Below are positions 1 to 64,000 of a stretch of 64,000 nt of DNA, in pieces (the first letter of the stretch is position 1; every line of letters starts with the position of its first letter). The notes below the pieces were generated by a model. It ran no database searches and was not told the origin of the DNA. It was given only the letters and a program-made list of their open reading frames with translations. This DNA is from Acinetobacter colistiniresistens (GTDB taxonomy: Bacteria > Pseudomonadota > Gammaproteobacteria > Pseudomonadales > Moraxellaceae). Location of the stretch: positions 3,596,001 through 3,660,000 of the forward strand of contig NZ_CP102099.1 in assembly GCF_024582815.1 (NCBI RefSeq), given 5' to 3'. The translations under genes and the position numbers were made by a program.

Positions 1-2
1 CT

Positions 3-527
3 CAAGCGATTCAGATCTGGCCAGGTCAAAAAGCACAACCCCTACATCGTGACGATACGGTATGGATGTGGCAACATCCGGGTTATGGTCGTGAAGCCAG
101 AGTACAAATCATGTTTGCTGTGACTGATTTTACAGAAGAAAATGGTGCGACTCGCGTCATTCCAGCCAGCCATTTGTGGGATGATCAAAGAGTACCTAAA
201 GAAGATGAAACCGTCGCGGCCGAAATGAAAGCAGGAGATGCTTTAATCTGGATTGGCTCAACCTATCATGGTGGAGGTGCCAATGTCAGCCATGCACCTC
301 GTATTGGATTGACTATGTCTTATGATCTGGGCTTTCTCAGACAGGAAGAAAATCATTATTTATCTCTCTCCACCGAAACAATTAAAAGCTTCCCTGATGA
401 GTTAAGAGGATTACTTGGTTGGAATATGAGCACGACTTTTGTTGGATTTGTCGAACATGAAGGTAAGATGATGAGTCCAATCGATATGTTAAATGTTCAG
501 GAATTTAAAACCACTGGGATTATCTGA
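3..527 (+). CDS. Phytanoyl-CoA dioxygenase family protein (5' end outside window)
   Basis: This is the C-terminal part of a non-haem Fe(II)/2-oxoglutarate dioxygenase of the PhyH type, which hydroxylates lipid-like or small organic substrates. The reading frame is open from the first bases of the window, so the start lies upstream. Visible are an H-R-D iron-binding pair just before the segment VWMWQHPGY, the family segment ENGATRVIPASH, and a distal histidine in TYHGGGANVS. A later Arg in APRIGLTMSYD fits the 2-oxoglutarate contact. The true substrate cannot be told from the sequence. A strong intrinsic terminator follows the stop. Confidence 0.8.
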   Translation, partial: QAIQIWPGQKAQPLHRDDTVWMWQHPGYGREARVQIMFAVTDFTEENGATRVIPASHLWDDQRVPKEDETVAAEMKAGDALIWIGSTYHGGGANVSHAPRIGLTMSYDLGFLRQEENHYLSLSTETIKSFPDELRGLLGWNMSTTFVGFVEHEGKMMSPIDMLNVQEFKTTGII

Positions 528-551
528 GCCTTGGTATCTGGAAATTGGAAA

Positions 552-595
552 GTAAGAAAACGTCGATCAAGTCGACGTTTTCTTACGCTTTTTAT
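552..595 (+). terminator. Intrinsic terminator after the dioxygenase gene
   Basis: A perfect 15-bp stem (552-566 with 572-586) with a 5-base loop is followed by GCTTTTTAT. It lies 25 bases after the dioxygenase stop and should end that transcript. Confidence 0.85.
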
Positions 596-929
596 CGCAA
601 ATCACTACCTGAATATTTAAAAATTTCTGGATGCTTTAAATATTTTCATCACATTCTTATCAGTTCATTTAGACAATAAAATCAATCACTGGTATGCAAG
701 AACTTATATGCACTGTGCCCTGCATATTTTAAATCACCTTCAGTACTGTCCTTACTTCAACACGAGTCAGTGGTTTGGCTAACACAGCTAAAATACTCAA
801 TCTAAGCTGATTAACTCTCTGGTCTCCACACTGTTTCCACACTTTTCTAATCGTTACTACACAAATATTCAAAATAATAGCAGCATCAAAAACTCCCCTC
901 ATCTGAACAGAATGCTTAAGAGTCAATTT
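596..929. other. Intergenic stretch with no recognised gene
   Basis: An A+T-rich gap between the dioxygenase terminator and the lipoprotein hydrolase. One 65-codon frame on the minus strand (729-926) overlaps the next gene's start and has no recognisable features, so it is not called. The stretch presumably holds the promoter of the hydrolase gene, but no convincing -35/-10 pair stands out. Confidence 0.5.
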
Positions 930-2906
930 ATGCCAAGACTTACATTTCCTCTATTTCAGCCGCTATGTATTCTGACTGTATTTAGCGTTCTAATAATAAG
1001 TGGCTGTCAGGTGGTTAGCCTAAAAAAACAGACGTTGCATACTACGATTGCCAATGAACGTAACAGTATTCTCACTCAAGGAAAGTTGAGTGGCGCCAGC
1101 CTGAATCTGCTCTATATGTCCGATATGGACATGAAATTGTGCATGAAAAACCCAGATGCATGTATTGTCGATCTGGAAAAAATTCCTCAGGTACAAACAG
1201 AACAACTATTATCAGCCGCTAGCGAGTTGTATCTATCCAGAGCTCTGACGCTTGCAGACTCGCATGATTGCAAAATCAATAAAAATACTAAACTAGAATC
1301 TAAACAAACCCAACAGGTGAATGAATGTTTAGACCAACAACTGCAAGCTTTAGATAAAAGTATTCGTTACAGCTATGCCTATCTGTTTAAGACTTCTCGT
1401 CAGCCTCAAGAGCGTATTTTTGATAACCGTCAGGTGCAAATTCGGGACTTTTATAATCAGGCACTCAACCAATTAGTAAATGTGTACAGCGCCAAGAATA
1501 CTTCTGCAACGATTCCAGAAAACATTAAAATTGGTGAAAGTACCTATACGATTGATATTGATTCATATCCCAAACTACAAGGTAAAAAGCTTGAGAAATT
1601 TACTTCAAGCTACAATATGAACTTTTCTGGATTAAGAACCATTAACCGTCGTGATGGTTTTGGTGCAGATTTTGTCGCGGTTTTACACACTAAAGAGAAT
1701 GATCCCAAGAATGGAAATCCCTATATTCTTGACCCACTCACCTATGCTTATCCAAACGGCGTTAATCCCAATATCCATGAAGCCCATTATCTTGCTTCAA
1801 CTCTGATTGCCCAGCCAGTCGATGAGCAAGCCACACTCAGCGAGATATTAAGTCGCCCAGATTTCAAAATAAAAATCTATGATCCCTACAATGTAGAAAA
1901 GATCAAAATTGAAGATAAAGAATACGCTCTGGCAGCGAACTTCTCTGCGCCCTATGGTTTATGGTTAGCAGAGAATAACTTAGGCTCTGCTGCATATCTA
2001 ACCTTGATTGACCGTAATCAACGTTTGACTATGCCTCATCTATATATGCTTGAACCCTATAATCCGAATAAAAAAGTGATTGTTTTGATTCATGGACTGG
2101 CCAGCAGCCCAGAAGCATGGATTGCTGTAACGAATGAAATTATGGGGGATAAGACACTACGTGAGCATTATCAGGTTTGGCAAGTATTTTACTCGACCAA
2201 TATGCCCATTCTGGAAAGTCGCTTTCAGATTTCTGCTTTACTCAAACAAACATTTGCCTCTCTCAACCCACAAGACCCTGCATCTCAAAATGCTGTTTTG
2301 ATTGGTCATAGTATGGGAGGAATTATTAGCCGCCTTTTAGTCAGTCATGCAGATATTTCAAAAGAAGCCTTACCGATGATGAGTAACCACGTTCAAGCTC
2401 GGATGAGAAAACATCCAGTTATAGGCGAACGCTTAAAGATGGAACCGATTCCAAACTTTGATCGCGTCATTTTCCTTGCTGCTCCTCATCGTGGAACAAG
2501 CTATGCCGACCGCTGGTTCACCGTAACTGCACGAAACATTATTGGACTGCCCTCAGCATTTTTAAAAACATTAACCAATACACTCACGAGCTATGACGAT
2601 GATCTTAAAGATTTTGTCAGAACCATCAATAACAGGCTACAAAATGGCCCTAGCGATCTGAGTAATAAGTCAGAGTTTATGGAACTCACCTCGGATATAC
2701 AGCCTAAAGAAGGTTTGGTTTTTCATTCCATCATGGGCAATATCACCAAAAGTAATGATACTGATACCATTACGGATGGCATTGTTCCTTATAAAAGTGC
2801 CCATTTAGAAGGTGCGATTTCAGAGAAAATCATTAAAGGCGGGCATTCTATTCAAATAAAGCCTGAAACGGTATTGGAACTTGGGACTGTTCTAAATTTT
2901 GTGTAA
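930..2906 (+). CDS. Lipoprotein alpha/beta hydrolase (esterase/lipase-like), C terminus replaced by IS sequence
   Basis: A predicted outer-membrane-anchored or periplasmic serine hydrolase. The N terminus has a signal peptide ending in the lipobox IISGC, with the lipid-modified Cys near residue 26. The hydrolase core carries an oxyanion-hole HG in VLIHGLASSPEAW (about residue 388), the nucleophile elbow GHSMGG (Ser about 460), a candidate Asp near 615 in TITDGIVPY and the catalytic His in GGHS (about 636). The start at 930 is preferred over 912 because AAGAG lies seven bases before it. The last seven codons (GTVLNFV and the stop) come from the left end of an inserted IS. The original 18 C-terminal residues lie at 4208-4264. 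The triad is intact, so activity may survive. Its substrate is unknown. Confidence 0.8.
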   Translation: MPRLTFPLFQPLCILTVFSVLIISGCQVVSLKKQTLHTTIANERNSILTQGKLSGASLNLLYMSDMDMKLCMKNPDACIVDLEKIPQVQTEQLLSAASELYLSRALTLADSHDCKINKNTKLESKQTQQVNECLDQQLQALDKSIRYSYAYLFKTSRQPQERIFDNRQVQIRDFYNQALNQLVNVYSAKNTSATIPENIKIGESTYTIDIDSYPKLQGKKLEKFTSSYNMNFSGLRTINRRDGFGADFVAVLHTKENDPKNGNPYILDPLTYAYPNGVNPNIHEAHYLASTLIAQPVDEQATLSEILSRPDFKIKIYDPYNVEKIKIEDKEYALAANFSAPYGLWLAENNLGSAAYLTLIDRNQRLTMPHLYMLEPYNPNKKVIVLIHGLASSPEAWIAVTNEIMGDKTLREHYQVWQVFYSTNMPILESRFQISALLKQTFASLNPQDPASQNAVLIGHSMGGIISRLLVSHADISKEALPMMSNHVQARMRKHPVIGERLKMEPIPNFDRVIFLAAPHRGTSYADRWFTVTARNIIGLPSAFLKTLTNTLTSYDDDLKDFVRTINNRLQNGPSDLSNKSEFMELTSDIQPKEGLVFHSIMGNITKSNDTDTITDGIVPYKSAHLEGAISEKIIKGGHSIQIKPETVLELGTVLNFV

Positions 2907-4199
2907 GTACTTAATTTTCATTTATCCTTCAGAGGATAATTACAAAAGGTACTTCACATGGATGAAGCAACAATCAAAAGTATGGCTGCCGAATTGGCTA
3001 AAGGTCTAAAAACACCAGAAGACTTAAACCAAATGACAGCAGTCTTTAAAAAATTCATGATTGAAACTGCACTCAATACTGAACTTTCAGACCATCTCGG
3101 TTATGAAAAGCATCAGTCCAGGAAAGGCTCAAATAGCCGTAATGGGTTTAGTTCTAAAACCATTACAACTCAAGATGGACAACTGGCTTTAGATATTCCC
3201 CGTGATCGAGAAGGTTCATTTGAGCCACAAATTATCAAAAAGCACCAAACACGCATCACCAGTATGGATGACCAAATCCTCTCACTGTATGCAAAAGGAA
3301 TGACTAATAGGGAAATTGTAGCCTTCTTCAAAGAAATGTACGATGCCGATGTCTCAGCATCTCTCATCAGCAAAGTTACCGATGCTGTGATTGAGCAAGT
3401 GACTGAGTGGCAAAATAGAGCCTTAGATAGCCTTTATCCTGTTGTCTATCTTGACTGTATTGTTGTCAAAGTCCGTCAGCACTCCAATGTGATTAACAAG
3501 TCCGTATACCTTGCTTTAGGCATCAATATGGATGGACAAAAAGAATTACTGGGTATGTGGATTGCTCAGACAGAAGGTGCCAAATTCTGGCTGTCAGTCA
3601 TGACAGAGCTAAAAATCGAGGAGTACAGGATATTCTTGTTGCCTGTGTAGATGGATTAAAAGGCTTTCCTGACGCGATAGCCTCCGTTTACCCTCATACT
3701 GATATTCAACTGTGTATCGTGCATGTTGTACGCAATAGCCTGAGATTTGTAAGCTGGAAAGACTACAAGGCTGTTACCTCGGGTCTGAAAGCGATTTATC
3801 AGGCAAGTACAGAGGAAAATGCTTTAAAGTCCCTAGACATCTTCTGTGATCAATGGAATCACCAGTATCCCAAAATTGGAGAATCCTGGCGGGCCAATTG
3901 GGAAAATATCCGAACGATCTTTAGCTATCCAGCCGAAATACGTCATGCAATTTATACAACAAATGCGATTGAGTCGTTGAATAGCGTAATACGCCATTCA
4001 ACGAAGAAGAGGAAAATCTTTTCATCTGATGACTCAGTAAAGAAGGTCATTTACTTAGCAACATCAAATGCTGCGAAGAAATGGACGATGCCAATTCAAA
4101 ATTGGCGTTTAGCAATGAATTGGTTTACGATTCAGTTCGATGATCGATTAAAAGATCATTTATAAAAAATGGAACTTACACAAAATAATTTACAGGCTC
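2883..4199 (+). mobile_element. IS256-family insertion sequence, 1317 bp, flanked by an 8-bp target duplication
   Basis: The left end begins GGGACTGTTC and the right end, read inward on the other strand, begins GAGCCTGTAA. Both share TTTTGTGTAAGT a little further in, giving an imperfect inverted repeat of about 26 bp. The octamer TGGAACTT stands on both sides (2875-2882 and 4200-4207) and is a target-site duplication of the size usual for IS256 relatives. The element carries one transposase gene, which is frameshifted here. It interrupts the 3' end of the lipoprotein hydrolase gene. Confidence 0.88.
2958..4165 (+). pseudogene. IS256-family transposase with an internal -1 frameshift
   Basis: A mutator-type DDE transposase that would move the surrounding IS. 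The first frame runs 2958-3650 and the second continues from about 3614 to 4165. Joined at the A-run 3611-3615, the product reads through as TELK then NRGVQDILVACVDGL, the usual family sequence, for about 400 residues. The catalytic acidic residues can be seen: Asp in VVYLDCI, Asp in CVDGLKGFPD and Glu in NAIESLNS. One A seems to be missing from a run that would have had six. This is either a real loss of function, a sequencing error in a homopolymer, or, less likely, a programmed -1 shift. Confidence 0.85.
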
Positions 4200-4207
4200 T
4201 GGAACTT

Positions 4208-4264
4208 CGCCGTATCTTGAGCCAACATTTAACCGAGCATGGTTTATACAAAGTAAAAAACTAA
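4208..4264 (+). pseudogene. Severed 3' end of the lipoprotein hydrolase gene
   Basis: If the IS and one copy of its target duplication are removed, the hydrolase frame continues from ELEL-type sequence straight into RRILSQHLTEHGLYKVKN and a TAA stop at 4262-4264. This 19-codon piece is in the same frame and directly precedes a terminator, so it is the displaced original C terminus. Confidence 0.82.
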
Positions 4265-4273
4265 ACATCCAGA

Positions 4274-4301
4274 GCTAAAGTGAACGCACTTTAGCTTTTT
4301 T
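4274..4301 (+). terminator. Original terminator of the hydrolase gene
   Basis: A perfect 9-bp stem GCTAAAGTG / CACTTTAGC with a 4-base loop is followed by TTTTTTC. It lies ten bases after the displaced hydrolase stop codon. Confidence 0.85.
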
Positions 4302-4486
4302 CGTTATATCACTCGTTTTCCCGTATTCTATTCCGGATCTCTTCTTGCCCTTTTAGCGCATTGTCTAATAGTTTACTGAACAAGATACCCACTCGGTATA
4401 TAAGCTAAATAAAGCATCTTGAGTGCTGGTTTAATTCAGAGCATCTTTTCCTAAGCGATCTTTCGCAATTTTTTCTGCTGACCAAA

Positions 4487-5083
4487 TTACATCAAGCGAT
4501 TCAACAGCATTAATACTGTTTGTTCCATTTGCTTTTGTTTTTGTGTATCCGAAACACCTTGAACACTGAATCCCCAATATGCTTCAAATAAACAAGCAAG
4601 AACATATGCTGTCGAACTAATCGCATCTTGAGTTGCCTTGGGATACTCCTGTGCCAACTGACTTTCAAAATCAGGTAGCCAATGCTGTGTCCAAAGATCA
4701 TGCAACATTTGCTTGATCAAGGGATTTCTGGCACTTTGCGCAACCAGTTCTAGCCAAACAATCAAATCATCCTGAGTCCGATAAACTTCGGGCGTGAATA
4801 ACATGATAATTCTATCACTCAATGGTTTTCCACTGAAACGATGAATAATTTCAGTCCCCATTTCGCCAATGTAATGCTCTATGAAAGCATTGATTAAATC
4901 TGCACGTGAAGAAAAATAATGATGAACTAGCGTACGTTGCATGCCTGAAGCTTCCGCTACTTTGGCAAAGGTAATACCTTCTAATCCTTCCTTTGCAACT
5001 ACTGAGACAGCAGCTTGAAGAATTTCATATGACCTTTCATGCGCCTTACTCGGTCTTCCTACCTTGTTTTCCATCATCGCCAT
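4487..5083 (-). CDS. TetR-family transcriptional regulator
   Basis: A 198-residue one-component repressor of the TetR class. The N-terminal DNA-binding domain spans about residues 14-60, with the helix-turn-helix segment TFAKVAEASGMQRTLVHHYF, and the rest is the ligand-binding/dimer domain. It is divergent from a 7-TM protein gene and an FAD oxidase gene, with an 80-bp gap that holds a near-palindrome. The arrangement suggests that it represses itself and the divergent genes. The inducer is unknown. ATG codons two and three codons downstream are possible alternative starts. Confidence 0.88.
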   Translation of the reverse strand: MAMMENKVGRPSKAHERSYEILQAAVSVVAKEGLEGITFAKVAEASGMQRTLVHHYFSSRADLINAFIEHYIGEMGTEIIHRFSGKPLSDRIIMLFTPEVYRTQDDLIVWLELVAQSARNPLIKQMLHDLWTQHWLPDFESQLAQEYPKATQDAISSTAYVLACLFEAYWGFSVQGVSDTQKQKQMEQTVLMLLNRLM

Positions 5084-5120
5084 AAATAAAAAAATGTTTA
5101 CTAATTAATCATACCATATT

Positions 5121-5143
5121 ACTTTACTGACATGACAGTCAAT
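5121..5143. promoter_or_regulatory. Candidate TetR operator between divergent genes
   Basis: The core ACTGACATGACAGT (5126-5139) matches its own reverse complement at 12 of 14 positions and is flanked by further matching T/A bases. On the minus strand a TTGACT box (5137-5142) followed 18 bases later by TATGGT could be the regulator's own promoter, so a bound repressor would sit over it. The operator role is inferred from position and symmetry only. Confidence 0.5.
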
Positions 5144-5163
5144 TAATTAAGGGAAGTCATATC

Positions 5164-5916
5164 ATGAAAATTCTTGGGCTTGCTGCCGGTAGCGAAATGG
5201 ACGCTACAACAGCAAAAATCTTAACTGATAGTGAAATGCTGCATGCCGCTATTCTAGAAATTATCAATATATGTGGGCTGGTTGCCTGTATTGTATTGGC
5301 GCTTTCGGGCTGGATTTACGGCGCAAAATTTCTCAAGAAAAACAATTATCTGCTTGGACTAGAATGGTGGATTGTGGCTTTTTCTGCGACAAACTTTGTT
5401 TTGTATATGCTAACGGGTGAGCATGTTCATTATTCAATTACAATGTTTCTAGATTCATTCTCACGCAGCTTTGGTATGCCCGTCATTGCCGTACTAGGCT
5501 TAATGGCATTGACCCATAATTATAAACCCACAGCGTTGAATGAAGTGCTGCTGTTCGCCGCTGCATTCGCGGGCACTTTTGTTATCTTCTTGGCCGATTT
5601 CTTTGACGGTATACGCCCGTATTTTTACGTCGTCATGTGGCTGATTCTTGCGATCTATCTCTGCTACTTCATTCTTTGCTTGGCACGTGCTGGGGAAACT
5701 CTGCATGCCGTGGCGACAACATTCACTTTAATCGTCAGCCTCGCCGTCGCAATCGTCTATGACTTCTTCCCGATCCCTGGCGATGATACGCATATGATTT
5801 TTATGACCTGGGCATTCATCACTTGGGCTTATGCTGTTATCCAGTTGTATTACGCCTATAACGCACTAGCACGTTCCCAGACACTTTCCAGAGAATCTCT
5901 GATTCCAGCCCACTAA
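5164..5916 (+). CDS. Seven-helix integral membrane protein of unknown function
   Basis: A 250-residue protein with about seven hydrophobic helices, near residues 35-57, 68-86, 103-120, 128-148, 155-180, 183-207 and 214-239. The loops are short and there is no ATP-binding or enzyme motif. The region ahead of the first helix is not a typical signal peptide. The start has GGGAAG nine bases upstream. It leads a probable two-gene unit with the FAD oxidase gene 74 bp downstream, divergent from the TetR gene. A sensor, permease or membrane partner of the oxidase is possible, but none is shown. I do not recognise the family. Confidence 0.75.
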   Translation: MKILGLAAGSEMDATTAKILTDSEMLHAAILEIINICGLVACIVLALSGWIYGAKFLKKNNYLLGLEWWIVAFSATNFVLYMLTGEHVHYSITMFLDSFSRSFGMPVIAVLGLMALTHNYKPTALNEVLLFAAAFAGTFVIFLADFFDGIRPYFYVVMWLILAIYLCYFILCLARAGETLHAVATTFTLIVSLAVAIVYDFFPIPGDDTHMIFMTWAFITWAYAVIQLYYAYNALARSQTLSRESLIPAH

Positions 5917-5990
5917 CCAACAAACCACCAAATAATTACTTTTAAAATCAAACCCTGTACGCAAGTACAGTAAAGATAAAAGGATAGCAA

Positions 5991-7365
5991 ATGAATCATT
6001 TCAATGAAGAAATGGCGAACTACAATCCAAGCACATTGCCATTTCGACCTCTTGGTGGCTGGGTAGAAGAACCAAGTGATCTTCAGCCTGAGCTGGAAGG
6101 CTCTGTCAACGCTGATGTCATTGTGGTTGGGGCTGGATTTGCGGGGCTCTCCACTGCCCTTGAGCTGAATGCCCGTGGTGCAAAAGTGATTGTGCTTGAA
6201 CAGGAGTTCGGTGGCGTTGGTGCCAGTGGCCGTAATGCTGGTTATCTGCTTGGCAGTATGGGCATTGAGTTTGAAATGTTCGCAAAACGCGTCGGTGTTG
6301 AGCACGCACGAAAATTTGTGAATTTTTATGACGAGGCCGTGTGCTACGTCGAAAAGCGTCTAGCCGAGTTGGAAATTCAATGTGATTACAATCCTTCTGG
6401 CATCATACGTGCTGCGATTGATCCTTCTCAGGAAAAATGGCTACGTCGCAGTATGGAGGTTGGTCGTGAACTGGGTTCAATCACTCGCTTTGTAGATCAA
6501 GCAGAGATGCGCGCTCGCGGTATTCCACCAGCGTTTCTATTTGGTAGTGAGCAACGTGGCGGCACGCTCAATCCTGGTAAATATGTCGGCGGTTTACGTC
6601 GTGCGGCAATTCAGGCAGGCGTTAAGCTCTATGAAAAAAACGCCCTTGCTGTCTTACAGTGAAGGCGCGGAGATAACCTGCAAGACTCCACGAGGTCGTG
6701 CAACTGCCTCAATCGTAGTATTGGCGACAAATGCGTTCACACCTCAGTTAGGGTTACTACGTGATAAGGTTGCGCCGATACGCGTATCAGCAATTGAAAC
6801 CCAACAGTTGTCTCCAAAGCAATTGGCATCTTTGGGTTGGCAGAATAGAGAAGGAATTATTACACCGCATTTGATGATGGAGAGCCATCGTCTCACAGCA
6901 CACAATACGATGGTGTTGACGGTGAAGAAGTTAAATTATGTTTATGGTTCAAAGACTCCTAATGTGCCAGATCAAGATGCCTATGCTGCACTGGCACAGA
7001 CCTTGCGTGAACGTCATCCTACCTTGCAAGGTCTTGGTATTAAGCACTGCTGGAGTGGTTACGTTAGCGTGGCATATGATTTTCTGCCTGTGGTAGGTAC
7101 TACAGGAACGCATCAAAATATAATCTATGTTGCTGGCTGTACTGGGCATGGGCTTGCTACTCAGTCCTTTATGGGGCAGTTACTTGCCGAGAAAATCAAA
7201 GGCATTGAGAATCCTATTTTAACAGCCCTGTATCATAAAACGCCTTCGACCCTCCCTGAACCATTGCAGTGGTGTGCTTTTAAAACCGCTTTCTCCGCAG
7301 CTGGTTTTTATGATCGTCTAACTGACCGTAAAGCACGTTCTATGAGTACAAATTCGGAGATATAA
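5991..7365 (+). pseudogene. FAD-dependent amine oxidase (DAO/PuuB-like) broken by a +1 frameshift
   Basis: An oxidase of the D-amino-acid-oxidase fold, the type that oxidises amines or gamma-glutamyl-polyamines. The first frame (to 6662) carries the FAD-binding GAGFAGLSTALE near residue 45 and GASGRNAGYLLG near residue 78. The second frame (from about 6640) carries the rest, including YVSVAYDFLPVVG and the C-terminal FAD contact GCTGHGLATQ. The frames join at a run of seven A's (6634-6640): with six, the product reads LYEKTPLLSYSEGAE and runs on for about 457 residues. The cause is either a true single-base insertion or a homopolymer sequencing error. A good terminator follows the stop. Confidence 0.83.
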
Positions 7366-7376
7366 AAGCTTTAAAT

Positions 7377-7408
7377 AAACAAGCCCTTGAAAGATCAAGG
7401 GCTTGTTT
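7377..7408. terminator. Intrinsic terminator after the FAD oxidase gene
   Basis: A perfect 14-bp stem AAACAAGCCCTTGA / TCAAGGGCTTGTTT with loop AAGA starts 12 bases after the stop codon. Confidence 0.8.
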
Positions 7409-7443
7409 AAATGTTTATGAAAACGGTGACAGTTTTTCATTTA

Positions 7444-7686
7444 TTATTTCTGCGGAGTTCGAACCAGCTTAGACACATCATATCCATAATCCCGTGCAGT
7501 TTGCACATACGATTGATACGTTGCCGCATCCAGATTCGGATCTCTTGATAATATCCACAGGTACTTATGAGATGGGCCTCCGACCAATGCGACACGGTAA
7601 TTAGAATCAACTCCTAGAACCCAGTAATCTCCTTTGGTGAACGGAATCCATCGTAATCCAGAAGGCAAGAAGCTAACTTTTAGCAT
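7444..7686 (-). pseudogene. C-terminal half of a bacterial lipocalin (Blc-like), N terminus missing
   Basis: The 80 codons match the C-terminal half of outer-membrane lipocalins, with the stretches VSFLPSGLRWIPFTKGDYWV, YRVALVGGPSHKYLWILSR and a final DVSKLVRTPQ. A complete lipocalin has about 170-180 residues, with a lipobox and a GxW strand motif at the front, and none of that is present upstream. In the same frame, sequence before the ATG turns into a stop within 11 codons and is not lipocalin-like. The ATG has AAGGGA a few bases before it, so a short peptide could still be made. It is most likely a deletion remnant. Confidence 0.75.
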
Positions 7687-7754
7687 ACTATTCCCTTCAT
7701 AAAGGCAAAAATAAGGTCAAATCAAGTCGGATGATATCGGACAAACAGGCAAAT

Positions 7755-7791
7755 AAAAAAGCCTTCAAGTATTGAACTTAAAGGCTTTTTT
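7755..7791 (-). terminator. Intrinsic terminator of ssrA
   Basis: An 11-bp A/T-flanked stem AAAAAAGCCTT / AAGGCTTTTTT with further inner pairing lies 32 bases past the tmRNA 3' end on the minus strand. The T-run makes it usable on either strand. Confidence 0.8.
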
Positions 7792-7822
7792 ATATCGGAT
7801 CGAACAATCCCTAATAATATTT

Positions 7823-8182
7823 TGGTGGAGATGGCGGGAGTTGAACCCGCGTCCGCCAGCACTACACTCGAGAATACTACATGCTTAGATATCGTCTATT
7901 GTTTTAACACTAAGTGACCCGACGAACAGGGTACAAAGTGCGATCCTCTAGATTTGGTATAGTGTCCCGAGGCTCAACACTATACGGACTTGTGTGCGTG
8001 CGCTTCAGTCGGGTTCACTGACCACAAGTATTCAGTGAAGCGGACAAGCTGCCCTTAGGCAGCTAGAGCGTATGATTCGTCGTTTGCGACTATTAAAATG
8101 CAAATTTTATTTACGAGAGGAAATGCGCTCTCGGCATGCATCTATGAGTTTCATCACCAGCGTCGAAGCCAATAACATCCCC
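7823..8182 (-). ncRNA. ssrA: Transfer-messenger RNA (tmRNA)
   Basis: About 360 bases on the minus strand. The 5' end reads GGGGATGTTATTGGCTTCGA and the 3' end CCCGCCATCTCCACCA with an encoded CCA, which together form the alanine-tRNA-like domain. The T-arm GGGTTCAACTCCC is clear. The tag frame is at 8055-8087 on the minus strand: GCA as the resume codon and then ANDESYALAA followed by TAA. tmRNA rescues stalled ribosomes and marks the incomplete proteins for proteolysis. It is a one-piece type, as usual in gammaproteobacteria. Confidence 0.97.
8055..8087 (-). other. tmRNA tag reading frame (ANDESYALAA)
   Basis: Starts with the GCA resume codon after AATAGTC and ends in TAA, coding for ANDESYALAA. 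The final ALAA is the protease-recognition end. Confidence 0.92.
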
Positions 8183-8342
8183 AAAGTACAGCGCAATGAT
8201 AACATAGATGGCTAGAATTTAAATGTTAATTTCTAAGCATCGAACAAAATATGCGCTTATAAGTCTATATTGTTGCTGAACTTGGTTTTTCAAGACCTGA
8301 ATTAAAACAAGCTGCCACAAAGACAGCATTCTCGATATAAAC

Positions 8343-10337
8343 TTATAATGCACCATTACCTAACACAATGCCCTCACGGCGTGGGTCTACACCACCAGCA
8401 TATTTGCTTTGATTATCAATTTTGACTTTCATAATCGTGGCAATACCACTGGTTTGTGCCGTATTGGAAATACCATGCCCTTTTGCTTTTAAACCATCAA
8501 TCAGTTCCAACAAAGACAACTGGTCGTTTGAGCTATCAATATTAGTATTAGGGCTATTGGTTGCACCGAAGTTCACCAGCGAAGTTGCCTGCTGGGCATT
8601 CAGGTTCCAGTCCAATGCCCCAACCAAGGTTTTAACCACATATTGAATAATGGTGCCACCGCCCGGTGAACCTGTTGCCATATAAAATTCATCAGCTGTG
8701 GTGCCTTTGAATACCAAAGTGGGTGCCATGGTACTGCGTGGACGTTTGCCCCCTTCCACCCGATTGGCCAACAAGGCCCCTGTTTGATCGACAGGGTAGG
8801 CACTAAAGTCGGTTAGCTGATTGGATAACAAGAAACCATCGACCATATGAAATGATCCCATACTGGATTCGACTGTCGATGTCATGGATACCACATTGCC
8901 ATAAGCATCGACGATGGTGAACTGTGTAGTACCATGCTCAACTGTCTTATCGATGCCCGCATTTGAGTCGAATTGACCTGCTTGCGCCACCCCCATACTT
9001 TGATCTGGACTGATCAATGCGGCCCGTTGTTTTAAATAGTTTTTATCAAGCAAACTGGCAATGCCTTTCGCGGGTAATGAAATGAAGTCAGTGTCTGCCA
9101 CATATTTATCACGGTCTGCATAGGCCAAGCGCTCTGTCTCAGAAACTAAATGTACGCCCATGACATCGGGTATCCCGCCTTCATTTTCTGGCTGTTTCGG
9201 CGGATATTTGCTCATATCGAAGTTCTCTAGAATACCCAGTGTTTGTGCAACTGCAATTCCTCCTGAGGATGGCGGTGGCATGGTACACACATAATAACGG
9301 TCACGGTAAGTCGTACAGATTGGCGTGCGTTTTTTAACTTGATAATTCGATAAATCCTGTAAAGTCATCAAGCTTGGAGTAATCGGTGTACGGGCAGCAT
9401 CGTCCCCGATTGTTTGTCCAGCTTTTGCCACGATATTCTGCGCCATTGGCCCACTGTACATGGCTTTTGCACCTTGGCTTGCCAGTGCTTCCAGCGTTTT
9501 GGCATAAGCTTTATTGGTCATGGTTTCACCAACTTTACGAGGCGTACCATCTGGGTAGAAATAGGTCGATACCGCATTGGCATCCAGCGCCAAATGGTCG
9601 GCATTACTTACAATTGCATCGGCCAAACGTCCCGGAATACGAAAACCATGATCGGCCAGATCAATGGCTTGATAAAAAAGCTGATCCCATTTCAGTTTGC
9701 CATGCTCCTGCTGAGCCTGTTCCAGTAACCGCATCACCCCAGGAACCCCGATCGAACGTCCGCTACGGCGGGTGCTTGGTACAGGGGCTGGAGATTCTGG
9801 ATCATGTATATCCTGTCGAATCAGATAGTATTCATTGGCTGCGGCAGGCGCAGTTTCTCGCCCGTCATAAGCTGTGACCGTTTTGCTTTTGGCATCGTAA
9901 TACATCATAAAGCCACTGCCTGCGATAGTACTGGATTGTGGCTCAACCAATCCCAATACCGCCTGTACCGCAACGGCCGCATCAACGGCACTGCCACCCG
10001 CTTTTAAAATCTCGCATCCCGCCTTTACTGCCAATGGCGTGTTCGCGACCACCATATATTGATCAGCATATTTAACCGTATTGTTTAATCGATAGCCTGA
10101 CGCACCTTCGGGGGCCGCTGGATCACCATTCTGGTCTGAACCCACCACCACACTGGAACCATCCTGTACCAGTTTGCTACAGCTCGTTGAATCTTGGTCA
10201 ATAATTACATTGGAATTTGATGGGTGATTGCTATTGGAGTCATTGCCCGATTGATCTGATGAGGAATTATTTCCACATCCTTGTAATATGCCAACAGCCA
10301 ATAGACTACTGAACAAAAATGAATATTTATGATTCAC
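8343..10337 (-). CDS. ggt: Gamma-glutamyltransferase, lipoprotein form
   Basis: Cleaves and transfers the gamma-glutamyl group of glutathione and related compounds, outside the cytoplasm. The 664-residue precursor starts with GTG, which has GGAG seven bases before it. It has a signal peptide with the lipobox ILQGC (Cys near residue 21), then a low-complexity Ser/Asn/Asp spacer of about 25 residues typical of lipoproteins. The large-subunit region contains GGSAVDAAVAVQAVLGLVEP. The autoprocessing Thr is the first of GTTQF near residue 467, and later come SMTSTVESS and GSPGGGTII. Most family members have TTH where this one has TTQ. It lies alone on the minus strand. Confidence 0.9.
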   Translation of the reverse strand: MNHKYSFLFSSLLAVGILQGCGNNSSSDQSGNDSNSNHPSNSNVIIDQDSTSCSKLVQDGSSVVVGSDQNGDPAAPEGASGYRLNNTVKYADQYMVVANTPLAVKAGCEILKAGGSAVDAAVAVQAVLGLVEPQSSTIAGSGFMMYYDAKSKTVTAYDGRETAPAAANEYYLIRQDIHDPESPAPVPSTRRSGRSIGVPGVMRLLEQAQQEHGKLKWDQLFYQAIDLADHGFRIPGRLADAIVSNADHLALDANAVSTYFYPDGTPRKVGETMTNKAYAKTLEALASQGAKAMYSGPMAQNIVAKAGQTIGDDAARTPITPSLMTLQDLSNYQVKKRTPICTTYRDRYYVCTMPPPSSGGIAVAQTLGILENFDMSKYPPKQPENEGGIPDVMGVHLVSETERLAYADRDKYVADTDFISLPAKGIASLLDKNYLKQRAALISPDQSMGVAQAGQFDSNAGIDKTVEHGTTQFTIVDAYGNVVSMTSTVESSMGSFHMVDGFLLSNQLTDFSAYPVDQTGALLANRVEGGKRPRSTMAPTLVFKGTTADEFYMATGSPGGGTIIQYVVKTLVGALDWNLNAQQATSLVNFGATNSPNTNIDSSNDQLSLLELIDGLKAKGHGISNTAQTSGIATIMKVKIDNQSKYAGGVDPRREGIVLGNGAL

Positions 10338-10646
10338 GTGATAACTCCACTATATCGATCGACCTATCCATGCAATTGTCATGCAAGCGTCTTTATTTTT
10401 AGGTACAAATGTTTTTAATCTTTGATAAAAATAACTTTTAGTCATCTCTAATAATTTTGGGCCTTCAATCCTAAGCCCACCAATGTCCCTCCTTGTTTGA
10501 TCATGTCGTCCTTTTGAACTTTCAGCCCGATTCTGGCACGTATTTCTGCTATAAAAACAGGCAAAATCTAACAATTCCTAGCCAAGACACTATTTTTATA
10601 CATAAAAAAAGCACCTCCCAAGAGATGCTTTTTTTCTTCAAAATAT
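10338..10646. other. Intergenic gap upstream of ggt
   Basis: Contains the terminator of the upstream efflux pair at its right end and presumably the ggt promoter. A 74-codon frame at 10350-10574 on the minus strand has no recognisable features and is not called. Confidence 0.5.
10601..10636 (-). terminator. Intrinsic terminator of the efflux operon
   Basis: On the minus strand AGCATCTC and GAGGTGCT form a stem with one G-T pair around TTGG, flanked by runs of A and T on both sides. It lies about a dozen bases beyond the efflux transporter stop codon. Confidence 0.75.
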
Positions 10647-12173
10647 CTAGTGTGTTGGCATGCCACTCGTATTGCCTTTCGGCTTTGGACTCATCCAGAT
10701 CAAGGCACTGGCAAATACAAACACAATCGCCAACAGCATAAACACATGATTGGCAGACATGGTAATGGCCTCTTTATCGACCAGATTCGAAATCATAGCG
10801 AGTGTCGCATCAGAAGAGAATCCATTCTGCAACAGGGTATTTTGTACTTCTTGCGGATGTAAATTATTCACCATTTCACTACGCGCCACTTTGGCATGAT
10901 CATCCCAAATCGTGACTGCAATCGACGCACCAATCGCCCCTGCCATGGTTCTCAAGAAGTTCATCAAACCCGCAGCCGAGGCCATTTCCTGTGGCAACAC
11001 CGAACCCATTGCAATATTCGACAGCGGTATAAAGAAGAATGGCACGGCAAAGCCCTGCAAGATTTGCGGCCAAGCCAAAGACATAAAGTCAGCATCCGTC
11101 ACCCAAAAAGCGCGCATTAAAGTCACCACACCCAGCAAGGCTAAACCAAAACTGGCCAATGCACGCGGGTCATATTTGGTTGACAGCTTGGCTACAATCG
11201 GGGACATGGTCAGACTGCCAAACCCCATGGTTGCAGTTAGATAACCCGCCCATGTGGCGGTATAGCCTAAATTAATCTGTAGCCACTGTGGAATCAGTAC
11301 AATACTGCCAAAGAAGGAACCGAAGCCAAAAGCCAACGCCAATACGGACACGGCGAAGCCCCGATGTCGGAACACATGCAAATTCACCACGGGATGCTTT
11401 TCGGTCAGCTCCCAGATCATAAACACAATAAAACCAACCACGGCAATTAAAGCCAACATGATTATACTGCTGCTGTTAAACCAGTCTCGTTCATGCCCCA
11501 AATCGAGCATCAATTGCAGTGCGCCAATCCAGAGCACCAACAACCCCAAACCAATCGCATCAATTCGTAGTTTTTCTGTTTTGGTTTCAGCTACAGATAA
11601 CAACCGTATCGCAGCTAAAGCACAGAAAATCCCGACAGGAATATTGATAAAGAAAATCCAGTGCCAAGAAAGATTGTCACTGATTAATCCACCAAGAATT
11701 GGACCTAAAATTGGTCCGATCACCGTGGTCATCGCCCAGAGACCCATCGCCTGTGCATGCTTTTCAGGTGGGAAAATCCGCATCAATAAGGTTTGGCTGA
11801 GTGGCATGAGTGGGCCACCACACAGACCCTGTCCGATACGGAAAAACACCAGCATTTCCAAGGAAGTGGCAAGACCACATAGAAAGGAAAAGATAGTAAA
11901 ACCAATCAGACCAAAAACAAACACGCGCACTGTACCAAAGCGTCCTGCAAGCCATCCGGTTAATGGCACACAAATCGCTTCTGCAACGGCGTAGGAGGTA
12001 ATGACCCAAGTGCCTTGTGAACTGGAAACTGCGAGGTTACCTGTAATATGAGGCACAGATACGTTGGCAATGGTGGTATCTAGGACCACCATAAAATTGG
12101 AAAGGGCGATGACAAATGCTGCAAGCAGTAGACGCCCACCACTAAGTTCTGCAAAAGGATTTTGCGTTTTCAT
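10647..12173 (-). CDS. emrB: DHA2-family multidrug efflux transporter (EmrB-like)
   Basis: A 508-residue inner-membrane drug/proton antiporter of the 14-helix major facilitator group. The first helix carries the family signature LDTTIANVSVPHI (about residues 31-43). Later come RIGQGLCGGPLMPLSQTLL and the antiporter motif C region GPILGPILGGLISD near residues 155-168. It begins six bases after the membrane-fusion gene, so the two form one operon. With an outer-membrane TolC-like partner they would expel hydrophobic toxic compounds. The exact substrate is not predictable. EmrB is used by similarity of family and partner. Confidence 0.88.
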   Translation of the reverse strand: MKTQNPFAELSGGRLLLAAFVIALSNFMVVLDTTIANVSVPHITGNLAVSSSQGTWVITSYAVAEAICVPLTGWLAGRFGTVRVFVFGLIGFTIFSFLCGLATSLEMLVFFRIGQGLCGGPLMPLSQTLLMRIFPPEKHAQAMGLWAMTTVIGPILGPILGGLISDNLSWHWIFFINIPVGIFCALAAIRLLSVAETKTEKLRIDAIGLGLLVLWIGALQLMLDLGHERDWFNSSSIIMLALIAVVGFIVFMIWELTEKHPVVNLHVFRHRGFAVSVLALAFGFGSFFGSIVLIPQWLQINLGYTATWAGYLTATMGFGSLTMSPIVAKLSTKYDPRALASFGLALLGVVTLMRAFWVTDADFMSLAWPQILQGFAVPFFFIPLSNIAMGSVLPQEMASAAGLMNFLRTMAGAIGASIAVTIWDDHAKVARSEMVNNLHPQEVQNTLLQNGFSSDATLAMISNLVDKEAITMSANHVFMLLAIVFVFASALIWMSPKPKGNTSGMPTH

Positions 12174-12179
12174 GGCTAA

Positions 12180-13328
12180 TTACTTCGATGCGAGATCAAT
12201 ATCCGCTTGCATCGACAGCCCCACACGCAATGGATGTTGTGCAAGTTCTTTCGGATCAAGACTGATACGTACAGGTAAACGCTGTACCACTTTAATCCAG
12301 TTACCCGTAGCATTTTGTGCAGGAATCAAGGCGAAAGCAGCCCCCGTACCACCAGAAAAACCTTGTACTACGCCATGATAGACCACATCATCACCATACA
12401 AGTCAGAACGTAAAGTGACTTTCTGTCCGGCTTTGACTTTCGCCAATTGGCTTTCTTTATAGTTGGCATCGACATACAGTGCAGACACTGGGACTACCGA
12501 CATCATTACCGTACCCGGTGCAACGCGTTGTCCAATCTGGATATTACGGCGTGCGATCACGCCATCGATAGGTGCTCGAATTACCGTACGTTCTAGATCC
12601 AGTGTAGCTTGTTCCACATGTGCTTTCGCCACCAATACATCAGGAGTCGATGCTTCATTCAAACCTTGGATCAAGGCATCGTTGGCAGCCAATGTACTTT
12701 CCGCAGCTTTACGGCTCGAAGAGGCTTGCGCCAAACCAGCCTGAGCTAATTCCAGACTGGCTTTTGCCGTAGAAACCGCACTTTGTGCCTTACTCAATTC
12801 TTCTTTAGAAATCGCGCCAGATGCAGCCAGCTCATTACGACGATTCAATTCCAGTGCAGCACGATCGTAGTCTGCTTGCGCCTTGCTCACTTGTGCTTGT
12901 GCACTGGTGATTTCATCATTACGCACCACCACTTGAGAGTTCAAAGAACTGCTATTGGCCTGACTTTGTTTATATTGACGCTGCGCCTTGGCAAGTTCCG
13001 CCTGCGCCTGTGCCAATTGAATCTTGGCATCACGCTCATCAATACGCACCAACACATCACCCTGTTTAACCTGTTGCGTCTCTTTCACCAATACATCGGT
13101 CACCTGCCCACTGACCATCGAGGTAATCTGTGCGGTTTCTGCGCCGACATAGGCGTTGTCGGTACTAACTGAATGGTTAAAGAACAGTGCCCAAATACCG
13201 TACAGGATTGCAGCAAGAATAAGAATGAGTGCGAAAAATCCGAGAAACTTTTTACGTTTTGCTTTCATTGCATCATCTGATGCCGAGTCTGAAGCAACAT
13301 CCTGAGGCTTGGCTTGGGCGTCGGTCAT
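12180..13328 (-). CDS. emrA: HlyD-family efflux membrane-fusion protein (EmrA-like)
   Basis: A 382-residue periplasmic adaptor that links the inner-membrane transporter to an outer-membrane channel. The cytoplasmic N terminus is short and charged. One helix lies at about residues 29-50 (FLGFFALILILAAILYGIWA). The lipoyl half-domains flank a long alanine/glutamine-rich coiled-coil hairpin from about residue 100 to 225. The second half-domain shows ERTVIRAPIDGVIARRNIQI. Its stop is six bases before the DHA2 transporter gene. No regulator is adjacent. Confidence 0.9.
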   Translation of the reverse strand: MTDAQAKPQDVASDSASDDAMKAKRKKFLGFFALILILAAILYGIWALFFNHSVSTDNAYVGAETAQITSMVSGQVTDVLVKETQQVKQGDVLVRIDERDAKIQLAQAQAELAKAQRQYKQSQANSSSLNSQVVVRNDEITSAQAQVSKAQADYDRAALELNRRNELAASGAISKEELSKAQSAVSTAKASLELAQAGLAQASSSRKAAESTLAANDALIQGLNEASTPDVLVAKAHVEQATLDLERTVIRAPIDGVIARRNIQIGQRVAPGTVMMSVVPVSALYVDANYKESQLAKVKAGQKVTLRSDLYGDDVVYHGVVQGFSGGTGAAFALIPAQNATGNWIKVVQRLPVRISLDPKELAQHPLRVGLSMQADIDLASK

Positions 13329-13581
13329 AGGTTATTCCTGAAAATTAAAGAGACTTTTTAACTTTTGGTTTAATCAGCCGATCAGTTTATTTAAAAAAAC
13401 TTAACTGAATGTTAAAACCCAAAGTGCAAAACGGCAGCAAAATATTATTGGGCATTTTAACGATAAAAAATCATAATACGAGAATAAAAAAATAACTGAT
13501 GCGTTCAATTATTAATTAATGATATTTTTTAAGTAGACTCACGATACAAGTCTTTCCAAATCCCCCCAATCAGCTCTTGGT

Positions 13582-14329
13582 TTAAAGTTTAATCGCGCGT
13601 GTTGCCAAAAACGTTGGCATAAATCGATCTACTCAAAAACGTGGCTACAATTGATCATCTTCATAAAAGCTCTGAAGCAGAAAGCCTGCAGCCAGTTGCC
13701 GCTGAATTAAATCAATGAAGCTATGCCCAAATACCACTACTTCTCCTCTTTGTAACTTGGCATTGAGCGCGTCCGCACTTAGATCCTGAAGATCTGAATA
13801 AGGCAAGGTATACATCGGATGAATCAGTCCCTGCTTGGCATATTCAGGATTACGATCTGAAATAAAAACCACAGGATTATAAAACTGGCGATCAGAATCC
13901 CTTGAGGTTTTTTAAGACTCGAGAACACATCTTCCAGACCGCTTGAATATCCGCAACCTAGAGGTTTGAAATGGGTTGGATGATCAGGTCAAATTCAGCA
14001 TTGTGAAAGGCATGCAAATCACACATATTTCCCTGTACAGTCTTGAGATGCAGTCCTTCCCGCTCAGCCACCATGCGATCTTGCTGTAGTTGCTGATCGG
14101 AAAGATCAAACACCGTGACATTCGCACCCGCAGCCGCCAACACAGGTGCTTGTTGACCACCTGCAGAGGCTAAACACAAAATATTTTTCCCGACAATCTC
14201 ACCGAGCCATGCTTTGGCTAATGGTCTTGGGATAATATGCACTTCCCAATCGCCCTGAAGGGCTACAGTGATGAGTTCATGACTAACAGAACGTGACCAT
14301 GACTGCTGCTCTTGCGCCTGCTTATCCAT
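13582..14329 (-). pseudogene. Decayed class I SAM-dependent methyltransferase
   Basis: The intact N-terminal half (14329-13958) carries the SAM-binding loop NILCLASAGGQQAPVLAAAG and the strand NVTVFDLSD. After FDLIIQPISNL there is a TAG in place of an expected Tyr codon. VADIQAVW and SRVLK follow in the same frame, then two frame changes around 13885-13905, then FYNPVVFISDRNPEYAKQGL in another frame (13872-13645). After EDDQL two more stops (TAG, TGA) interrupt a tail that still reads RFMPTFLATRAIKL before a final TAA at 13582. Several independent lesions show a true pseudogene and not a read error. Restored length would be about 249 residues, normal for the family. Confidence 0.88.
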
Positions 14330-14505
14330 GCTGCTCGAATATGTTTAAGCAAATCAAAATGATGCTTCAGATGAGGTACAACAGCTCCTTTTTCTTGCTG
14401 AATCACGTATTCCTTAGGATAGAAATACGTTATCAATGCGGAAAAAGGAAGTTGAATGAAAGACAGAAGTCCATGCTAAAAAACAGCTTAAGTGTTCAAC
14501 ACTTT

Positions 14506-15003
14506 TTAGTAAGCATAAGAGGCAATTGCTGTCGCAATAGGCTTATCTTCATCATTGACCATGGTCATGCGCATGGTACAACCTTTACGCCCTAAACGTA
14601 GCGTTTCAGCACGGGCAATGAAGTATTTTCCACGCCCAGGGGCCAGATAATCGACACGCATGTCTACAGTGGCCAAACGGGATACTTTCTTGATGGTATC
14701 AGGCAGATCTTCTGGCGTGGCACGGAGATAGAGTTGCTCCATTGCCGCAACCCCCCCAATACTGTCCAGAATCGTGGCGGCGACACCCCCATGTAAAATC
14801 TGAAATGCCACATTACCCACCAGTTCTGTTTGCATCTCCACATAGGCTTCAATCTGGCCATCGACCACCCGCATCACCATGCCGCAATATTTAAAAAACG
14901 GACAGGCATTGAATGCCTTACATAATTGCTTCGAGACCACTTGGTGGTCTGCCTTGGCACCTAACTGAATATTCCCAGTCCAGTTTCTCTTTACATCATT
15001 CAT
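14506..15003 (-). CDS. Hotdog-fold acyl-CoA thioesterase (YigI/PaaI type)
   Basis: A 165-residue thioesterase predicted to hydrolyse acyl-CoA in the cytoplasm. The conserved hotdog helix with its catalytic region is seen in NVAFQILHGGVAATILDSIG (about residues 64-83), where HGG precedes the helix, followed by the strand TVDMRVDYLAPGRGK. The N-terminal extension of about 45 residues (LCKAFNACPFFKYCGM) is like that of the medium/long-chain YigI group. It is divergent from hemB. Chain-length preference is not deducible. Confidence 0.82.
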   Translation of the reverse strand: MNDVKRNWTGNIQLGAKADHQVVSKQLCKAFNACPFFKYCGMVMRVVDGQIEAYVEMQTELVGNVAFQILHGGVAATILDSIGGVAAMEQLYLRATPEDLPDTIKKVSRLATVDMRVDYLAPGRGKYFIARAETLRLGRKGCTMRMTMVNDEDKPIATAIASYAY

Positions 15004-15089
15004 ACGCGGCCTACACTCAATGGAGAGAATAACTTTCCATTCTTTTGCACAAATCTAAAAATATGGGGCTACAATAGCGGGGTTTGTAA

Positions 15090-16187
<1,098 letters not shown>

Positions 16188-16469
16188 AAGTTATATTTCA
16201 TCTATCCGAAAATGATAGTATCTACTCCAGAGTCTTGTTGAGCTCTCATCCTTTTTCTGGATTAGCCTTCGGCTCGACCTACTTTTCTTTCGGGAAAAGT
16301 AGGCAAAACCATTGTCATTCGCAAAACCTGTTCACTTCTTACATTTTTCTAATATTGAGGATGTATAACAGGGCTTCTCTTAGCGTATATCACGCAGGTT
16401 GCGAATGACGTCTTCCGTGTAGCAAATTTCAAGATACGTTTTATCTTAGAAACCACTTAAATTAAAGTT
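16188..16469. repeat. Intergenic region with two inverted repeats
   Basis: The first palindrome is CCTACTTTTC, TTTCG, GGAAAAGTAGG, near 16277-16303. The second pairs GTCATTCGCAAaaCCTG near 16313-16329 with CAGGTTGCGAATGAC near 16397-16411, around a loop of about 67 bases. No open frame of note is present. It looks like a dispersed, structured intergenic repeat between hemB and the following oxidase gene. The repeat's other copies cannot be seen within this window. Confidence 0.5.
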
Positions 16470-17591
16470 ATGCATATTGCCATCATTGGTGCGGGTATTA
16501 GTGGCTTAATGTCAGCATTGGAACTTGCTGAACAAGGCTGCTCTGTCGATATTTTTGACCAACAACAAGCAGGTCAAGCCGCCTCATGGGCAGGTGGAGG
16601 TATCCTCTCGCCGATGTATCCTTGGCGTTATGCGCCCGAAGTCAATCAACTGGCGCAATATGGCAAGCCCCTCTACCAAGTATGGAATGAAAAACTGCTG
16701 CCTGTTACGGATATTGATTTTCAAATCCACGATACAGGCATGCTAATTTTCGATCAGGACGATTTTGAAATTGGCTTGAATTACGCCACTCGATATCAAG
16801 AACCGATGCAACACAGTGAACTGCTCAATCGTTCTCAACTACAGCGCGTCAACCCATATATTTCAGCACAATTCCAACACGCAATGTATTTCCCATACCT
16901 GTCCAATGTCCGTAATCCACGTTTATTACAATCGTTAATTTGCTATTTAAAACAACACGCTGCGGTACGTTTCTTTGAGCATTGCCCTGTTGAAAAACTG
17001 ATGATTCAAAATAAAAAAGTTCAATGGATTGAAACCGAAGATAGTCGGAAATTTACTGCAGATCATATGGTGATTACGTCTGGGGCATGGAGTCAGCAAT
17101 GGCAACAGCAGCTTCAACGCAATATCCCGGTATATCCCGTGCAAGGGCAAATGCTGTTATTTAAAACCCCTGAAAACTGGCTGCCAACCATGTGCATGAA
17201 TCGGGTGATGTATCTGATTCCACGTCAAGATGGTCACATTGTCTGTGGTTCAAGCATGGCAGAGACTGGCTTTAGTACTGCGGTGGATGAACATACCCAG
17301 CAAGATATCCTCACTGCCTGCTTAGAGATGGTGCCTGAGTTAGCGCAATTCCCGATTGTAAAACGCTGGGCAGGTTTACGTCCAAGTTCCCCACAGGGTA
17401 TTCCCTATATCGGCCTCATGCCAGACTTGGAAAATCTTTGGGCTAACTTTGGGCATTTCCGCAATGGCCTGTGTATGGGATCAGGCTCAGCGCGTCTACT
17501 ACGTCAGCTCATTTTGAAGCAAGACCCACTGGTTGATCCCCTAGCCTATTCACCTCTGCGCTTAAAGCGACAGGATTTAATTTCCTGCTAA
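16470..17591 (+). CDS. thiO: FAD-dependent glycine oxidase-like protein (ThiO)
   Basis: A 373-residue oxidase of the DAO fold, which in the ThiO role makes the iminoglycine needed for the thiazole part of thiamine. The N terminus carries the Rossmann dinucleotide motif IIGAGISGLMSALELAEQG and then AASWAGGGILSPMYPW, as in ThiO and unlike amine oxidases. The C terminus has RWAGLRPSSPQGIPYIG and NFGHFRNGLCMGSGSARLL. No other thi gene is in the window, so a different small-amine substrate is possible. Its 3' end overlaps the converging epimerase gene by 15 bases. Confidence 0.8.
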   Translation: MHIAIIGAGISGLMSALELAEQGCSVDIFDQQQAGQAASWAGGGILSPMYPWRYAPEVNQLAQYGKPLYQVWNEKLLPVTDIDFQIHDTGMLIFDQDDFEIGLNYATRYQEPMQHSELLNRSQLQRVNPYISAQFQHAMYFPYLSNVRNPRLLQSLICYLKQHAAVRFFEHCPVEKLMIQNKKVQWIETEDSRKFTADHMVITSGAWSQQWQQQLQRNIPVYPVQGQMLLFKTPENWLPTMCMNRVMYLIPRQDGHIVCGSSMAETGFSTAVDEHTQQDILTACLEMVPELAQFPIVKRWAGLRPSSPQGIPYIGLMPDLENLWANFGHFRNGLCMGSGSARLLRQLILKQDPLVDPLAYSPLRLKRQDLISC

Positions 17592-18482
17592 AATTTCAGT
17601 TAATGCCACATTCAAATCTGGATATTGAAATTGGAAGCCCTGTTCTAACAACGCCGTAGGTGCCACATACTGACCATTCAAAATAAGCTGCGATTGTTCA
17701 CCAAGCACCGATTTAAACACACACTTAGGCATTGGTATAAAAGGTTTACGTCTTAACATCTGAGCAGCCATTTGAACGAACTGCTTTTGATTGATTTGTT
17801 CTGGGGCGACAAGATTATACGCCTTTTGACTGTGATTAGATTGCAACAGAAAAACCATGGCATTCAGTACATCTTGGATATGAATCCACACGACTGGTTG
17901 CTGTCCTGAACCAATTTGTGCAATGGTATTCAGTCGAATCGGTAACAGCATTTGTGGCAAAATCCCGCCCCGTCCAAAAACTACACCTAAACGAATGATC
18001 TTGGTATTTTGTTGACTAAATTTTAAAGCGGTCTGTTCCCATTTTTGGCAAAGTTCGGACATAAAAATCGCTTGTGGTGGCGTATTTTCATCACAAACAA
18101 GTTTCCATTGCTCTTGTGGATCAATACCGTAATAACCAATCGCAGAGCCAGAAATAATGCATTTGGGAACAATTTGCCGATGTTCCAGCCATTGATATAG
18201 TTGTTCTGTCACCGTAACACGGCTGTGTATTAATTGCTGTTTACGCTGTTCCGTCCAGCGTTTTGCACCAATATTTTCACCAGCCAGATTAATCACATAA
18301 TCAATCTGTTGCGTTGCAATTTGATCAAGATCATTCACCCAACGTAGCGCTGAATGCTGAGAAACCCGATTTGGCTGTCGGGTCAGTGCAATGATTTGAT
18401 AGTGTTGTTCTAATAAAAAAGGCAACAAATGTGAGCCAATAAAACCACTTGCACCTGTGATTAAAACCGTCTGTTTTTGCAT
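17577..18482 (-). CDS. NAD(P)-binding epimerase-like protein, TIGR01777 type (YfcH-like)
   Basis: A 301-residue protein of the extended short-chain dehydrogenase fold. The start at 18482 (MQKQTVLITG) is chosen because GGATGAG lies about eight bases before it; an upstream ATG at 18500 lacks such a site. The Rossmann motif is ITGASGFIGSHLLPFL. YVINLAGENIGAKRW and the catalytic-like GSAIGYYG region follow, then LGVVFGRGGILPQMLLP. The physiological reaction of the family is not established. It converges on the ThiO gene. Confidence 0.85.
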   Translation of the reverse strand: MQKQTVLITGASGFIGSHLLPFLLEQHYQIIALTRQPNRVSQHSALRWVNDLDQIATQQIDYVINLAGENIGAKRWTEQRKQQLIHSRVTVTEQLYQWLEHRQIVPKCIISGSAIGYYGIDPQEQWKLVCDENTPPQAIFMSELCQKWEQTALKFSQQNTKIIRLGVVFGRGGILPQMLLPIRLNTIAQIGSGQQPVVWIHIQDVLNAMVFLLQSNHSQKAYNLVAPEQINQKQFVQMAAQMLRRKPFIPMPKCVFKSVLGEQSQLILNGQYVAPTALLEQGFQFQYPDLNVALTEILAGN

Positions 18483-18567
18483 CGCACTCTCATCCCGCAT
18501 GATATTGATCAGATCAATGTCTAACTCTTAGCAGAATGAAAGTGAATTACAAGTGAACTTTGTTCAA

Positions 18568-19014
18568 CTAATTGAACATTTTATTGGCCATTCGCTGTGC
18601 TTGCGGTCCATAAAACCAATAGGTAATCAAGAACAGTGGCACGGCTATCACAAACCACATTGCTATAATACTAAGCAAAAATGCAGGTTGTTTCAGATAT
18701 AACAAGAAGTTTTGCCACACTTCGGGATCTTTGCGTGCAAAAATAAATAGCCCGAACAATAAGCCACAGACGTTGTATCCCCAAAAGATCAGACTAAATC
18801 CAATACTTAAACGTTTCCTTTCCTGTGGCGTGGGTGCACGGCGCTGTTTCTTCAAAAATTTAAATAAAAGCACAATGATGGCAATTAAATAAGGAATAGC
18901 AGTCAATACGCCGCCAATACTATTAGGCAAAATGGCTGCTAGCACACCAACCAACAAAGTCGCAGTAAAACAAATTATGAAAAACCAGAAATAATACAAA
19001 CGCAATGAAATCAT
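18568..19014 (-). CDS. Small four-helix membrane protein, uncharacterised
   Basis: A 148-residue protein with four hydrophobic helices, near residues 6-28, 34-51, 70-92 and 110-131. A charged cytoplasmic-type loop KFLKKQRRAPTPQERKRLS sits between helices two and three. It has no enzyme motif. It looks like the small conserved membrane proteins common in Acinetobacter (I believe the ABZJ_00895 group, from memory). Function is unknown. It shares no close neighbour in an operon: the epimerase gene starts 85 bp downstream on the same strand. Confidence 0.7.
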   Translation of the reverse strand: MISLRLYYFWFFIICFTATLLVGVLAAILPNSIGGVLTAIPYLIAIIVLLFKFLKKQRRAPTPQERKRLSIGFSLIFWGYNVCGLLFGLFIFARKDPEVWQNFLLYLKQPAFLLSIIAMWFVIAVPLFLITYWFYGPQAQRMANKMFN

Positions 19015-19109
19015 ATAGATAAACCTAATTAGACTGGTCTTAAGTAATAATTATAAATTTTTTTCACTTTTTTTTCATTTTAATGTCAACCAATCCTCAA
19101 GCAACAGCG

Positions 19110-19282
19110 TTATATAGGGTACAAGGTCGCAGCAACCGATTGGACATTGCACGGCATCCGCAGTGTTTTCGGTGACCTTTCATTATGACTCTCCATCTTT
19201 CGCAATGGTTGTGTTAGCAGCCAGAACCATTGAAAAAGATTTTGACCGACGATTTATCATCACTCGAATCGTCGGTTTTTAT
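19110..19282 (+). ncRNA. Candidate small RNA ending in an orphan terminator
   Basis: A plus-strand transcript is suggested by an intrinsic terminator (stem 19245-19254 with 19267-19276, then TTTTTATTT) that belongs to no gene, because both neighbours read leftward. A second hairpin CAATGGTT / AACCATTG (19203-19210 with 19225-19232) lies just before it. A weak promoter-like TTATAT at about 19110 sets a tentative start. No family is recognised. Confidence 0.35.
19245..19282 (+). terminator. Orphan intrinsic terminator
   Basis: A perfect 10-bp stem ACCGACGATT / AATCGTCGGT with a 12-base loop is followed by a T-run on the plus strand only. No plus-strand gene precedes it. Confidence 0.75.
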
Positions 19283-19300
19283 TTGCCTGAAATTTGTATG

Positions 19301-19753
19301 CTAAAACGTATCAGCAACATACATTTTCATCAATTCCCCCTCATCATCTTGAACCCTTGTTAAAAATACCCAACCGCATTTTTCATAAAAATCATCTAGG
19401 TCTGTGACCAAATACAGTTTCTCAAACCCTAAATTTTTCATTTCCGCACGTATGAAGTCCAACAGTTCCCTTGCAATATTCTGCTTCCGATAAGCCTCTT
19501 CAACAAATAGCGCACATAGATTGGGACTAAGGTCGTTACGGTCATGAAAATCATTCTCGATCACTCCAGCCCCTGCAATGATTTGCTGATGTTTATTCAG
19601 AATCAGATACCATTGTGGAATTTCTCCTGGCTGTTCAATTGAGATTTGTATGCTGTCTCGATAGGCCTCAATAGGGATTTCCCATTTATCTGAAAACCAC
19701 ATTGCGGCCTGCGCTAAAAGCTCTGGTGTATTAACCAGTTTAATGATATTCAT
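19301..19753 (-). CDS. GNAT-family N-acetyltransferase
   Basis: A roughly 150-residue acetyltransferase of unknown target. The acetyl-CoA-binding region is in LCALFVEEAYRKQNIARELLDFIRAEMK (Q/R-x-x-G-x-A loop degenerate as RKQNIA), then LYLVTDLDDFYEKCGW, typical of motif A and B. The start at MNIIKLV is chosen for the fit to the family; upstream in-frame codons at 19768 and at 19801 (a TTG) would add 5 or 16 residues without a better ribosome site. It stands alone. Confidence 0.75.
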   Translation of the reverse strand: MNIIKLVNTPELLAQAAMWFSDKWEIPIEAYRDSIQISIEQPGEIPQWYLILNKHQQIIAGAGVIENDFHDRNDLSPNLCALFVEEAYRKQNIARELLDFIRAEMKNLGFEKLYLVTDLDDFYEKCGWVFLTRVQDDEGELMKMYVADTF

Positions 19754-19905
19754 CAATTTCAACTTCATCTCTTTAATCAAGACTAAATTACATTCTTTCA
19801 ATCAAGTACGCGGCCCGAGGAATCTACTTACATAAATCGTTATCTGTAATTTCCCCGATCTATTTAGAATAATTTCTAGACAATAACTACAAAAGGATAG
19901 CTGCC

Positions 19906-20283
19906 ATGAACAGTATTATTTATTTTGAAATACAGTCGTCAGATCCACAACGTGACATTCATTTTTATCAATCAGTATTTGGCTGGAAATTTGAAAAAGT
20001 GCACGACTTACCGATCGAGTATTATCGAATTGCCACAGAGGGGATTTACGGCGGTTTACTGCAACGTCCCGTTGCAACACCACCAACAGGATGTGGCAGC
20101 AATGCTTTTACCTGTAGCATCGAAGTAGAAAGTTTCGATGCTGCAGCAGCTAAAATTCTTAGCTTAGGCGGCATTGTAGCGATGGATAAATTCGCCATCC
20201 CGAATCGTTGTTGGCAAGGTTATTTCCTGGATCTTGATCACAATACCTTTGGGATTTGCCAGATTGATGAAAAAGCAGTATAA
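19906..20283 (+). CDS. VOC-superfamily (glyoxalase-like) protein
   Basis: A 125-residue protein with the two-module beta-alpha-beta-beta-beta fold of the glyoxalase/bleomycin-resistance superfamily. It begins NSIIYFEIQSSDPQRDIHFYQSVFGWKFEK, the usual first module, and ends GYFLDLDHNTFGICQ, which holds the terminal metal- or substrate-facing strand. AAGGATAG is a ribosome site seven bases before the ATG. The substrate is unknown. The next gene begins 32 bases on and may be co-transcribed. Confidence 0.82.
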   Translation: MNSIIYFEIQSSDPQRDIHFYQSVFGWKFEKVHDLPIEYYRIATEGIYGGLLQRPVATPPTGCGSNAFTCSIEVESFDAAAAKILSLGGIVAMDKFAIPNRCWQGYFLDLDHNTFGICQIDEKAV

Positions 20284-20315
20284 AAAAATTATTAATTTTT
20301 TATTGAAAAATCACA

Positions 20316-20702
20316 ATGCCTTTTCCGATTGAAGAAGAATATATCATGGCGGCTGAACTGGAATTACAGCTGAGATTTCCTCAATCATTTAGAAATAAAA
20401 TGATTGAGGAAAATGGTGGTGAATTGTTCATCGTCGATCATAATTGGCAAATTTTTCCTTTTTTTGATCAATCCAATCCCAAAAGAAAAATGCGGACATG
20501 TAATCATATTGTTCGAGAAACTAAACTCGCACAGGCATGGGATGGATTTCCTGAATCTGCAATCGCATTTGCTCAAAATGGCTGTGGCGATTATTTAATT
20601 TTTCTTCCTGATCCGCTCAAGCCAAATGTTTTAGCAGAATCCATATTTGTTTGGTTTCATGAAACTCATCAAGTAGAGCAACTCACTCATCCTGTATTTT
20701 AA
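20316..20702 (+). CDS. SMI1/KNR4-family protein
   Basis: A 128-residue protein with the SUKH fold pattern: ELELQLRFPQSFRNKMIEENGG near the front, then the hydrophobic strand WQIFPFFDQSNPKRK, the segment FPESAIAFAQNGCGDYLIFLPD, and a final FVWFHETHQVEQL. In bacteria such proteins are often immunity factors for contact-dependent or secreted toxins, but solitary members of unknown job are common. No toxin gene is next to it. It lies 32 bp after the VOC-family gene and converges on the crotonase gene. Confidence 0.75.
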   Translation: MPFPIEEEYIMAAELELQLRFPQSFRNKMIEENGGELFIVDHNWQIFPFFDQSNPKRKMRTCNHIVRETKLAQAWDGFPESAIAFAQNGCGDYLIFLPDPLKPNVLAESIFVWFHETHQVEQLTHPVF

Positions 20703-20711
20703 AAATATTAA

Positions 20712-21494
20712 TTACCGCCCCTTAAACTGCGGTGGGCGTTTTTCTAACATCGCGCGAATCCCTTCTTGAGCATCTTCAGATACAAACAGTGGCATTAAAT
20801 AATTGTTCATTTTTTCAAATGCAACTGTTTGCCCTTCCACGACTGCATCTGTTGCAGAAGCCAATAACGCCTGTACAGCCAATGGTGCAGAAACACAGAT
20901 TTCTTTAGCAATTTCCAAGGCACGCTCAAGTTGCTGCCCTGACGCCACCACCTCCGAGACGAGGTTCAATTCATAGGCCGTTTTACTATCAAAAGTTTTG
21001 CCCGTTAATAAATAAGGCATCGCTTTTTGCCAACCTGCAGCCTGCACGAAACGAACAGTTGCACCACCAAATGGCATGATGCCGCGTAATACTTCCAACT
21101 GACCAAAGATGGTATTTTCACCGGCAATCACCACATCGGCATTCAGCATTAACTCCACCCCAGCGGTATAGCAGATCCCTTGTACTGCCACAATGACTGG
21201 TTTAGTCCGATGCCGACCACCTGTTCCCCACGGATTCACCTGATCCGCTGCAAAATTAAAAATGCCTTGTGAAATTTTAGACTGTAATTCCACCAGATCT
21301 AAGCCCGCGGTAAAATGATCACCATGCGCAAAAATCACGGCGCAACGCAATTCAGCATTGTTTTCATATTCTGTTAAAGCAAGGGATAAATCCTGAATCA
21401 TATGGCTATCGAAAGCATTGCGCTTTGCCACCCGATCCAAGCCAATCAACATGATGTGATCAATAATTTCGCGGCTTACTTGACCTAAGCTCAT
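20712..21494 (-). CDS. Enoyl-CoA hydratase/isomerase (crotonase) family protein
   Basis: A 260-residue crotonase-fold enzyme acting on a CoA thioester. The oxyanion-hole segment AVIFAHGDHFTAGLDL (about residues 52-67) and the second loop GICYTAGVELMLNADVVIAG (106-125) are present, then GIMPFGGATVRFVQAAGW. The usual catalytic Glu at the E/G of the GG-x-x-x region is less clear here, so a hydratase, isomerase or other CoA reaction is possible. It is followed by a C-terminal helix ending RPPQFKGR, typical of the family. Not part of an evident pathway operon. Confidence 0.85.
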   Translation of the reverse strand: MSLGQVSREIIDHIMLIGLDRVAKRNAFDSHMIQDLSLALTEYENNAELRCAVIFAHGDHFTAGLDLVELQSKISQGIFNFAADQVNPWGTGGRHRTKPVIVAVQGICYTAGVELMLNADVVIAGENTIFGQLEVLRGIMPFGGATVRFVQAAGWQKAMPYLLTGKTFDSKTAYELNLVSEVVASGQQLERALEIAKEICVSAPLAVQALLASATDAVVEGQTVAFEKMNNYLMPLFVSEDAQEGIRAMLEKRPPQFKGR

Positions 21495-21658
21495 TCTATA
21501 TTCCTCATTGTTAAAATAATGCTATGGAGCTCAAACTAGAGCATCGCTTAAAAATGATCAAGCGGCATCTTGTAGTGCTTTTTCTGCTGAGCAAGACGCT
21601 CCCTTCGCCCTAAATACGTGCTACCTTATTCGGGTTTATTTTATTTTTAGATTCATTT

Positions 21659-22909
21659 ATGACCGTGCGTTTTTTTCATACGTCTGATTGGCATTTGGGG
21701 CAGTTTTTTTATAATCATTCCCGCCACTACGAACATGAACAATTTCTGGCATGGTTACTTGAGCAGATCAAAGCCAAACAACCGCATGCCTTATTGATTG
21801 CGGGCGATATTTTTGATGTGATTAATCCCAGCTCACAGGCACAAAAACAACTGTATCAGTTCCTTGCCGATGCTCATGAGCTTGCCCCACACATGCAAAC
21901 CTTAATGATTGCAGGCAATCACGACTCGGGTTATCGCATTGAACAGGTTGAGCCTCTTTTAGAAAAATACAATGCCAAAACCGTTGGAGTGATTCGCTGG
22001 AATCAAGATAAAAGCCTCGATCTAGAACGTTTAATTTTGCCAATTTATGACGAGCAAAAACAGATTGTGGCGTGGTGTATTGCCCTGCCATTTCTACGAT
22101 CAGCTGAAATCACAGGCTTTAATGAACACACCACCAACAGTCAAAATGCGATTGCTTATTTGCATCAACAATTGATCGAAGAAGCCAAACGCCGTAAAAC
22201 TGATGATCAAGCCCTGATTCTAATGTCGCATGCGCATATGCAAGGCGGAGAAACCTCCGATTCAGAACGACCAATTATTATTGGTAATGAAGAAGCCCTA
22301 TCTACGGCTCTGTTCGATGACAGCATTGATTATGTAGCACTGGGGCATTTGCATAAACCGCAAAAAGTACAGCATCCACATATTCGTTATAGCGGTTCAC
22401 CTATTCCTCTGTCATTTAGTGAAATCAACTATAAACATCAAGTGGTTGAAGTGACCGTTGATCCTAAAAAAAATGAAGACGCGTTTAGCTTTGAAACTTT
22501 GCCGATACCTCGAAGTATTCAACTGCATAAAATTAAAGATGAACTCAGTGCAGTCATGCAACGCCTGCGCAATCTGCCAAATGAACCGATCGAAAATCTC
22601 GAGCATCGTGAATATGTCGATATCGAATATCACACCACGACCCCACCACAGCCTAACCTACGACAACAATTTGAAGATGCCTTACCGAAAGATCGTTATC
22701 GACTGGTGCGGATTTCCAGACAATACCTCTCCAATGAAAGCACTGCCGAGAGCAAGCAAACGATTAGCCTAGAGCCACCAACACCCGAAAAACTATTTCA
22801 GCAAATTTGGGAGAAAAAAGGCTATCACGCCGATGATGAAGTCACCAAAGACTTTATGAGTTTAGTCGCAGAAGCGCAAAAGCAACTTGAAGATGATCAG
22901 ACTGTTTAG
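21659..22909 (+). CDS. sbcD: Exonuclease subunit SbcD (Mre11-like)
   Basis: The nuclease subunit of the SbcCD complex, which cuts DNA hairpins and processes protein-blocked ends. The metallophosphoesterase motifs are complete in its 416 residues: TSDWHLGQFF (residues 8-17), AGDIFDV (about 47), AGNHDSGYR (about 85), SHAHMQGG (about 190) and GHLHKPQ (about 230). The C-terminal capping domain carries the segment that would contact SbcC. The downstream sbcC starts nine bases after the stop, so the two are one transcript. Confidence 0.95.
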   Translation: MTVRFFHTSDWHLGQFFYNHSRHYEHEQFLAWLLEQIKAKQPHALLIAGDIFDVINPSSQAQKQLYQFLADAHELAPHMQTLMIAGNHDSGYRIEQVEPLLEKYNAKTVGVIRWNQDKSLDLERLILPIYDEQKQIVAWCIALPFLRSAEITGFNEHTTNSQNAIAYLHQQLIEEAKRRKTDDQALILMSHAHMQGGETSDSERPIIIGNEEALSTALFDDSIDYVALGHLHKPQKVQHPHIRYSGSPIPLSFSEINYKHQVVEVTVDPKKNEDAFSFETLPIPRSIQLHKIKDELSAVMQRLRNLPNEPIENLEHREYVDIEYHTTTPPQPNLRQQFEDALPKDRYRLVRISRQYLSNESTAESKQTISLEPPTPEKLFQQIWEKKGYHADDEVTKDFMSLVAEAQKQLEDDQTV

Positions 22910-22918
22910 GGACCTGCC

Positions 22919-25900
22919 ATGAAAATTTTATCAATTCGGCTGAAAAATTTGGCATCTTTAGCAGATGAGCATTTTATTGATTTTGAGACTGAGCCTTTGG
23001 CCAGTGCGGGACTGATCGCCATTGTCGGAAAAACTGGCGCAGGAAAATCCACGATTTTAGATGCCATGTGTCTGGCATTATTTAATAAAATTCCGCGCCT
23101 CAAAGAAAGTGATGGCAAACTGTTAGATGTCGATGGTTCGGAACTACTGACCAACTCTCCTTTGACGGTTCTACGTCGTGGTACAGGACATGGTTTTGCC
23201 GAACTGTGTTTTGTGGCACAAGATCAAAAGCATTACCTTGCACGTTGGGAAATTAAACGTGCCCGTGAAAATGCCAGCGGCAAACTGCAAAGTGTGCAAC
23301 GTTCCCTGAAATGCCTGACCGATGGCGTAGTAATTGCAGATAAAACCAAAGCGGTTGAAGCACATATTCAACAGATTACCCAACTCAGCTTTGAACAATT
23401 TACCCGTGCAGTACTGTTGGCGCAGTCCGAAGTCACGGCATTTTTAAAAGCACGCGATAATGAACGTGGTGAATTATTAGAATATCTGACCAATTCCAGT
23501 ATTTTTGCAAAAATTGGGCAACTGGCTTTTGAAAAAACCCGTGAAATCAGCAACCAGCGCAAGCAACTGGAAAATGTGCTCGGTCATATTGAAATCAGTT
23601 CAGATGAAGAAATTGCCGAATTAAAAGCTCAATTCCAGCAGGTACAGCAACAGGTTCAACAGTTGGAAGCTAACAAAGTTCAGCTCAATCAACAGCAACA
23701 ATGGTTTGAACAGCAACAGAAACTTCAAACTGAAATCACACTAAAACAGCAACAGCATGACATTCAGATTCAAGCATATGAGGCATTAGCAGCAGATCGC
23801 AGTCGACTCAGTCAACTCGAAACCTTTTCAGGCATTCGTCCTGTTGTATTCCAACAACAACAGCTGGAAAAAGCACTGCAACAGCTTGAGCCACAGATTC
23901 AACACAAGCAGCAGCACTTTTCGACATTAAGCACGCACTTTGAGCAAGAAAAAACAGCTTATACCCAAGCTGAAACAGCCTTACAGCAATTTCAAAGCTT
24001 TGAACAAAAACATCAGCATGAACTCTCCCAAGTGCGTAAATATGTACAAGAACGTGAATATATTGCCGATGAATATAAGAAAACTAAAGTACGCTTAAGC
24101 CAAAACGAAGCGCAACAACAACCATTGCTTGAGCAACAACAGCAGTTTGAACAAAGCCACCATAACCTATCCATACAACAGCAGCGCTGTTTTGAACAAC
24201 TGCAACAAAGCGTACAATTCTCCGCTTTAGATAAAGGGTTGAATGCTCATATTCAGCAGCTCAATCAATTTATTCAGCAATACCAAAAAGTCGAACAAAA
24301 TTTAGGTTCGATTCAACAGGCACAGTCCAAGCTTGAGCAAGATAAAATCCTATTGCATGAACTCATGCAAAAATTTGGTCCACCACAACAGATTGAAAAT
24401 CAGATTGAGCAGAAACAAAAACTCAGAGAACAGCAACAGGCTCGACTGAATCAACTGGATCTGACTCAACAAAAATTACAGTATTATTTTGAACTTAAAA
24501 AAGAATACGAGGCACTGACTCATCAGCTTAGTACCACACAGCAACAATATCAGCAGCTGGAACAACAACTGCAAACAAGTGAAGTCGACTTTCAATCTGC
24601 CAAAACTGAACGGGAAAAATTACAGCAAGTATTGCAACAACAACGTTTATTGCATGCTGAAAATATCGAACATCTGCGGGCTGAACTCAAACACGGCGAA
24701 GCTTGTCTGGTCTGTGGCAGTACCGAACATCCCTACCGAGATGATGCAAGTCAGCTCTCCAAAGCCTTGTATAAACTACAACAACAGCAAGAACAACAGG
24801 CTCTTCAACACGAACAACACTATTTTCAGCTTTGGCAAAATATACAGCAGCAATTTACCCAAATTCGTACCGAACAGACCCAATTACAGTCGGCCGTGCA
24901 ACAAGCGGATGACAAATTCAAGCTGCAACATCAGGAATTAGTCAAACATGCAGCACAGTTCGACGTCCAGTTAGATTTAACTCAGCCGCATGCGGAAATA
25001 GCTAGAGCGCAACAGCAATGGGTCAATGAGACAAGCCAATTCAAACAACAGATCGAACTTGAGTTACAGCAACTGCATCAGGCCAATAAAGACCACTACA
25101 ACCTGACCCAGATCATTCAAAATATTCACTATCAAATCGAAAGCGTACAGCAGTTACAACAACAGATTCAGCATATTATAGATTGCCTAACGCATGATGA
25201 ACAAAGCCTATGGCAGCAACAAACCTTAGGCTACGCGCCACAGCTCGTGCAACGTTTGCAGCAGCGCACCCAACAACTTGAACAAGCTGAGACCCTAAGC
25301 AAACAACAAGACCAACTCAAACAGCAACTGAATTTATTAAAGTCCAATCTAGTCGGTTTACTGACTCAACATACCGAGTTTAACCAGCAACTCAAAGACA
25401 TCGAAGTTAAAGGCAAACAAAATACAGAATCTGCGCATCAACTCATTGTAGCGATGACCGGTTTAACCGAACTTAAAGCCAATGAATGGCTAAATCAACA
25501 TGATCAACAACGCCAACAATTACAACAGCAATATCATCAAAACAAGCAAAGTTTTGAACAAGCTCGTCAAAGTTTTGAACAGCAGAAAAATGAATTGGAA
25601 CTGCTTAAAGCCCACCAGCAGCAGCAACAAGCGACCCATGCTCAAGCCAAAAATGAAATTCATGCATGGCTGAGCCAACATCCCGAGTTTGCAGAAAAGC
25701 AGTTGGCTGACTTACTTAGCATTGGTACAGAACAAGAACAGCAGATTCGAACGGCATTACACAATGCAGAGCGCTTGCTCAATGAAGCCGCCTCTGCACT
25801 CAAAACACTACAACAGCAATTAGATGTTCATCAGCAACAACAACCGCACATTGAACAAACACAGTTGCTTGAGCACATCCGTCTCAATCATGAACAGTTG

Positions 25901-26515
25901 CAACAACACGCTGAACAACGTGATCAGTTCAAACTGAAATTGGAAGTCCATCAACAAAATGTCGCCAAACAAAAGCAGTTTGCCGATCAAATCCAGCAGA
26001 TTCAGCAGCAGGAACACCGCTGGAATAAAATTTCCAGTTTGATTGGTGATTCTAAAGGCAAGGATTTCCGTGATTTAGCCCAGCAATATAATCTGGATAT
26101 TCTGCTCGAATATGCCAACCAGCAACTCAACATGTTGTCACAGCGTTATACCTTAAAACGTTTGGATAACTCCCTCAGCCTAGCCATCATTGACCATGAT
26201 ATGGATGGAGAAACCCGTTCCGTGGCTTCATTGTCTGGCGGTGAGTCTTTCCTGACCGCCCTTGCGATTTCTTTGGCGATTGCCAATATGGCGTCTGGCT
26301 CAATGAAAATCGAGTCGCTGTTTATTGATGAAGGTTTTGGCACGCTGGATGCCTCTTCGCTACATATGGTAATGAATGCCTTGGATCAACTGCAAAGCCA
26401 AGGACGCAAAGTCATCCTCATTTCACATATTCAGGAGATGCACGAACGGATTCCTGTACAAATTCAGGTACAGCCGATTGGGTCAGGTTCGAGTCGGATT
26501 GAGGTGGTCGGGTAA
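22919..26515 (+). CDS. sbcC: Exonuclease subunit SbcC (Rad50-like SMC ATPase), glutamine-rich
   Basis: A 1198-residue SMC-like ATPase that holds DNA ends for SbcD. Walker A is IVGKTGAGKSTILDAM at about residues 35-50. The head domain then gives way to two long coiled coils of about 900 residues that are very rich in Gln, with many QQQ and QQ runs. Between them sits the zinc-hook CLVCGSTEHPYR (about 594). The C-terminal head has the signature SLSGGESFLTALAISLA (about 1105) and Walker B ESLFIDEGFGTLDA (about 1140). The Gln-rich stalk is unusual compared with enteric SbcC, and shows up in the DNA as repeated CAA/CAG. Confidence 0.94.
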   Translation: MKILSIRLKNLASLADEHFIDFETEPLASAGLIAIVGKTGAGKSTILDAMCLALFNKIPRLKESDGKLLDVDGSELLTNSPLTVLRRGTGHGFAELCFVAQDQKHYLARWEIKRARENASGKLQSVQRSLKCLTDGVVIADKTKAVEAHIQQITQLSFEQFTRAVLLAQSEVTAFLKARDNERGELLEYLTNSSIFAKIGQLAFEKTREISNQRKQLENVLGHIEISSDEEIAELKAQFQQVQQQVQQLEANKVQLNQQQQWFEQQQKLQTEITLKQQQHDIQIQAYEALAADRSRLSQLETFSGIRPVVFQQQQLEKALQQLEPQIQHKQQHFSTLSTHFEQEKTAYTQAETALQQFQSFEQKHQHELSQVRKYVQEREYIADEYKKTKVRLSQNEAQQQPLLEQQQQFEQSHHNLSIQQQRCFEQLQQSVQFSALDKGLNAHIQQLNQFIQQYQKVEQNLGSIQQAQSKLEQDKILLHELMQKFGPPQQIENQIEQKQKLREQQQARLNQLDLTQQKLQYYFELKKEYEALTHQLSTTQQQYQQLEQQLQTSEVDFQSAKTEREKLQQVLQQQRLLHAENIEHLRAELKHGEACLVCGSTEHPYRDDASQLSKALYKLQQQQEQQALQHEQHYFQLWQNIQQQFTQIRTEQTQLQSAVQQADDKFKLQHQELVKHAAQFDVQLDLTQPHAEIARAQQQWVNETSQFKQQIELELQQLHQANKDHYNLTQIIQNIHYQIESVQQLQQQIQHIIDCLTHDEQSLWQQQTLGYAPQLVQRLQQRTQQLEQAETLSKQQDQLKQQLNLLKSNLVGLLTQHTEFNQQLKDIEVKGKQNTESAHQLIVAMTGLTELKANEWLNQHDQQRQQLQQQYHQNKQSFEQARQSFEQQKNELELLKAHQQQQQATHAQAKNEIHAWLSQHPEFAEKQLADLLSIGTEQEQQIRTALHNAERLLNEAASALKTLQQQLDVHQQQQPHIEQTQLLEHIRLNHEQLQQHAEQRDQFKLKLEVHQQNVAKQKQFADQIQQIQQQEHRWNKISSLIGDSKGKDFRDLAQQYNLDILLEYANQQLNMLSQRYTLKRLDNSLSLAIIDHDMDGETRSVASLSGGESFLTALAISLAIANMASGSMKIESLFIDEGFGTLDASSLHMVMNALDQLQSQGRKVILISHIQEMHERIPVQIQVQPIGSGSSRIEVVG

Positions 26516-26583
26516 ATAAAAGAATGCATAGAATAAACAACTTCGGTTTATCCGCGATTGAAATGTTGAGCATATTTAATAAT

Positions 26584-26624
26584 ATATTTTCATAGGGAGT
26601 ACTCTATCTTCCCTATGAAAATAT
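26584..26624. terminator. Strong stem-loop between convergent sbcC and uppP
   Basis: A perfect 15-bp stem ATATTTTCATAGGGA / TCCCTATGAAAATAT with an 11-base loop lies between the converging stops of sbcC and uppP. Both sides lack a long T-run, so it may be a weak terminator or an mRNA 3'-end stabiliser. Confidence 0.55.
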
Positions 26625-26640
26625 AAGCAGTCATGCGTTG

Positions 26641-27483
26641 TTAGTGAATACACAACACCACAACAGCAAAACCTAAACAATATAGACCAAACAAATGCCA
26701 ACGGCCATGCTCTAACCAAGAGGAGAGCCATTTCAATGCAAGTAGACCAGCACCAAAGCTAAAACACATGCCAAGCAAACTTGGGGTTATGACATGTGAT
26801 AATTGCCCATGCGCAACAACTTGCCCCCCTTGAGCGTGAACTAAACGATACAGCTCTTTTAAAATAACAGCTGGGGTTAATACCACCGCCAGTGCAAAAC
26901 TAAATTCTTCTGCTCTCTGACGCGATACTCCCAAGAATAAACCCGTCGAAATCGTCGCACCTGAGCGGGAAAAACCGCGAAAAGGCAAACAAAGTGCCTG
27001 TACGGCGCCAATAATCGAAGAACTCCGTAAATTGATATTGCCTTGCTGTCCTCGATCTAAGCGCGATGATAAAATAATCAGTATCCCTGCTGCTGCAAGT
27101 GCCGCTGCCATTAATTTTGAATTACTAAACAGATGTTCAATCTCAAAACTACTCGCCCCACCAAAAAATACATGTTTAATTAAAGCTTGCAATGCTAGAC
27201 CCAATACACCCGTAATCAGTGTTGCCAGCACAACATAGAATGCCTGACGTTTAAAACTTTCCCATGAAGAAAAATAGGTGTCTTTCCATGATTTCCAAAA
27301 ATAGACAATAACCGCAAACATTGTACCTGTATGCAACATGACCAGCAGGAAGGTCATATCTGGTGCAGAAGGATCATACCCCATGAGCTTTTCAGCTAAA
27401 ATTACATGTGCTGAGCTAGAAACAGGTAATAATTCTGCGAAGCCCTGAATGATCGCTAGAATAAAAACGTGTAATAAATCCAT
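26641..27483 (-). CDS. uppP: Undecaprenyl-diphosphatase
   Basis: Removes the outer phosphate from undecaprenyl diphosphate to recycle the lipid carrier of cell-wall precursors. The 280-residue protein has about eight membrane helices and the two active-site regions: ELLPVSSSAHVILAEKL (residues 17-33), where the usual SGH is SAH, and FRGFSRSGATISTGLFLG (about 168-185). The later RAEEFSFALAVV fits as well. UppP (BacA family) rather than PAP2-type. It converges on sbcC and is not in an operon. Confidence 0.93.
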   Translation of the reverse strand: MDLLHVFILAIIQGFAELLPVSSSAHVILAEKLMGYDPSAPDMTFLLVMLHTGTMFAVIVYFWKSWKDTYFSSWESFKRQAFYVVLATLITGVLGLALQALIKHVFFGGASSFEIEHLFSNSKLMAAALAAAGILIILSSRLDRGQQGNINLRSSSIIGAVQALCLPFRGFSRSGATISTGLFLGVSRQRAEEFSFALAVVLTPAVILKELYRLVHAQGGQVVAHGQLSHVITPSLLGMCFSFGAGLLALKWLSSWLEHGRWHLFGLYCLGFAVVVLCIH

Positions 27484-27589
27484 ACATTACAAACTCAAAC
27501 ATTAAAATATTTGCGTTATAAATGAGAAAAATTAAGCTTAAATTAATTGATTACAGATTCACCACAAAATACCCGACCCAAAGCGGAAA

Positions 27590-28282
27590 TTATTCTTTCT
27601 TTAGCGCTTCCCTCGCTCCAAACAAGGCTGTTCCAATTCTGACCATGGTTGAACCTGCTGCAATTGCAGCATCTAAGTCAGCCGACATGCCCATACTCAG
27701 GGTATCCCAGTCTTGCGGCTGTACATGTTGAGCTTTTACTTGTTCAAACAAAGCTTTAGCATCAGCAAATGCAGCATGATTCTCGGGTGCAGGAATCACC
27801 ATCAAACCACGTAAACGTAGCTTGGGCAGTTGGCTAATTCGCTGAACCAGCTCCGCCACCTCTTCTGGCTGGCAGCCATCTTTAGAATCCTGTCCATCAA
27901 TATTCACCTGTAAACAAAGATTCAATGCTTTTTGCTGATCTAACCGTTGGCTGGATAAACGTTCGGCAATAATCAAACGATCAACCCCATGCACCCAATC
28001 AAATTTTTCCGCCAGATGTTTGGTTTTATTGCGTTGCACATGACCAATAAAATGCCATTCGATCTCTAAATCTTGCAGTTCCTCAATTTTTTCTAGTGCC
28101 TCTTGCAAATAATTTTCCCCAAAACAACGCTGCCCAACTGCATACATCGTTCTAAGACGAGTACTTGGGTGTGTCTTTGAAACAGCCAACAATTGCACTG
28201 TTGCAGGATCTCGTTGTACATGCTGACAGGCCTGTTCTATTTGATTTAAAACAGATTGACGGGATTGTTGCGATTGATTCAT
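27590..28282 (-). CDS. YggS-family pyridoxal-phosphate homeostasis protein
   Basis: A 230-residue PLP-binding protein of the YggS/PROSC family, which buffers free vitamin B6 in the cytoplasm. The PLP lysine is in VQLLAVSKTHPSTRLR (about residue 33). GENYLQEALEKIEEL, HFIGHVQRNKTKHLAEKFDWVHGVD and the C-terminal phosphate-binding LSMGMSADLDAAIAAGSTMVRIG, RIGTALFG are all present. The start at 28282 is chosen over 28297 because GAGAAC precedes it. It is divergent from pilT, the arrangement typical of many gammaproteobacteria. Confidence 0.93.
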   Translation of the reverse strand: MNQSQQSRQSVLNQIEQACQHVQRDPATVQLLAVSKTHPSTRLRTMYAVGQRCFGENYLQEALEKIEELQDLEIEWHFIGHVQRNKTKHLAEKFDWVHGVDRLIIAERLSSQRLDQQKALNLCLQVNIDGQDSKDGCQPEEVAELVQRISQLPKLRLRGLMVIPAPENHAAFADAKALFEQVKAQHVQPQDWDTLSMGMSADLDAAIAAGSTMVRIGTALFGAREALKKE

Positions 28283-28408
28283 TGACACAGTTCTCATTTA
28301 CGGAATCTTTTTTTGCTCAGACATTCTTTCAGGTGTTGGTATGCCTGCATGAAAGCCTTATATTATTCTACAAAATAATGAGACATTTTAGTTTGTTTCG
28401 GGGAAATT

Positions 28409-29446
28409 ATGGATATTACAGAATTACTCGCCTTTTCAGTTAAAAACGGTGCTTCAGATTTGCACCTTTCAGCGGGTATGCCTCCTATGATTCGTGTGGA
28501 TGGTGAAGTCCGCCGTATCAACTTGCCAGCACTTGAACATAAAGATGTACACCGCTTGGTGTATGACATTATGAATGATAAACAACGTCGTGATTTTGAA
28601 GAAGATCTAGAAACTGACTTTTCATTTGAAGTTCCCAATATCGCCCGTTTCCGTGTCAATGCATTTAACCAGAACCGTGGTGCTGGTGCAGTATTTCGTA
28701 CCATTCCATCGAAAGTTTTAACCATGGAAGATTTGGGTCTGGGTAGCATTTTTAAAGAAATTTGTGACTATCCACGTGGCATTGTACTGGTGACTGGCCC
28801 AACAGGTTCGGGTAAATCAACCACCCTTGCAGCGATGATCGACTATATCAATGAAAACCGTTATGACCATATTCTAACCGTCGAAGACCCGATCGAATTT
28901 GTTCATCAATCAAAGAAGTGTCTGATCAACCAGCGTGAAGTTCATCGTGATACACATGGCTTTAATGCAGCACTGCGTTCAGCGCTGCGTGAAGACCCTG
29001 ATATTATTCTGGTCGGTGAGATGCGTGACTTGGAAACCATCCGCTTGGCGCTCACGGCCGCGGAAACAGGTCACTTGGTGTTTGGGACACTACATACTAC
29101 CTCTGCGGCAAAAACCATTGACCGTGTCATCGACGTATTCCCTGCAGAAGAAAAAGACATGGTTCGTGCCATGCTGTCTGAATCATTGCAAGCCGTAATT
29201 TCTCAAACGCTGTTGAAAAAGAATGGCGGTGGTCGTGTGGCTGCTCATGAAATCATGATCGGGATTCCTGCGATTCGTAACCTTGTACGTGAAAACAAAG
29301 TCGCACAAATGTATTCTGCGATCCAAACAGGTGCCAACTACGGTATGACCACTTTGGATCAAAGCTTGAAAACACTAGTGTCTAAAGGCTTAATTAGCCC
29401 ACAAACTGCTCGTACAGTAGCAAAACAACCCGAATCATTCCTATAA
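28409..29446 (+). CDS. pilT: Type IV pilus retraction ATPase PilT
   Basis: The hexameric motor that pulls pili back for twitching movement and DNA uptake. The 345 residues contain Walker A GPTGSGKSTTL (about 130-140), the Asp box ILTVEDPIEFVHQ, Walker B DPDIILVGEMRDLETI and the His box TGHLVFGTLHT. The PilT-specific C-terminal AIRNLVREN is seen near residue 288. GGGGAA lies eight bases before the ATG. It is 24 bp upstream of pilU in the same operon, and divergent from the yggS-type gene. Confidence 0.96.
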   Translation: MDITELLAFSVKNGASDLHLSAGMPPMIRVDGEVRRINLPALEHKDVHRLVYDIMNDKQRRDFEEDLETDFSFEVPNIARFRVNAFNQNRGAGAVFRTIPSKVLTMEDLGLGSIFKEICDYPRGIVLVTGPTGSGKSTTLAAMIDYINENRYDHILTVEDPIEFVHQSKKCLINQREVHRDTHGFNAALRSALREDPDIILVGEMRDLETIRLALTAAETGHLVFGTLHTTSAAKTIDRVIDVFPAEEKDMVRAMLSESLQAVISQTLLKKNGGGRVAAHEIMIGIPAIRNLVRENKVAQMYSAIQTGANYGMTTLDQSLKTLVSKGLISPQTARTVAKQPESFL

Positions 29447-29470
29447 AAATAAATGGATTAGAGAAATATC

Positions 29471-30589
29471 ATGGATTTTAATGATTTACTCAACTTGATG
29501 ATTCAACAAAATGCATCGGACTTGTTTGTCACCGCAGATGTTGAACCATCAATGAAAATTAACGGACAAATTGTGCCTGTTTCAAAAAGCAAACTTTCAG
29601 GGGAAATTGTGGGTCAATTGGTGCAATCCATTATGACCGATAAACAGCGTAAAGAATTTGCCGAGACACGTGAATGTAACTTCGCGATTATGAATCGTGA
29701 AAAGACGGCACGTTTCCGTGTCAGTGCCTTTCAGCAGCGTGATATGCCAGGTATGGTACTGCGTAAGATCGAAACCCATATTCCAAGCATGGATGATTTG
29801 AAACTGCCTGAAGTGCTGAAAGAACTGGCCATGACCAAACGTGGCATTATCATCTTTGTCGGCGCAACAGGTACTGGTAAGTCGACCTCTTTGGCTTCCA
29901 TGATTGGTTACCGCAATCAAAACTCGAAGGGTCATATCATCACCATTGAAGACCCAATCGAATTTGTGCATCAACATGCAGGCTGTATTGTCACGCAACG
30001 TGAGGTCGGCATTGATACCGATTCATTTGAAATTGCGCTGAAAAATACACTGCGTCAGGCACCGGATGTGATCTTGATTGGTGAGATCCGTTCTCGTGAA
30101 ACCATGGACTATGCCATCGCCTTCGCAGAAACAGGCCACTTGGTCCTCGCCACCCTGCATGCCAACAATGCCAACCAGGCGCTGGATCGTATTATTCACT
30201 TCTTTGAAGCCGATCGTCATAGCCAGCTCTATATGGACCTGTCGCTGAACTTAAAAGCATTGGTTGCACAGCAACTGATTCCAACCCCAGATGGTAATTC
30301 ACGTCGCGCTGCAATTGAGATCTTAATTAATACACCACTTTTGGCTGACTATATCCGTAAGGGCGAAATTCATGAGATTAAAGATCTAATGAAACGTTCT
30401 CGTGAGTTAGGCATGCAAACTTTTGACCAAGCCTTATTCGATCTATATAAGGCAGGTCAGATCACCTATAAAGATGCCTTAAAGCATGCAGACTCTCCAA
30501 ATGATCTACGTCTTACCATCAAACTGTCAGAAGAAGGTGCTGACCAGTTATTAAGTGCAAGCCGTAATATCACCTTCGATGGTCAATAA
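29471..30589 (+). CDS. pilU: PilT-like ATPase PilU
   Basis: A second, PilT-dependent retraction ATPase, 372 residues. Walker A is VGATGTGKSTSLASM (about residues 134-148), followed by HIITIEDPIEFVHQ, the Walker B region APDVILIGEIRSRETM and the His box TGHLVLATLHANNANQALDR. The C terminus runs past the PilT end with the KAGQITYKDALKHADSPNDL helix, as in PilU. An intrinsic terminator closes the operon 17 bases after the stop. Confidence 0.95.
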   Translation: MDFNDLLNLMIQQNASDLFVTADVEPSMKINGQIVPVSKSKLSGEIVGQLVQSIMTDKQRKEFAETRECNFAIMNREKTARFRVSAFQQRDMPGMVLRKIETHIPSMDDLKLPEVLKELAMTKRGIIIFVGATGTGKSTSLASMIGYRNQNSKGHIITIEDPIEFVHQHAGCIVTQREVGIDTDSFEIALKNTLRQAPDVILIGEIRSRETMDYAIAFAETGHLVLATLHANNANQALDRIIHFFEADRHSQLYMDLSLNLKALVAQQLIPTPDGNSRRAAIEILINTPLLADYIRKGEIHEIKDLMKRSRELGMQTFDQALFDLYKAGQITYKDALKHADSPNDLRLTIKLSEEGADQLLSASRNITFDGQ

Positions 30590-30605
30590 TTCAAATTAAC
30601 CCATT

Positions 30606-30642
30606 AAAAAAGGGAAGGTTTTTGTAACCTTCCCTTTTTTAT
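30606..30642. terminator. Terminator of pilTU (usable in both directions)
   Basis: A perfect 15-bp stem AAAAAAGGGAAGGTT / AACCTTCCCTTTTTT with a 5-base loop lies between the converging pilU and fur genes. Confidence 0.9.
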
Positions 30643-30685
30643 TTGTTCACTTTTGGTGAACTTTTCGATTTTAATACAATCGTGC

Positions 30686-31123
30686 TTATTTTTTACGATA
30701 AGCCTCTTGGCATTCGGCATCACTACAGTAACCGTATAGGTTTAAAGAATGTCCAGTTAGGGCAAAGCCATGCTGGTCTGCAACTGAATGTTGCTCTTTC
30801 TCAATAATATCATTTGTAAATTCAACAACTTTATTACAGTTCAAGCATACAAGATGATCATGGTGATCTTCCTGCATGATTTCAAAAACCGAGTGATTGT
30901 TTTCAAAATGGTGACGCTGAATAATACCTGCAGCTTCGAATTGTGTTAACACTCGGTAAACCGTTGCTAAGCCAACATCTTCGCCTTGTTCAAGCAAAGT
31001 TTTATAAATATCTTCAGCACTTAAATGATGTTGTTTTGAATTTTCTAATAATTCCAAAATCTTAATACGAGGAAGGGTAACTTTAAGTCCAGCTTTGCGT
31101 AAGTCTTGATTGGAAATCGGCAT
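30686..31123 (-). CDS. fur: Ferric uptake regulator
   Basis: The iron-dependent repressor of iron-uptake genes, 145 residues. The winged-helix domain covers residues 1-85, with LRKAGLKVTLPRIKILELL at the start and the recognition region VGLATVYRVLTQFEAAGI. The metal-binding half has HHDHLVCLNCNKVVEF (His cluster and CxxC, about 90-105), then a second Cys pair in YGYCSDAEC. It is divergent from bamE, as in many gammaproteobacteria. A partly matching Fur-box-like sequence (GATAAATGATGATGCATTT on the minus strand, 31200-31218) lies in the gap and hints at self-control. Confidence 0.96.
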   Translation of the reverse strand: MPISNQDLRKAGLKVTLPRIKILELLENSKQHHLSAEDIYKTLLEQGEDVGLATVYRVLTQFEAAGIIQRHHFENNHSVFEIMQEDHHDHLVCLNCNKVVEFTNDIIEKEQHSVADQHGFALTGHSLNLYGYCSDAECQEAYRKK

Positions 31124-31199
31124 AAAAAAAGGTCTCTCAACAAATCTTAAGTTGGAATAGGCAATAGAGTTTAGATGCAGTATGATCTATCCTTGAACC

Positions 31200-31218
31200 A
31201 AATGCATCATCATTTATC
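31200..31218. promoter_or_regulatory. Possible weak Fur box between fur and bamE
   Basis: On the minus strand GATAAATGATGATGCATTT matches the GATAATGATAATCATTATC consensus only in part. It lies in the divergent fur/bamE gap, where autoregulation would be expected, but the fit is imperfect. Confidence 0.3.
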
Positions 31219-31234
31219 AGGATAGTGTAGCAAA

Positions 31235-31633
31235 ATGCAAAAAATCATGCTGGCGTTGTTCGTCACTTCAGTACTTAGCGGTTGTTCAGTCTTTGGTGTT
31301 TATAAAGTCGATATTCCACAAGGAACACCATTAACCAAAGCACAAGCTTCTCAAGTACAAGTGGGCATGAGCTTTCAGCAAGTCCGTTTCTTGCTTGGCA
31401 GCCCAACGGTTACAGATCCACTGAATCCACAACGTTGGGACTACATTTACAACTATATCCCAGGCACTTATGCGAAAAAAGCAAAAATACCTGCAGCACA
31501 TGGTCAACATTTAAAAGTTTATTTTGATGCGAATGGTAACGTAGAACGTATAGAAGGCTTAGATACGATTCCAGAATCACAACCTGGTTTACCGGCATCA
31601 AAAGAAGCCATTTTGACTGCGCCACCACTATAA
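31235..31633 (+). CDS. bamE: Outer-membrane assembly lipoprotein BamE
   Basis: A 132-residue lipoprotein of the BAM complex, which folds beta-barrel proteins into the outer membrane. Lipobox VLSGC is at residues 14-18, and the SmpA/OmlA domain follows, with the family segment TKAQASQVQVGMSFQQVRFLLGSPTVTDP and the strand WDYIYNYIPG. The C-terminal VYFDANGNVERIEG is also typical. It stands alone with its own promoter region, divergent from fur. A terminator is shared with the oppositely read rnfH gene. Confidence 0.93.
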   Translation: MQKIMLALFVTSVLSGCSVFGVYKVDIPQGTPLTKAQASQVQVGMSFQQVRFLLGSPTVTDPLNPQRWDYIYNYIPGTYAKKAKIPAAHGQHLKVYFDANGNVERIEGLDTIPESQPGLPASKEAILTAPPL

Positions 31634-31651
31634 CGGCTTTCCCATAAAAAG

Positions 31652-31685
31652 AAACCCCTCATCGAGTCAATCATGAGGGGTTTTA
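31652..31685. terminator. Bidirectional terminator between bamE and rnfH
   Basis: An 11-bp stem AAACCCCTCAT / ATGAGGGGTTT with a 10-base loop, then TTTT, lies between the two converging stops. Confidence 0.85.
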
Positions 31686-31686
31686 T

Positions 31687-32010
31687 TTATGAACTTGATG
31701 GTCTAAAACGATTACCCTTGATAAAACGTCCGACTGGGTTCTTAGCAGCCCGATTACGGCGAATATCTTTCGGATTAATGGTTAAAGCTCGGTAAATCTC
31801 GACTCGATCGCCTGCCTGAAGCACGGTATGGATTTCAATTTTGCTGCCAAACACACCCAAATGTAAAACTTCTGGCAATGTAGTTTGTTCAGCCAGACCA
31901 CTCGATTCAATTGCCTGTTGCGCGGTCATACCTTCACGAAAGGCAACAGCAAGATGAAATTGCTGCTCAGGCGTTGCAAAGGCCACCCAAACTTGTTTTG
32001 TTTGTTCCAT
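31687..32010 (-). CDS. rnfH: RnfH-family ubiquitin-like protein
   Basis: A 107-residue beta-grasp protein of the RnfH/YfjF family, linked in other bacteria to the toxin-antitoxin-like RatAB locus, although its role is not settled. It starts MEQTKQVWVAFATPEQQFHL at 32010, where its ATG overlaps the last base of the previous stop (TAATG). VPFREGMTAQQAIESSGL-type sequence and the ending TINPKDIRRNRA agree with the family. A ratA partner is not in this window; the usual upstream neighbour is replaced by a membrane protein gene. Confidence 0.82.
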   Translation of the reverse strand: MEQTKQVWVAFATPEQQFHLAVAFREGMTAQQAIESSGLAEQTTLPEVLHLGVFGSKIEIHTVLQAGDRVEIYRALTINPKDIRRNRAAKNPVGRFIKGNRFRPSSS

Positions 32011-33092
32011 TAGAGTGTTTGTCCAACCACCGCAACAATTGCGATCAGGATTGAAAGTGGCAGCACTAAACGTACCGCGATACGCCATACGTTGTAGAAC
32101 ATCTCATTACTAAAACCCATGGCTTTACGGAGATGACTAATCTTCATAATCCACCCCGCAAACACGGCGTAAATCAGACAAATTACCAATCCCCATAACA
32201 TCAACAAGCTATTAAAAATTTGTTCAACTTGTGGCGCTGCCCATACAGCAATTGCTGCAAGCAGGATTGCCCATTGCACCACAATCGCAAGCTGGCGTTG
32301 TACTAATTGTTCTTTTGCAAACTGAATCAGTAATGCCGCAGACATAATTGCGGCAAAAATCCATGCCAGAGCAGGAAGTTGTGCCTGAACAGAGAAGAAA
32401 CCAAATGCAATCACTGCAAGTAACTGAGCCACCCAGATCGGTAAAACCGCAGTTGTTGCCGCATTCTGTTGTTTAACCACGGTTAGACTGCTTTGCCAAT
32501 AGATGCCTAAGCCCAAGCCACTTGCGACCAAAGCCAATACCGTTGCATTACCCCACTCTTTAAACTCGACACCCGTCCAGTGCCAAGCCTGTAAATGTGT
32601 TCCCATTACATTGGCAAACACAAATGCAGCCAGTACGCCAATGGTTGTGAGTCCAATTAAAATCTGACGGGGAATGAAAGAAAGTCCAACTGCGACAATG
32701 GCAAAGATTGCGAAAAGCGCCTGATTGGGTAAATTAGGGCTCAGTTGCTGTGTAACGACATGCGTTGCAGTCGTCAACACACTACCTGCAAAAAAAGGTA
32801 CGAATACAACGGCTAACCATCCCACAATCCGCCATCTAGGTGAAGCATCTGCATCACGCGTTAAGCCCGAAAGTGCTTGTAGCGCAGTAGTCTGTGAACG
32901 CTTAGCTAAAGCAATTTCAAGATAACCAATCGGTAATGCCAATAAAATCATGGTTCCCAACCACAGTAACCAAAAATCAAATTGGCGGTCAATCTGGATA
33001 CCCACAGTCGGAGCCAATGTGGTAATCATGACAAATGATAGGCAAAACGCCATCACTGGAGCCAACCAGCGTGACAGAGTTGTGTCCTGCAT
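32010..33092 (-). CDS. Multi-helix membrane transporter-like protein (SNF/NSS-like, uncertain)
   Basis: A 360-residue integral membrane protein with about ten hydrophobic helices. The segment FSNEMFYNVWRIAVRLVLPLSILIAI near the C terminus and the repeated five-helix look resemble sodium-symporter relatives of the neurotransmitter (SNF) family. The N-terminal sodium-binding GNxWRFPYL signature of true members is missing. It is shorter than a normal SNF protein (about 450), so it may be a reduced relative. Its stop overlaps the rnfH start by one base, which implies translational coupling and shared expression. Confidence 0.5.
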   Translation of the reverse strand: MQDTTLSRWLAPVMAFCLSFVMITTLAPTVGIQIDRQFDFWLLWLGTMILLALPIGYLEIALAKRSQTTALQALSGLTRDADASPRWRIVGWLAVVFVPFFAGSVLTTATHVVTQQLSPNLPNQALFAIFAIVAVGLSFIPRQILIGLTTIGVLAAFVFANVMGTHLQAWHWTGVEFKEWGNATVLALVASGLGLGIYWQSSLTVVKQQNAATTAVLPIWVAQLLAVIAFGFFSVQAQLPALAWIFAAIMSAALLIQFAKEQLVQRQLAIVVQWAILLAAIAVWAAPQVEQIFNSLLMLWGLVICLIYAVFAGWIMKISHLRKAMGFSNEMFYNVWRIAVRLVLPLSILIAIVAVVGQTL

Positions 33093-33204
33093 AATGCATT
33101 CCTTGAAAAATCTTTGAACTCATTGCGCTTTATGGAGTTTGCAATGAAATATTCAATCTATTTTGCCTTTCTCACGCCTGAAAATCAAAACAAAAGATAT
33201 CGAA

Positions 33205-33239
33205 AGAAAAAAGCAAATCACCGGTGAAGATGATTTGCT
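33205..33239 (-). terminator. Intrinsic terminator after the bacteriohemerythrin gene
   Basis: On the minus strand a perfect 9-bp stem AGCAAATCA / TGATTTGCT with a 10-base loop is followed by TTTTTTC. It lies about 100 bases beyond the bacteriohemerythrin stop. Confidence 0.75.
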
Positions 33240-33337
33240 GCGCACGAGTTATTATTTTATTCATTAGACCCCCTGTATATCACTCATACCAACCTTATTA
33301 TTTTTCATAACAAGGAGTCTTTTTTATTATCTTATTA

Positions 33338-33793
33338 TTATGAGAAGAAACGAGCGAACCAGTTTTTCCCTTTTTTCTTTTCATTTTCTTTGATGATTCC
33401 AATCATATTTTCTTTCACTGCACCAACATAATCTGCATCATCATGACGGATATGGTTAATCAACCATTTTGAAAGAGCTTCATGCAGTTCACTATCAATT
33501 TCCTGCCCCAGCTCAAAACGTTGGCGATAGGTCTCAATCTTTTTGATAAATAAATCATGCACTCGCTTGTGTGGTACACGATATTTATAGTTTGCTTCTT
33601 CTTGCAAACTTTCTTCAAAGGTAAAATGCGATTGGGTATAATCAATAATATTATCTAAAATACCTTTTAATTTGGCTCGATCATCACCTTCGTTTAATTC
33701 ATCAATTTCATTAATATAATCTAGAATACGACGATGCTGATCATCGATCACCTCTATTCCTGTATTATATTCGACAGACCATTTCATACCCAT
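33338..33793 (-). CDS. Bacteriohemerythrin
   Basis: A 151-residue oxygen-binding di-iron four-helix protein. The iron ligands can be traced: His in IEVIDDQHRRILDYI, HFTFEESL with His and Glu, PHKRVHDLF with two His, and HIRHDDADYV with His and Asp. The start at 33793 is chosen over the TTG at 33805, because GGGG lies about six bases before it. It may store or sense oxygen. The AT-rich gap of about 275 bp upstream probably holds its promoter. Confidence 0.9.
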   Translation of the reverse strand: MGMKWSVEYNTGIEVIDDQHRRILDYINEIDELNEGDDRAKLKGILDNIIDYTQSHFTFEESLQEEANYKYRVPHKRVHDLFIKKIETYRQRFELGQEIDSELHEALSKWLINHIRHDDADYVGAVKENMIGIIKENEKKKGKNWFARFFS

Positions 33794-34069
33794 ATCGAAC
33801 CCCAAACCATATTTGATTTATTGAATAAGAATATAATATCGGCAATGCAATTAAATAAAAACGCAGCATTTTTGTCAGGTTTTAAATATTTTTACACAAA
33901 ACAAATTAAACTATTGTTTTATATTTAATTAAATATTTTAACCAATCAAAACACTCAAGTATTTTTAACCAATAAGAAAAAATATCTATCTAATTTTATT
34001 AAACTAACTACAGAATATGAAGATAAATTTGATATAAAGATATATTTAATATATATATTTATATTATCT

Positions 34070-34918
34070 TTAATACTGGTCTGCTTTGGTTACGCGTTTT
34101 AATGCAGGATTTTGCGCCTCGCGTATTAAGCGCTCTACTTGAGTTAATGCCTGTAAAATGGGTTGACCATGCTGAAATAAAATCATTTCCCCTGCTTGGT
34201 AAGCAGTCCATGCTTCATTATGTGTTAAAGGCTCAGTCGTGATCACAGCAACCCGATCTTCTGGTGTGGTAACTTCACTAAAATCCACTTTAACGTCGAG
34301 ATCAATCAAATGTGCGTGCTGGAATGGATACTCGCGTACAAGCCAATGCAACTTGGTGGTGGCATAACTAAATAAAGCTTTACCATTCGACAAGCAGAAA
34401 TTAAATGTGCCATGTTCCGCAATCTGAGGCGCTATACGCTGTAAAAGTGCAAAAATCTCTTCCAAACTTGGCTCGGTATAGCCAAATGCTTGCACGAATT
34501 GATCAAGTAAATAACAGAATGCAAGTTCACTATCGGTATTGCCTACTGGCTCAAAACGACCACTCAATTCAGGTTTAAAGTCATGCAAATCACCATTATG
34601 GGCAAAAATCCAATGTCTGCCCCAAAGCTCGCGCAAAAAAGGATGTGAGTTTTCAAGGTTAATTTTACCTTGAGTCGCTTTACGGATATGCGCGATGACA
34701 TTACGTGATTTAATTGGATAATTACGAATTAAATCAGCAATAGGTGATTCGACCGCAGATTGATTATCCACAAATAAGCGGCAAGCTTTGTCTTCAAAAA
34801 AAGCAATTCCAAAGCCATCACAATGATCTGAGGTTACCCCTGCCCGTTGTGAAAATCCACGGAAAGAAAAGGTAATATCGGTTGGAGTGGCGCAATTCAT
34901 TCCTAATAGCTGGCACAT
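34070..34918 (-). CDS. Class II glutamine amidotransferase (YafJ-type)
   Basis: A 282-residue glutaminase domain protein. Met is followed by the nucleophile Cys at residue 2 (MCQLLGMN), which needs removal of Met to work. The Ntn-hydrolase strands NVIAHIRKATQGKINLENSHPF and WIFAHNGDLHDF, and GNTDSELAFCYLLDQ further on, match the amidotransferase pocket. There is no fused synthase domain, so the acceptor of the released ammonia is unknown. The gap to the next gene downstream is normal. Confidence 0.88.
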   Translation of the reverse strand: MCQLLGMNCATPTDITFSFRGFSQRAGVTSDHCDGFGIAFFEDKACRLFVDNQSAVESPIADLIRNYPIKSRNVIAHIRKATQGKINLENSHPFLRELWGRHWIFAHNGDLHDFKPELSGRFEPVGNTDSELAFCYLLDQFVQAFGYTEPSLEEIFALLQRIAPQIAEHGTFNFCLSNGKALFSYATTKLHWLVREYPFQHAHLIDLDVKVDFSEVTTPEDRVAVITTEPLTHNEAWTAYQAGEMILFQHGQPILQALTQVERLIREAQNPALKRVTKADQY

Positions 34919-35281
34919 ATCTTTAAACTAGCAAACATCTAAGCCTATTGTGCATGAGGGATAGATATTTTGTAAATCTGAATATGTGCTCAGTATTAGA
35001 TTAACAATGATAAGAGGTTCTGTTGATATTACACAGATGCTTGCGACAGAGGGTATTTTTAGCTGATACGAGGCAGGGCTTGTAAAATTTAGTAACTCTA
35101 AATGAACAAGACATAACGACGTAGCGGCAAAAAATATCCCTGTCCCGTAGGGTTATGGCTAAAACGGCTCTAAACGTCAGTATGAAACTTGATATGAGCC
35201 ATCATAGTAGGTATTTCATGCATTGATTATGTTGTTTTAGCCCATAACGCAATGCATGGTTGAAGTATCAACAAAACCTTA
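34919..35281. other. Non-coding stretch between OlsB-like and amidotransferase genes
   Basis: Holds the MITE-like element (35016-35278) and no gene. The left 100 bases are the upstream region of the amidotransferase gene. Confidence 0.6.
35016..35278. mobile_element. MITE-like non-autonomous element, about 263 bp
   Basis: The left end begins GGTTCTGTTGATATTACA and the right end, read on the other strand, begins GGTTTTGTTGATACTTCA; the two ends match at most positions over about 25 bp. No transposase frame lies between. Inside, GGTTATGGCTAAAAC near 35152 pairs with GTTTTAGCCCATAACGC near 35234 around about 65 bases. The element starts four bases after the OlsB-like gene's stop. A target duplication could not be seen with confidence. 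Family and other copies are unknown. Confidence 0.55.
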
Positions 35282-36058
35282 CTAGCGTTGTACCATTTTG
35301 TTCATTACAAAAGAGGTCGCAATCTTATTCACTTCCAGAAAAACAAAATAATCCAGACATTTAAAATTTTCGTCATAAAACGCTTGTTTGGAAAGTTTAG
35401 ACTGCATGCCCAGATAGGTCTGAAATAATTTTGGCATGCGTTCATCTTGCGGAAAGCTATAATCAGGACGTTCTGGTTCAAAACTGCGTTTTGAACGAAT
35501 ATCAATCGTTTGATGTTCACTCAACTGCTGAATTTGGCGATGGGTATAATAAGCGCGCGCCAAGTTGTCTTCTAAATGAATACTGACACAGCCCATTAAG
35601 TATTTGGCACGCATGGACCAGAGTACTTTAGGAACCAAGTTTAACCAGAGCATGGACAGTGCCTTCCCGGAACGGAATTTGGGATGTACACAAGTTCGTC
35701 CAATTTCGAGAATACTGGGTAAATGAGAAAATTGCGGGATGATTTCAAATTCTTTTGCACTGTAACTTTGCCCAATTTCATAGCCCTGAAACAGTTTAAG
35801 TCGCGTATACGCAACAATTTCACCCGTCCATTTTTCGCGTAAAACTGCATGTTCACAACCGAAATCATAAAGATCCTGATCTAGACCGTCTTCAAAGTGC
35901 ATACCAAATTGGTGACTAAATTGTGTTGCTCTAAAACGTTGTACTTCTTGTAATTCTTTTAAATTATCCACCCATTCAAAACGGAATTGATTTTGAGCTG
36001 GTTTGTGGCGTAAAGGTAAAGTCAATGTCTGGCGATATTGATTTAATTTTTCTAGCAT
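35282..36058 (-). CDS. olsB: GNAT-type acyltransferase, OlsB-like (ornithine lipid synthesis)
   Basis: A 258-residue acyltransferase resembling OlsB, which adds a 3-hydroxyacyl chain to ornithine in aminolipid synthesis. The segment FRATQFSHQFGMHFEDGLDQDLYD, then SILEIGRTCVHPKFRSGKALSMLW (about residues 120-142) and VSIHLEDNLARAYY match the hemolysin/OlsB family. No olsA-type gene is adjacent. A MITE-like element sits immediately downstream. The exact acceptor is inferred from family only. Confidence 0.75.
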   Translation of the reverse strand: MLEKLNQYRQTLTLPLRHKPAQNQFRFEWVDNLKELQEVQRFRATQFSHQFGMHFEDGLDQDLYDFGCEHAVLREKWTGEIVAYTRLKLFQGYEIGQSYSAKEFEIIPQFSHLPSILEIGRTCVHPKFRSGKALSMLWLNLVPKVLWSMRAKYLMGCVSIHLEDNLARAYYTHRQIQQLSEHQTIDIRSKRSFEPERPDYSFPQDERMPKLFQTYLGMQSKLSKQAFYDENFKCLDYFVFLEVNKIATSFVMNKMVQR

Positions 36059-36140
36059 AATGAAAGCTCCTTATGGCTAAATTCACCTTAAATCGCTTAA
36101 ATGACACTAACATGACTAAAACATGAACAGGTCGTGACAA

Positions 36141-36165
36141 AAAAAGACCTGCTAGAGGTCTCTTT
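36141..36165 (-). terminator. Intrinsic terminator after argB
   Basis: On the minus strand AGACCT and AGGTCT form a stem around a 5-base loop, followed by a run of seven T's. It ends the leftward algC-argB transcript. Confidence 0.75.
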
Positions 36166-36183
36166 TAACGCAAATACAATGAA

Positions 36184-38518
<2,335 letters not shown>

Positions 38519-38710
38519 TGCAAGCCCCTATTTTTATAATCTTTTGATCCATATAAAACGCAGAACTATTAAGAAATTAATTCCTCTTTTTCAGAAAAAT
38601 TAAAATAATGAATCAGCTGCTTTGTAATATATATCGGAGCAACAATCAATATGAAAAATGCAACGTTTTTCAGCAAAACATTGCATTTAAAATGATAATG
38701 ACTAAAAAGC

Positions 38711-39163
38711 TTACTGTTTTCCAGTGTGACCAAAACCACCCGCACCACGCTCAGTTGCCACAAATTCATTTACTTGTTCAAACTCAGCCTGAACGACAGG
38801 AACCAATACATATTGTGCTAAACGTTCACCTGGCTCTAAACGGAAGGTATTCCGACCACGGTTCCAGACTGAAACCATCAACTCACCTTGATAATCAGAA
38901 TCAATCAGACCAACCAAGTTACCTAATACAATACCATGTTTATGGCCTAGCCCTGAGCGAGGTAAAATCAAACCCGCAAAATTTGGATCTTCAATATAAA
39001 TCGCCAAGCCAGTTTTTACTAAAACAGTTTCACCGGCAGCAATTTCAATCGCTTCATCTAAACATGCACGCAAATCGAGACCTGCTGAACCCGTCGTTGC
39101 ATAGGAAGGCAAAGCCCACTCTTGACCTAAACGTGCATCTAATACTTTAACTTGGACTTTCAT
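38711..39163 (-). CDS. dut: dUTP pyrophosphatase
   Basis: Hydrolyses dUTP to dUMP, limiting uracil in DNA. The 150-residue trimeric dUTPase has all five motifs: SAGLDLRAC (about residues 26-34), [11 protein letters not shown] (about 67-77), [17 protein letters not shown] (about 84-100), [12 protein letters not shown] (about 107-118) and the C-terminal [11 protein letters not shown]. It begins 23 bases after rep and is part of the rep-dut unit. Confidence 0.96.
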
Positions 39164-39186
39164 TACAACTTCCTACTTACAATCTA

Positions 39187-41226
39187 TTAACGTTTCAATA
39201 ATGCTTTTAAATTGGCGAGATACTGCTGTGCCTGCTCTTTTGGATCAACATTCGGCGCCAATTTCTTTTTACGGCCATGCCATTCCAAATCATCTTGTGG
39301 CATCTCATCCAAGAAACGGCTTGGCGTCATTTGACGCATTTGCCCACCATTCTTACGCTGCTCCGCCAAGGTTAGAGTCAAGCCCTGACGTGCGCGGGTA
39401 ATGCCTACATACATCAAACGGCGCTCTTCTTCGATGGTTTCCGATGCAATCGAGTTTTTATGTGGAAGTAGTTCCTCTTCCAAACCGATCATATAAACAT
39501 ACGGAAACTCTAACCCTTTTGCTGCGTGTAGGGTTAATAAATTCACCTTATCGGTGTCTTCTTCTTCCTGTTGTTGCTCAAGCATATCCAGCAACACCAA
39601 CTTACGAATCACACTCTCGATGTTTTTCTCATCCACATCATCGGTACGATTGAGTAGATTTTGAATACTGCTATATAAACTTTCGATACTGTCGAGTTTG
39701 GTTTTTTCCTGCGCAGGTGTAGCGGCCTGTTCACGGATATAATCGATATAGCCTGCTTCATTGATCATTTGACGCACTTTCGGCATCGGCTCATCGTCAT
39801 CCAGCAGCTCACGCGTAAAGGTTGCGATAAAATCAGCAAACTCATGTAATTGTGTGGCAGCTTTCTTTGGCAACACCATGCTTAAGCGCTGATCTGAAGA
39901 TGCGGTTAATAAAGACAAGGTATTTTCTTGGGCAAATAAACCGAGTTTTTCTAAAGTGACAGGGCCAATTGCACGTTTGGGTGTATTAATAATACGCAAG
40001 AATGCACTGTCATCTTCCGGGTTAATGATCAGGCGTAAATAACTCATCACGTCTTTAATTTCAGCGCGTGCGAAGAATGACTGGCCACCAGACAATTTAT
40101 ACGGGATCTGCATCTGACGCAGCTGCGTCTCGATTACACGTGCTTGGAAGTTCCCCCGATACAACACTGCATAATCTTTCCAGTTTTTACCATTCATTAA
40201 CTTATGCGTAATCAGGTCTTTCACTACGCGTTCTGCTTCATCGTCATCATTTAGACAGGTAATGACCCGAATAGTTTCACCATGCCCTTTATCACTCCAC
40301 AATTTCTTATCGAAGATATGCGGATTATTTTCAATTACGGCATTGGCTGCTTTTAAGATACGACTGGTTGAACGATAGTTTTGCTCAAGTTTAATGACTT
40401 TGAGATTATGGAAGTCATCCTTCAATAAAGCCATATTTTCAGGCTTTGCCCCACGCCATGCATAAATCGACTGGTCATCATCACCTACGGCGGTGAACTG
40501 CCCCATCACGCCAACTAACAGCTTCACCAAGGTATATTGCGCAGTATTGGTATCCTGATATTCATCGACCAGTAAATAGCGAACACGGTTTTGCCATTTG
40601 TCACGTACTTCAGCATTTTCCTGCAGCAAACGGGTTGGCATCACGATCAAGTCATCAAAATCTACTGCGTTATAGGCACGTAAATTTCGCTCATAAAGCT
40701 GATAAAGATGCGCGAACTGTACATCTTCAACCGTTTCACAGGTTGAATGGGCTTGTTCAGGCACAACCAAGTCGTTTTTCCAATCTGAAATTTTCTTCAT
40801 GGCCTTAGCAAGAAGCTCTTTGCTCTCCGCCCCCGATAAATTATCGCGTTGCATCAAATCCATCAGAATGCGTTTGCAGTCATCGGCATCTAAAATAGAG
40901 AAATTATTTTTAAGTGGTAAATGTTTTAATTCCAGACGCAATAAATTCAAACCAAAAGTATGGAAAGTCGAAACAGAAAGCCCTTTTGCTTCTTCACGTG
41001 ACAGCAGTTTCCCCACACGTTCCTTCATTTCTCGTGCAGCTTTATTGGTAAAAGTCATTGCCGTAATACGATAGGCTGGAATCCCACATTGCTGCACCAG
41101 AAAAGCAACTTTTCGGGTGATTACAGAAGTTTTACCTGAACCAGCACCTGCAAGTACCAACAATGGCCCCTGAACATATTTCATTGCTTCAAGTTGCTTG
41201 TCATTGAGTTGACTGGCAGATGACAT
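39187..41226 (-). CDS. rep: ATP-dependent DNA helicase Rep
   Basis: A superfamily 1 3'-to-5' helicase, 679 residues, that clears proteins ahead of replication forks. Motif I is LAGAGSGKTSVITRK (about residues 23-37), motif II VDEYQDTNTAQY (about 221-232), motif III AVGDDDQSIYAWRGA, motif IV/V GQSFFARAEIKDV and LLTLHAAKGLEFPYVYMIG (about 560), motif VI EERRLMYVGITRA. The length and the shorter C-terminal tail fit Rep better than UvrD. dut follows. Confidence 0.94.
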   Translation of the reverse strand: MSSASQLNDKQLEAMKYVQGPLLVLAGAGSGKTSVITRKVAFLVQQCGIPAYRITAMTFTNKAAREMKERVGKLLSREEAKGLSVSTFHTFGLNLLRLELKHLPLKNNFSILDADDCKRILMDLMQRDNLSGAESKELLAKAMKKISDWKNDLVVPEQAHSTCETVEDVQFAHLYQLYERNLRAYNAVDFDDLIVMPTRLLQENAEVRDKWQNRVRYLLVDEYQDTNTAQYTLVKLLVGVMGQFTAVGDDDQSIYAWRGAKPENMALLKDDFHNLKVIKLEQNYRSTSRILKAANAVIENNPHIFDKKLWSDKGHGETIRVITCLNDDDEAERVVKDLITHKLMNGKNWKDYAVLYRGNFQARVIETQLRQMQIPYKLSGGQSFFARAEIKDVMSYLRLIINPEDDSAFLRIINTPKRAIGPVTLEKLGLFAQENTLSLLTASSDQRLSMVLPKKAATQLHEFADFIATFTRELLDDDEPMPKVRQMINEAGYIDYIREQAATPAQEKTKLDSIESLYSSIQNLLNRTDDVDEKNIESVIRKLVLLDMLEQQQEEEDTDKVNLLTLHAAKGLEFPYVYMIGLEEELLPHKNSIASETIEEERRLMYVGITRARQGLTLTLAEQRKNGGQMRQMTPSRFLDEMPQDDLEWHGRKKKLAPNVDPKEQAQQYLANLKALLKR

Positions 41227-41382
41227 GGGTTATACCTCTCTCGTTTCCGAGCCTGATTTTTCGAGCACAATTATAGACATCTCTGTTTTATAATCCCAAT
41301 AGTAAATCTAGGGATATGTATAAATTATGATGTTTCAATTTTATAATCACGACATAGCTTGTCGTAAGTTTTAGCATGCCAT

Positions 41383-41409
41383 AAAAAAACCACCCGAAGG
41401 TGGTTTTTT
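41383..41409 (-). terminator. Intrinsic terminator of the OmpA-family gene
   Basis: On either strand CCACC / GGTGG around the tetraloop CGAA, flanked by A7 and T6. It lies 16 bases past the gene's stop on the minus strand. Confidence 0.85.
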
Positions 41410-41424
41410 AGAAATCAGTAAAAA

Positions 41425-42081
41425 TTACTGTTTCGCATAAATGCTGATTTCTACACGACGGTTTTGCTCTTTACCAGCAGCAGTTGTGTTTGATGCGATT
41501 GGGTTTGCTGAACCTAAACCTTGAGCATCAATACGGCTACCAGAAATACCTTGACCTGCTAAATAGTTTTTAACAGATTGAGCACGTGCTTGAGATAATG
41601 GAAGGTTGATTGAATCATTACCTGTGTTATCGGTATAACCCGTTACAAGGATCGCACTCTTGTTATCTTCAGCTAAAGTTTGTGCTACTTTGTTTAAAGT
41701 ACCGTAAAAATTAGGTTTGATGTTTGATTTGTTGGTATCAAAGGTGATGCTACCAGGCATAATGAGCTGAACAGAACCATCTGGATTACGGCCAACTTCT
41801 ACACCTGTACCAGCCATTTGTTCACGTAACTTTTTCTCTTTATTATCAAGATATAAGCCACTTGCACCGCCAAGAACCGCACCAATTGCCATCGCACGGT
41901 TATTTTGCGAACTGCTACCGTTACCAATACCTTTAGAAATACCGTAACCTAAGGCTGTACCAAGTACTGCGCCCATTGCAGCTTTGTCATATTCAAAACC
42001 GTTACCGCCATTTCCCGTAGTTTGGCAACCAGAAAGAACCAAACCAGCCCCTACGAGTGTTGAAATTACTAATGCACGCAT
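41425..42081 (-). CDS. OmpA-family outer-membrane lipoprotein
   Basis: A 218-residue peptidoglycan-linking lipoprotein. Lipobox LVLSGC is at residues 15-20. A glycine-zipper helix follows (KAAMGAVLGTALGYGISKGIGNG, about 34-56), then the OmpA C-terminal domain with ILVTGYTDNTGNDSINLPLS (about 143-162) and NLPLSQARAQSVKNYLAGQGI, ending in AAGKEQNRRVEISIYAKQ. These residues contact peptidoglycan. It resembles the YiaD-type proteins. It probably has its own promoter in the 391-bp upstream gap. Confidence 0.9.
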   Translation of the reverse strand: MRALVISTLVGAGLVLSGCQTTGNGGNGFEYDKAAMGAVLGTALGYGISKGIGNGSSSQNNRAMAIGAVLGGASGLYLDNKEKKLREQMAGTGVEVGRNPDGSVQLIMPGSITFDTNKSNIKPNFYGTLNKVAQTLAEDNKSAILVTGYTDNTGNDSINLPLSQARAQSVKNYLAGQGISGSRIDAQGLGSANPIASNTTAAGKEQNRRVEISIYAKQ

Positions 42082-42472
42082 TGCGTAGCTCCTGTCTATG
42101 TATTTTGTTGTCTGGACAAATAATGAATGAGAAAATTCAGCTAGACCATTGATATTTTGTTAATAATAAACAGTTTATTTGTATTTTTGTAATATTTTGA
42201 TGCATTTTACTTGATTGCAGCAACACAATTTCTCCAATATTAATCAGATCTCACTCTTAAAGACAAATTGAGACATATATCACAAAACAAAAATCGTTTG
42301 AATTTTAAATATGACATTATATTTCAAGTTGCCCTTTCATTTATTGAAATCAGCTTATCGGGTGAATATATAAAAAATGTCAATATCTTAAAATATACAG
42401 TTGTATTTCAACATCTGTTGTTTATAGTTGGAACATCTCTTTTTTCAAACATATGCACTCAAGGCTGAATTT
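42082..42472. other. Divergent promoter region between the OmpA-family and acyltransferase genes
   Basis: A 391-bp A+T-rich gap with no gene recognised. A 66-codon frame at 42268-42468 has no protein features. Promoters for both flanking genes are presumably here. Confidence 0.5.
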
Positions 42473-43390
42473 ATGGCTACCGTGAATAAAAAAGCATCCC
42501 TATTGCAAAAAGTCAGTAAAGGATTAACCGTTAGTTCAGTAATTACTGGAAGTACCTTTTTTCATGGTCCACCTGTACTTGCTTTAGGTTTAACCAAATT
42601 ATTCAAAAAATCTGCAAAAGTCGATGAAACCAACATTCAAATTACCAACAGTTGGTTAGGGGTTAACAACTGGTTAATTGACCATGTATTGCCCGATTTA
42701 CACTGGGACATCAGTATTGATGAGCAGCTCGATCTTAATTTACAAGGTCGATATATGATGATCTGTAATCATCAAAGTTGGGTAGATACCACCGTGAATC
42801 AGTATTTTGGCCTAACCCGCATGCCCTTGACGCGTTTCTTTACCAAGTGGGAACTAATTTTTATTCCATTTGTAGGCCAAGCGTTCAAAATCTTGGGCTT
42901 CCCGATGATGAAACGTCATAGCAAAGAACAGATTGCCCAAAATCCAGAACTAAAATCGCGTGATATGCTGGAAGCACGTAAAGCCTGTGAACAATTACTC
43001 AGCCAGCCATTTACTTTATTAAACTATTTAGAAGGCACTCGATTTACCCCTGAAAAACATGCTGCACAGCAATCCCCTTTCCAAAATCTGCTCAAACCTA
43101 AAGCAGGTGGTTTAGCCTTGGCGCTTAATATTCTGGGTGATCAAATTGATGCCCTCGTCGATATGACCATTGTTTATCCTGACGGTGCACCAGGTTATGG
43201 TGAGTTTTGGCTTGGAGATGTCTCCCGTATTGCGGTAGATTTACGTAAAATCGATATTCCCGAATGGGTCATTGGCGGCAATTATGAAGATGATCCTATT
43301 TATCGTGAACGCTTCCAAAAATGGGTTGATCAGATCTGGACAGAAAAGGACCAGCTGATTACACAAATGAAAGCCAAGTATCATCAATAA
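42473..43390 (+). CDS. Membrane-linked 1-acylglycerol-type acyltransferase (YihG/PlsC-like)
   Basis: A 305-residue acyltransferase. The start at 42473 (MATVNKKASLLQKV) follows an upstream in-frame ATG at 42428 that would add 15 unlikely residues. After an N-terminal hydrophobic part it has the PlsC motifs: NHQSWVDTTV (about residues 101-110), the region LTRFFTKWELIFIPFVGQAF (about 121-140), LNYLEGTRFTPEKH (about 180-193) and the segment MTIVYPDGAPGYGEFW. The acyl acceptor is not certain. The next gene begins 24 bp on and is probably co-transcribed. Confidence 0.85.
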   Translation: MATVNKKASLLQKVSKGLTVSSVITGSTFFHGPPVLALGLTKLFKKSAKVDETNIQITNSWLGVNNWLIDHVLPDLHWDISIDEQLDLNLQGRYMMICNHQSWVDTTVNQYFGLTRMPLTRFFTKWELIFIPFVGQAFKILGFPMMKRHSKEQIAQNPELKSRDMLEARKACEQLLSQPFTLLNYLEGTRFTPEKHAAQQSPFQNLLKPKAGGLALALNILGDQIDALVDMTIVYPDGAPGYGEFWLGDVSRIAVDLRKIDIPEWVIGGNYEDDPIYRERFQKWVDQIWTEKDQLITQMKAKYHQ

Positions 43391-43414
43391 TCTCTTCAGG
43401 GATTGAGCACAAAC

Positions 43415-44473
43415 ATGACCGAGCAAGACTCAGGAAAAAACTCTAAATATAGCTATGTTAATCCGAACAGCCCGTTCTTTAAGCTGTTTTTGGTCTATGA
43501 CATTTTCATGGTTTTTATTATTGTTTTCAATTTGTTCTGCTTAGGCATGAACTTTTTCCTGATGAGCAATATCGGCGCCTGGTTTTTTAATACCATTCAT
43601 TTGGCCAATGTGCTTGAGTTCTATCGAACCCATTTACATCCGTGGGTCATTACCACAGAGGCCTGGTTCATTATCTTCTTGATTGTAGAACTCGGCGTAC
43701 GTTGGTTTTTATCAATTGTACAAAAGCATCATGCGCGATGGTGGTTTTTCCCTTTTGTACATTGGTACGAGATTATTGCGATTATTCCGCATTTACGTTT
43801 TTTACGATTATTTCGGGCTGGGATTATTGCTTATCGTTTGCATGAACTAGGGTATAAAGTGATCCCCGAGGGGATGCGCACCAAAGCTATTTTCTATTAT
43901 CGCGTGGTGATGGAAGAGCTATCTGACCGTGTTGTCATCACGGTGATCGATGGCGTTCGACATGAGCTTGAAACCAGTTCCAGTCATAAAAAAATTATTC
44001 ATGATTTAGTTGACCATCATCGCCAGCTCTTTACAGTAACGCTTGCCTCAATGTTACAAGAGTCGCTTGCCAGTGCTTTGCAACAGCAACAACCAATGAT
44101 TACTCAAAAAGTTGGTGTCATTGTTAACCAAGCCATTGAAGACACCCCTGAGCTAACACAATTGTTGCGTTTGATTCCAATCGTAGGTGGAAAAATCGAA
44201 CAACAAATTCAAAGCATTGGTCAACGCTTAGGAGAAAATATTAGTGCTGGTCTGATTGAACCATTTACAGCAGGTTCAACAGAAAGACCCAATGAGAATT
44301 ATCAGTTGATTGCGCAAAAAGTGAGTGAGTTAAATATCGACAATCAATATCTGGAAGAACTGGTTGAGTCTGTGGTCTATGAAAGCCTAGAAGCCATTCG
44401 AAAACAGGTCAAAGTCAAACAATGGCAGCAAACTTTGCAAGAATCTGATCAATTGGATAAAAAAGCGGAATGA
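43415..44473 (+). CDS. Voltage-sensor-like membrane protein with a cytoplasmic tail and no pore
   Basis: A 352-residue protein. The start at 43415 is an ATG; the in-frame TTG at 43403 lacks support. Helix 1 is near residues 21-53 (LVYDIFMVFIIVFNLFCLG). Helix 2 (about 79-98) has the E-x-x-x-R pattern VELGVRWFL of the S2 segment of voltage-gated channels. Helix 3 ends HWYEIIAIIPH, and helix 4 LRFLRLFRAGIIAYRL has Arg every third residue, like S4. No pore helix follows. Instead there is a soluble tail of about 200 residues with amphipathic helices and repeated Gln. This is a structural resemblance; no voltage response is shown. It follows an acyltransferase gene by 24 bp. Confidence 0.6.
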   Translation: MTEQDSGKNSKYSYVNPNSPFFKLFLVYDIFMVFIIVFNLFCLGMNFFLMSNIGAWFFNTIHLANVLEFYRTHLHPWVITTEAWFIIFLIVELGVRWFLSIVQKHHARWWFFPFVHWYEIIAIIPHLRFLRLFRAGIIAYRLHELGYKVIPEGMRTKAIFYYRVVMEELSDRVVITVIDGVRHELETSSSHKKIIHDLVDHHRQLFTVTLASMLQESLASALQQQQPMITQKVGVIVNQAIEDTPELTQLLRLIPIVGGKIEQQIQSIGQRLGENISAGLIEPFTAGSTERPNENYQLIAQKVSELNIDNQYLEELVESVVYESLEAIRKQVKVKQWQQTLQESDQLDKKAE

Positions 44474-44589
44474 TTACAAGAAAAATTACCAATCAAGCTA
44501 GAGAATTGGTGTAATTTGTTCTAGCATTTGCTTTTATTTACAACTGCTTTAACACAATAGAGCGCTTAAAAAGCCCTGAAGGATAAATT

Positions 44590-45309
44590 ATGGCTGACAT
44601 ACGGATTACGGGCAGAATGGTCAATTTTAGTCGACTGACTTTCGACACCAATGACCATAATGCAATCCGCCAGCAACTTAGCAATACCCTGAACGAAGGT
44701 TCTTATACTGGAACATTGGTCATTATCGACAGTACTGTTGAACAAGAACTGATTGCGCTCATTCAACTGCTCATTGATTTAGGCCTACAGCCAATGGCCG
44801 TTATTGATGGTATTTTGGGTGATGAAGCTCGTGCAATTCAATTCCCTGTACTACCAACAGATCAGCCCTTGCAGCGTATCAAAGCATCAAAAGAGCAAGT
44901 GGTTGAGCATGCGCCTGCAAAAACAGCAGATAACTCTGCAATACAAACACCACAAAAAAACACATCGAATGCGTATATCACCTCTTATCATGATGAGATT
45001 TTGCGTACAGGCCAATGTTTGGTACAAGATCAAGGCGATATCATCTTAAATGCCGGCATGAATAGTGGATCAGAGGTCATTGCATCTGGAAATATTCACA
45101 TTTATGGCAACGCTCGTGGTAGAGTCATTGCAGGTGCAGGTGGGCAAGCTGCGGCACGTATTTTCTGCCACTCGCTAGAAGCAGAATTAATTTCGATTGC
45201 AGGGACCTATTGTGTTGCAGATGATATTCCCAAAGATATGATCAAAAAGCCTGTACATATTTATTTAAATAACAAGCAAGAACTTGAATTTGAAGCCTTG
45301 CAGTTTTAA
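44590..45309 (+). CDS. minC: Septum-site-determining protein MinC
   Basis: The FtsZ-inhibiting subunit of the Min system, 239 residues. The N-terminal domain lies at about 1-100. A linker with Ala/Lys/Thr follows, then the C-terminal MinD-binding domain of parallel beta-helix type with [19 protein letters not shown] and [18 protein letters not shown] (about 150-190). minD starts 72 bp downstream and minE follows minD, so minCDE is one operon in order C, D, E. Confidence 0.95.
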
Positions 45310-45381
45310 TTTATTTAATTGAGTTTTAAGCACCAAATAAGCCCTTTTAGGGGCGTATGACCATAAATAGGAGTGGATTCG

Positions 45382-46194
45382 GTGGCCAAAATTGTTGTCG
45401 TAACGTCAGGCAAAGGTGGTGTAGGTAAAACTACAACAAGCGCATCTTTTGCAACAGGTTTAGCCCTACGTGGTCATAAAACTGTTGTGATTGATTTCGA
45501 TGTAGGTTTACGTAATCTAGATTTGATTATGGGCTGCGAACGCCGCGTTGTTTATGATTTCGTCAATGTCATTAATAATGAAGCACGCTTACAACAAGCG
45601 CTGATCCGTGATAAAGATATTGAAAACTTATACATTCTCCCTGCATCACAAACTCGTGATAAAGATGCCTTGAGTGATGAGGGTGTTGCACGTGTGATTG
45701 ATGAACTTTCTCAAGAGTTTGACTACATCATCTGTGACTCGCCAGCGGGGATTGAACGCGGTGCGATTTTAGCCATGTATCATGCGGATGAGGCAATCAT
45801 TGTCACTAACCCAGAAATTTCATCAGTTCGTGACTCAGACCGCATTATTGGTATGCTCGACAGCAAAACCAAAAAAGTTGAGCAAAATGAAGGACGTATC
45901 CGTAAGCATTTATGTATCACTCGTTTTAACCCAGAACGTGCTGATAAACAAGAAATGTTGACGATCGATGATATTTCAAAAGATATTTTACGTGTGCCGA
46001 CATTAGGGGTTATTCCTGAGTGCCCAAGCGTACTCCAAGCATCAAACGAAGGTAAGCCAGTGATTCTTTATTCAGAAGCAAAAGCTGGTCAGGCTTATGA
46101 TGACTTAGTGGCTCGCTTCCTTGGTGAAGACCGTCCTTATCGACACATTGCAGTACAGCCAAAAGGTTGGTTAGCTAGACTATTTGGAGCGTAA
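45382..46194 (+). CDS. minD: Septum-site-determining ATPase MinD
   Basis: The ParA-like ATPase that carries MinC to the membrane, 270 residues. The start is GTG at 45382, since AGGAG lies eight bases before it; an in-frame GTG at 45373 overlaps that site. The deviant Walker A VTSGKGGVGKTTTSASFA is at residues 6-23. FDVGLRNLDLIMGCE (about 38-52) and the Walker B CDSPAGIERGA (about 118-128) follow. The C-terminal amphipathic membrane anchor KGWLARLFGA ends the protein. minE starts two bases after the stop. Confidence 0.96.
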   Translation: MAKIVVVTSGKGGVGKTTTSASFATGLALRGHKTVVIDFDVGLRNLDLIMGCERRVVYDFVNVINNEARLQQALIRDKDIENLYILPASQTRDKDALSDEGVARVIDELSQEFDYIICDSPAGIERGAILAMYHADEAIIVTNPEISSVRDSDRIIGMLDSKTKKVEQNEGRIRKHLCITRFNPERADKQEMLTIDDISKDILRVPTLGVIPECPSVLQASNEGKPVILYSEAKAGQAYDDLVARFLGEDRPYRHIAVQPKGWLARLFGA

Positions 46195-46196
46195 TT

Positions 46197-46469
46197 ATGG
46201 CAGGATTCTGGAGTAAACTTTTTAGCAGTGATGAAAAACCATCAAGTGCACAAACTGCCAAAGATCGTTTAAAGGTCATTGTTGCCTCTGAGCAAGGTTT
46301 AGGTCGTCGCCTAGGCCAAGACAAAATCGACCAGATGAAGAAAGAAATCATGCAGGTGGTGAGTCGTTATGTTCGTGGTGTGGATGAACAGCATATTCAA
46401 ATGCAGGTTCGTTCAGAAGCAAATATCGAAATGTTAGAAATGAATATCAATTTACCTGAAGATCGATAG
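46197..46469 (+). CDS. minE: Cell division topological-specificity factor MinE
   Basis: Stimulates MinD's ATPase and sets the Min oscillation. A 90-residue protein: the N-terminal membrane-targeting helix FWSKLFSSD, the anti-MinCD helix ASSAQTAKDRLKVIVASEQG-like segment (about residues 18-36), and the C-terminal dimer domain ending VRSEANIEMLEMNINLPE. The start lies two bases past the minD stop. Confidence 0.95.
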   Translation: MAGFWSKLFSSDEKPSSAQTAKDRLKVIVASEQGLGRRLGQDKIDQMKKEIMQVVSRYVRGVDEQHIQMQVRSEANIEMLEMNINLPEDR

Positions 46470-46496
46470 AAGTTTTTTCATTAGCGATTTCTCGCA

Positions 46497-46570
46497 AATA
46501 AAGGCAAAATACGCGGGTGGATCAGGAAAGCATGGCTTTCCTCCACTTCAAGGATTTTGCCTTTATTATT
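46497..46570 (+). terminator. Large nested stem-loop after minE
   Basis: An outer stem of 14 bp, AATAAAGGCAAAAT / ATTTTGCCTTTATT, closes around an inner hairpin GTGGA, TCA, GGAAAGC, ATG, GCTTTCC, TCCAC. It ends in ATTTTAT. It is best read as the min operon's terminator or RNA end, but it is more complex than a plain terminator. Confidence 0.6.
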
Positions 46571-46592
46571 TTATAAGACTGAGGAGATTGTC

Positions 46593-46880
46593 ATGGCATT
46601 ATCACAGCCAGCAACTTTCAATGAAGAATGGTCAGATGAGCGTGTGTTTGCCTACCTTAACCAACTTCCTCCCACTGGCGTCAATGCTGACTTTCACGTG
46701 CTTTATCATGCCTTCAAACATATGCGCCCAAATGACTATGAGCGCTTAATTACTCAGTTTTTGGCCGATGGCCGTAACTTGAATGCCACCAACCCAGAAG
46801 GTCAGCGCATTCATGATGTGATTGCACAGTTCCCACGTCAAAAAGATGGTTTCCTAGAAGTATTGGCAAAATTTGCTTAA
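46593..46880 (+). CDS. PA4642-family small protein
   Basis: A 95-residue protein of the uncharacterised PA4642 family, matching FNEEWSDERVFAYLNQLPPTG and VNADFHVLYHAFKHMRPNDYERL plus GRNLNATNPEGQ. GAGGAG lies about eight bases upstream of the ATG at 46593; a start at 46557 would add 12 unlikely residues. Its function is not known. It follows minE after a complex stem-loop and is followed by a terminator, so it is its own unit. Confidence 0.78.
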   Translation: MALSQPATFNEEWSDERVFAYLNQLPPTGVNADFHVLYHAFKHMRPNDYERLITQFLADGRNLNATNPEGQRIHDVIAQFPRQKDGFLEVLAKFA

Positions 46881-46901
46881 TGACTTAAAAAATAAAGCCA
46901 T

Positions 46902-46931
46902 AAAAAAGCCTCTAATCATAGAGGCTTTTTT
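46902..46931. terminator. Bidirectional terminator between the PA4642-family gene and ftsK
   Basis: A perfect 13-bp stem AAAAAAGCCTCTA / TAGAGGCTTTTTT with loop ATCA lies between the converging stops. Confidence 0.9.
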
Positions 46932-46947
46932 ATTAGATCACTGCTGA

Positions 46948-49900
46948 TTAAACCAGAATATCCCGTTTACCATTGGCGCCCATTGAGCTGACAATGCCAT
47001 TCTCTTCCATCTGGTCAATAATGCGCGCCGCACGGTTATAACCCAAGCTAAATTTACGCTGCAGCGACGAGGTGGATGCCTTACGGGTTTCCAGCACAAA
47101 GGAAACACATTGGTCATATAACGCATCACGGCTTGGGTCACCATCGCCATCTTCAAAGCCACGAGAAGTTGGCTCTTCATCAAATGGTGTCAGGATCTCA
47201 TCGACATAATCAGGCTCACCACGTTCACGCCAAGCATCACAAATACGGTTGACTTCATCATCACTAATAAATGCACCATGGACACGCTCAGGCTCGATTT
47301 TACCCGGCCCCAAGAACAACATATCACCATGACCGAGCAAGTCTTCCGCGCCACCTGCGTCGAGAATGGTGCGCGAGTCAATTTTACTGTTTACGCGTAA
47401 AGCAACGCGGGTTGGAATATTGGCTTTAATCAAACCTGTAATCACGTCAACCGAAGGACGCTGTGTTGCAAGCAGTAAGTGAATTCCTGCTGCACGCGAT
47501 TTCTGTGCCAAACGGGTAATCATTTCTTCGGCTTTTTTACCGACCTGCATGATCATGTCGGCAAACTCATCCGCAACAATTACAATCGATGGTAATGGCG
47601 CCAAACGCGGTGCACGCTCACCCACAACAGAATCACTGGCTTTCCATGTAGGATCAATTAAATCCTCACCATTGGCAATCGCCTCTTCGACCTTACGGTT
47701 ATAGTCACTGAGTTTACGAATTTTCAGGAATGACATCAGTTTATAACGGCGTTCCATCTCATTCACACACCAGTTTAATGCACTGACCGCATCTTTCATG
47801 TCAGTGACTACAGGCGTTAATAAGTGTGGAATATCGTTATAGTTAGCCAATTCGAGCTGTTTCGGATCAATTAGAATCAAACGTAACTGATCAGGTGTGT
47901 ACTTCAATAACATCGAAAGGATCATCGAGTTGACTGCAACCGACTTACCAGAACCTGTGGTCCCTGCAACCAGCATATGTGGCGCTTTACCGAGGTCAGT
48001 AATGACAGGATTACCTGAGATGTCTTTACCCATCGCCATAGAGAGCAAACCCGCAGGGTCTTCAAAAGCTGGCGTTTTCAATAACTCAATCAACCGCACC
48101 ATTTCACGGCTACTATTTGGTACTTCAATTCCGATATATGGTTTTCCTGCAATCACTTCAACCACACGAACAGATGCCATCGACATTGAACGTGCCAGAT
48201 CGCGTGAAATATTGGTCACTTTAGAGGCTTTTACACCCGGTGCAAGATCGAGTTCAAAGCGTGTTACGACTGGTCCCGGCTGAGCTTCGACTACCTGCGC
48301 CTTCACATTAAACTCTTGTAGTTTAATCTCTAAAAGCTCAGAAAGGCGCGCGAGTTGCTCAGCGGTAAAATTGACCTTTTTATTTGGATCAACTTCATCC
48401 AGCAATTCCAGACCCGGTAAAGTCGGTAGATCACGGCGTTTTTGCGCGACTTGCATGGCGCGTGACATTGGACGACCAAACGCATCCGTTAACGGAGCAT
48501 CTAGATCAAAATCTTCTTCGAGATCTAAATCCGTATCTGGATCTGCTTTACCCGCCGTTTCCTGCCATGCTTCGATAAAGGCTTCTTTAGACAAGGTTTC
48601 TTTCGGCGCAGCGACCTCAATCGGTGCTTTTACAAAAGCAGAGGATTGGGCATAACTGCTACTACGAGGAGATGCTTGTTCGCGCTCTTCCTCCACCATA
48701 AGATCACGAAAGTCATCTCTATCCTGTTCAGCAGTGCCGTGCGTTTCTTCTGCAACAGGATGGATTGTATTTTGTGCTGGAGCAATATAAGGCTGCTGAG
48801 CTACAGGTCGTGCAGACTCGGTGATAAGTGCTTCGATATCTGATTCAAATTCAATATCATCCCCACGCGGAGAAGGATGAGATGGAGGCTCTTGCGTAAA
48901 CGGCGTATGTAAATCTGTTGCTGTCTTACTATTCGGTACAGCAGCCAATAACTCATCAAAGATTTGGTCATCGTTCCAATCTAGATGACTATGATTGGCT
49001 GTTTGAGCTGTTGCTACATGTGCAGCAGGCGCTGTGAACTGGGCAGAATCATCTGCAGCTCTCAACAATGCATCAATCTCTTGTTTATGGCTGGCATCAT
49101 CACGCTGTAAGGCACGCCATACTTCACCCGTTTGAACCAGACGTTGACTTTCATTTTCAAACTGATGTGCACGTTGTAAGGTCTGTTCAAACGCGTCTTC
49201 TTGCGGAGCTATTTGAGCTTGGGTACTGCCCTGTTGTTCTTTCGCAACCACATCAGCAAATAATTTTTCCGCCATCAACTGATGATGTGAATCATCAATT
49301 TTAATCAGTTTTGCCTGAACCTGATTGGCTTTAGGCGCATCCATCTCTGGTGCAGAGTCCGAGTCTTTTACTGCTTTATTTTTGATTGCTGCTGTTTCAG
49401 AAGCTGCCAGTTGCTCGGTCAGATCATACGCAGACTCATGCTGAGGTACATTTTTATAGAATAAATCTTGTAGATAAGCAGGTGTATTTTTCAATGTTGC
49501 CCAAGTTTTGTTCCACTGAATCCCAAAAGCCAAGGTCAATAATAAAATACTAAACGCGAGTAAGAACAAGGTTGCACCATAAATGGTCAACAAATGCGAT
49601 AAGCTTTGCCCCAATTCATAACCAATGATCCCCCCTGCCGCATTATCCAAAGTATCTGCGGGTGTATTCCAATGCAGATACAACAAGCTGGAAATTGAAA
49701 GAATCAAGAAAAACTGAGCTGCATAACGAAATGGACGATTGAGAAAACTTCTCGGCCACCACACTTGAATGGCTTCAATAAACAAGAAAATCGGGATAAG
49801 TAAACTCGCCCACCCCAGAAAACCGAACAGTAAATCTGCGATCCAAGCACCCGCTACACCGCTGGCGTTTGAGACCTGTTGGGTATCACTGGAAATATGC

Positions 49901-50019
49901 ATCCAGCCCGGATCAAACGGTGTATAGGTTACTGTGGCAAGAAATAAATAAATGCCAAAAGAAATCAAAAATAATGTCATTAAAAAGCGTTGTGCATAAA
50001 CACTTGACACCGCAGTCAT
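46948..50019 (-). CDS. ftsK: DNA translocase FtsK
   Basis: Pumps chromosome ends apart at the division septum and supports dif recombination. The 1023 residues comprise four or five N-terminal helices (about 10-170), then a long acidic, Gln/Ala-rich linker (about 190-480). The motor follows, with Walker A MLVAGTTGSGKSVAVNSMI near residue 693, Walker B LPSIVIVADEFADMIM near 810, and LLLATQRPSVDVITG. The C-terminal gamma winged-helix (about 958-1020) carries SLQRKFSLGYNRAARIIDQM, which reads KOPS sites. It converges on the PA4642-family gene and is divergent from trxB. Confidence 0.95.
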   Translation of the reverse strand: MTAVSSVYAQRFLMTLFLISFGIYLFLATVTYTPFDPGWMHISSDTQQVSNASGVAGAWIADLLFGFLGWASLLIPIFLFIEAIQVWWPRSFLNRPFRYAAQFFLILSISSLLYLHWNTPADTLDNAAGGIIGYELGQSLSHLLTIYGATLFLLAFSILLLTLAFGIQWNKTWATLKNTPAYLQDLFYKNVPQHESAYDLTEQLAASETAAIKNKAVKDSDSAPEMDAPKANQVQAKLIKIDDSHHQLMAEKLFADVVAKEQQGSTQAQIAPQEDAFEQTLQRAHQFENESQRLVQTGEVWRALQRDDASHKQEIDALLRAADDSAQFTAPAAHVATAQTANHSHLDWNDDQIFDELLAAVPNSKTATDLHTPFTQEPPSHPSPRGDDIEFESDIEALITESARPVAQQPYIAPAQNTIHPVAEETHGTAEQDRDDFRDLMVEEEREQASPRSSSYAQSSAFVKAPIEVAAPKETLSKEAFIEAWQETAGKADPDTDLDLEEDFDLDAPLTDAFGRPMSRAMQVAQKRRDLPTLPGLELLDEVDPNKKVNFTAEQLARLSELLEIKLQEFNVKAQVVEAQPGPVVTRFELDLAPGVKASKVTNISRDLARSMSMASVRVVEVIAGKPYIGIEVPNSSREMVRLIELLKTPAFEDPAGLLSMAMGKDISGNPVITDLGKAPHMLVAGTTGSGKSVAVNSMILSMLLKYTPDQLRLILIDPKQLELANYNDIPHLLTPVVTDMKDAVSALNWCVNEMERRYKLMSFLKIRKLSDYNRKVEEAIANGEDLIDPTWKASDSVVGERAPRLAPLPSIVIVADEFADMIMQVGKKAEEMITRLAQKSRAAGIHLLLATQRPSVDVITGLIKANIPTRVALRVNSKIDSRTILDAGGAEDLLGHGDMLFLGPGKIEPERVHGAFISDDEVNRICDAWRERGEPDYVDEILTPFDEEPTSRGFEDGDGDPSRDALYDQCVSFVLETRKASTSSLQRKFSLGYNRAARIIDQMEENGIVSSMGANGKRDILV

Positions 50020-50256
50020 ATACAGTCCTGTAACCCAATTCGTTATTTGTTGGTATCTTTTAAGGTCTAAATTACCTTAATCAATAAGTTTTATATTATG
50101 CACTCGTTCTTACAAAAAAGATGCACGATTGTTTACTGTTGTTGTTAACATCCTGCACGGATATAGTTCAATTCGATTGAGTTAATCAATATTATCCCGA
50201 TCGATTTACCCCACTCCCCGCTGGATTCACGTATAATTTTAGCAGTTTCAATATAA

Positions 50257-51222
<966 letters not shown>

Positions 51223-51236
51223 TTAGGCCAATATCG

Positions 51237-51266
51237 AAAAACCACCAATCTTTGGTGGTTTTTTTA
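51237..51266 (+). terminator. Intrinsic terminator of trxB
   Basis: A stem AAAAACCACCAA / TTTGGTGGTTTTT with a tiny loop lies 15 bases after the trxB stop and ends in seven T's. Confidence 0.88.
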
Positions 51267-51339
51267 TGCAACTATCCATACAATCAAAAAATTGACGACT
51301 TTTTACACACACCTGCAATCAGCCTTTTAGGATATATCA

Positions 51340-52896
51340 ATGACAACGACCTGGACGAATGGCTACCAAACGGAAGTGAACTATACCTACGGTTATTATC
51401 GAGACCTCAGCCCGAATTTCCAAAAGTTTTGCTTACTCTTGAACGGTATCGATAGCCCAGACTTTCAGGAAAATCATCATCATTGCGAACTGGGCTTCGG
51501 TCAGGGCGTCAGCATTAATATTCATGCAACCTCGAATGAAGCCGCATTTTATGGAACGGACTTCAATCCAGCCCACGCAGCTCATGCCAATCAGCTGGCT
51601 GAACAAAGCAAGACCGAACACTATTTCTATGACGACAGCTTTGAAGAGTTACTGCATCGTTCTGACTTGCCCATGTTTGACTCTATTAGCTTGCATGGGA
51701 TCTGGAGTTGGATCAGCTATGAGAATCAATACATTATTCTTAAATTTATCCGCAAGTTTCTAAAGCCCAATGGTATTGTTTATATTAGCTATAACTGTGT
51801 TACGGGTTGGGCAGCCAATATGCCAATTCGCGAGTTGTTCCATAGTCACTTCAAGTTCAATAGTAAAAGCACCAATCCACTGCAAAAGGTCAATGAAGCA
51901 CTAAACTTTAGTGAAGATTTATTGCAACAAAACCCTATTTTTGCCCAACGCAATCCCAATGCATTGCAAAAAGTAGCCGATTTAAAACAACAAAATCCCA
52001 ATTATTTGATTCACGAATATCTCAATCAAGACTGGCAATGTTTTTCCTTTCAGCAGATTGTCCGAATTCTGGATGAAATCAAACTGTCTTATGCAGGCTC
52101 AACCGATTTAAGTACACACTTAGATAATATTAATTTTTCTGAGCAACACCAAGCCTTTCTAAATGCCATTGAACATCCCATTTTCAAAGAACAATGCCGT
52201 GACTATTTTGCCAATACCCAATTTAGACGCGATCTGTTTATTCGAGGGAAAAATAATTTAACCCCGTTACAAACACAAGAACGACTGCGCAAAACGGCCT
52301 TTGTATTACTGACGGCCAAGGAACAACTCCCAACCAGTATCAGTGGCCTGTTAGGAACATTTAATCTCATTGAAGAAATTTATCAGCCTATTGGAGATAA
52401 ATTTGCTCAGGAAAACTATCGCCCACTGACCATTGCTGAATTAGAGCAAAGTCTTCCTCAGCTCAATTATGCCAAAATTCTCAATGCCTTGGTCATTCTC
52501 TCGCATCTCGGACTGGCCCAACCCTGCCAGAGCTTAGAGCCAAAGCAGCAGACGTTGGAGCAATGCCACCGTTTGAATCATTATTTACTGCAACAAGCCA
52601 GCTTTCATCAAAACTATAATGTGTTGATTAGCCCAATTACGGGTATCGGTTTAGCAACAGAACACTTCCATCAATTGTTTTATCGCGCACATTTTGTTGA
52701 AGGTCTAAAGTCTGCGAGCGAATTTGCTCATTATGTGCAGGATGTGCTGAATCAACTGAATTGGTTAGTTTTGAACAGTGAAGGGAAAACCGTATCGGAC
52801 CAAGAACAAAGCCTCGAAATTATTCAAGGCAAAGCACAATTGTTCTTGGACAGCAAAAAACTCCATATTGCTAAACAACTGCGCTTATTTAGTTAA
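51340..52896 (+). CDS. Two-domain SAM-dependent methyltransferase with a methyltransferase-regulatory domain
   Basis: A 518-residue protein. The N-terminal class I methyltransferase part shows motif I CELGFGQGVSINIHATSNEAAFYGTDFNPAHAAHANQLAE (about residues 50-90) and the region FDSISLHGIWSWISYENQYIIL with FLKPNGIVYISYN (about 145-155). The C-terminal 300 residues match the regulatory domain that is found next to methyltransferases of this type, with long helices. The substrate may be a protein or a lipid, but is not stated by the sequence. It stands between trxB and aat and may be in the same direction as aat. Confidence 0.72.
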   Translation: MTTTWTNGYQTEVNYTYGYYRDLSPNFQKFCLLLNGIDSPDFQENHHHCELGFGQGVSINIHATSNEAAFYGTDFNPAHAAHANQLAEQSKTEHYFYDDSFEELLHRSDLPMFDSISLHGIWSWISYENQYIILKFIRKFLKPNGIVYISYNCVTGWAANMPIRELFHSHFKFNSKSTNPLQKVNEALNFSEDLLQQNPIFAQRNPNALQKVADLKQQNPNYLIHEYLNQDWQCFSFQQIVRILDEIKLSYAGSTDLSTHLDNINFSEQHQAFLNAIEHPIFKEQCRDYFANTQFRRDLFIRGKNNLTPLQTQERLRKTAFVLLTAKEQLPTSISGLLGTFNLIEEIYQPIGDKFAQENYRPLTIAELEQSLPQLNYAKILNALVILSHLGLAQPCQSLEPKQQTLEQCHRLNHYLLQQASFHQNYNVLISPITGIGLATEHFHQLFYRAHFVEGLKSASEFAHYVQDVLNQLNWLVLNSEGKTVSDQEQSLEIIQGKAQLFLDSKKLHIAKQLRLFS

Positions 52897-52906
52897 ACCC
52901 GATATG

Positions 52907-52935
52907 GGAATGGCAATAACGAAGATTGCCATTCC
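52907..52935. repeat. Stem-loop between the methyltransferase gene and aat
   Basis: A perfect 10-bp stem GGAATGGCAA / TTGCCATTCC with a 9-base loop, without a following T-run. It may trap the upstream mRNA end or attenuate read-through. Confidence 0.5.
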
Positions 52936-52982
52936 TGACAACTTCAGTTAGCTTAAAATGATTGTTATTTACTTTTTGTGCT

Positions 52983-53714
52983 ATGCAACTGCTTCCGCCC
53001 TCATATTATATTTTCCCCAATCCAGTTGAAGCTGATCCCGAAGGTCAAGGATTTATCTGTATTGGAGCTGATCTGTCGCCTTCTACTTTATTTGAAGCTT
53101 ATACGCATGGATTATTTCCTTGGTTCAATGAAGATGAACCGATTTGCTGGTGGAGTCCCGAGCCAAGGTGCATTATCGAACCTCATGCCTATAAACCGAG
53201 TAAATCTTTGCTTCGAAATATGAAGAAACATGATTATCGAATTACCGTCAATCATGCTTTTGAACAAGTGATTCGCTCATGCTCTATGCCACGTAGTTAT
53301 GCCAATGAAACCTGGATCAGTGAAGATATCATTGAAGGCTATTGCGCATTATTCCAAACAGGATATGCGTACAGTGTTGAAGTCTGGCAGCAGGATAAAT
53401 TGGTTGGTGGCTTATATGGAGTCAGTATTGGTAAAGGCTGCTTTGGAGAGTCGATGTTTAGTACCGAAACCGATGTTTCTAAAATGGCTTTCTACACCCT
53501 GATGCTGATTGGACAAGAAAATCAGTTGCCTTGGATTGATTGCCAATTGGTCAATGATCATCTTCTGAGCCTTGGTGCCCGTACACTTTCTCGCCAAGAC
53601 TATCTTAAATCGTTACAAGATGTAATTATTGCCCCCTCTATCAATTGGAAAAGTTATCAAGAACGTGTATTTTCAAGTAAAACAATAGCAGTTTTTGCAA
53701 AATTAGACGGTTAA
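52983..53714 (+). CDS. aat: Leucyl/phenylalanyl-tRNA-protein transferase
   Basis: Adds Leu or Phe to proteins starting with Arg or Lys so that ClpAP can degrade them (N-end rule). The 243-residue protein starts [14 protein letters not shown] at 52983; an in-frame TTG at 52962 adds 7 poor residues. The family core [20 protein letters not shown] (about 46-65), and the region [31 protein letters not shown] (about 131-161) are typical. The Arg-transferase-type gene bpt follows 28 bp downstream, and the pair is a common operon. Confidence 0.94.
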
Positions 53715-53742
53715 CGGATGAACGCCTTGGAGGGACAGATTA

Positions 53743-54558
53743 ATGAAATCATATCAACCCAAGTCCCTTTTAAATGACTTACAGTACTATATTACGCCGC
53801 CACATGATTGCAGTTATCTCGATAACAAATCGGCACGGATGGTGTTTTTAGATCCAATTCACCGTATTGATGTGGTGACCTTGTCAGAACTTTCTCGTGT
53901 CGGTTTTCGTCGTAGCGGCGATTTTGTCTATCGTCCAGAATGTCATCTGTGTCGCCAGTGTTTATCCTGTCGTGTTCCTGTTCAAGAATTTAAAATGAAC
54001 AGCAGCCAAAAAAAGGCATGGAAACGCAATCAAGATTTACAAATGAGTATCTTGCCAACCTCACAGGCAACCCAACAACATTACGACCTATATGAACGTT
54101 ATATCAATGAACGCCATGCCGATGGCGATATGTTTCCTGCCAGCCTAGATCAGTTTGAGAAATTTCTTGTACATAGCTGTACAGAAAGTTTCTTTATTGA
54201 GTTGTGGAAAGATCAAAAGCTGATTGGGGTTTCAACCTGTGATTTAATGGATGATGGACTTTCAGCGGTTTATACCTTTTTTGATCCAGATGAGCAACGT
54301 CGCTCACTCGGTGTTTTCGCGATTCTCAAACAAATCGAATATGTACGCACACTAAACCTAGATTATCTCTACTTAGGCTATTGGGTACCACATTCACCTA
54401 AAATGAATTATAAATCGCAATATACCCCACTGGAGTTATTGCTCGATGGACAATGGCGTCGACTCAATCGCCCGCTCTCAGACCATGAAATCCATCAGCT
54501 AGGAAATTCATTGATGAGTACGCTCCCCTCTGAGTGGAATAATTTAATTATTAAATAA
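53743..54558 (+). CDS. bpt: Aspartate/glutamate leucyltransferase (Bpt)
   Basis: Adds Leu to proteins starting with Asp or Glu, the bacterial counterpart of the Arg-transferase. The 271-residue protein has the N-terminal cysteine cluster SGDFVYRPECHLCRQCLSCRVPV (about residues 58-80), the GNAT-like core ELWKDQKLIGVSTCDLMDDGLSAVYTFFDPDEQRRSLGVFAIL (about 148-190) and YLGYWVPHSPKMNYKSQY (about 205-222). Its last codons overlap the 3' end of the converging rimI gene by 15 bases. It works in the same N-end rule pathway as aat. Confidence 0.93.
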   Translation: MKSYQPKSLLNDLQYYITPPHDCSYLDNKSARMVFLDPIHRIDVVTLSELSRVGFRRSGDFVYRPECHLCRQCLSCRVPVQEFKMNSSQKKAWKRNQDLQMSILPTSQATQQHYDLYERYINERHADGDMFPASLDQFEKFLVHSCTESFFIELWKDQKLIGVSTCDLMDDGLSAVYTFFDPDEQRRSLGVFAILKQIEYVRTLNLDYLYLGYWVPHSPKMNYKSQYTPLELLLDGQWRRLNRPLSDHEIHQLGNSLMSTLPSEWNNLIIK

Positions 54559-55005
54559 TGCAGCAAAATCATCGGTGCATGTTTTGACCATAATCACAGC
54601 ATGCTCTCTTGAGCCATCCGTATTGGGATAATAATTTTTGCGTAAGTCAATTTGATGAAAGCCGGTTTTTTCATACAAACCAATGGCGGCTGTATTACTT
54701 TCACGGACTTCTAAAAAAATCTGAATTGGATTGTTTTTTAACTGTTGAATAGACTCATCCAACAATTTATAACCGAGCCCCTTACCTTGCTGGCTTGGAT
54801 GTATCGCCATCAACAATAAATTTGCTTCATCTAAAACTGGCTGTAGAATACAAAAACCCACCACCTGATTGGCTTGCTGATAAACCGTACATTGATACGA
54901 AACCAAGGATTCTTGGAACTGCTGCCTAGACCAAGGATGGCTTTGCACCAAGCCCTCAATCTCAGTCACACTCTCCAAGTCATTTTCTTGCATCAATCGA
55001 ATCAC
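54544..55005 (-). CDS. rimI: Ribosomal protein S18 alanine N-acetyltransferase
   Basis: Acetylates the N terminus of ribosomal protein S18. A 153-residue GNAT enzyme, starting with GTG. Motif A is LLLMAIHPSQQGKGLGYKLLDESIQQL (about residues 61-87) with the acetyl-CoA loop QQGKGLG, then FLEVRESNTAAIGLYEKTGFHQIDLRKNYYP (about 97-127), the classic RimI ending. It converges on bpt, where the 3' ends overlap by 15 bases. Confidence 0.9.
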   Translation of the reverse strand: MIRLMQENDLESVTEIEGLVQSHPWSRQQFQESLVSYQCTVYQQANQVVGFCILQPVLDEANLLLMAIHPSQQGKGLGYKLLDESIQQLKNNPIQIFLEVRESNTAAIGLYEKTGFHQIDLRKNYYPNTDGSREHAVIMVKTCTDDFAALFNN

Positions 55006-55065
55006 GAGTTATCACTCTATAAAATACTGATGCAGATTATCAGCAATTTAAAACAAAATTTGAAT

Positions 55066-55090
55066 AAAAAAATGGGCAGTTTTACTGCCC
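55066..55090 (-). terminator. Intrinsic terminator of the first PF10118-type gene
   Basis: On the minus strand GGGCAGT / ACTGCCC around AAA is followed by TTTTTTTA, eight bases past the gene's stop. Confidence 0.82.
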
Positions 55091-55097
55091 TATATCC

Positions 55098-55982
55098 TTA
55101 ACTTAGATTAAAACCTAATTCAGCGCGCCATTTATTCAAAAGCGCGGTAGTATCGTCATCATTCGGATGAAATTTCGGTCTTAAAAAATCTAATAAGGTC
55201 GGAATTTGACGGGTCATAAAACCTTTATAGCCATACATAAATTTAATCATGTATTTGCTATCACGCCATGTCAGCTTGCCATCTGTTTGCAGCAGTTTGG
55301 CCGTGAAATAAGATTGAGTAACAAAAATGAGCCCCATTGCGATGACTAAAGCTAATGAACGCATAAAATACGCTTTAACACCTTGACCATACATGGCTTG
55401 ATAGACATCAAAAGCAACCGCTTTATGCTCATTTTCTTCTACCGCATGCCACATCCATAAATGATACATGGTTTGATCCATAAACATGGCTTGGATATCG
55501 GGATTACTTAATAACTCTTCAGCAATGGTAGAAGTAAAGTGTTCCAACGCACAGGTTCCCGTTAAACCAATCATTTCTTTACTAAAACCAAAAGGTTTTA
55601 AAATTTTTGAAGCAATACCAATGGTTCTATTAATTAACCGGCCAGTTTGTTCTTCCATTTCACGTACTTTATAACCATACGCTTCAGCCGAAGCGTTAAA
55701 GGCCAAATGCTCTTTAGAGTGCATTGCTTCTTGACCAATAAAGGCACTGATTTCTTTCTGAAGTCGCTCATCTACAAGTTTGGGATCATTTCGCACCGCA
55801 CGGGTGCTATTCACAAAGAACTGCTCACCTTCTGGGAATAACGCTGAAAGTGCAGTCATAAAATGTGTTAATGCTGCATCGCCATTAGCCCAATAACGTG
55901 GTACTTCACCAAATTCAAAATCCATGCGACGTACAGGAAAACTGGCGCCAGCTCGGTTTGAAATATTGACTTTCGCATTCAT
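55098..55982 (-). CDS. Ferritin-like di-iron protein, PF10118 type (copy A)
   Basis: A 294-residue protein of the family annotated as metal-dependent hydrolase. It has a helical bundle with a typical di-iron ligand pattern: FIGQEAMHSKEH (E-x-x-H, about residues 85-96), ALEHFTSTIAEELL (about 146-159), and HAVEENEHKAVAFDVYQ (E-x-x-H, about 180-196). A hydrophobic helix at about 211-231 (SLALVIAMGLIFVTQSYF) suggests membrane contact. Copy B lies 224 bp upstream and the two are near-identical in motifs. Each has its own operator and terminator. The reaction is unknown; oxidation or hydrolysis of fatty substrates are possible. Confidence 0.78.
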   Translation of the reverse strand: MNAKVNISNRAGASFPVRRMDFEFGEVPRYWANGDAALTHFMTALSALFPEGEQFFVNSTRAVRNDPKLVDERLQKEISAFIGQEAMHSKEHLAFNASAEAYGYKVREMEEQTGRLINRTIGIASKILKPFGFSKEMIGLTGTCALEHFTSTIAEELLSNPDIQAMFMDQTMYHLWMWHAVEENEHKAVAFDVYQAMYGQGVKAYFMRSLALVIAMGLIFVTQSYFTAKLLQTDGKLTWRDSKYMIKFMYGYKGFMTRQIPTLLDFLRPKFHPNDDDTTALLNKWRAELGFNLS

Positions 55983-56068
55983 ACCTTGTTCTCCTACGCG
56001 ATAAATATTTTTTGCCTGATTGTTTTTATACTTTATTTATACGCTCTTTTCAGTGCATGAAATAAGTG

Positions 56069-56101
56069 CAGATAAGGTCAGAAAAACATCATATGAGGAC
56101 A
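56069..56101. promoter_or_regulatory. Direct-repeat operator upstream of copy A
   Basis: CAGATAAGGTCA (56069-56080) and CATATGAGGACA (56090-56101) are 21 bases apart, start to start, and the arrangement matches the one upstream of copy B, with flanking ATAAGTGCAG shared as well. The spacing of two helical turns is typical of AraC-type activators. Regulator unknown. Confidence 0.5.
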
Positions 56102-56144
56102 TCTGAATCTGCTGAAAATCTTGTATGAAATGAACAATTAAAAT

Positions 56145-56169
56145 GAAAAAAGGACAACATTGATTGTCC
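56145..56169 (-). terminator. Intrinsic terminator of the second PF10118-type gene
   Basis: On the minus strand GGACAA / TTGTCC around a 6-base loop is followed by TTTTTTCATTTT. It separates copy B from the operator of copy A. Confidence 0.78.
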
Positions 56170-56205
56170 CCTTTTCAGTAATTACAGAGCTAAACCAAAG
56201 AGATT

Positions 56206-57087
56206 TTACAGACCTAATTTTGCCTTCCAATCTTGTAATAGTTGTACGGTATCTAAATCATTGGGATGGAAACCAGGTTTGAAGTACGCCAGCATTTCAC
56301 CCGCCATTCCAGCGATAATTCCTTTCGATGGACTATAGGCATATTGATAAATCATACCCAATTCTTTCAGGTTCAATTTTCCATCATCTCTCAATAGTTT
56401 TATAACGAATGAAGATTGGGTCAGAAAAATCGCAACCATCGAAACAACCAGTGCAGTATTACGTAATGCGTATGCTTTTACGCCACGACCAAAAATTTCC
56501 TCATACACATCATAGGCAACTGCTTTATGTTCATTTTCTTCTACCGCATGCCATAACCACATATATTCCATGGTCTTGTCTTGCATCAATGCTTGAATAT
56601 GCGGATTACGTAGCAACTCCGAAGCAATCGTTGCAGTAAAATGCTCCAGTGCCGTTGTTGCGGTCAAATCTACCATTTCTTGTGTCATACCAAATGGCTT
56701 TACTAATTTAGCAAATAGTTTACGACCCGTTTGAATGACGACACCTGTTCTTCGTTCCAAGGTTTCAACGTCATGTCCATATTTTTGAGCGGAAGCATTA
56801 AAGTTGACATGTTCTTGGGTATGCATGGCTTCTTGACCAATAAAAGCACTGATTTCTTTTTGCAGTTTATCGTTATCTTTAATGGCTGGGTGGTAACGTA
56901 CAGCACGAACCGAATCGATGAAGAGTTTTTCACCGTCTGGGAATAATGCAGATAAACCTGTCATAAAATGCGTTAGACCAGCAGAGCCACTGACCCAATA
57001 TTCTGGAACCTGATCAAAATCAAAATTCATACGACGTACTGGGAAACTTGCACCTGCACGATTCGAAACATTTACTTTAGCATTCAT
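56206..57087 (-). CDS. Ferritin-like di-iron protein, PF10118 type (copy B)
   Basis: A 293-residue paralogue of copy A, alike from end to end. FIGQEAMHTQEHVNF (about residues 87-101), ALEHFTATIASELL (about 148-161) and HAVEENEHKAVAYDVYEEIFGRGVKAYALR (about 182-211) carry the likely di-iron ligands, and a hydrophobic helix near 212-232 is present. N termini are nearly identical (MNAKVNVSNRAGASFPVRRM). The ATG has AGGAG ten bases upstream. The gene has a 21-bp-spaced direct repeat upstream. Function unknown, as for copy A. Confidence 0.78.
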   Translation of the reverse strand: MNAKVNVSNRAGASFPVRRMNFDFDQVPEYWVSGSAGLTHFMTGLSALFPDGEKLFIDSVRAVRYHPAIKDNDKLQKEISAFIGQEAMHTQEHVNFNASAQKYGHDVETLERRTGVVIQTGRKLFAKLVKPFGMTQEMVDLTATTALEHFTATIASELLRNPHIQALMQDKTMEYMWLWHAVEENEHKAVAYDVYEEIFGRGVKAYALRNTALVVSMVAIFLTQSSFVIKLLRDDGKLNLKELGMIYQYAYSPSKGIIAGMAGEMLAYFKPGFHPNDLDTVQLLQDWKAKLGL

Positions 57088-57181
57088 GCTACCTACTCCT
57101 TTTCAGTGAAATATCTTCACTGAGCACTTTTGTTCGTTTTCTTGAGTTTTATATTACGTTTTTATACGAATCAATTAAGTG

Positions 57182-57214
57182 CAGTTTAGGACAGCGTATT
57201 ATCAGTTTAGGACA
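57182..57214. promoter_or_regulatory. Direct-repeat operator upstream of copy B
   Basis: CAGTTTAGGACA occurs twice, exactly repeated, at 57182-57193 and 57203-57214, 21 bases start to start. Together with the flanking AAGTGCAG it aligns with the operator of copy A. It lies about 95 bases upstream of copy B's start codon. AraC-type binding is inferred from spacing and repeat form. Confidence 0.55.
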
Positions 57215-57222
57215 TGAGGAGG

Positions 57223-57247
57223 AAATTTTAATTAAGTATTAAAATTT
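57223..57247. repeat. AT-rich inverted repeat beside the copy B operator
   Basis: A perfect 10-bp stem AAATTTTAAT / ATTAAAATTT with a 5-base loop, directly upstream of the operator repeats. Its purpose is not evident. Confidence 0.4.
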
Positions 57248-57361
57248 TCGACGCAAGAGAAAAGGAGTGATAAGTGAAACTACTTTTCTAACCTAAAAGA
57301 AAAATTTAATTGAAGACTAGAGTTTCGATAGTAAGACAAGAAATACAAAAACAATAGGCAT

Positions 57362-57390
57362 AAAAAAACACCCCAAAGGGGTGTTTTTTT
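57362..57390 (-). terminator. Intrinsic terminator of tuf
   Basis: CACCCC / GGGGTG around AAA with A7 and T7 flanks lies 14 bases past the tuf stop on the minus strand. Confidence 0.9.
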
Positions 57391-57404
57391 ATCACTCTAA
57401 GCGA

Positions 57405-58595
57405 TTATGCAGTTACTTTAGCAACAACACCAGCGCCTACAGTACGACCACCTTCACGGATCGCAAAACGTAGACCTGGGTCCATTGCGATCGGGTGAAT
57501 TAATTCTACTGACATTTCTACGTTGTCACCAGGCATAACCATTTCAACGCCATCTTGTAATTTGATCGCGCCAGTTACGTCAGTTGTACGGAAGTAGAAC
57601 TGTGGACGGTAACCGTTAAGGAATGGAGTGTGACGACCACCTTCTTCTTTAGAAAGTACGTATACTTCTGCATCGAATTTAGTGTGCGGCTTGATTGTAC
57701 CTGGTTTAGCAAGTACTTGACCACGTTGTACGTCTTCACGCTTAGTACCACGAAGTAAGATACCACAGTTCTCACCAGCACGGCCTTCGTCAAGAAGTTT
57801 ACGGAACATCTCAACGCCAGTTACAGTTGTCTTAACCGTATCTTTGATACCTACGATTTCAACTTCTTCACCAACTTTTACGATACCCGCTTCTACACGA
57901 CCAGTTACTACTGTACCACGGCCTGAGATTGAGAATACATCTTCGATTGGCATCAAGAATGCTTTATCGATAGCACGCTCTGGTTCTGGGATGTAAGAGT
58001 CAAGCGCTTCAACAAGAGCAAGAACTGATGATTCGCCATATTGACCAGCATCACCATTAAGCGCTGCAAGTGCTGAACCACGGATAACTGGAGTGTCATC
58101 ACCTGGGAAGTCATAAGTAGATAGAAGTTCACGAACTTCCATTTCTACCAATTCAAGCAATTCTTCATCATCAACAAGGTCACACTTGTTCAAGAATACG
58201 ATGATGTAAGGTACACCAACCTGACGTGAAAGAAGGATGTGTTCACGAGTTTGTGGCATTGGACCATCAGTCGCAGCACATACAAGGATCGCGCCGTCCA
58301 TCTGAGCAGCACCAGTAATCATGTTTTTAACATAATCGGCGTGACCCGGGCAGTCTACGTGAGCGTAGTGACGGATTGGAGAATCGTATTCTACGTGTGA
58401 TGTATTAATTGTAATACCACGTGCTTTTTCTTCAGGAGCTGAGTCGATTTGTGAGTAATCTTTCGCTTCACCGCCGTAAGTTTTTGCACAGATAGTTGCA
58501 ATCGCAGCAGTTAAAGTTGTTTTACCATGGTCAACGTGACCAATTGTACCCACGTTTACGTGTGGTTTATTACGTTCAAACTTGGCTTTAGCCAT
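57405..58595 (-). CDS. tuf: Elongation factor Tu
   Basis: Delivers aminoacyl-tRNA to the ribosome. The 396 residues have [11 protein letters not shown] (residues 19-29), the switch [29 protein letters not shown] (about 81-95), [22 protein letters not shown] (about 136-157), and the C-terminal domain ending [15 protein letters not shown]. It lies 93 bp after fusA and closes the leftward str block. A second tuf copy is expected elsewhere in the genome but is not in this window. Confidence 0.97.
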
Positions 58596-58688
58596 GATGA
58601 TCTTCCTTTATAAACTGCTCATGAGGGTCGCCCATGAGCACTTGGTTTTTTAACTAAATTTTAGTTGGGTAATATAGTAATCGAAAGA

Positions 58689-60827
58689 TTACTCGTCGTC
58701 ACCTTTTTTACCGCCAGCTTGGAACTTAGCGATGATGCCTTCCGCCACGTTACGTGGAGTTTCAGCGTATTTAGCGAATTCCATAGAATACGTCGCACGA
58801 CCTTGAGACATAGAACGCATTTGAGTCGCGTAACCAAACATCTCAGCCAATGGAACTTCTGCTTTAATTGCTTTTGTTCCACCAGGAAGATCGTCCATAC
58901 CTTGAACCATACCACGACGACGGTTTAAGTCACCCATGATATCGCCCATGTAGTCTTCTGGAGTTTCAACTTCAACTTTCATGATTGGTTCAAGAAGGAT
59001 AGGATCTGCTTTCATGAAACCGTCACGGAAAGCATATGAACCAGCCATTTTGAACGACAATTCATCAGAGTCGACATCATGGTAAGAACCATCGAATAAT
59101 GTCGCTTTGATACCCACAACAGGGTAACCAGCCAATACACCATTCTTCATACGTTCTTGAATACCTTTATCAACCGCACCAAAGAATTCTTTAGGTACAG
59201 TACCGCCGACAACTTCTTCAGCGAATTCGTATTCTTTACCAGCTTCTTCAACATCCATAGGTTCTAAACGAACATATACATGACCGAATTTACCTTTACC
59301 ACCTGTTTGACGAACAAACTTACCTTCTTGTTCAACAGACTTTTTGATCGTTTCACGGTAAGCAACCATTGGTTTACCAATGTTCGCTTCAACACCGAAT
59401 TCACGCTTCATACGGTCAACGATGATGTCAAGGTGAAGCTCACCCATACCAGCAATAATTGTTTGACCAGATTCTTCGTCTGTACGAACGCGGAACGATG
59501 GATCTTCTTTCGCCAAACGACCTAAAGCAATTGACATTTTTTCTTGGTCAGCTTTAGTTTTTGGTTCAACAGCCAATGAAATTACTGGCTCTGGGAATTC
59601 CATACGCTCAAGGGTAATGATGTTTTTCTCATCACATAATGTATCACCCGTAGTTACGTCTTTAAGACCTACACACGCTGCGATATCACCTGCACGGATT
59701 TCATCAAGATCTTGACGTTCGTTCGCATGCATTTGCACGATACGGCCGATACGTTCACGCTTAGATTTAACTGGGTTATAAACCGGATCACCTTGTTTAA
59801 GAACACCAGAATAAACACGTACGAAGGTTAAGTTACCTACGAACTTATCGTTCATGATTTTGAACGCAAGTGCAGAGAACGGCGCTTCGTCAGATGCTTC
59901 ACGAGATGCTTTAGTTTCATCTTTGTCGTCAAGAATACCTTCAATTGCTTTAACTTCTGTTGGAGAAGGCAAGAATTGAATTACAGCATCCAACATACGT
60001 TGAACACCTTTGTTCTTGAACGCTGAACCACAAAGCATAACTTGGATTTCAGACGCCAATGTACGTGAACGAAGACCAGCGATGATTTCTTCTTTAGAAA
60101 GATCACCTTCTTCTAAGTACTTGTCCATTAACTCTTCAGATGCTTCAGCCGCAGCTTCAACCATCTTAGTACGCCATTCTTGAGAAGTCTCAACGAGGTC
60201 AGCAGGAATATCACCGTATTCGAACTTCATACCTTGAGATGCTTCATCCCAGATAATCGCTTTCATTTCGATAAGGTCAACAACACCTGTAAATGTATCT
60301 TCTGCACCGATTGGCACAACGATAGGTACAGGATTACCACCTAAACGAGTTTTAACTTGCTCAACAGCACGGAAGAAGTTTGCACCAGTACGGTCCATCT
60401 TGTTCACGAATGCTAAACGAGGCACTTTATATTTGTTCGCTTGACGCCATACAGTTTCAGACTGAGGCTGTACACCACCAACTGCACAGTAAACCATGCA
60501 CGCACCGTCAAGAACACGCATAGAACGTTCAACTTCGATTGTGAAGTCTACGTGTCCCGGTGTATCGATTACGTTGATACGGTGTTGTTGGAATTGGTTA
60601 GCCATACCAGACCAGAAACAAGTTGTAGCAGCAGAGGTAATTGTAATACCACGCTCTTGCTCTTGTTCCATCCAGTCCATTGTTGCTGCACCATCGTGTA
60701 CTTCACCAATTTTGTGAGATACACCTGTGTAGAACAAAATACGTTCAGTTGTAGTTGTTTTACCTGCGTCAATGTGCGCAGAAATACCGATGTTACGGTA
60801 ATTACTAATTGGGGTTTGGCGAGCCAT
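58689..60827 (-). CDS. fusA: Elongation factor G
   Basis: The translocase GTPase of the ribosome, 712 residues. The start at 60827 ([20 protein letters not shown]) is the family start; the open frame extends upstream 15 codons. The G domain has [15 protein letters not shown] (about 17-31), the switch [32 protein letters not shown] (about 92-112), and [12 protein letters not shown] (about 146-157). The C-terminal half has [18 protein letters not shown] and the end [21 protein letters not shown]. It follows rpsG. Confidence 0.97.
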
Positions 60828-61004
60828 GATGTCTACATTCCTAAATGTTATATTTAAAACAGGACGCATCAATTAAATTGATGCGCGCGAATATCCATGC
60901 AGGCAACTTAAATACCCGCAAAGCCCCCACTTTGGTAAAGAGCGATGTTGAATCGTGCTGCGGTACGCATGAATATTCTCCTGATTAGGGACTGTTTTAT
61001 CCGC

Positions 61005-61475
61005 TTAGAAACGGTAGTGAGAGAAGGCTTTGTTGGCTTCAGCCATACGATGCACGTCTTCACGTTTTTTGATCGCTGCACCTTTACCTTCAGCTGCATC
61101 AAGCAACTCACCAGCAAGACGTAAAGCCATCGTTTTTTCAGAACGCTTAGCAGCAGCATCTACTAACCAACGCATAGCTAGAGCAGTACGACGGGATGGG
61201 CGTACTTCCATAGGTACTTGATAAGTAGCACCACCAACACGGCGTGCTTTTACTTCAACCATAGGACGAACTTTTTCAAGAGTAGTCTCGAAAAATTCAA
61301 CTGGGTCTACTTTGTTTTTTTCTTGAACGCGGTCTAAAGCACCGTAAACGATACTTTCAGCAATAGATTTTTTACCATCTTGCATTACGTGGTTCATGAA
61401 TTTAGCGATTGTTTGGCTGCTAAATTTTGGATCTGGAAGGATCTCACGAGCAGCGACTACGCGACGTCTTGGCAT
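61005..61475 (-). CDS. rpsG: 30S ribosomal protein S7
   Basis: Organises the head of the small ribosomal subunit and contacts 16S rRNA. The 156 residues start [20 protein letters not shown] and include [13 protein letters not shown] and [29 protein letters not shown] (about 74-102). rpsL lies 160 bp upstream and fusA 177 bp downstream on the minus strand. Confidence 0.97.
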
Positions 61476-61635
61476 TTTAATACACCTAATAATATGACAC
61501 TTCAGGATAATCCAGCAGTTTGTACAAGTGTCATGTACACGACGCTGGCCTTACTATACGTCGCTTGAATTACAAATCTATGAAGAATTCAAACAAGCGA
61601 AACGCTAAAGGGTTGTTTGGGCTAGTTTCCTAGAA

Positions 61636-62010
61636 TTACTTCTTAGGACGCTTAGCACCGTATTTAGAACGTGACTGGTTACGATCTTTAACGCCAGCAC
61701 AGTCTAAAGAACCACGAACGGTATGGTAACGTACACCTGGTAAGTCTTTAACACGACCACCACGGATAAGAACAACACTGTGCTCTTGTAAGTTATGACC
61801 TTCACCACCGATATAGCTAGATACTTCAAAACCTGAAGTTAAGCGAACACGGCAAACCTTACGCATTGCTGAGTTAGGTTTTTTAGGTGTAGTAGTATAA
61901 ACACGTGTACATACACCACGACGTTGTGGACAAGCCTTCAACGCAGGAACTTTTGATTTTTCAATCAAAGTCGTACGACCCTTACGGATCAACTGATTTG
62001 TTGTTGCCAT
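61636..62010 (-). CDS. rpsL: 30S ribosomal protein S12
   Basis: Forms the decoding centre. The 124 residues start [22 protein letters not shown]. The streptomycin-linked region [21 protein letters not shown] has Lys at position 43 (TPKKPNSA), the wild-type sensitive residue, and a Lys in [16 protein letters not shown] near 88. It starts the leftward block rpsL-rpsG-fusA-tuf. rpsL is the first gene; its promoter should lie to the right near 62020-62080. Confidence 0.97.
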
Positions 62011-62168
62011 TTGGCAATTCTCCCGTTATTAAACAACCTTAAAAAAAGAAAATAACCTCTTTTTAAGGGCACATAATTGTAAGCTAAGAAGTAAAAATGG
62101 TCAACATTGTTAGTGCTGACCATTTCTTGGCTTTGTTGTGTTTTGATATCTAAAATTGCATACAACGC

Positions 62169-63509
62169 TTAACTAGGTTTTGTTGATGCAGGTTCGATAT
62201 CAAGTGCCTTCGTTTCTGTACCCATTTCAGTACTCTCTTCTACCGACAGGTGCTCTTGCTGCTTTAGCGCAGGCTGCTGTTCAGTATGCAGATGCTCAAC
62301 CACATGCTGCTCAGCTAATTGCTGAATTCCCTCTTCAACCTTGTCATCCACAGAATCCGTAGCAGCCGTATTTTCTTTGGTTTGAACAGTCACTTTGGTA
62401 ATCACATTATTCTGTTGCTCTGATGTGGTGTTATTGCCTTCAACTGCCACAGAACTTAATAAACGTGGACTCGCTTTTTTCAGCTGCTGTTCTGCTTTGA
62501 AATAAGCCTCTAAAGGTGAAGTTTTTTCATTGGGATGTTGATTGATATAAAATCGGGCCGCACCAAAAATTGCCTGAGATTTATGGCCGACATCATCCAA
62601 TAATCTCCAACTATAGAAACCACCCAGTGCTGCACCCGCAATTGGTGTCAGTTTACCAATTACTGATGCTTGAGGAATACGATTGAGCCAGTTCCATTTA
62701 AACTGACCATTTTCATCGACCAACCACTTTTTCACCAGTTCAATATCATTATTTGAACCGAGCAGCTGCTGGAATTGCTGTAAATTATGGGTTTCCAACA
62801 TGGATTGCAATGCTTTTAAGGCGACGAGCAAAGTCTGTTTTTCCGCAACCAAACTTAAGTCAATTTCTTTAAAGACAAAGGCAACGATCTCTTGATCTGC
62901 ATCTTCGGTTAAATCAAAACCGTGCGAACGTCCTGTCTGATATATGGTTCTCAAAGCCAGTACGATTGAAGCCGGGATATCAATCGCCGCACCCCACACC
63001 CCAGTAGCACCTGTAATTGCACCTTGAGCTGCTGCGAGTAATTTATTCTGCTCAATCAATGCCTGACTTAAACGTTGTGAACGCCCCGTATCCTGTGTCA
63101 GCTCAATAATATCTTTCACCCCGGCTTCTTCCAGAATTTTTTCTGTTAAGGAGCTATTCGAACTAAACTCATTCAACCATTGAAATAAATAGTCAGACAC
63201 CTTTTCCCCTAAATCTGGAGATACAAATGAAGCAACATTATTGACTCGGTTGTAATGGCGACCTAACAGCTGATGCGACAGTTTCGGGAGTTGTTGGCGT
63301 AACATTTGTTGAGGATTTTCATATTTTTCCACCTCAAACGGGCTTTTAAAACGTGCCTTCCCTTCGACAATATTGGATGAGTTGGCCAATTCCGCACCCG
63401 ATGTTGTTGGAGCCACTTGCAGTTTTTGTAATTCTGAACTGAGCTTTTTAGCCACTCCAAAGGCTTGTGCAAATAAACCTGAAGATTGCTTGTTTTTAGA
63501 TTTTGTCAT
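62169..63509 (-). CDS. EcsC-family protein
   Basis: A 446-residue protein with the EcsC-type core: GAQGAITGATGVWGAAIDIPASIVLALRTIYQTGRSHGFDL (about residues 165-205), and IGKLTPIAGAALGGFYSWRLLDDVGHKSQAIFGAARFYINQHP (about 285-330). The start at 63509 (ATG) has AGAGG six bases before it; the preceding TTG is not used. The C-terminal 90 residues are acidic, Glu/Gln/Thr-rich and probably disordered. It is a soluble or membrane-associated protein of unclear role. It is the last leftward gene before the fabB-type gene. Confidence 0.75.
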   Translation of the reverse strand: MTKSKNKQSSGLFAQAFGVAKKLSSELQKLQVAPTTSGAELANSSNIVEGKARFKSPFEVEKYENPQQMLRQQLPKLSHQLLGRHYNRVNNVASFVSPDLGEKVSDYLFQWLNEFSSNSSLTEKILEEAGVKDIIELTQDTGRSQRLSQALIEQNKLLAAAQGAITGATGVWGAAIDIPASIVLALRTIYQTGRSHGFDLTEDADQEIVAFVFKEIDLSLVAEKQTLLVALKALQSMLETHNLQQFQQLLGSNNDIELVKKWLVDENGQFKWNWLNRIPQASVIGKLTPIAGAALGGFYSWRLLDDVGHKSQAIFGAARFYINQHPNEKTSPLEAYFKAEQQLKKASPRLLSSVAVEGNNTTSEQQNNVITKVTVQTKENTAATDSVDDKVEEGIQQLAEQHVVEHLHTEQQPALKQQEHLSVEESTEMGTETKALDIEPASTKPS

Positions 63510-63798
63510 CAAGTACCTCTGTTGTGTAATCTGTGCATCTCTAGGTAAATACTAGGTTGAATGCAGATTTATCTCAACTTTTATCTGTGTACTTTCATTA
63601 CGTTTCGTCACAACCACACCAATATTTACGAATATTTACACAACTGGAAATAGTCATAAAATTTGCCATAAGAAATAAAAAACCTTTCTGCTATTATGGT
63701 GTCATTCACTCATAAGCCATTTTAATCGTTATTTTCTCCTGATTTGTATTCGTAGCGAGATGCGCAAGGCTTAGTATTACCAGAAAAGGGAACTGTAA

Positions 63799-64000
63799 AT
63801 GAAACGTGTTGTAATCACTGGTATGGGCATTAACTCATGTATCGGTAACTCTTTAGAAGAGGTCACTCATTCTTTAAAAAATGGAATCTCAGGAACACGT
63901 TTAAACCCTACTTATGCAGAACTGAATTTCAAAAGCCATGTCAGTGCAGCTGCTGAACAGGATTTTGAGGGCATTGACCGCAAACTCAAACGCTTTATGG
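63799..64000 (+). CDS. fabB: Beta-ketoacyl-ACP synthase, 5' part
   Basis: The first 67 codons of a condensing enzyme of fatty-acid synthesis: MKRVVITGMGINSCIGNSLEEVTHSLKNGISGTRL is the KAS I/II N terminus. AAAGGGAA lies about seven bases before the ATG. The active-site Cys is beyond the window. The N-terminal sequence is closer to FabB than FabF, but a related condensing enzyme of a secondary pathway is possible. The 289-bp gap before it holds the divergent promoters with the EcsC gene. Confidence 0.85.
   Translation, partial: MKRVVITGMGINSCIGNSLEEVTHSLKNGISGTRLNPTYAELNFKSHVSAAAEQDFEGIDRKLKRFM

Follow-up and report, generated by a model that had tools for sequence, protein, structure and literature searches.

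The two PF10118 (Metal_hydrol) genes found in the window, by which we mean the whole stretch of 64,000 nucleotides that was analysed, are each preceded by the same operator, a direct repeat with 21-bp spacing; the operator is real and genus-wide in Acinetobacter, its regulon is small, and a plausible candidate for the regulator can be named. In the reading that we favour, with a probability of about 0.6, one AraC-type activator, most likely the product of the gene L105, would switch on both PF10118 genes (copy A and copy B) and a DUF6670 gene located elsewhere in the source genome, and the products would be di-metal oxygenases or oxidases of the CmlI/AurF kind. Through the operator it becomes possible to approach what an unstudied family of enzymes does. 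Given three target genes and one candidate regulator, the inducing compound can be sought in the laboratory species A. baylyi, and such a compound would be a route to the substrate of a di-metal family labelled "hydrolase" in the databases.

The PF10118 genes and their promoters

The features of the two genes are the following, in window coordinates:
55074..55090, minus strand, terminator-like hairpin 3' of copy A
55098..55982, minus strand, copy A, PF10118 protein of 294 aa (list of open reading frames; Pfam)
56036..56041, minus strand, –10-like TATAAA of copy A, 21 bases after the CTTA of its operator (sequence; copy-A loci by eye)
56063..56101, minus strand, operator of copy A, TGTCCTCATATG-N9-TGACCTTATCTGCACTTA, repeats 21 bp start to start (sequence, pattern scans, all 33 copy-A genes)
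56144..56177, minus strand, terminator-like hairpin 3' of copy B
56206..57087, minus strand, copy B, PF10118 protein of 293 aa (list of open reading frames; Pfam; AlphaFold2 model, pLDDT 92.4)
57151..57156, minus strand, –10-like TAATAT of copy B, 19 bases after the CTTA of its operator (sequence; same distance in orthologues)
57176..57214, minus strand, operator of copy B, TGTCCTAAACTG-N9-TGTCCTAAACTGCACTTA, repeats 21 bp start to start (sequence, pattern scans, conserved upstream of orthologues)

Both proteins match the PF10118 profile far above its cut-off of 33.2 bits (261 bits for copy A and 250 for copy B) and are 57% identical to each other, in agreement with the preliminary description, which had presented them as paralogues, each with a terminator of its own. 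Since a terminator-like hairpin follows each gene, copies A and B are read as separate transcription units. The pair is preceded by a tuf-like gene (named by sight), which adjoins copy B, and a further terminator-like hairpin (57360-57392) lies between this gene and the copy B operator. Among copies of B from named species, that of A. colistiniresistens is nearest (98%). In another part of the window, at 7823-8182 on the minus strand, a tmRNA gene is found.

On the minus strand the operator reads TGTCCTNAACTG-N9-TGWCCTNANCTGCACTTA upstream of both genes. Read on the plus strand, the repeats are CAGTTTAGGACA twice at copy B and CAGATAAGGTCA with CATATGAGGACA at copy A, exactly the letters given in the preliminary description, and they are 21 bases apart, start to start, at both genes. 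In the class II sites of AraC/XylS proteins, such as those of XylS at Pm and of AraC at I1-I2, direct repeats about 21 bp apart are followed by a –10 element, the downstream repeat replacing or overlapping the –35. The PF10118 operator shares with these sites the repeat spacing, the –35 overlap and the –10, and differs from them in its half-site (TGTCCTNAACTG), in a candidate regulator gene that is unlinked and carries no site, and in being above background, among the genomes searched, in Acinetobacter only. As judged from the sequence, its downstream repeat abuts the –35 position at a fixed distance from the predicted –10, and this nearly fixed distance is the geometry of a class II activator.

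Conservation in Acinetobacter

Conservation was assessed on the best 80 of the 84 Acinetobacter loci with copy B obtained in one scan, a site being called canonical when it agreed at 16 or more of the 20 specified positions and lay no more than 220 bases from the start of the gene. A canonical site was found at 76 of these 80 loci, with repeats 21 bp apart, or about two helical turns, which supports the AraC-type spacing proposed earlier for the pair. At three of the four other loci (L029, L087 and L090) the repeats, read by eye, are 20 bp apart, and in the last one (L049, A. haemolyticus CIP 64.3) a site scoring 18/20 is found about 1.3 kb before copy B, behind an insertion. The insertion, about 1.2 kb long and carrying transposase-like frames (L049:4686-6001), parts the operator from copy B, a case in which gene and switch have come apart naturally.

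The information content is 1.44 bits per base within the site, compared with 0.44 for the 30 bases that precede it and 0.62 for the 18 that follow (74 distinct sequences scoring at least 15, of which that of L029 may be out of register); for the 12-bp half-sites it is 1.68 upstream and 1.47 downstream. The first TA[ATG]NAT starts exactly 19 bases past the CTTA in 74 of the 76 canonical copy-B sites, the corresponding distance to the –10 being 18 to 21 bases at the other genes. Of the 80 copy B loci, 33 also have copy A, and every one of these carries the site before that gene, scoring 19 or 20 of 20; the –10-like element of copy A, located by eye, begins 21 bases past the CTTA in 24 loci and 19 in nine.

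Specificity and a third site

A pattern allowing at most one mismatch gave 46 matches in 31 of 41 Acinetobacter genomes, one match (G040:C5) looking like chance, and none when reversed. The order-wide scan covered 390 genomes, 387 of them outside Acinetobacter, with two other Acinetobacter genomes. The 387 genomes yielded three matches, the reversed pattern having given 14 in the entire scan, and these three sites were rejected as background. Neither of the two other Acinetobacter genomes matched although one of them, G369, has copy B, and some real sites are therefore probably overlooked by the strict pattern. Matches being only at background level outside the genus, the operator is, as far as sampled, a feature of Acinetobacter; conservation, the 46 matches against none and the background level elsewhere place the repeats above chance.

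A looser pattern (two mismatches, no CTTA) was near background in the source genome alone, with 11 matches against eight for the control, and its zero-mismatch matches were the two sites of the window only. With at most three mismatches, 26 genomes gave 58 matches against 18 for the reversed pattern; 40 of the 58 could be assigned by sequence type and position to copy A, copy B or a DUF6670 gene, which leaves 18, the same number as in the background. Of four unassigned matches that were inspected, three (L227, L228 and L229) lie inside long open frames, and at the fourth, L231, no frame of more than 100 codons begins within 300 bases. No fourth member of the regulon was accepted.

The genome scan for pairs with 21-bp spacing, which had been proposed as a check, led to a third site, at G000:C1:2087818-2087856 on the minus strand of the source genome, where a PF20375 (DUF6670) gene begins with its ATG 61 bases further on. 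The preliminary description had spoken of a small regulon, and the set consists of copies A and B and the DUF6670 gene; it had also named what would speak against it, namely no other genomic sites and no conserved repeats, and what was found is genus-wide conservation with one further site. A close DUF6670 orthologue with the site (at most three mismatches, 26 genomes) is present in G000, G006, G010, G017, G021, G024 and G027, and a decayed DUF6670 gene in G003 (L226, G003:C6:1064464-1064790) still keeps the operator in front. At 18 bases past the CTTA, the eight DUF6670 sites read CATAAT (four), CATAAC (two), CATACC and CTTAAC. Membership of the DUF6670 gene is not universal, because G004, which has the strongest DUF6670 profile match, has no site there at up to three mismatches; some PF20375 match, distant ones included, occurs in 36 of the 41 genomes.

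The candidate regulator

None of the 31 AraC-type (HTH_18) hits of the source genome falls within the window, so the regulation would be in trans if the regulator is of this type. Of the earlier proposal of an AraC regulator acting in trans, the absence of a nearby AraC gene holds, while the AraC type is something that we infer. An AraC gene carrying the same operator had also been suggested as something to look for. The loci of 30 of the 31 hits, with about 1.5 kb of flanks, were scored; the best sites reached only 13 to 16 of 20, the top one (16/20) sits within the coding frame of L112, and no autoregulated AraC gene was accepted.

The 30 genes were compared by best-match assignment with 58 AraC loci, taken from four genomes that have copy B and four that lack it; four of the 58 matched no AraC gene of the source genome. 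Five genes were matched in all four genomes with copy B, L121 being present also in four of the four B-less genomes, L111 and L126 in two of four each, and L105 and L107 in none. L103 was also matched in the four genomes with B and in no B-less one, and was discarded since its match in G029 (31% over 121 residues) is not orthologous. The DNA-binding part of L105 is 90-95% identical to its counterparts and therefore fits the near-invariant operator, that of L107 being only 36-42% identical.

G000:C1:2413319-2414341, minus strand, L105, AraC-type candidate regulator of 341 aa

Among 149 genomes (thresholds E≤1e-80 for L105 and E≤1e-100 for copy B, the latter admitting some copies at about 60% identity), L105 is found in 125 and copy B in 121: both occur in 121, L105 alone in four, copy B alone in none and neither in 24. 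The four with L105 alone are G030 (65% complete), G499 (64% complete), G527 and G532. In a fusA tree of 30 chosen genomes, 16 of the 24 with neither gene and 14 with L105, the best tree needs eight changes of L105 and the supported branches force at least four for the "neither" group; on supported branches there are four independent pairs, of which three agree and one is neutral (p 0.25). With copy B as the query, no PF10118 match was found in the B-less genomes G001, G015, G020, G026, G032, G035 and G296, which speaks against a direct link, as L105 may belong with some wider pathway; the same query gave two to seven matches, B included, in Acinetobacter genomes bearing B. By elimination and co-occurrence L105 is the best candidate, its binding to the operator being predicted.

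L105 has an Arabinose_bd (PF12625) domain and lies between a MaoC-like dehydratase frame and a gcvH-like one (names by sight). Its best matches among NCBIfam regulators are QhpR and CypR, of the PF12625 sensor type, at 169 and 146 bits; as both scores are below the curated cut-offs (250 and 500 bits), it is assigned to neither. The nearest described AraC system found in the genus is APR1-almA of A. venetianus, in which an alkane-responsive regulator of AraC/XylS type controls a promoter separate from the gene that encodes it (PMC11784139), an arrangement like the one proposed here. APR1 is a different gene, corresponding to L111, which is found also in genomes without sites, and its targets differ; the main text of that report does not contain "binding site", "direct repeat", "footprint" or TGTCC (PMC11784139). 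The literature searched, which included few subscription papers, held no report of the operator or regulon, no mention of COG3687 and a single paper with the accession PF10118. The A. baumannii tags A1S_0276-0278 were rejected as locus tags of the genes, being tRNA genes, and A1S_0870-0872 with two ABUW tags returned only an unrelated listing.

Predicted fold and metal ligands

The copy B model (pLDDT 92.4) is a confident helical bundle, whose best structural matches are di-metal carboxylate proteins, with no Foldseek E value below 0.001, and the closest solved folds are CmlI and AurF. Residues E53, E86xxH89, E148 and E184xxH187, that is two E + ExxH ligand sets, are invariant in 60 sequences and nine paralogues, in keeping with the ferritin-like ligands noticed earlier. 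In the last bundle helix H180, E184 and H187 form an HxxxExxH with a seventh ligand, invariant in the 60 sequences. The ligand list of AurF was used for comparison: the order E, ExxH, E, HxxxExxH is that of the di-iron N-oxygenases CmlI and AurF, whereas identity to copy B is 10-14% and Pfam assigns copy B to PF10118 only, a scan at E≤10 adding sub-cut-off families and no AurF-type one. A PDB sequence search for PF10118 relatives gave none, its single hit (E 0.28) being taken as chance. Because of the modelled fold and the invariant ligand pattern, "hydrolase" is probably a misnomer, and the PF10118 products are predicted to be ferritin-like di-metal oxygenases or oxidases, presumably with di-iron chemistry.

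Proposed mechanism and alternatives

In the mechanism that we propose, an AraC/XylS-type protein would place two subunits on the two 12-bp direct repeats, both on one face of the DNA since 21 bp are two helical turns. The downstream repeat, with its CACTTA tail, would stand in for the –35, so that the activator could touch RNA polymerase as in class II promoters, turning on copies A and B separately and, in the source genome, also the unlinked DUF6670 gene. The most likely activator would be L105, whose PF12625 sensor probably recognizes a hydrophobic ligand; a lipid or other hydrophobic compound is probably the substrate of the PF10118 products and would also be the inducer. We consider doubtful a more specific version in which a genus-specific L105 senses a lipid or another hydrophobic signal, of endogenous or host origin, and controls the CmlI/AurF-like paralogues and the DUF6670 gene in an undescribed oxidative pathway that the label "metal-dependent hydrolase" conceals, the module having been lost whole and repeatedly in Acinetobacter species.

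It is unlikely that the operator and regulon are real and the regulator is another genus-wide AraC protein (L111, L121 or L126) or the fast-evolving L107. All four have a best match in the four B-bearing genomes compared, and L111, the APR1 orthologue, shares 12 of 14 named residues with this long-chain alkane-responsive activator (PMC11784139). L121 is nevertheless present in all four B-less genomes compared and L111 and L126 in two each, yet no site with up to three mismatches occurs in G001, G020, G026 or G035, and G015 has only two three-mismatch matches of the background kind; APR1 was rejected on this distribution, and the poorly conserved DNA-binding part of L107 is at odds with a near-invariant operator. 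An OmpR/PhoB-type response regulator, or another non-AraC activator on tandem repeats, is less probable still. Direct repeats in place of the –35 are also seen in PhoB-type boxes, and the copy B consensus has a CTG every 10-11 bp, a periodicity that would suit such a protein, but the steps alternate (TGTCC, CTGATA, TGTCC, CTGCAC), which argues for a true 21-bp repeat whose half-site has two parts, as expected when each AraC subunit contributes two HTHs. That the conserved stretch simply serves as a strong constitutive promoter, or belongs to the tuf-like unit, with no specific regulator, seems highly improbable: copy B does adjoin the tuf-like gene and its –10 is conserved, but the hairpin at 57360-57392 parts that gene from the site, the same site occurs at copy A and at the unlinked DUF6670 gene, and the upstream half-site, which has no –35 near it, is conserved no less than its downstream counterpart.

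Other PF10118 genes

The PF10118 family has at least 7136 relatives (one search, 7999 candidates scored). Beside a DUF2804 gene, a further paralogue (L015; L232:3600-5614) and an AraC-type gene of its own, L107, are arranged divergently, and a similar PF10118/AraC pair is found near a trpA-like gene (L290). The regulator, however, evolves fast. At L017 and L020 two more paralogues stand in tandem, with a gene judged by sight to be TetR-like in divergent orientation, so that PF10118 genes repeatedly adjoin regulators.
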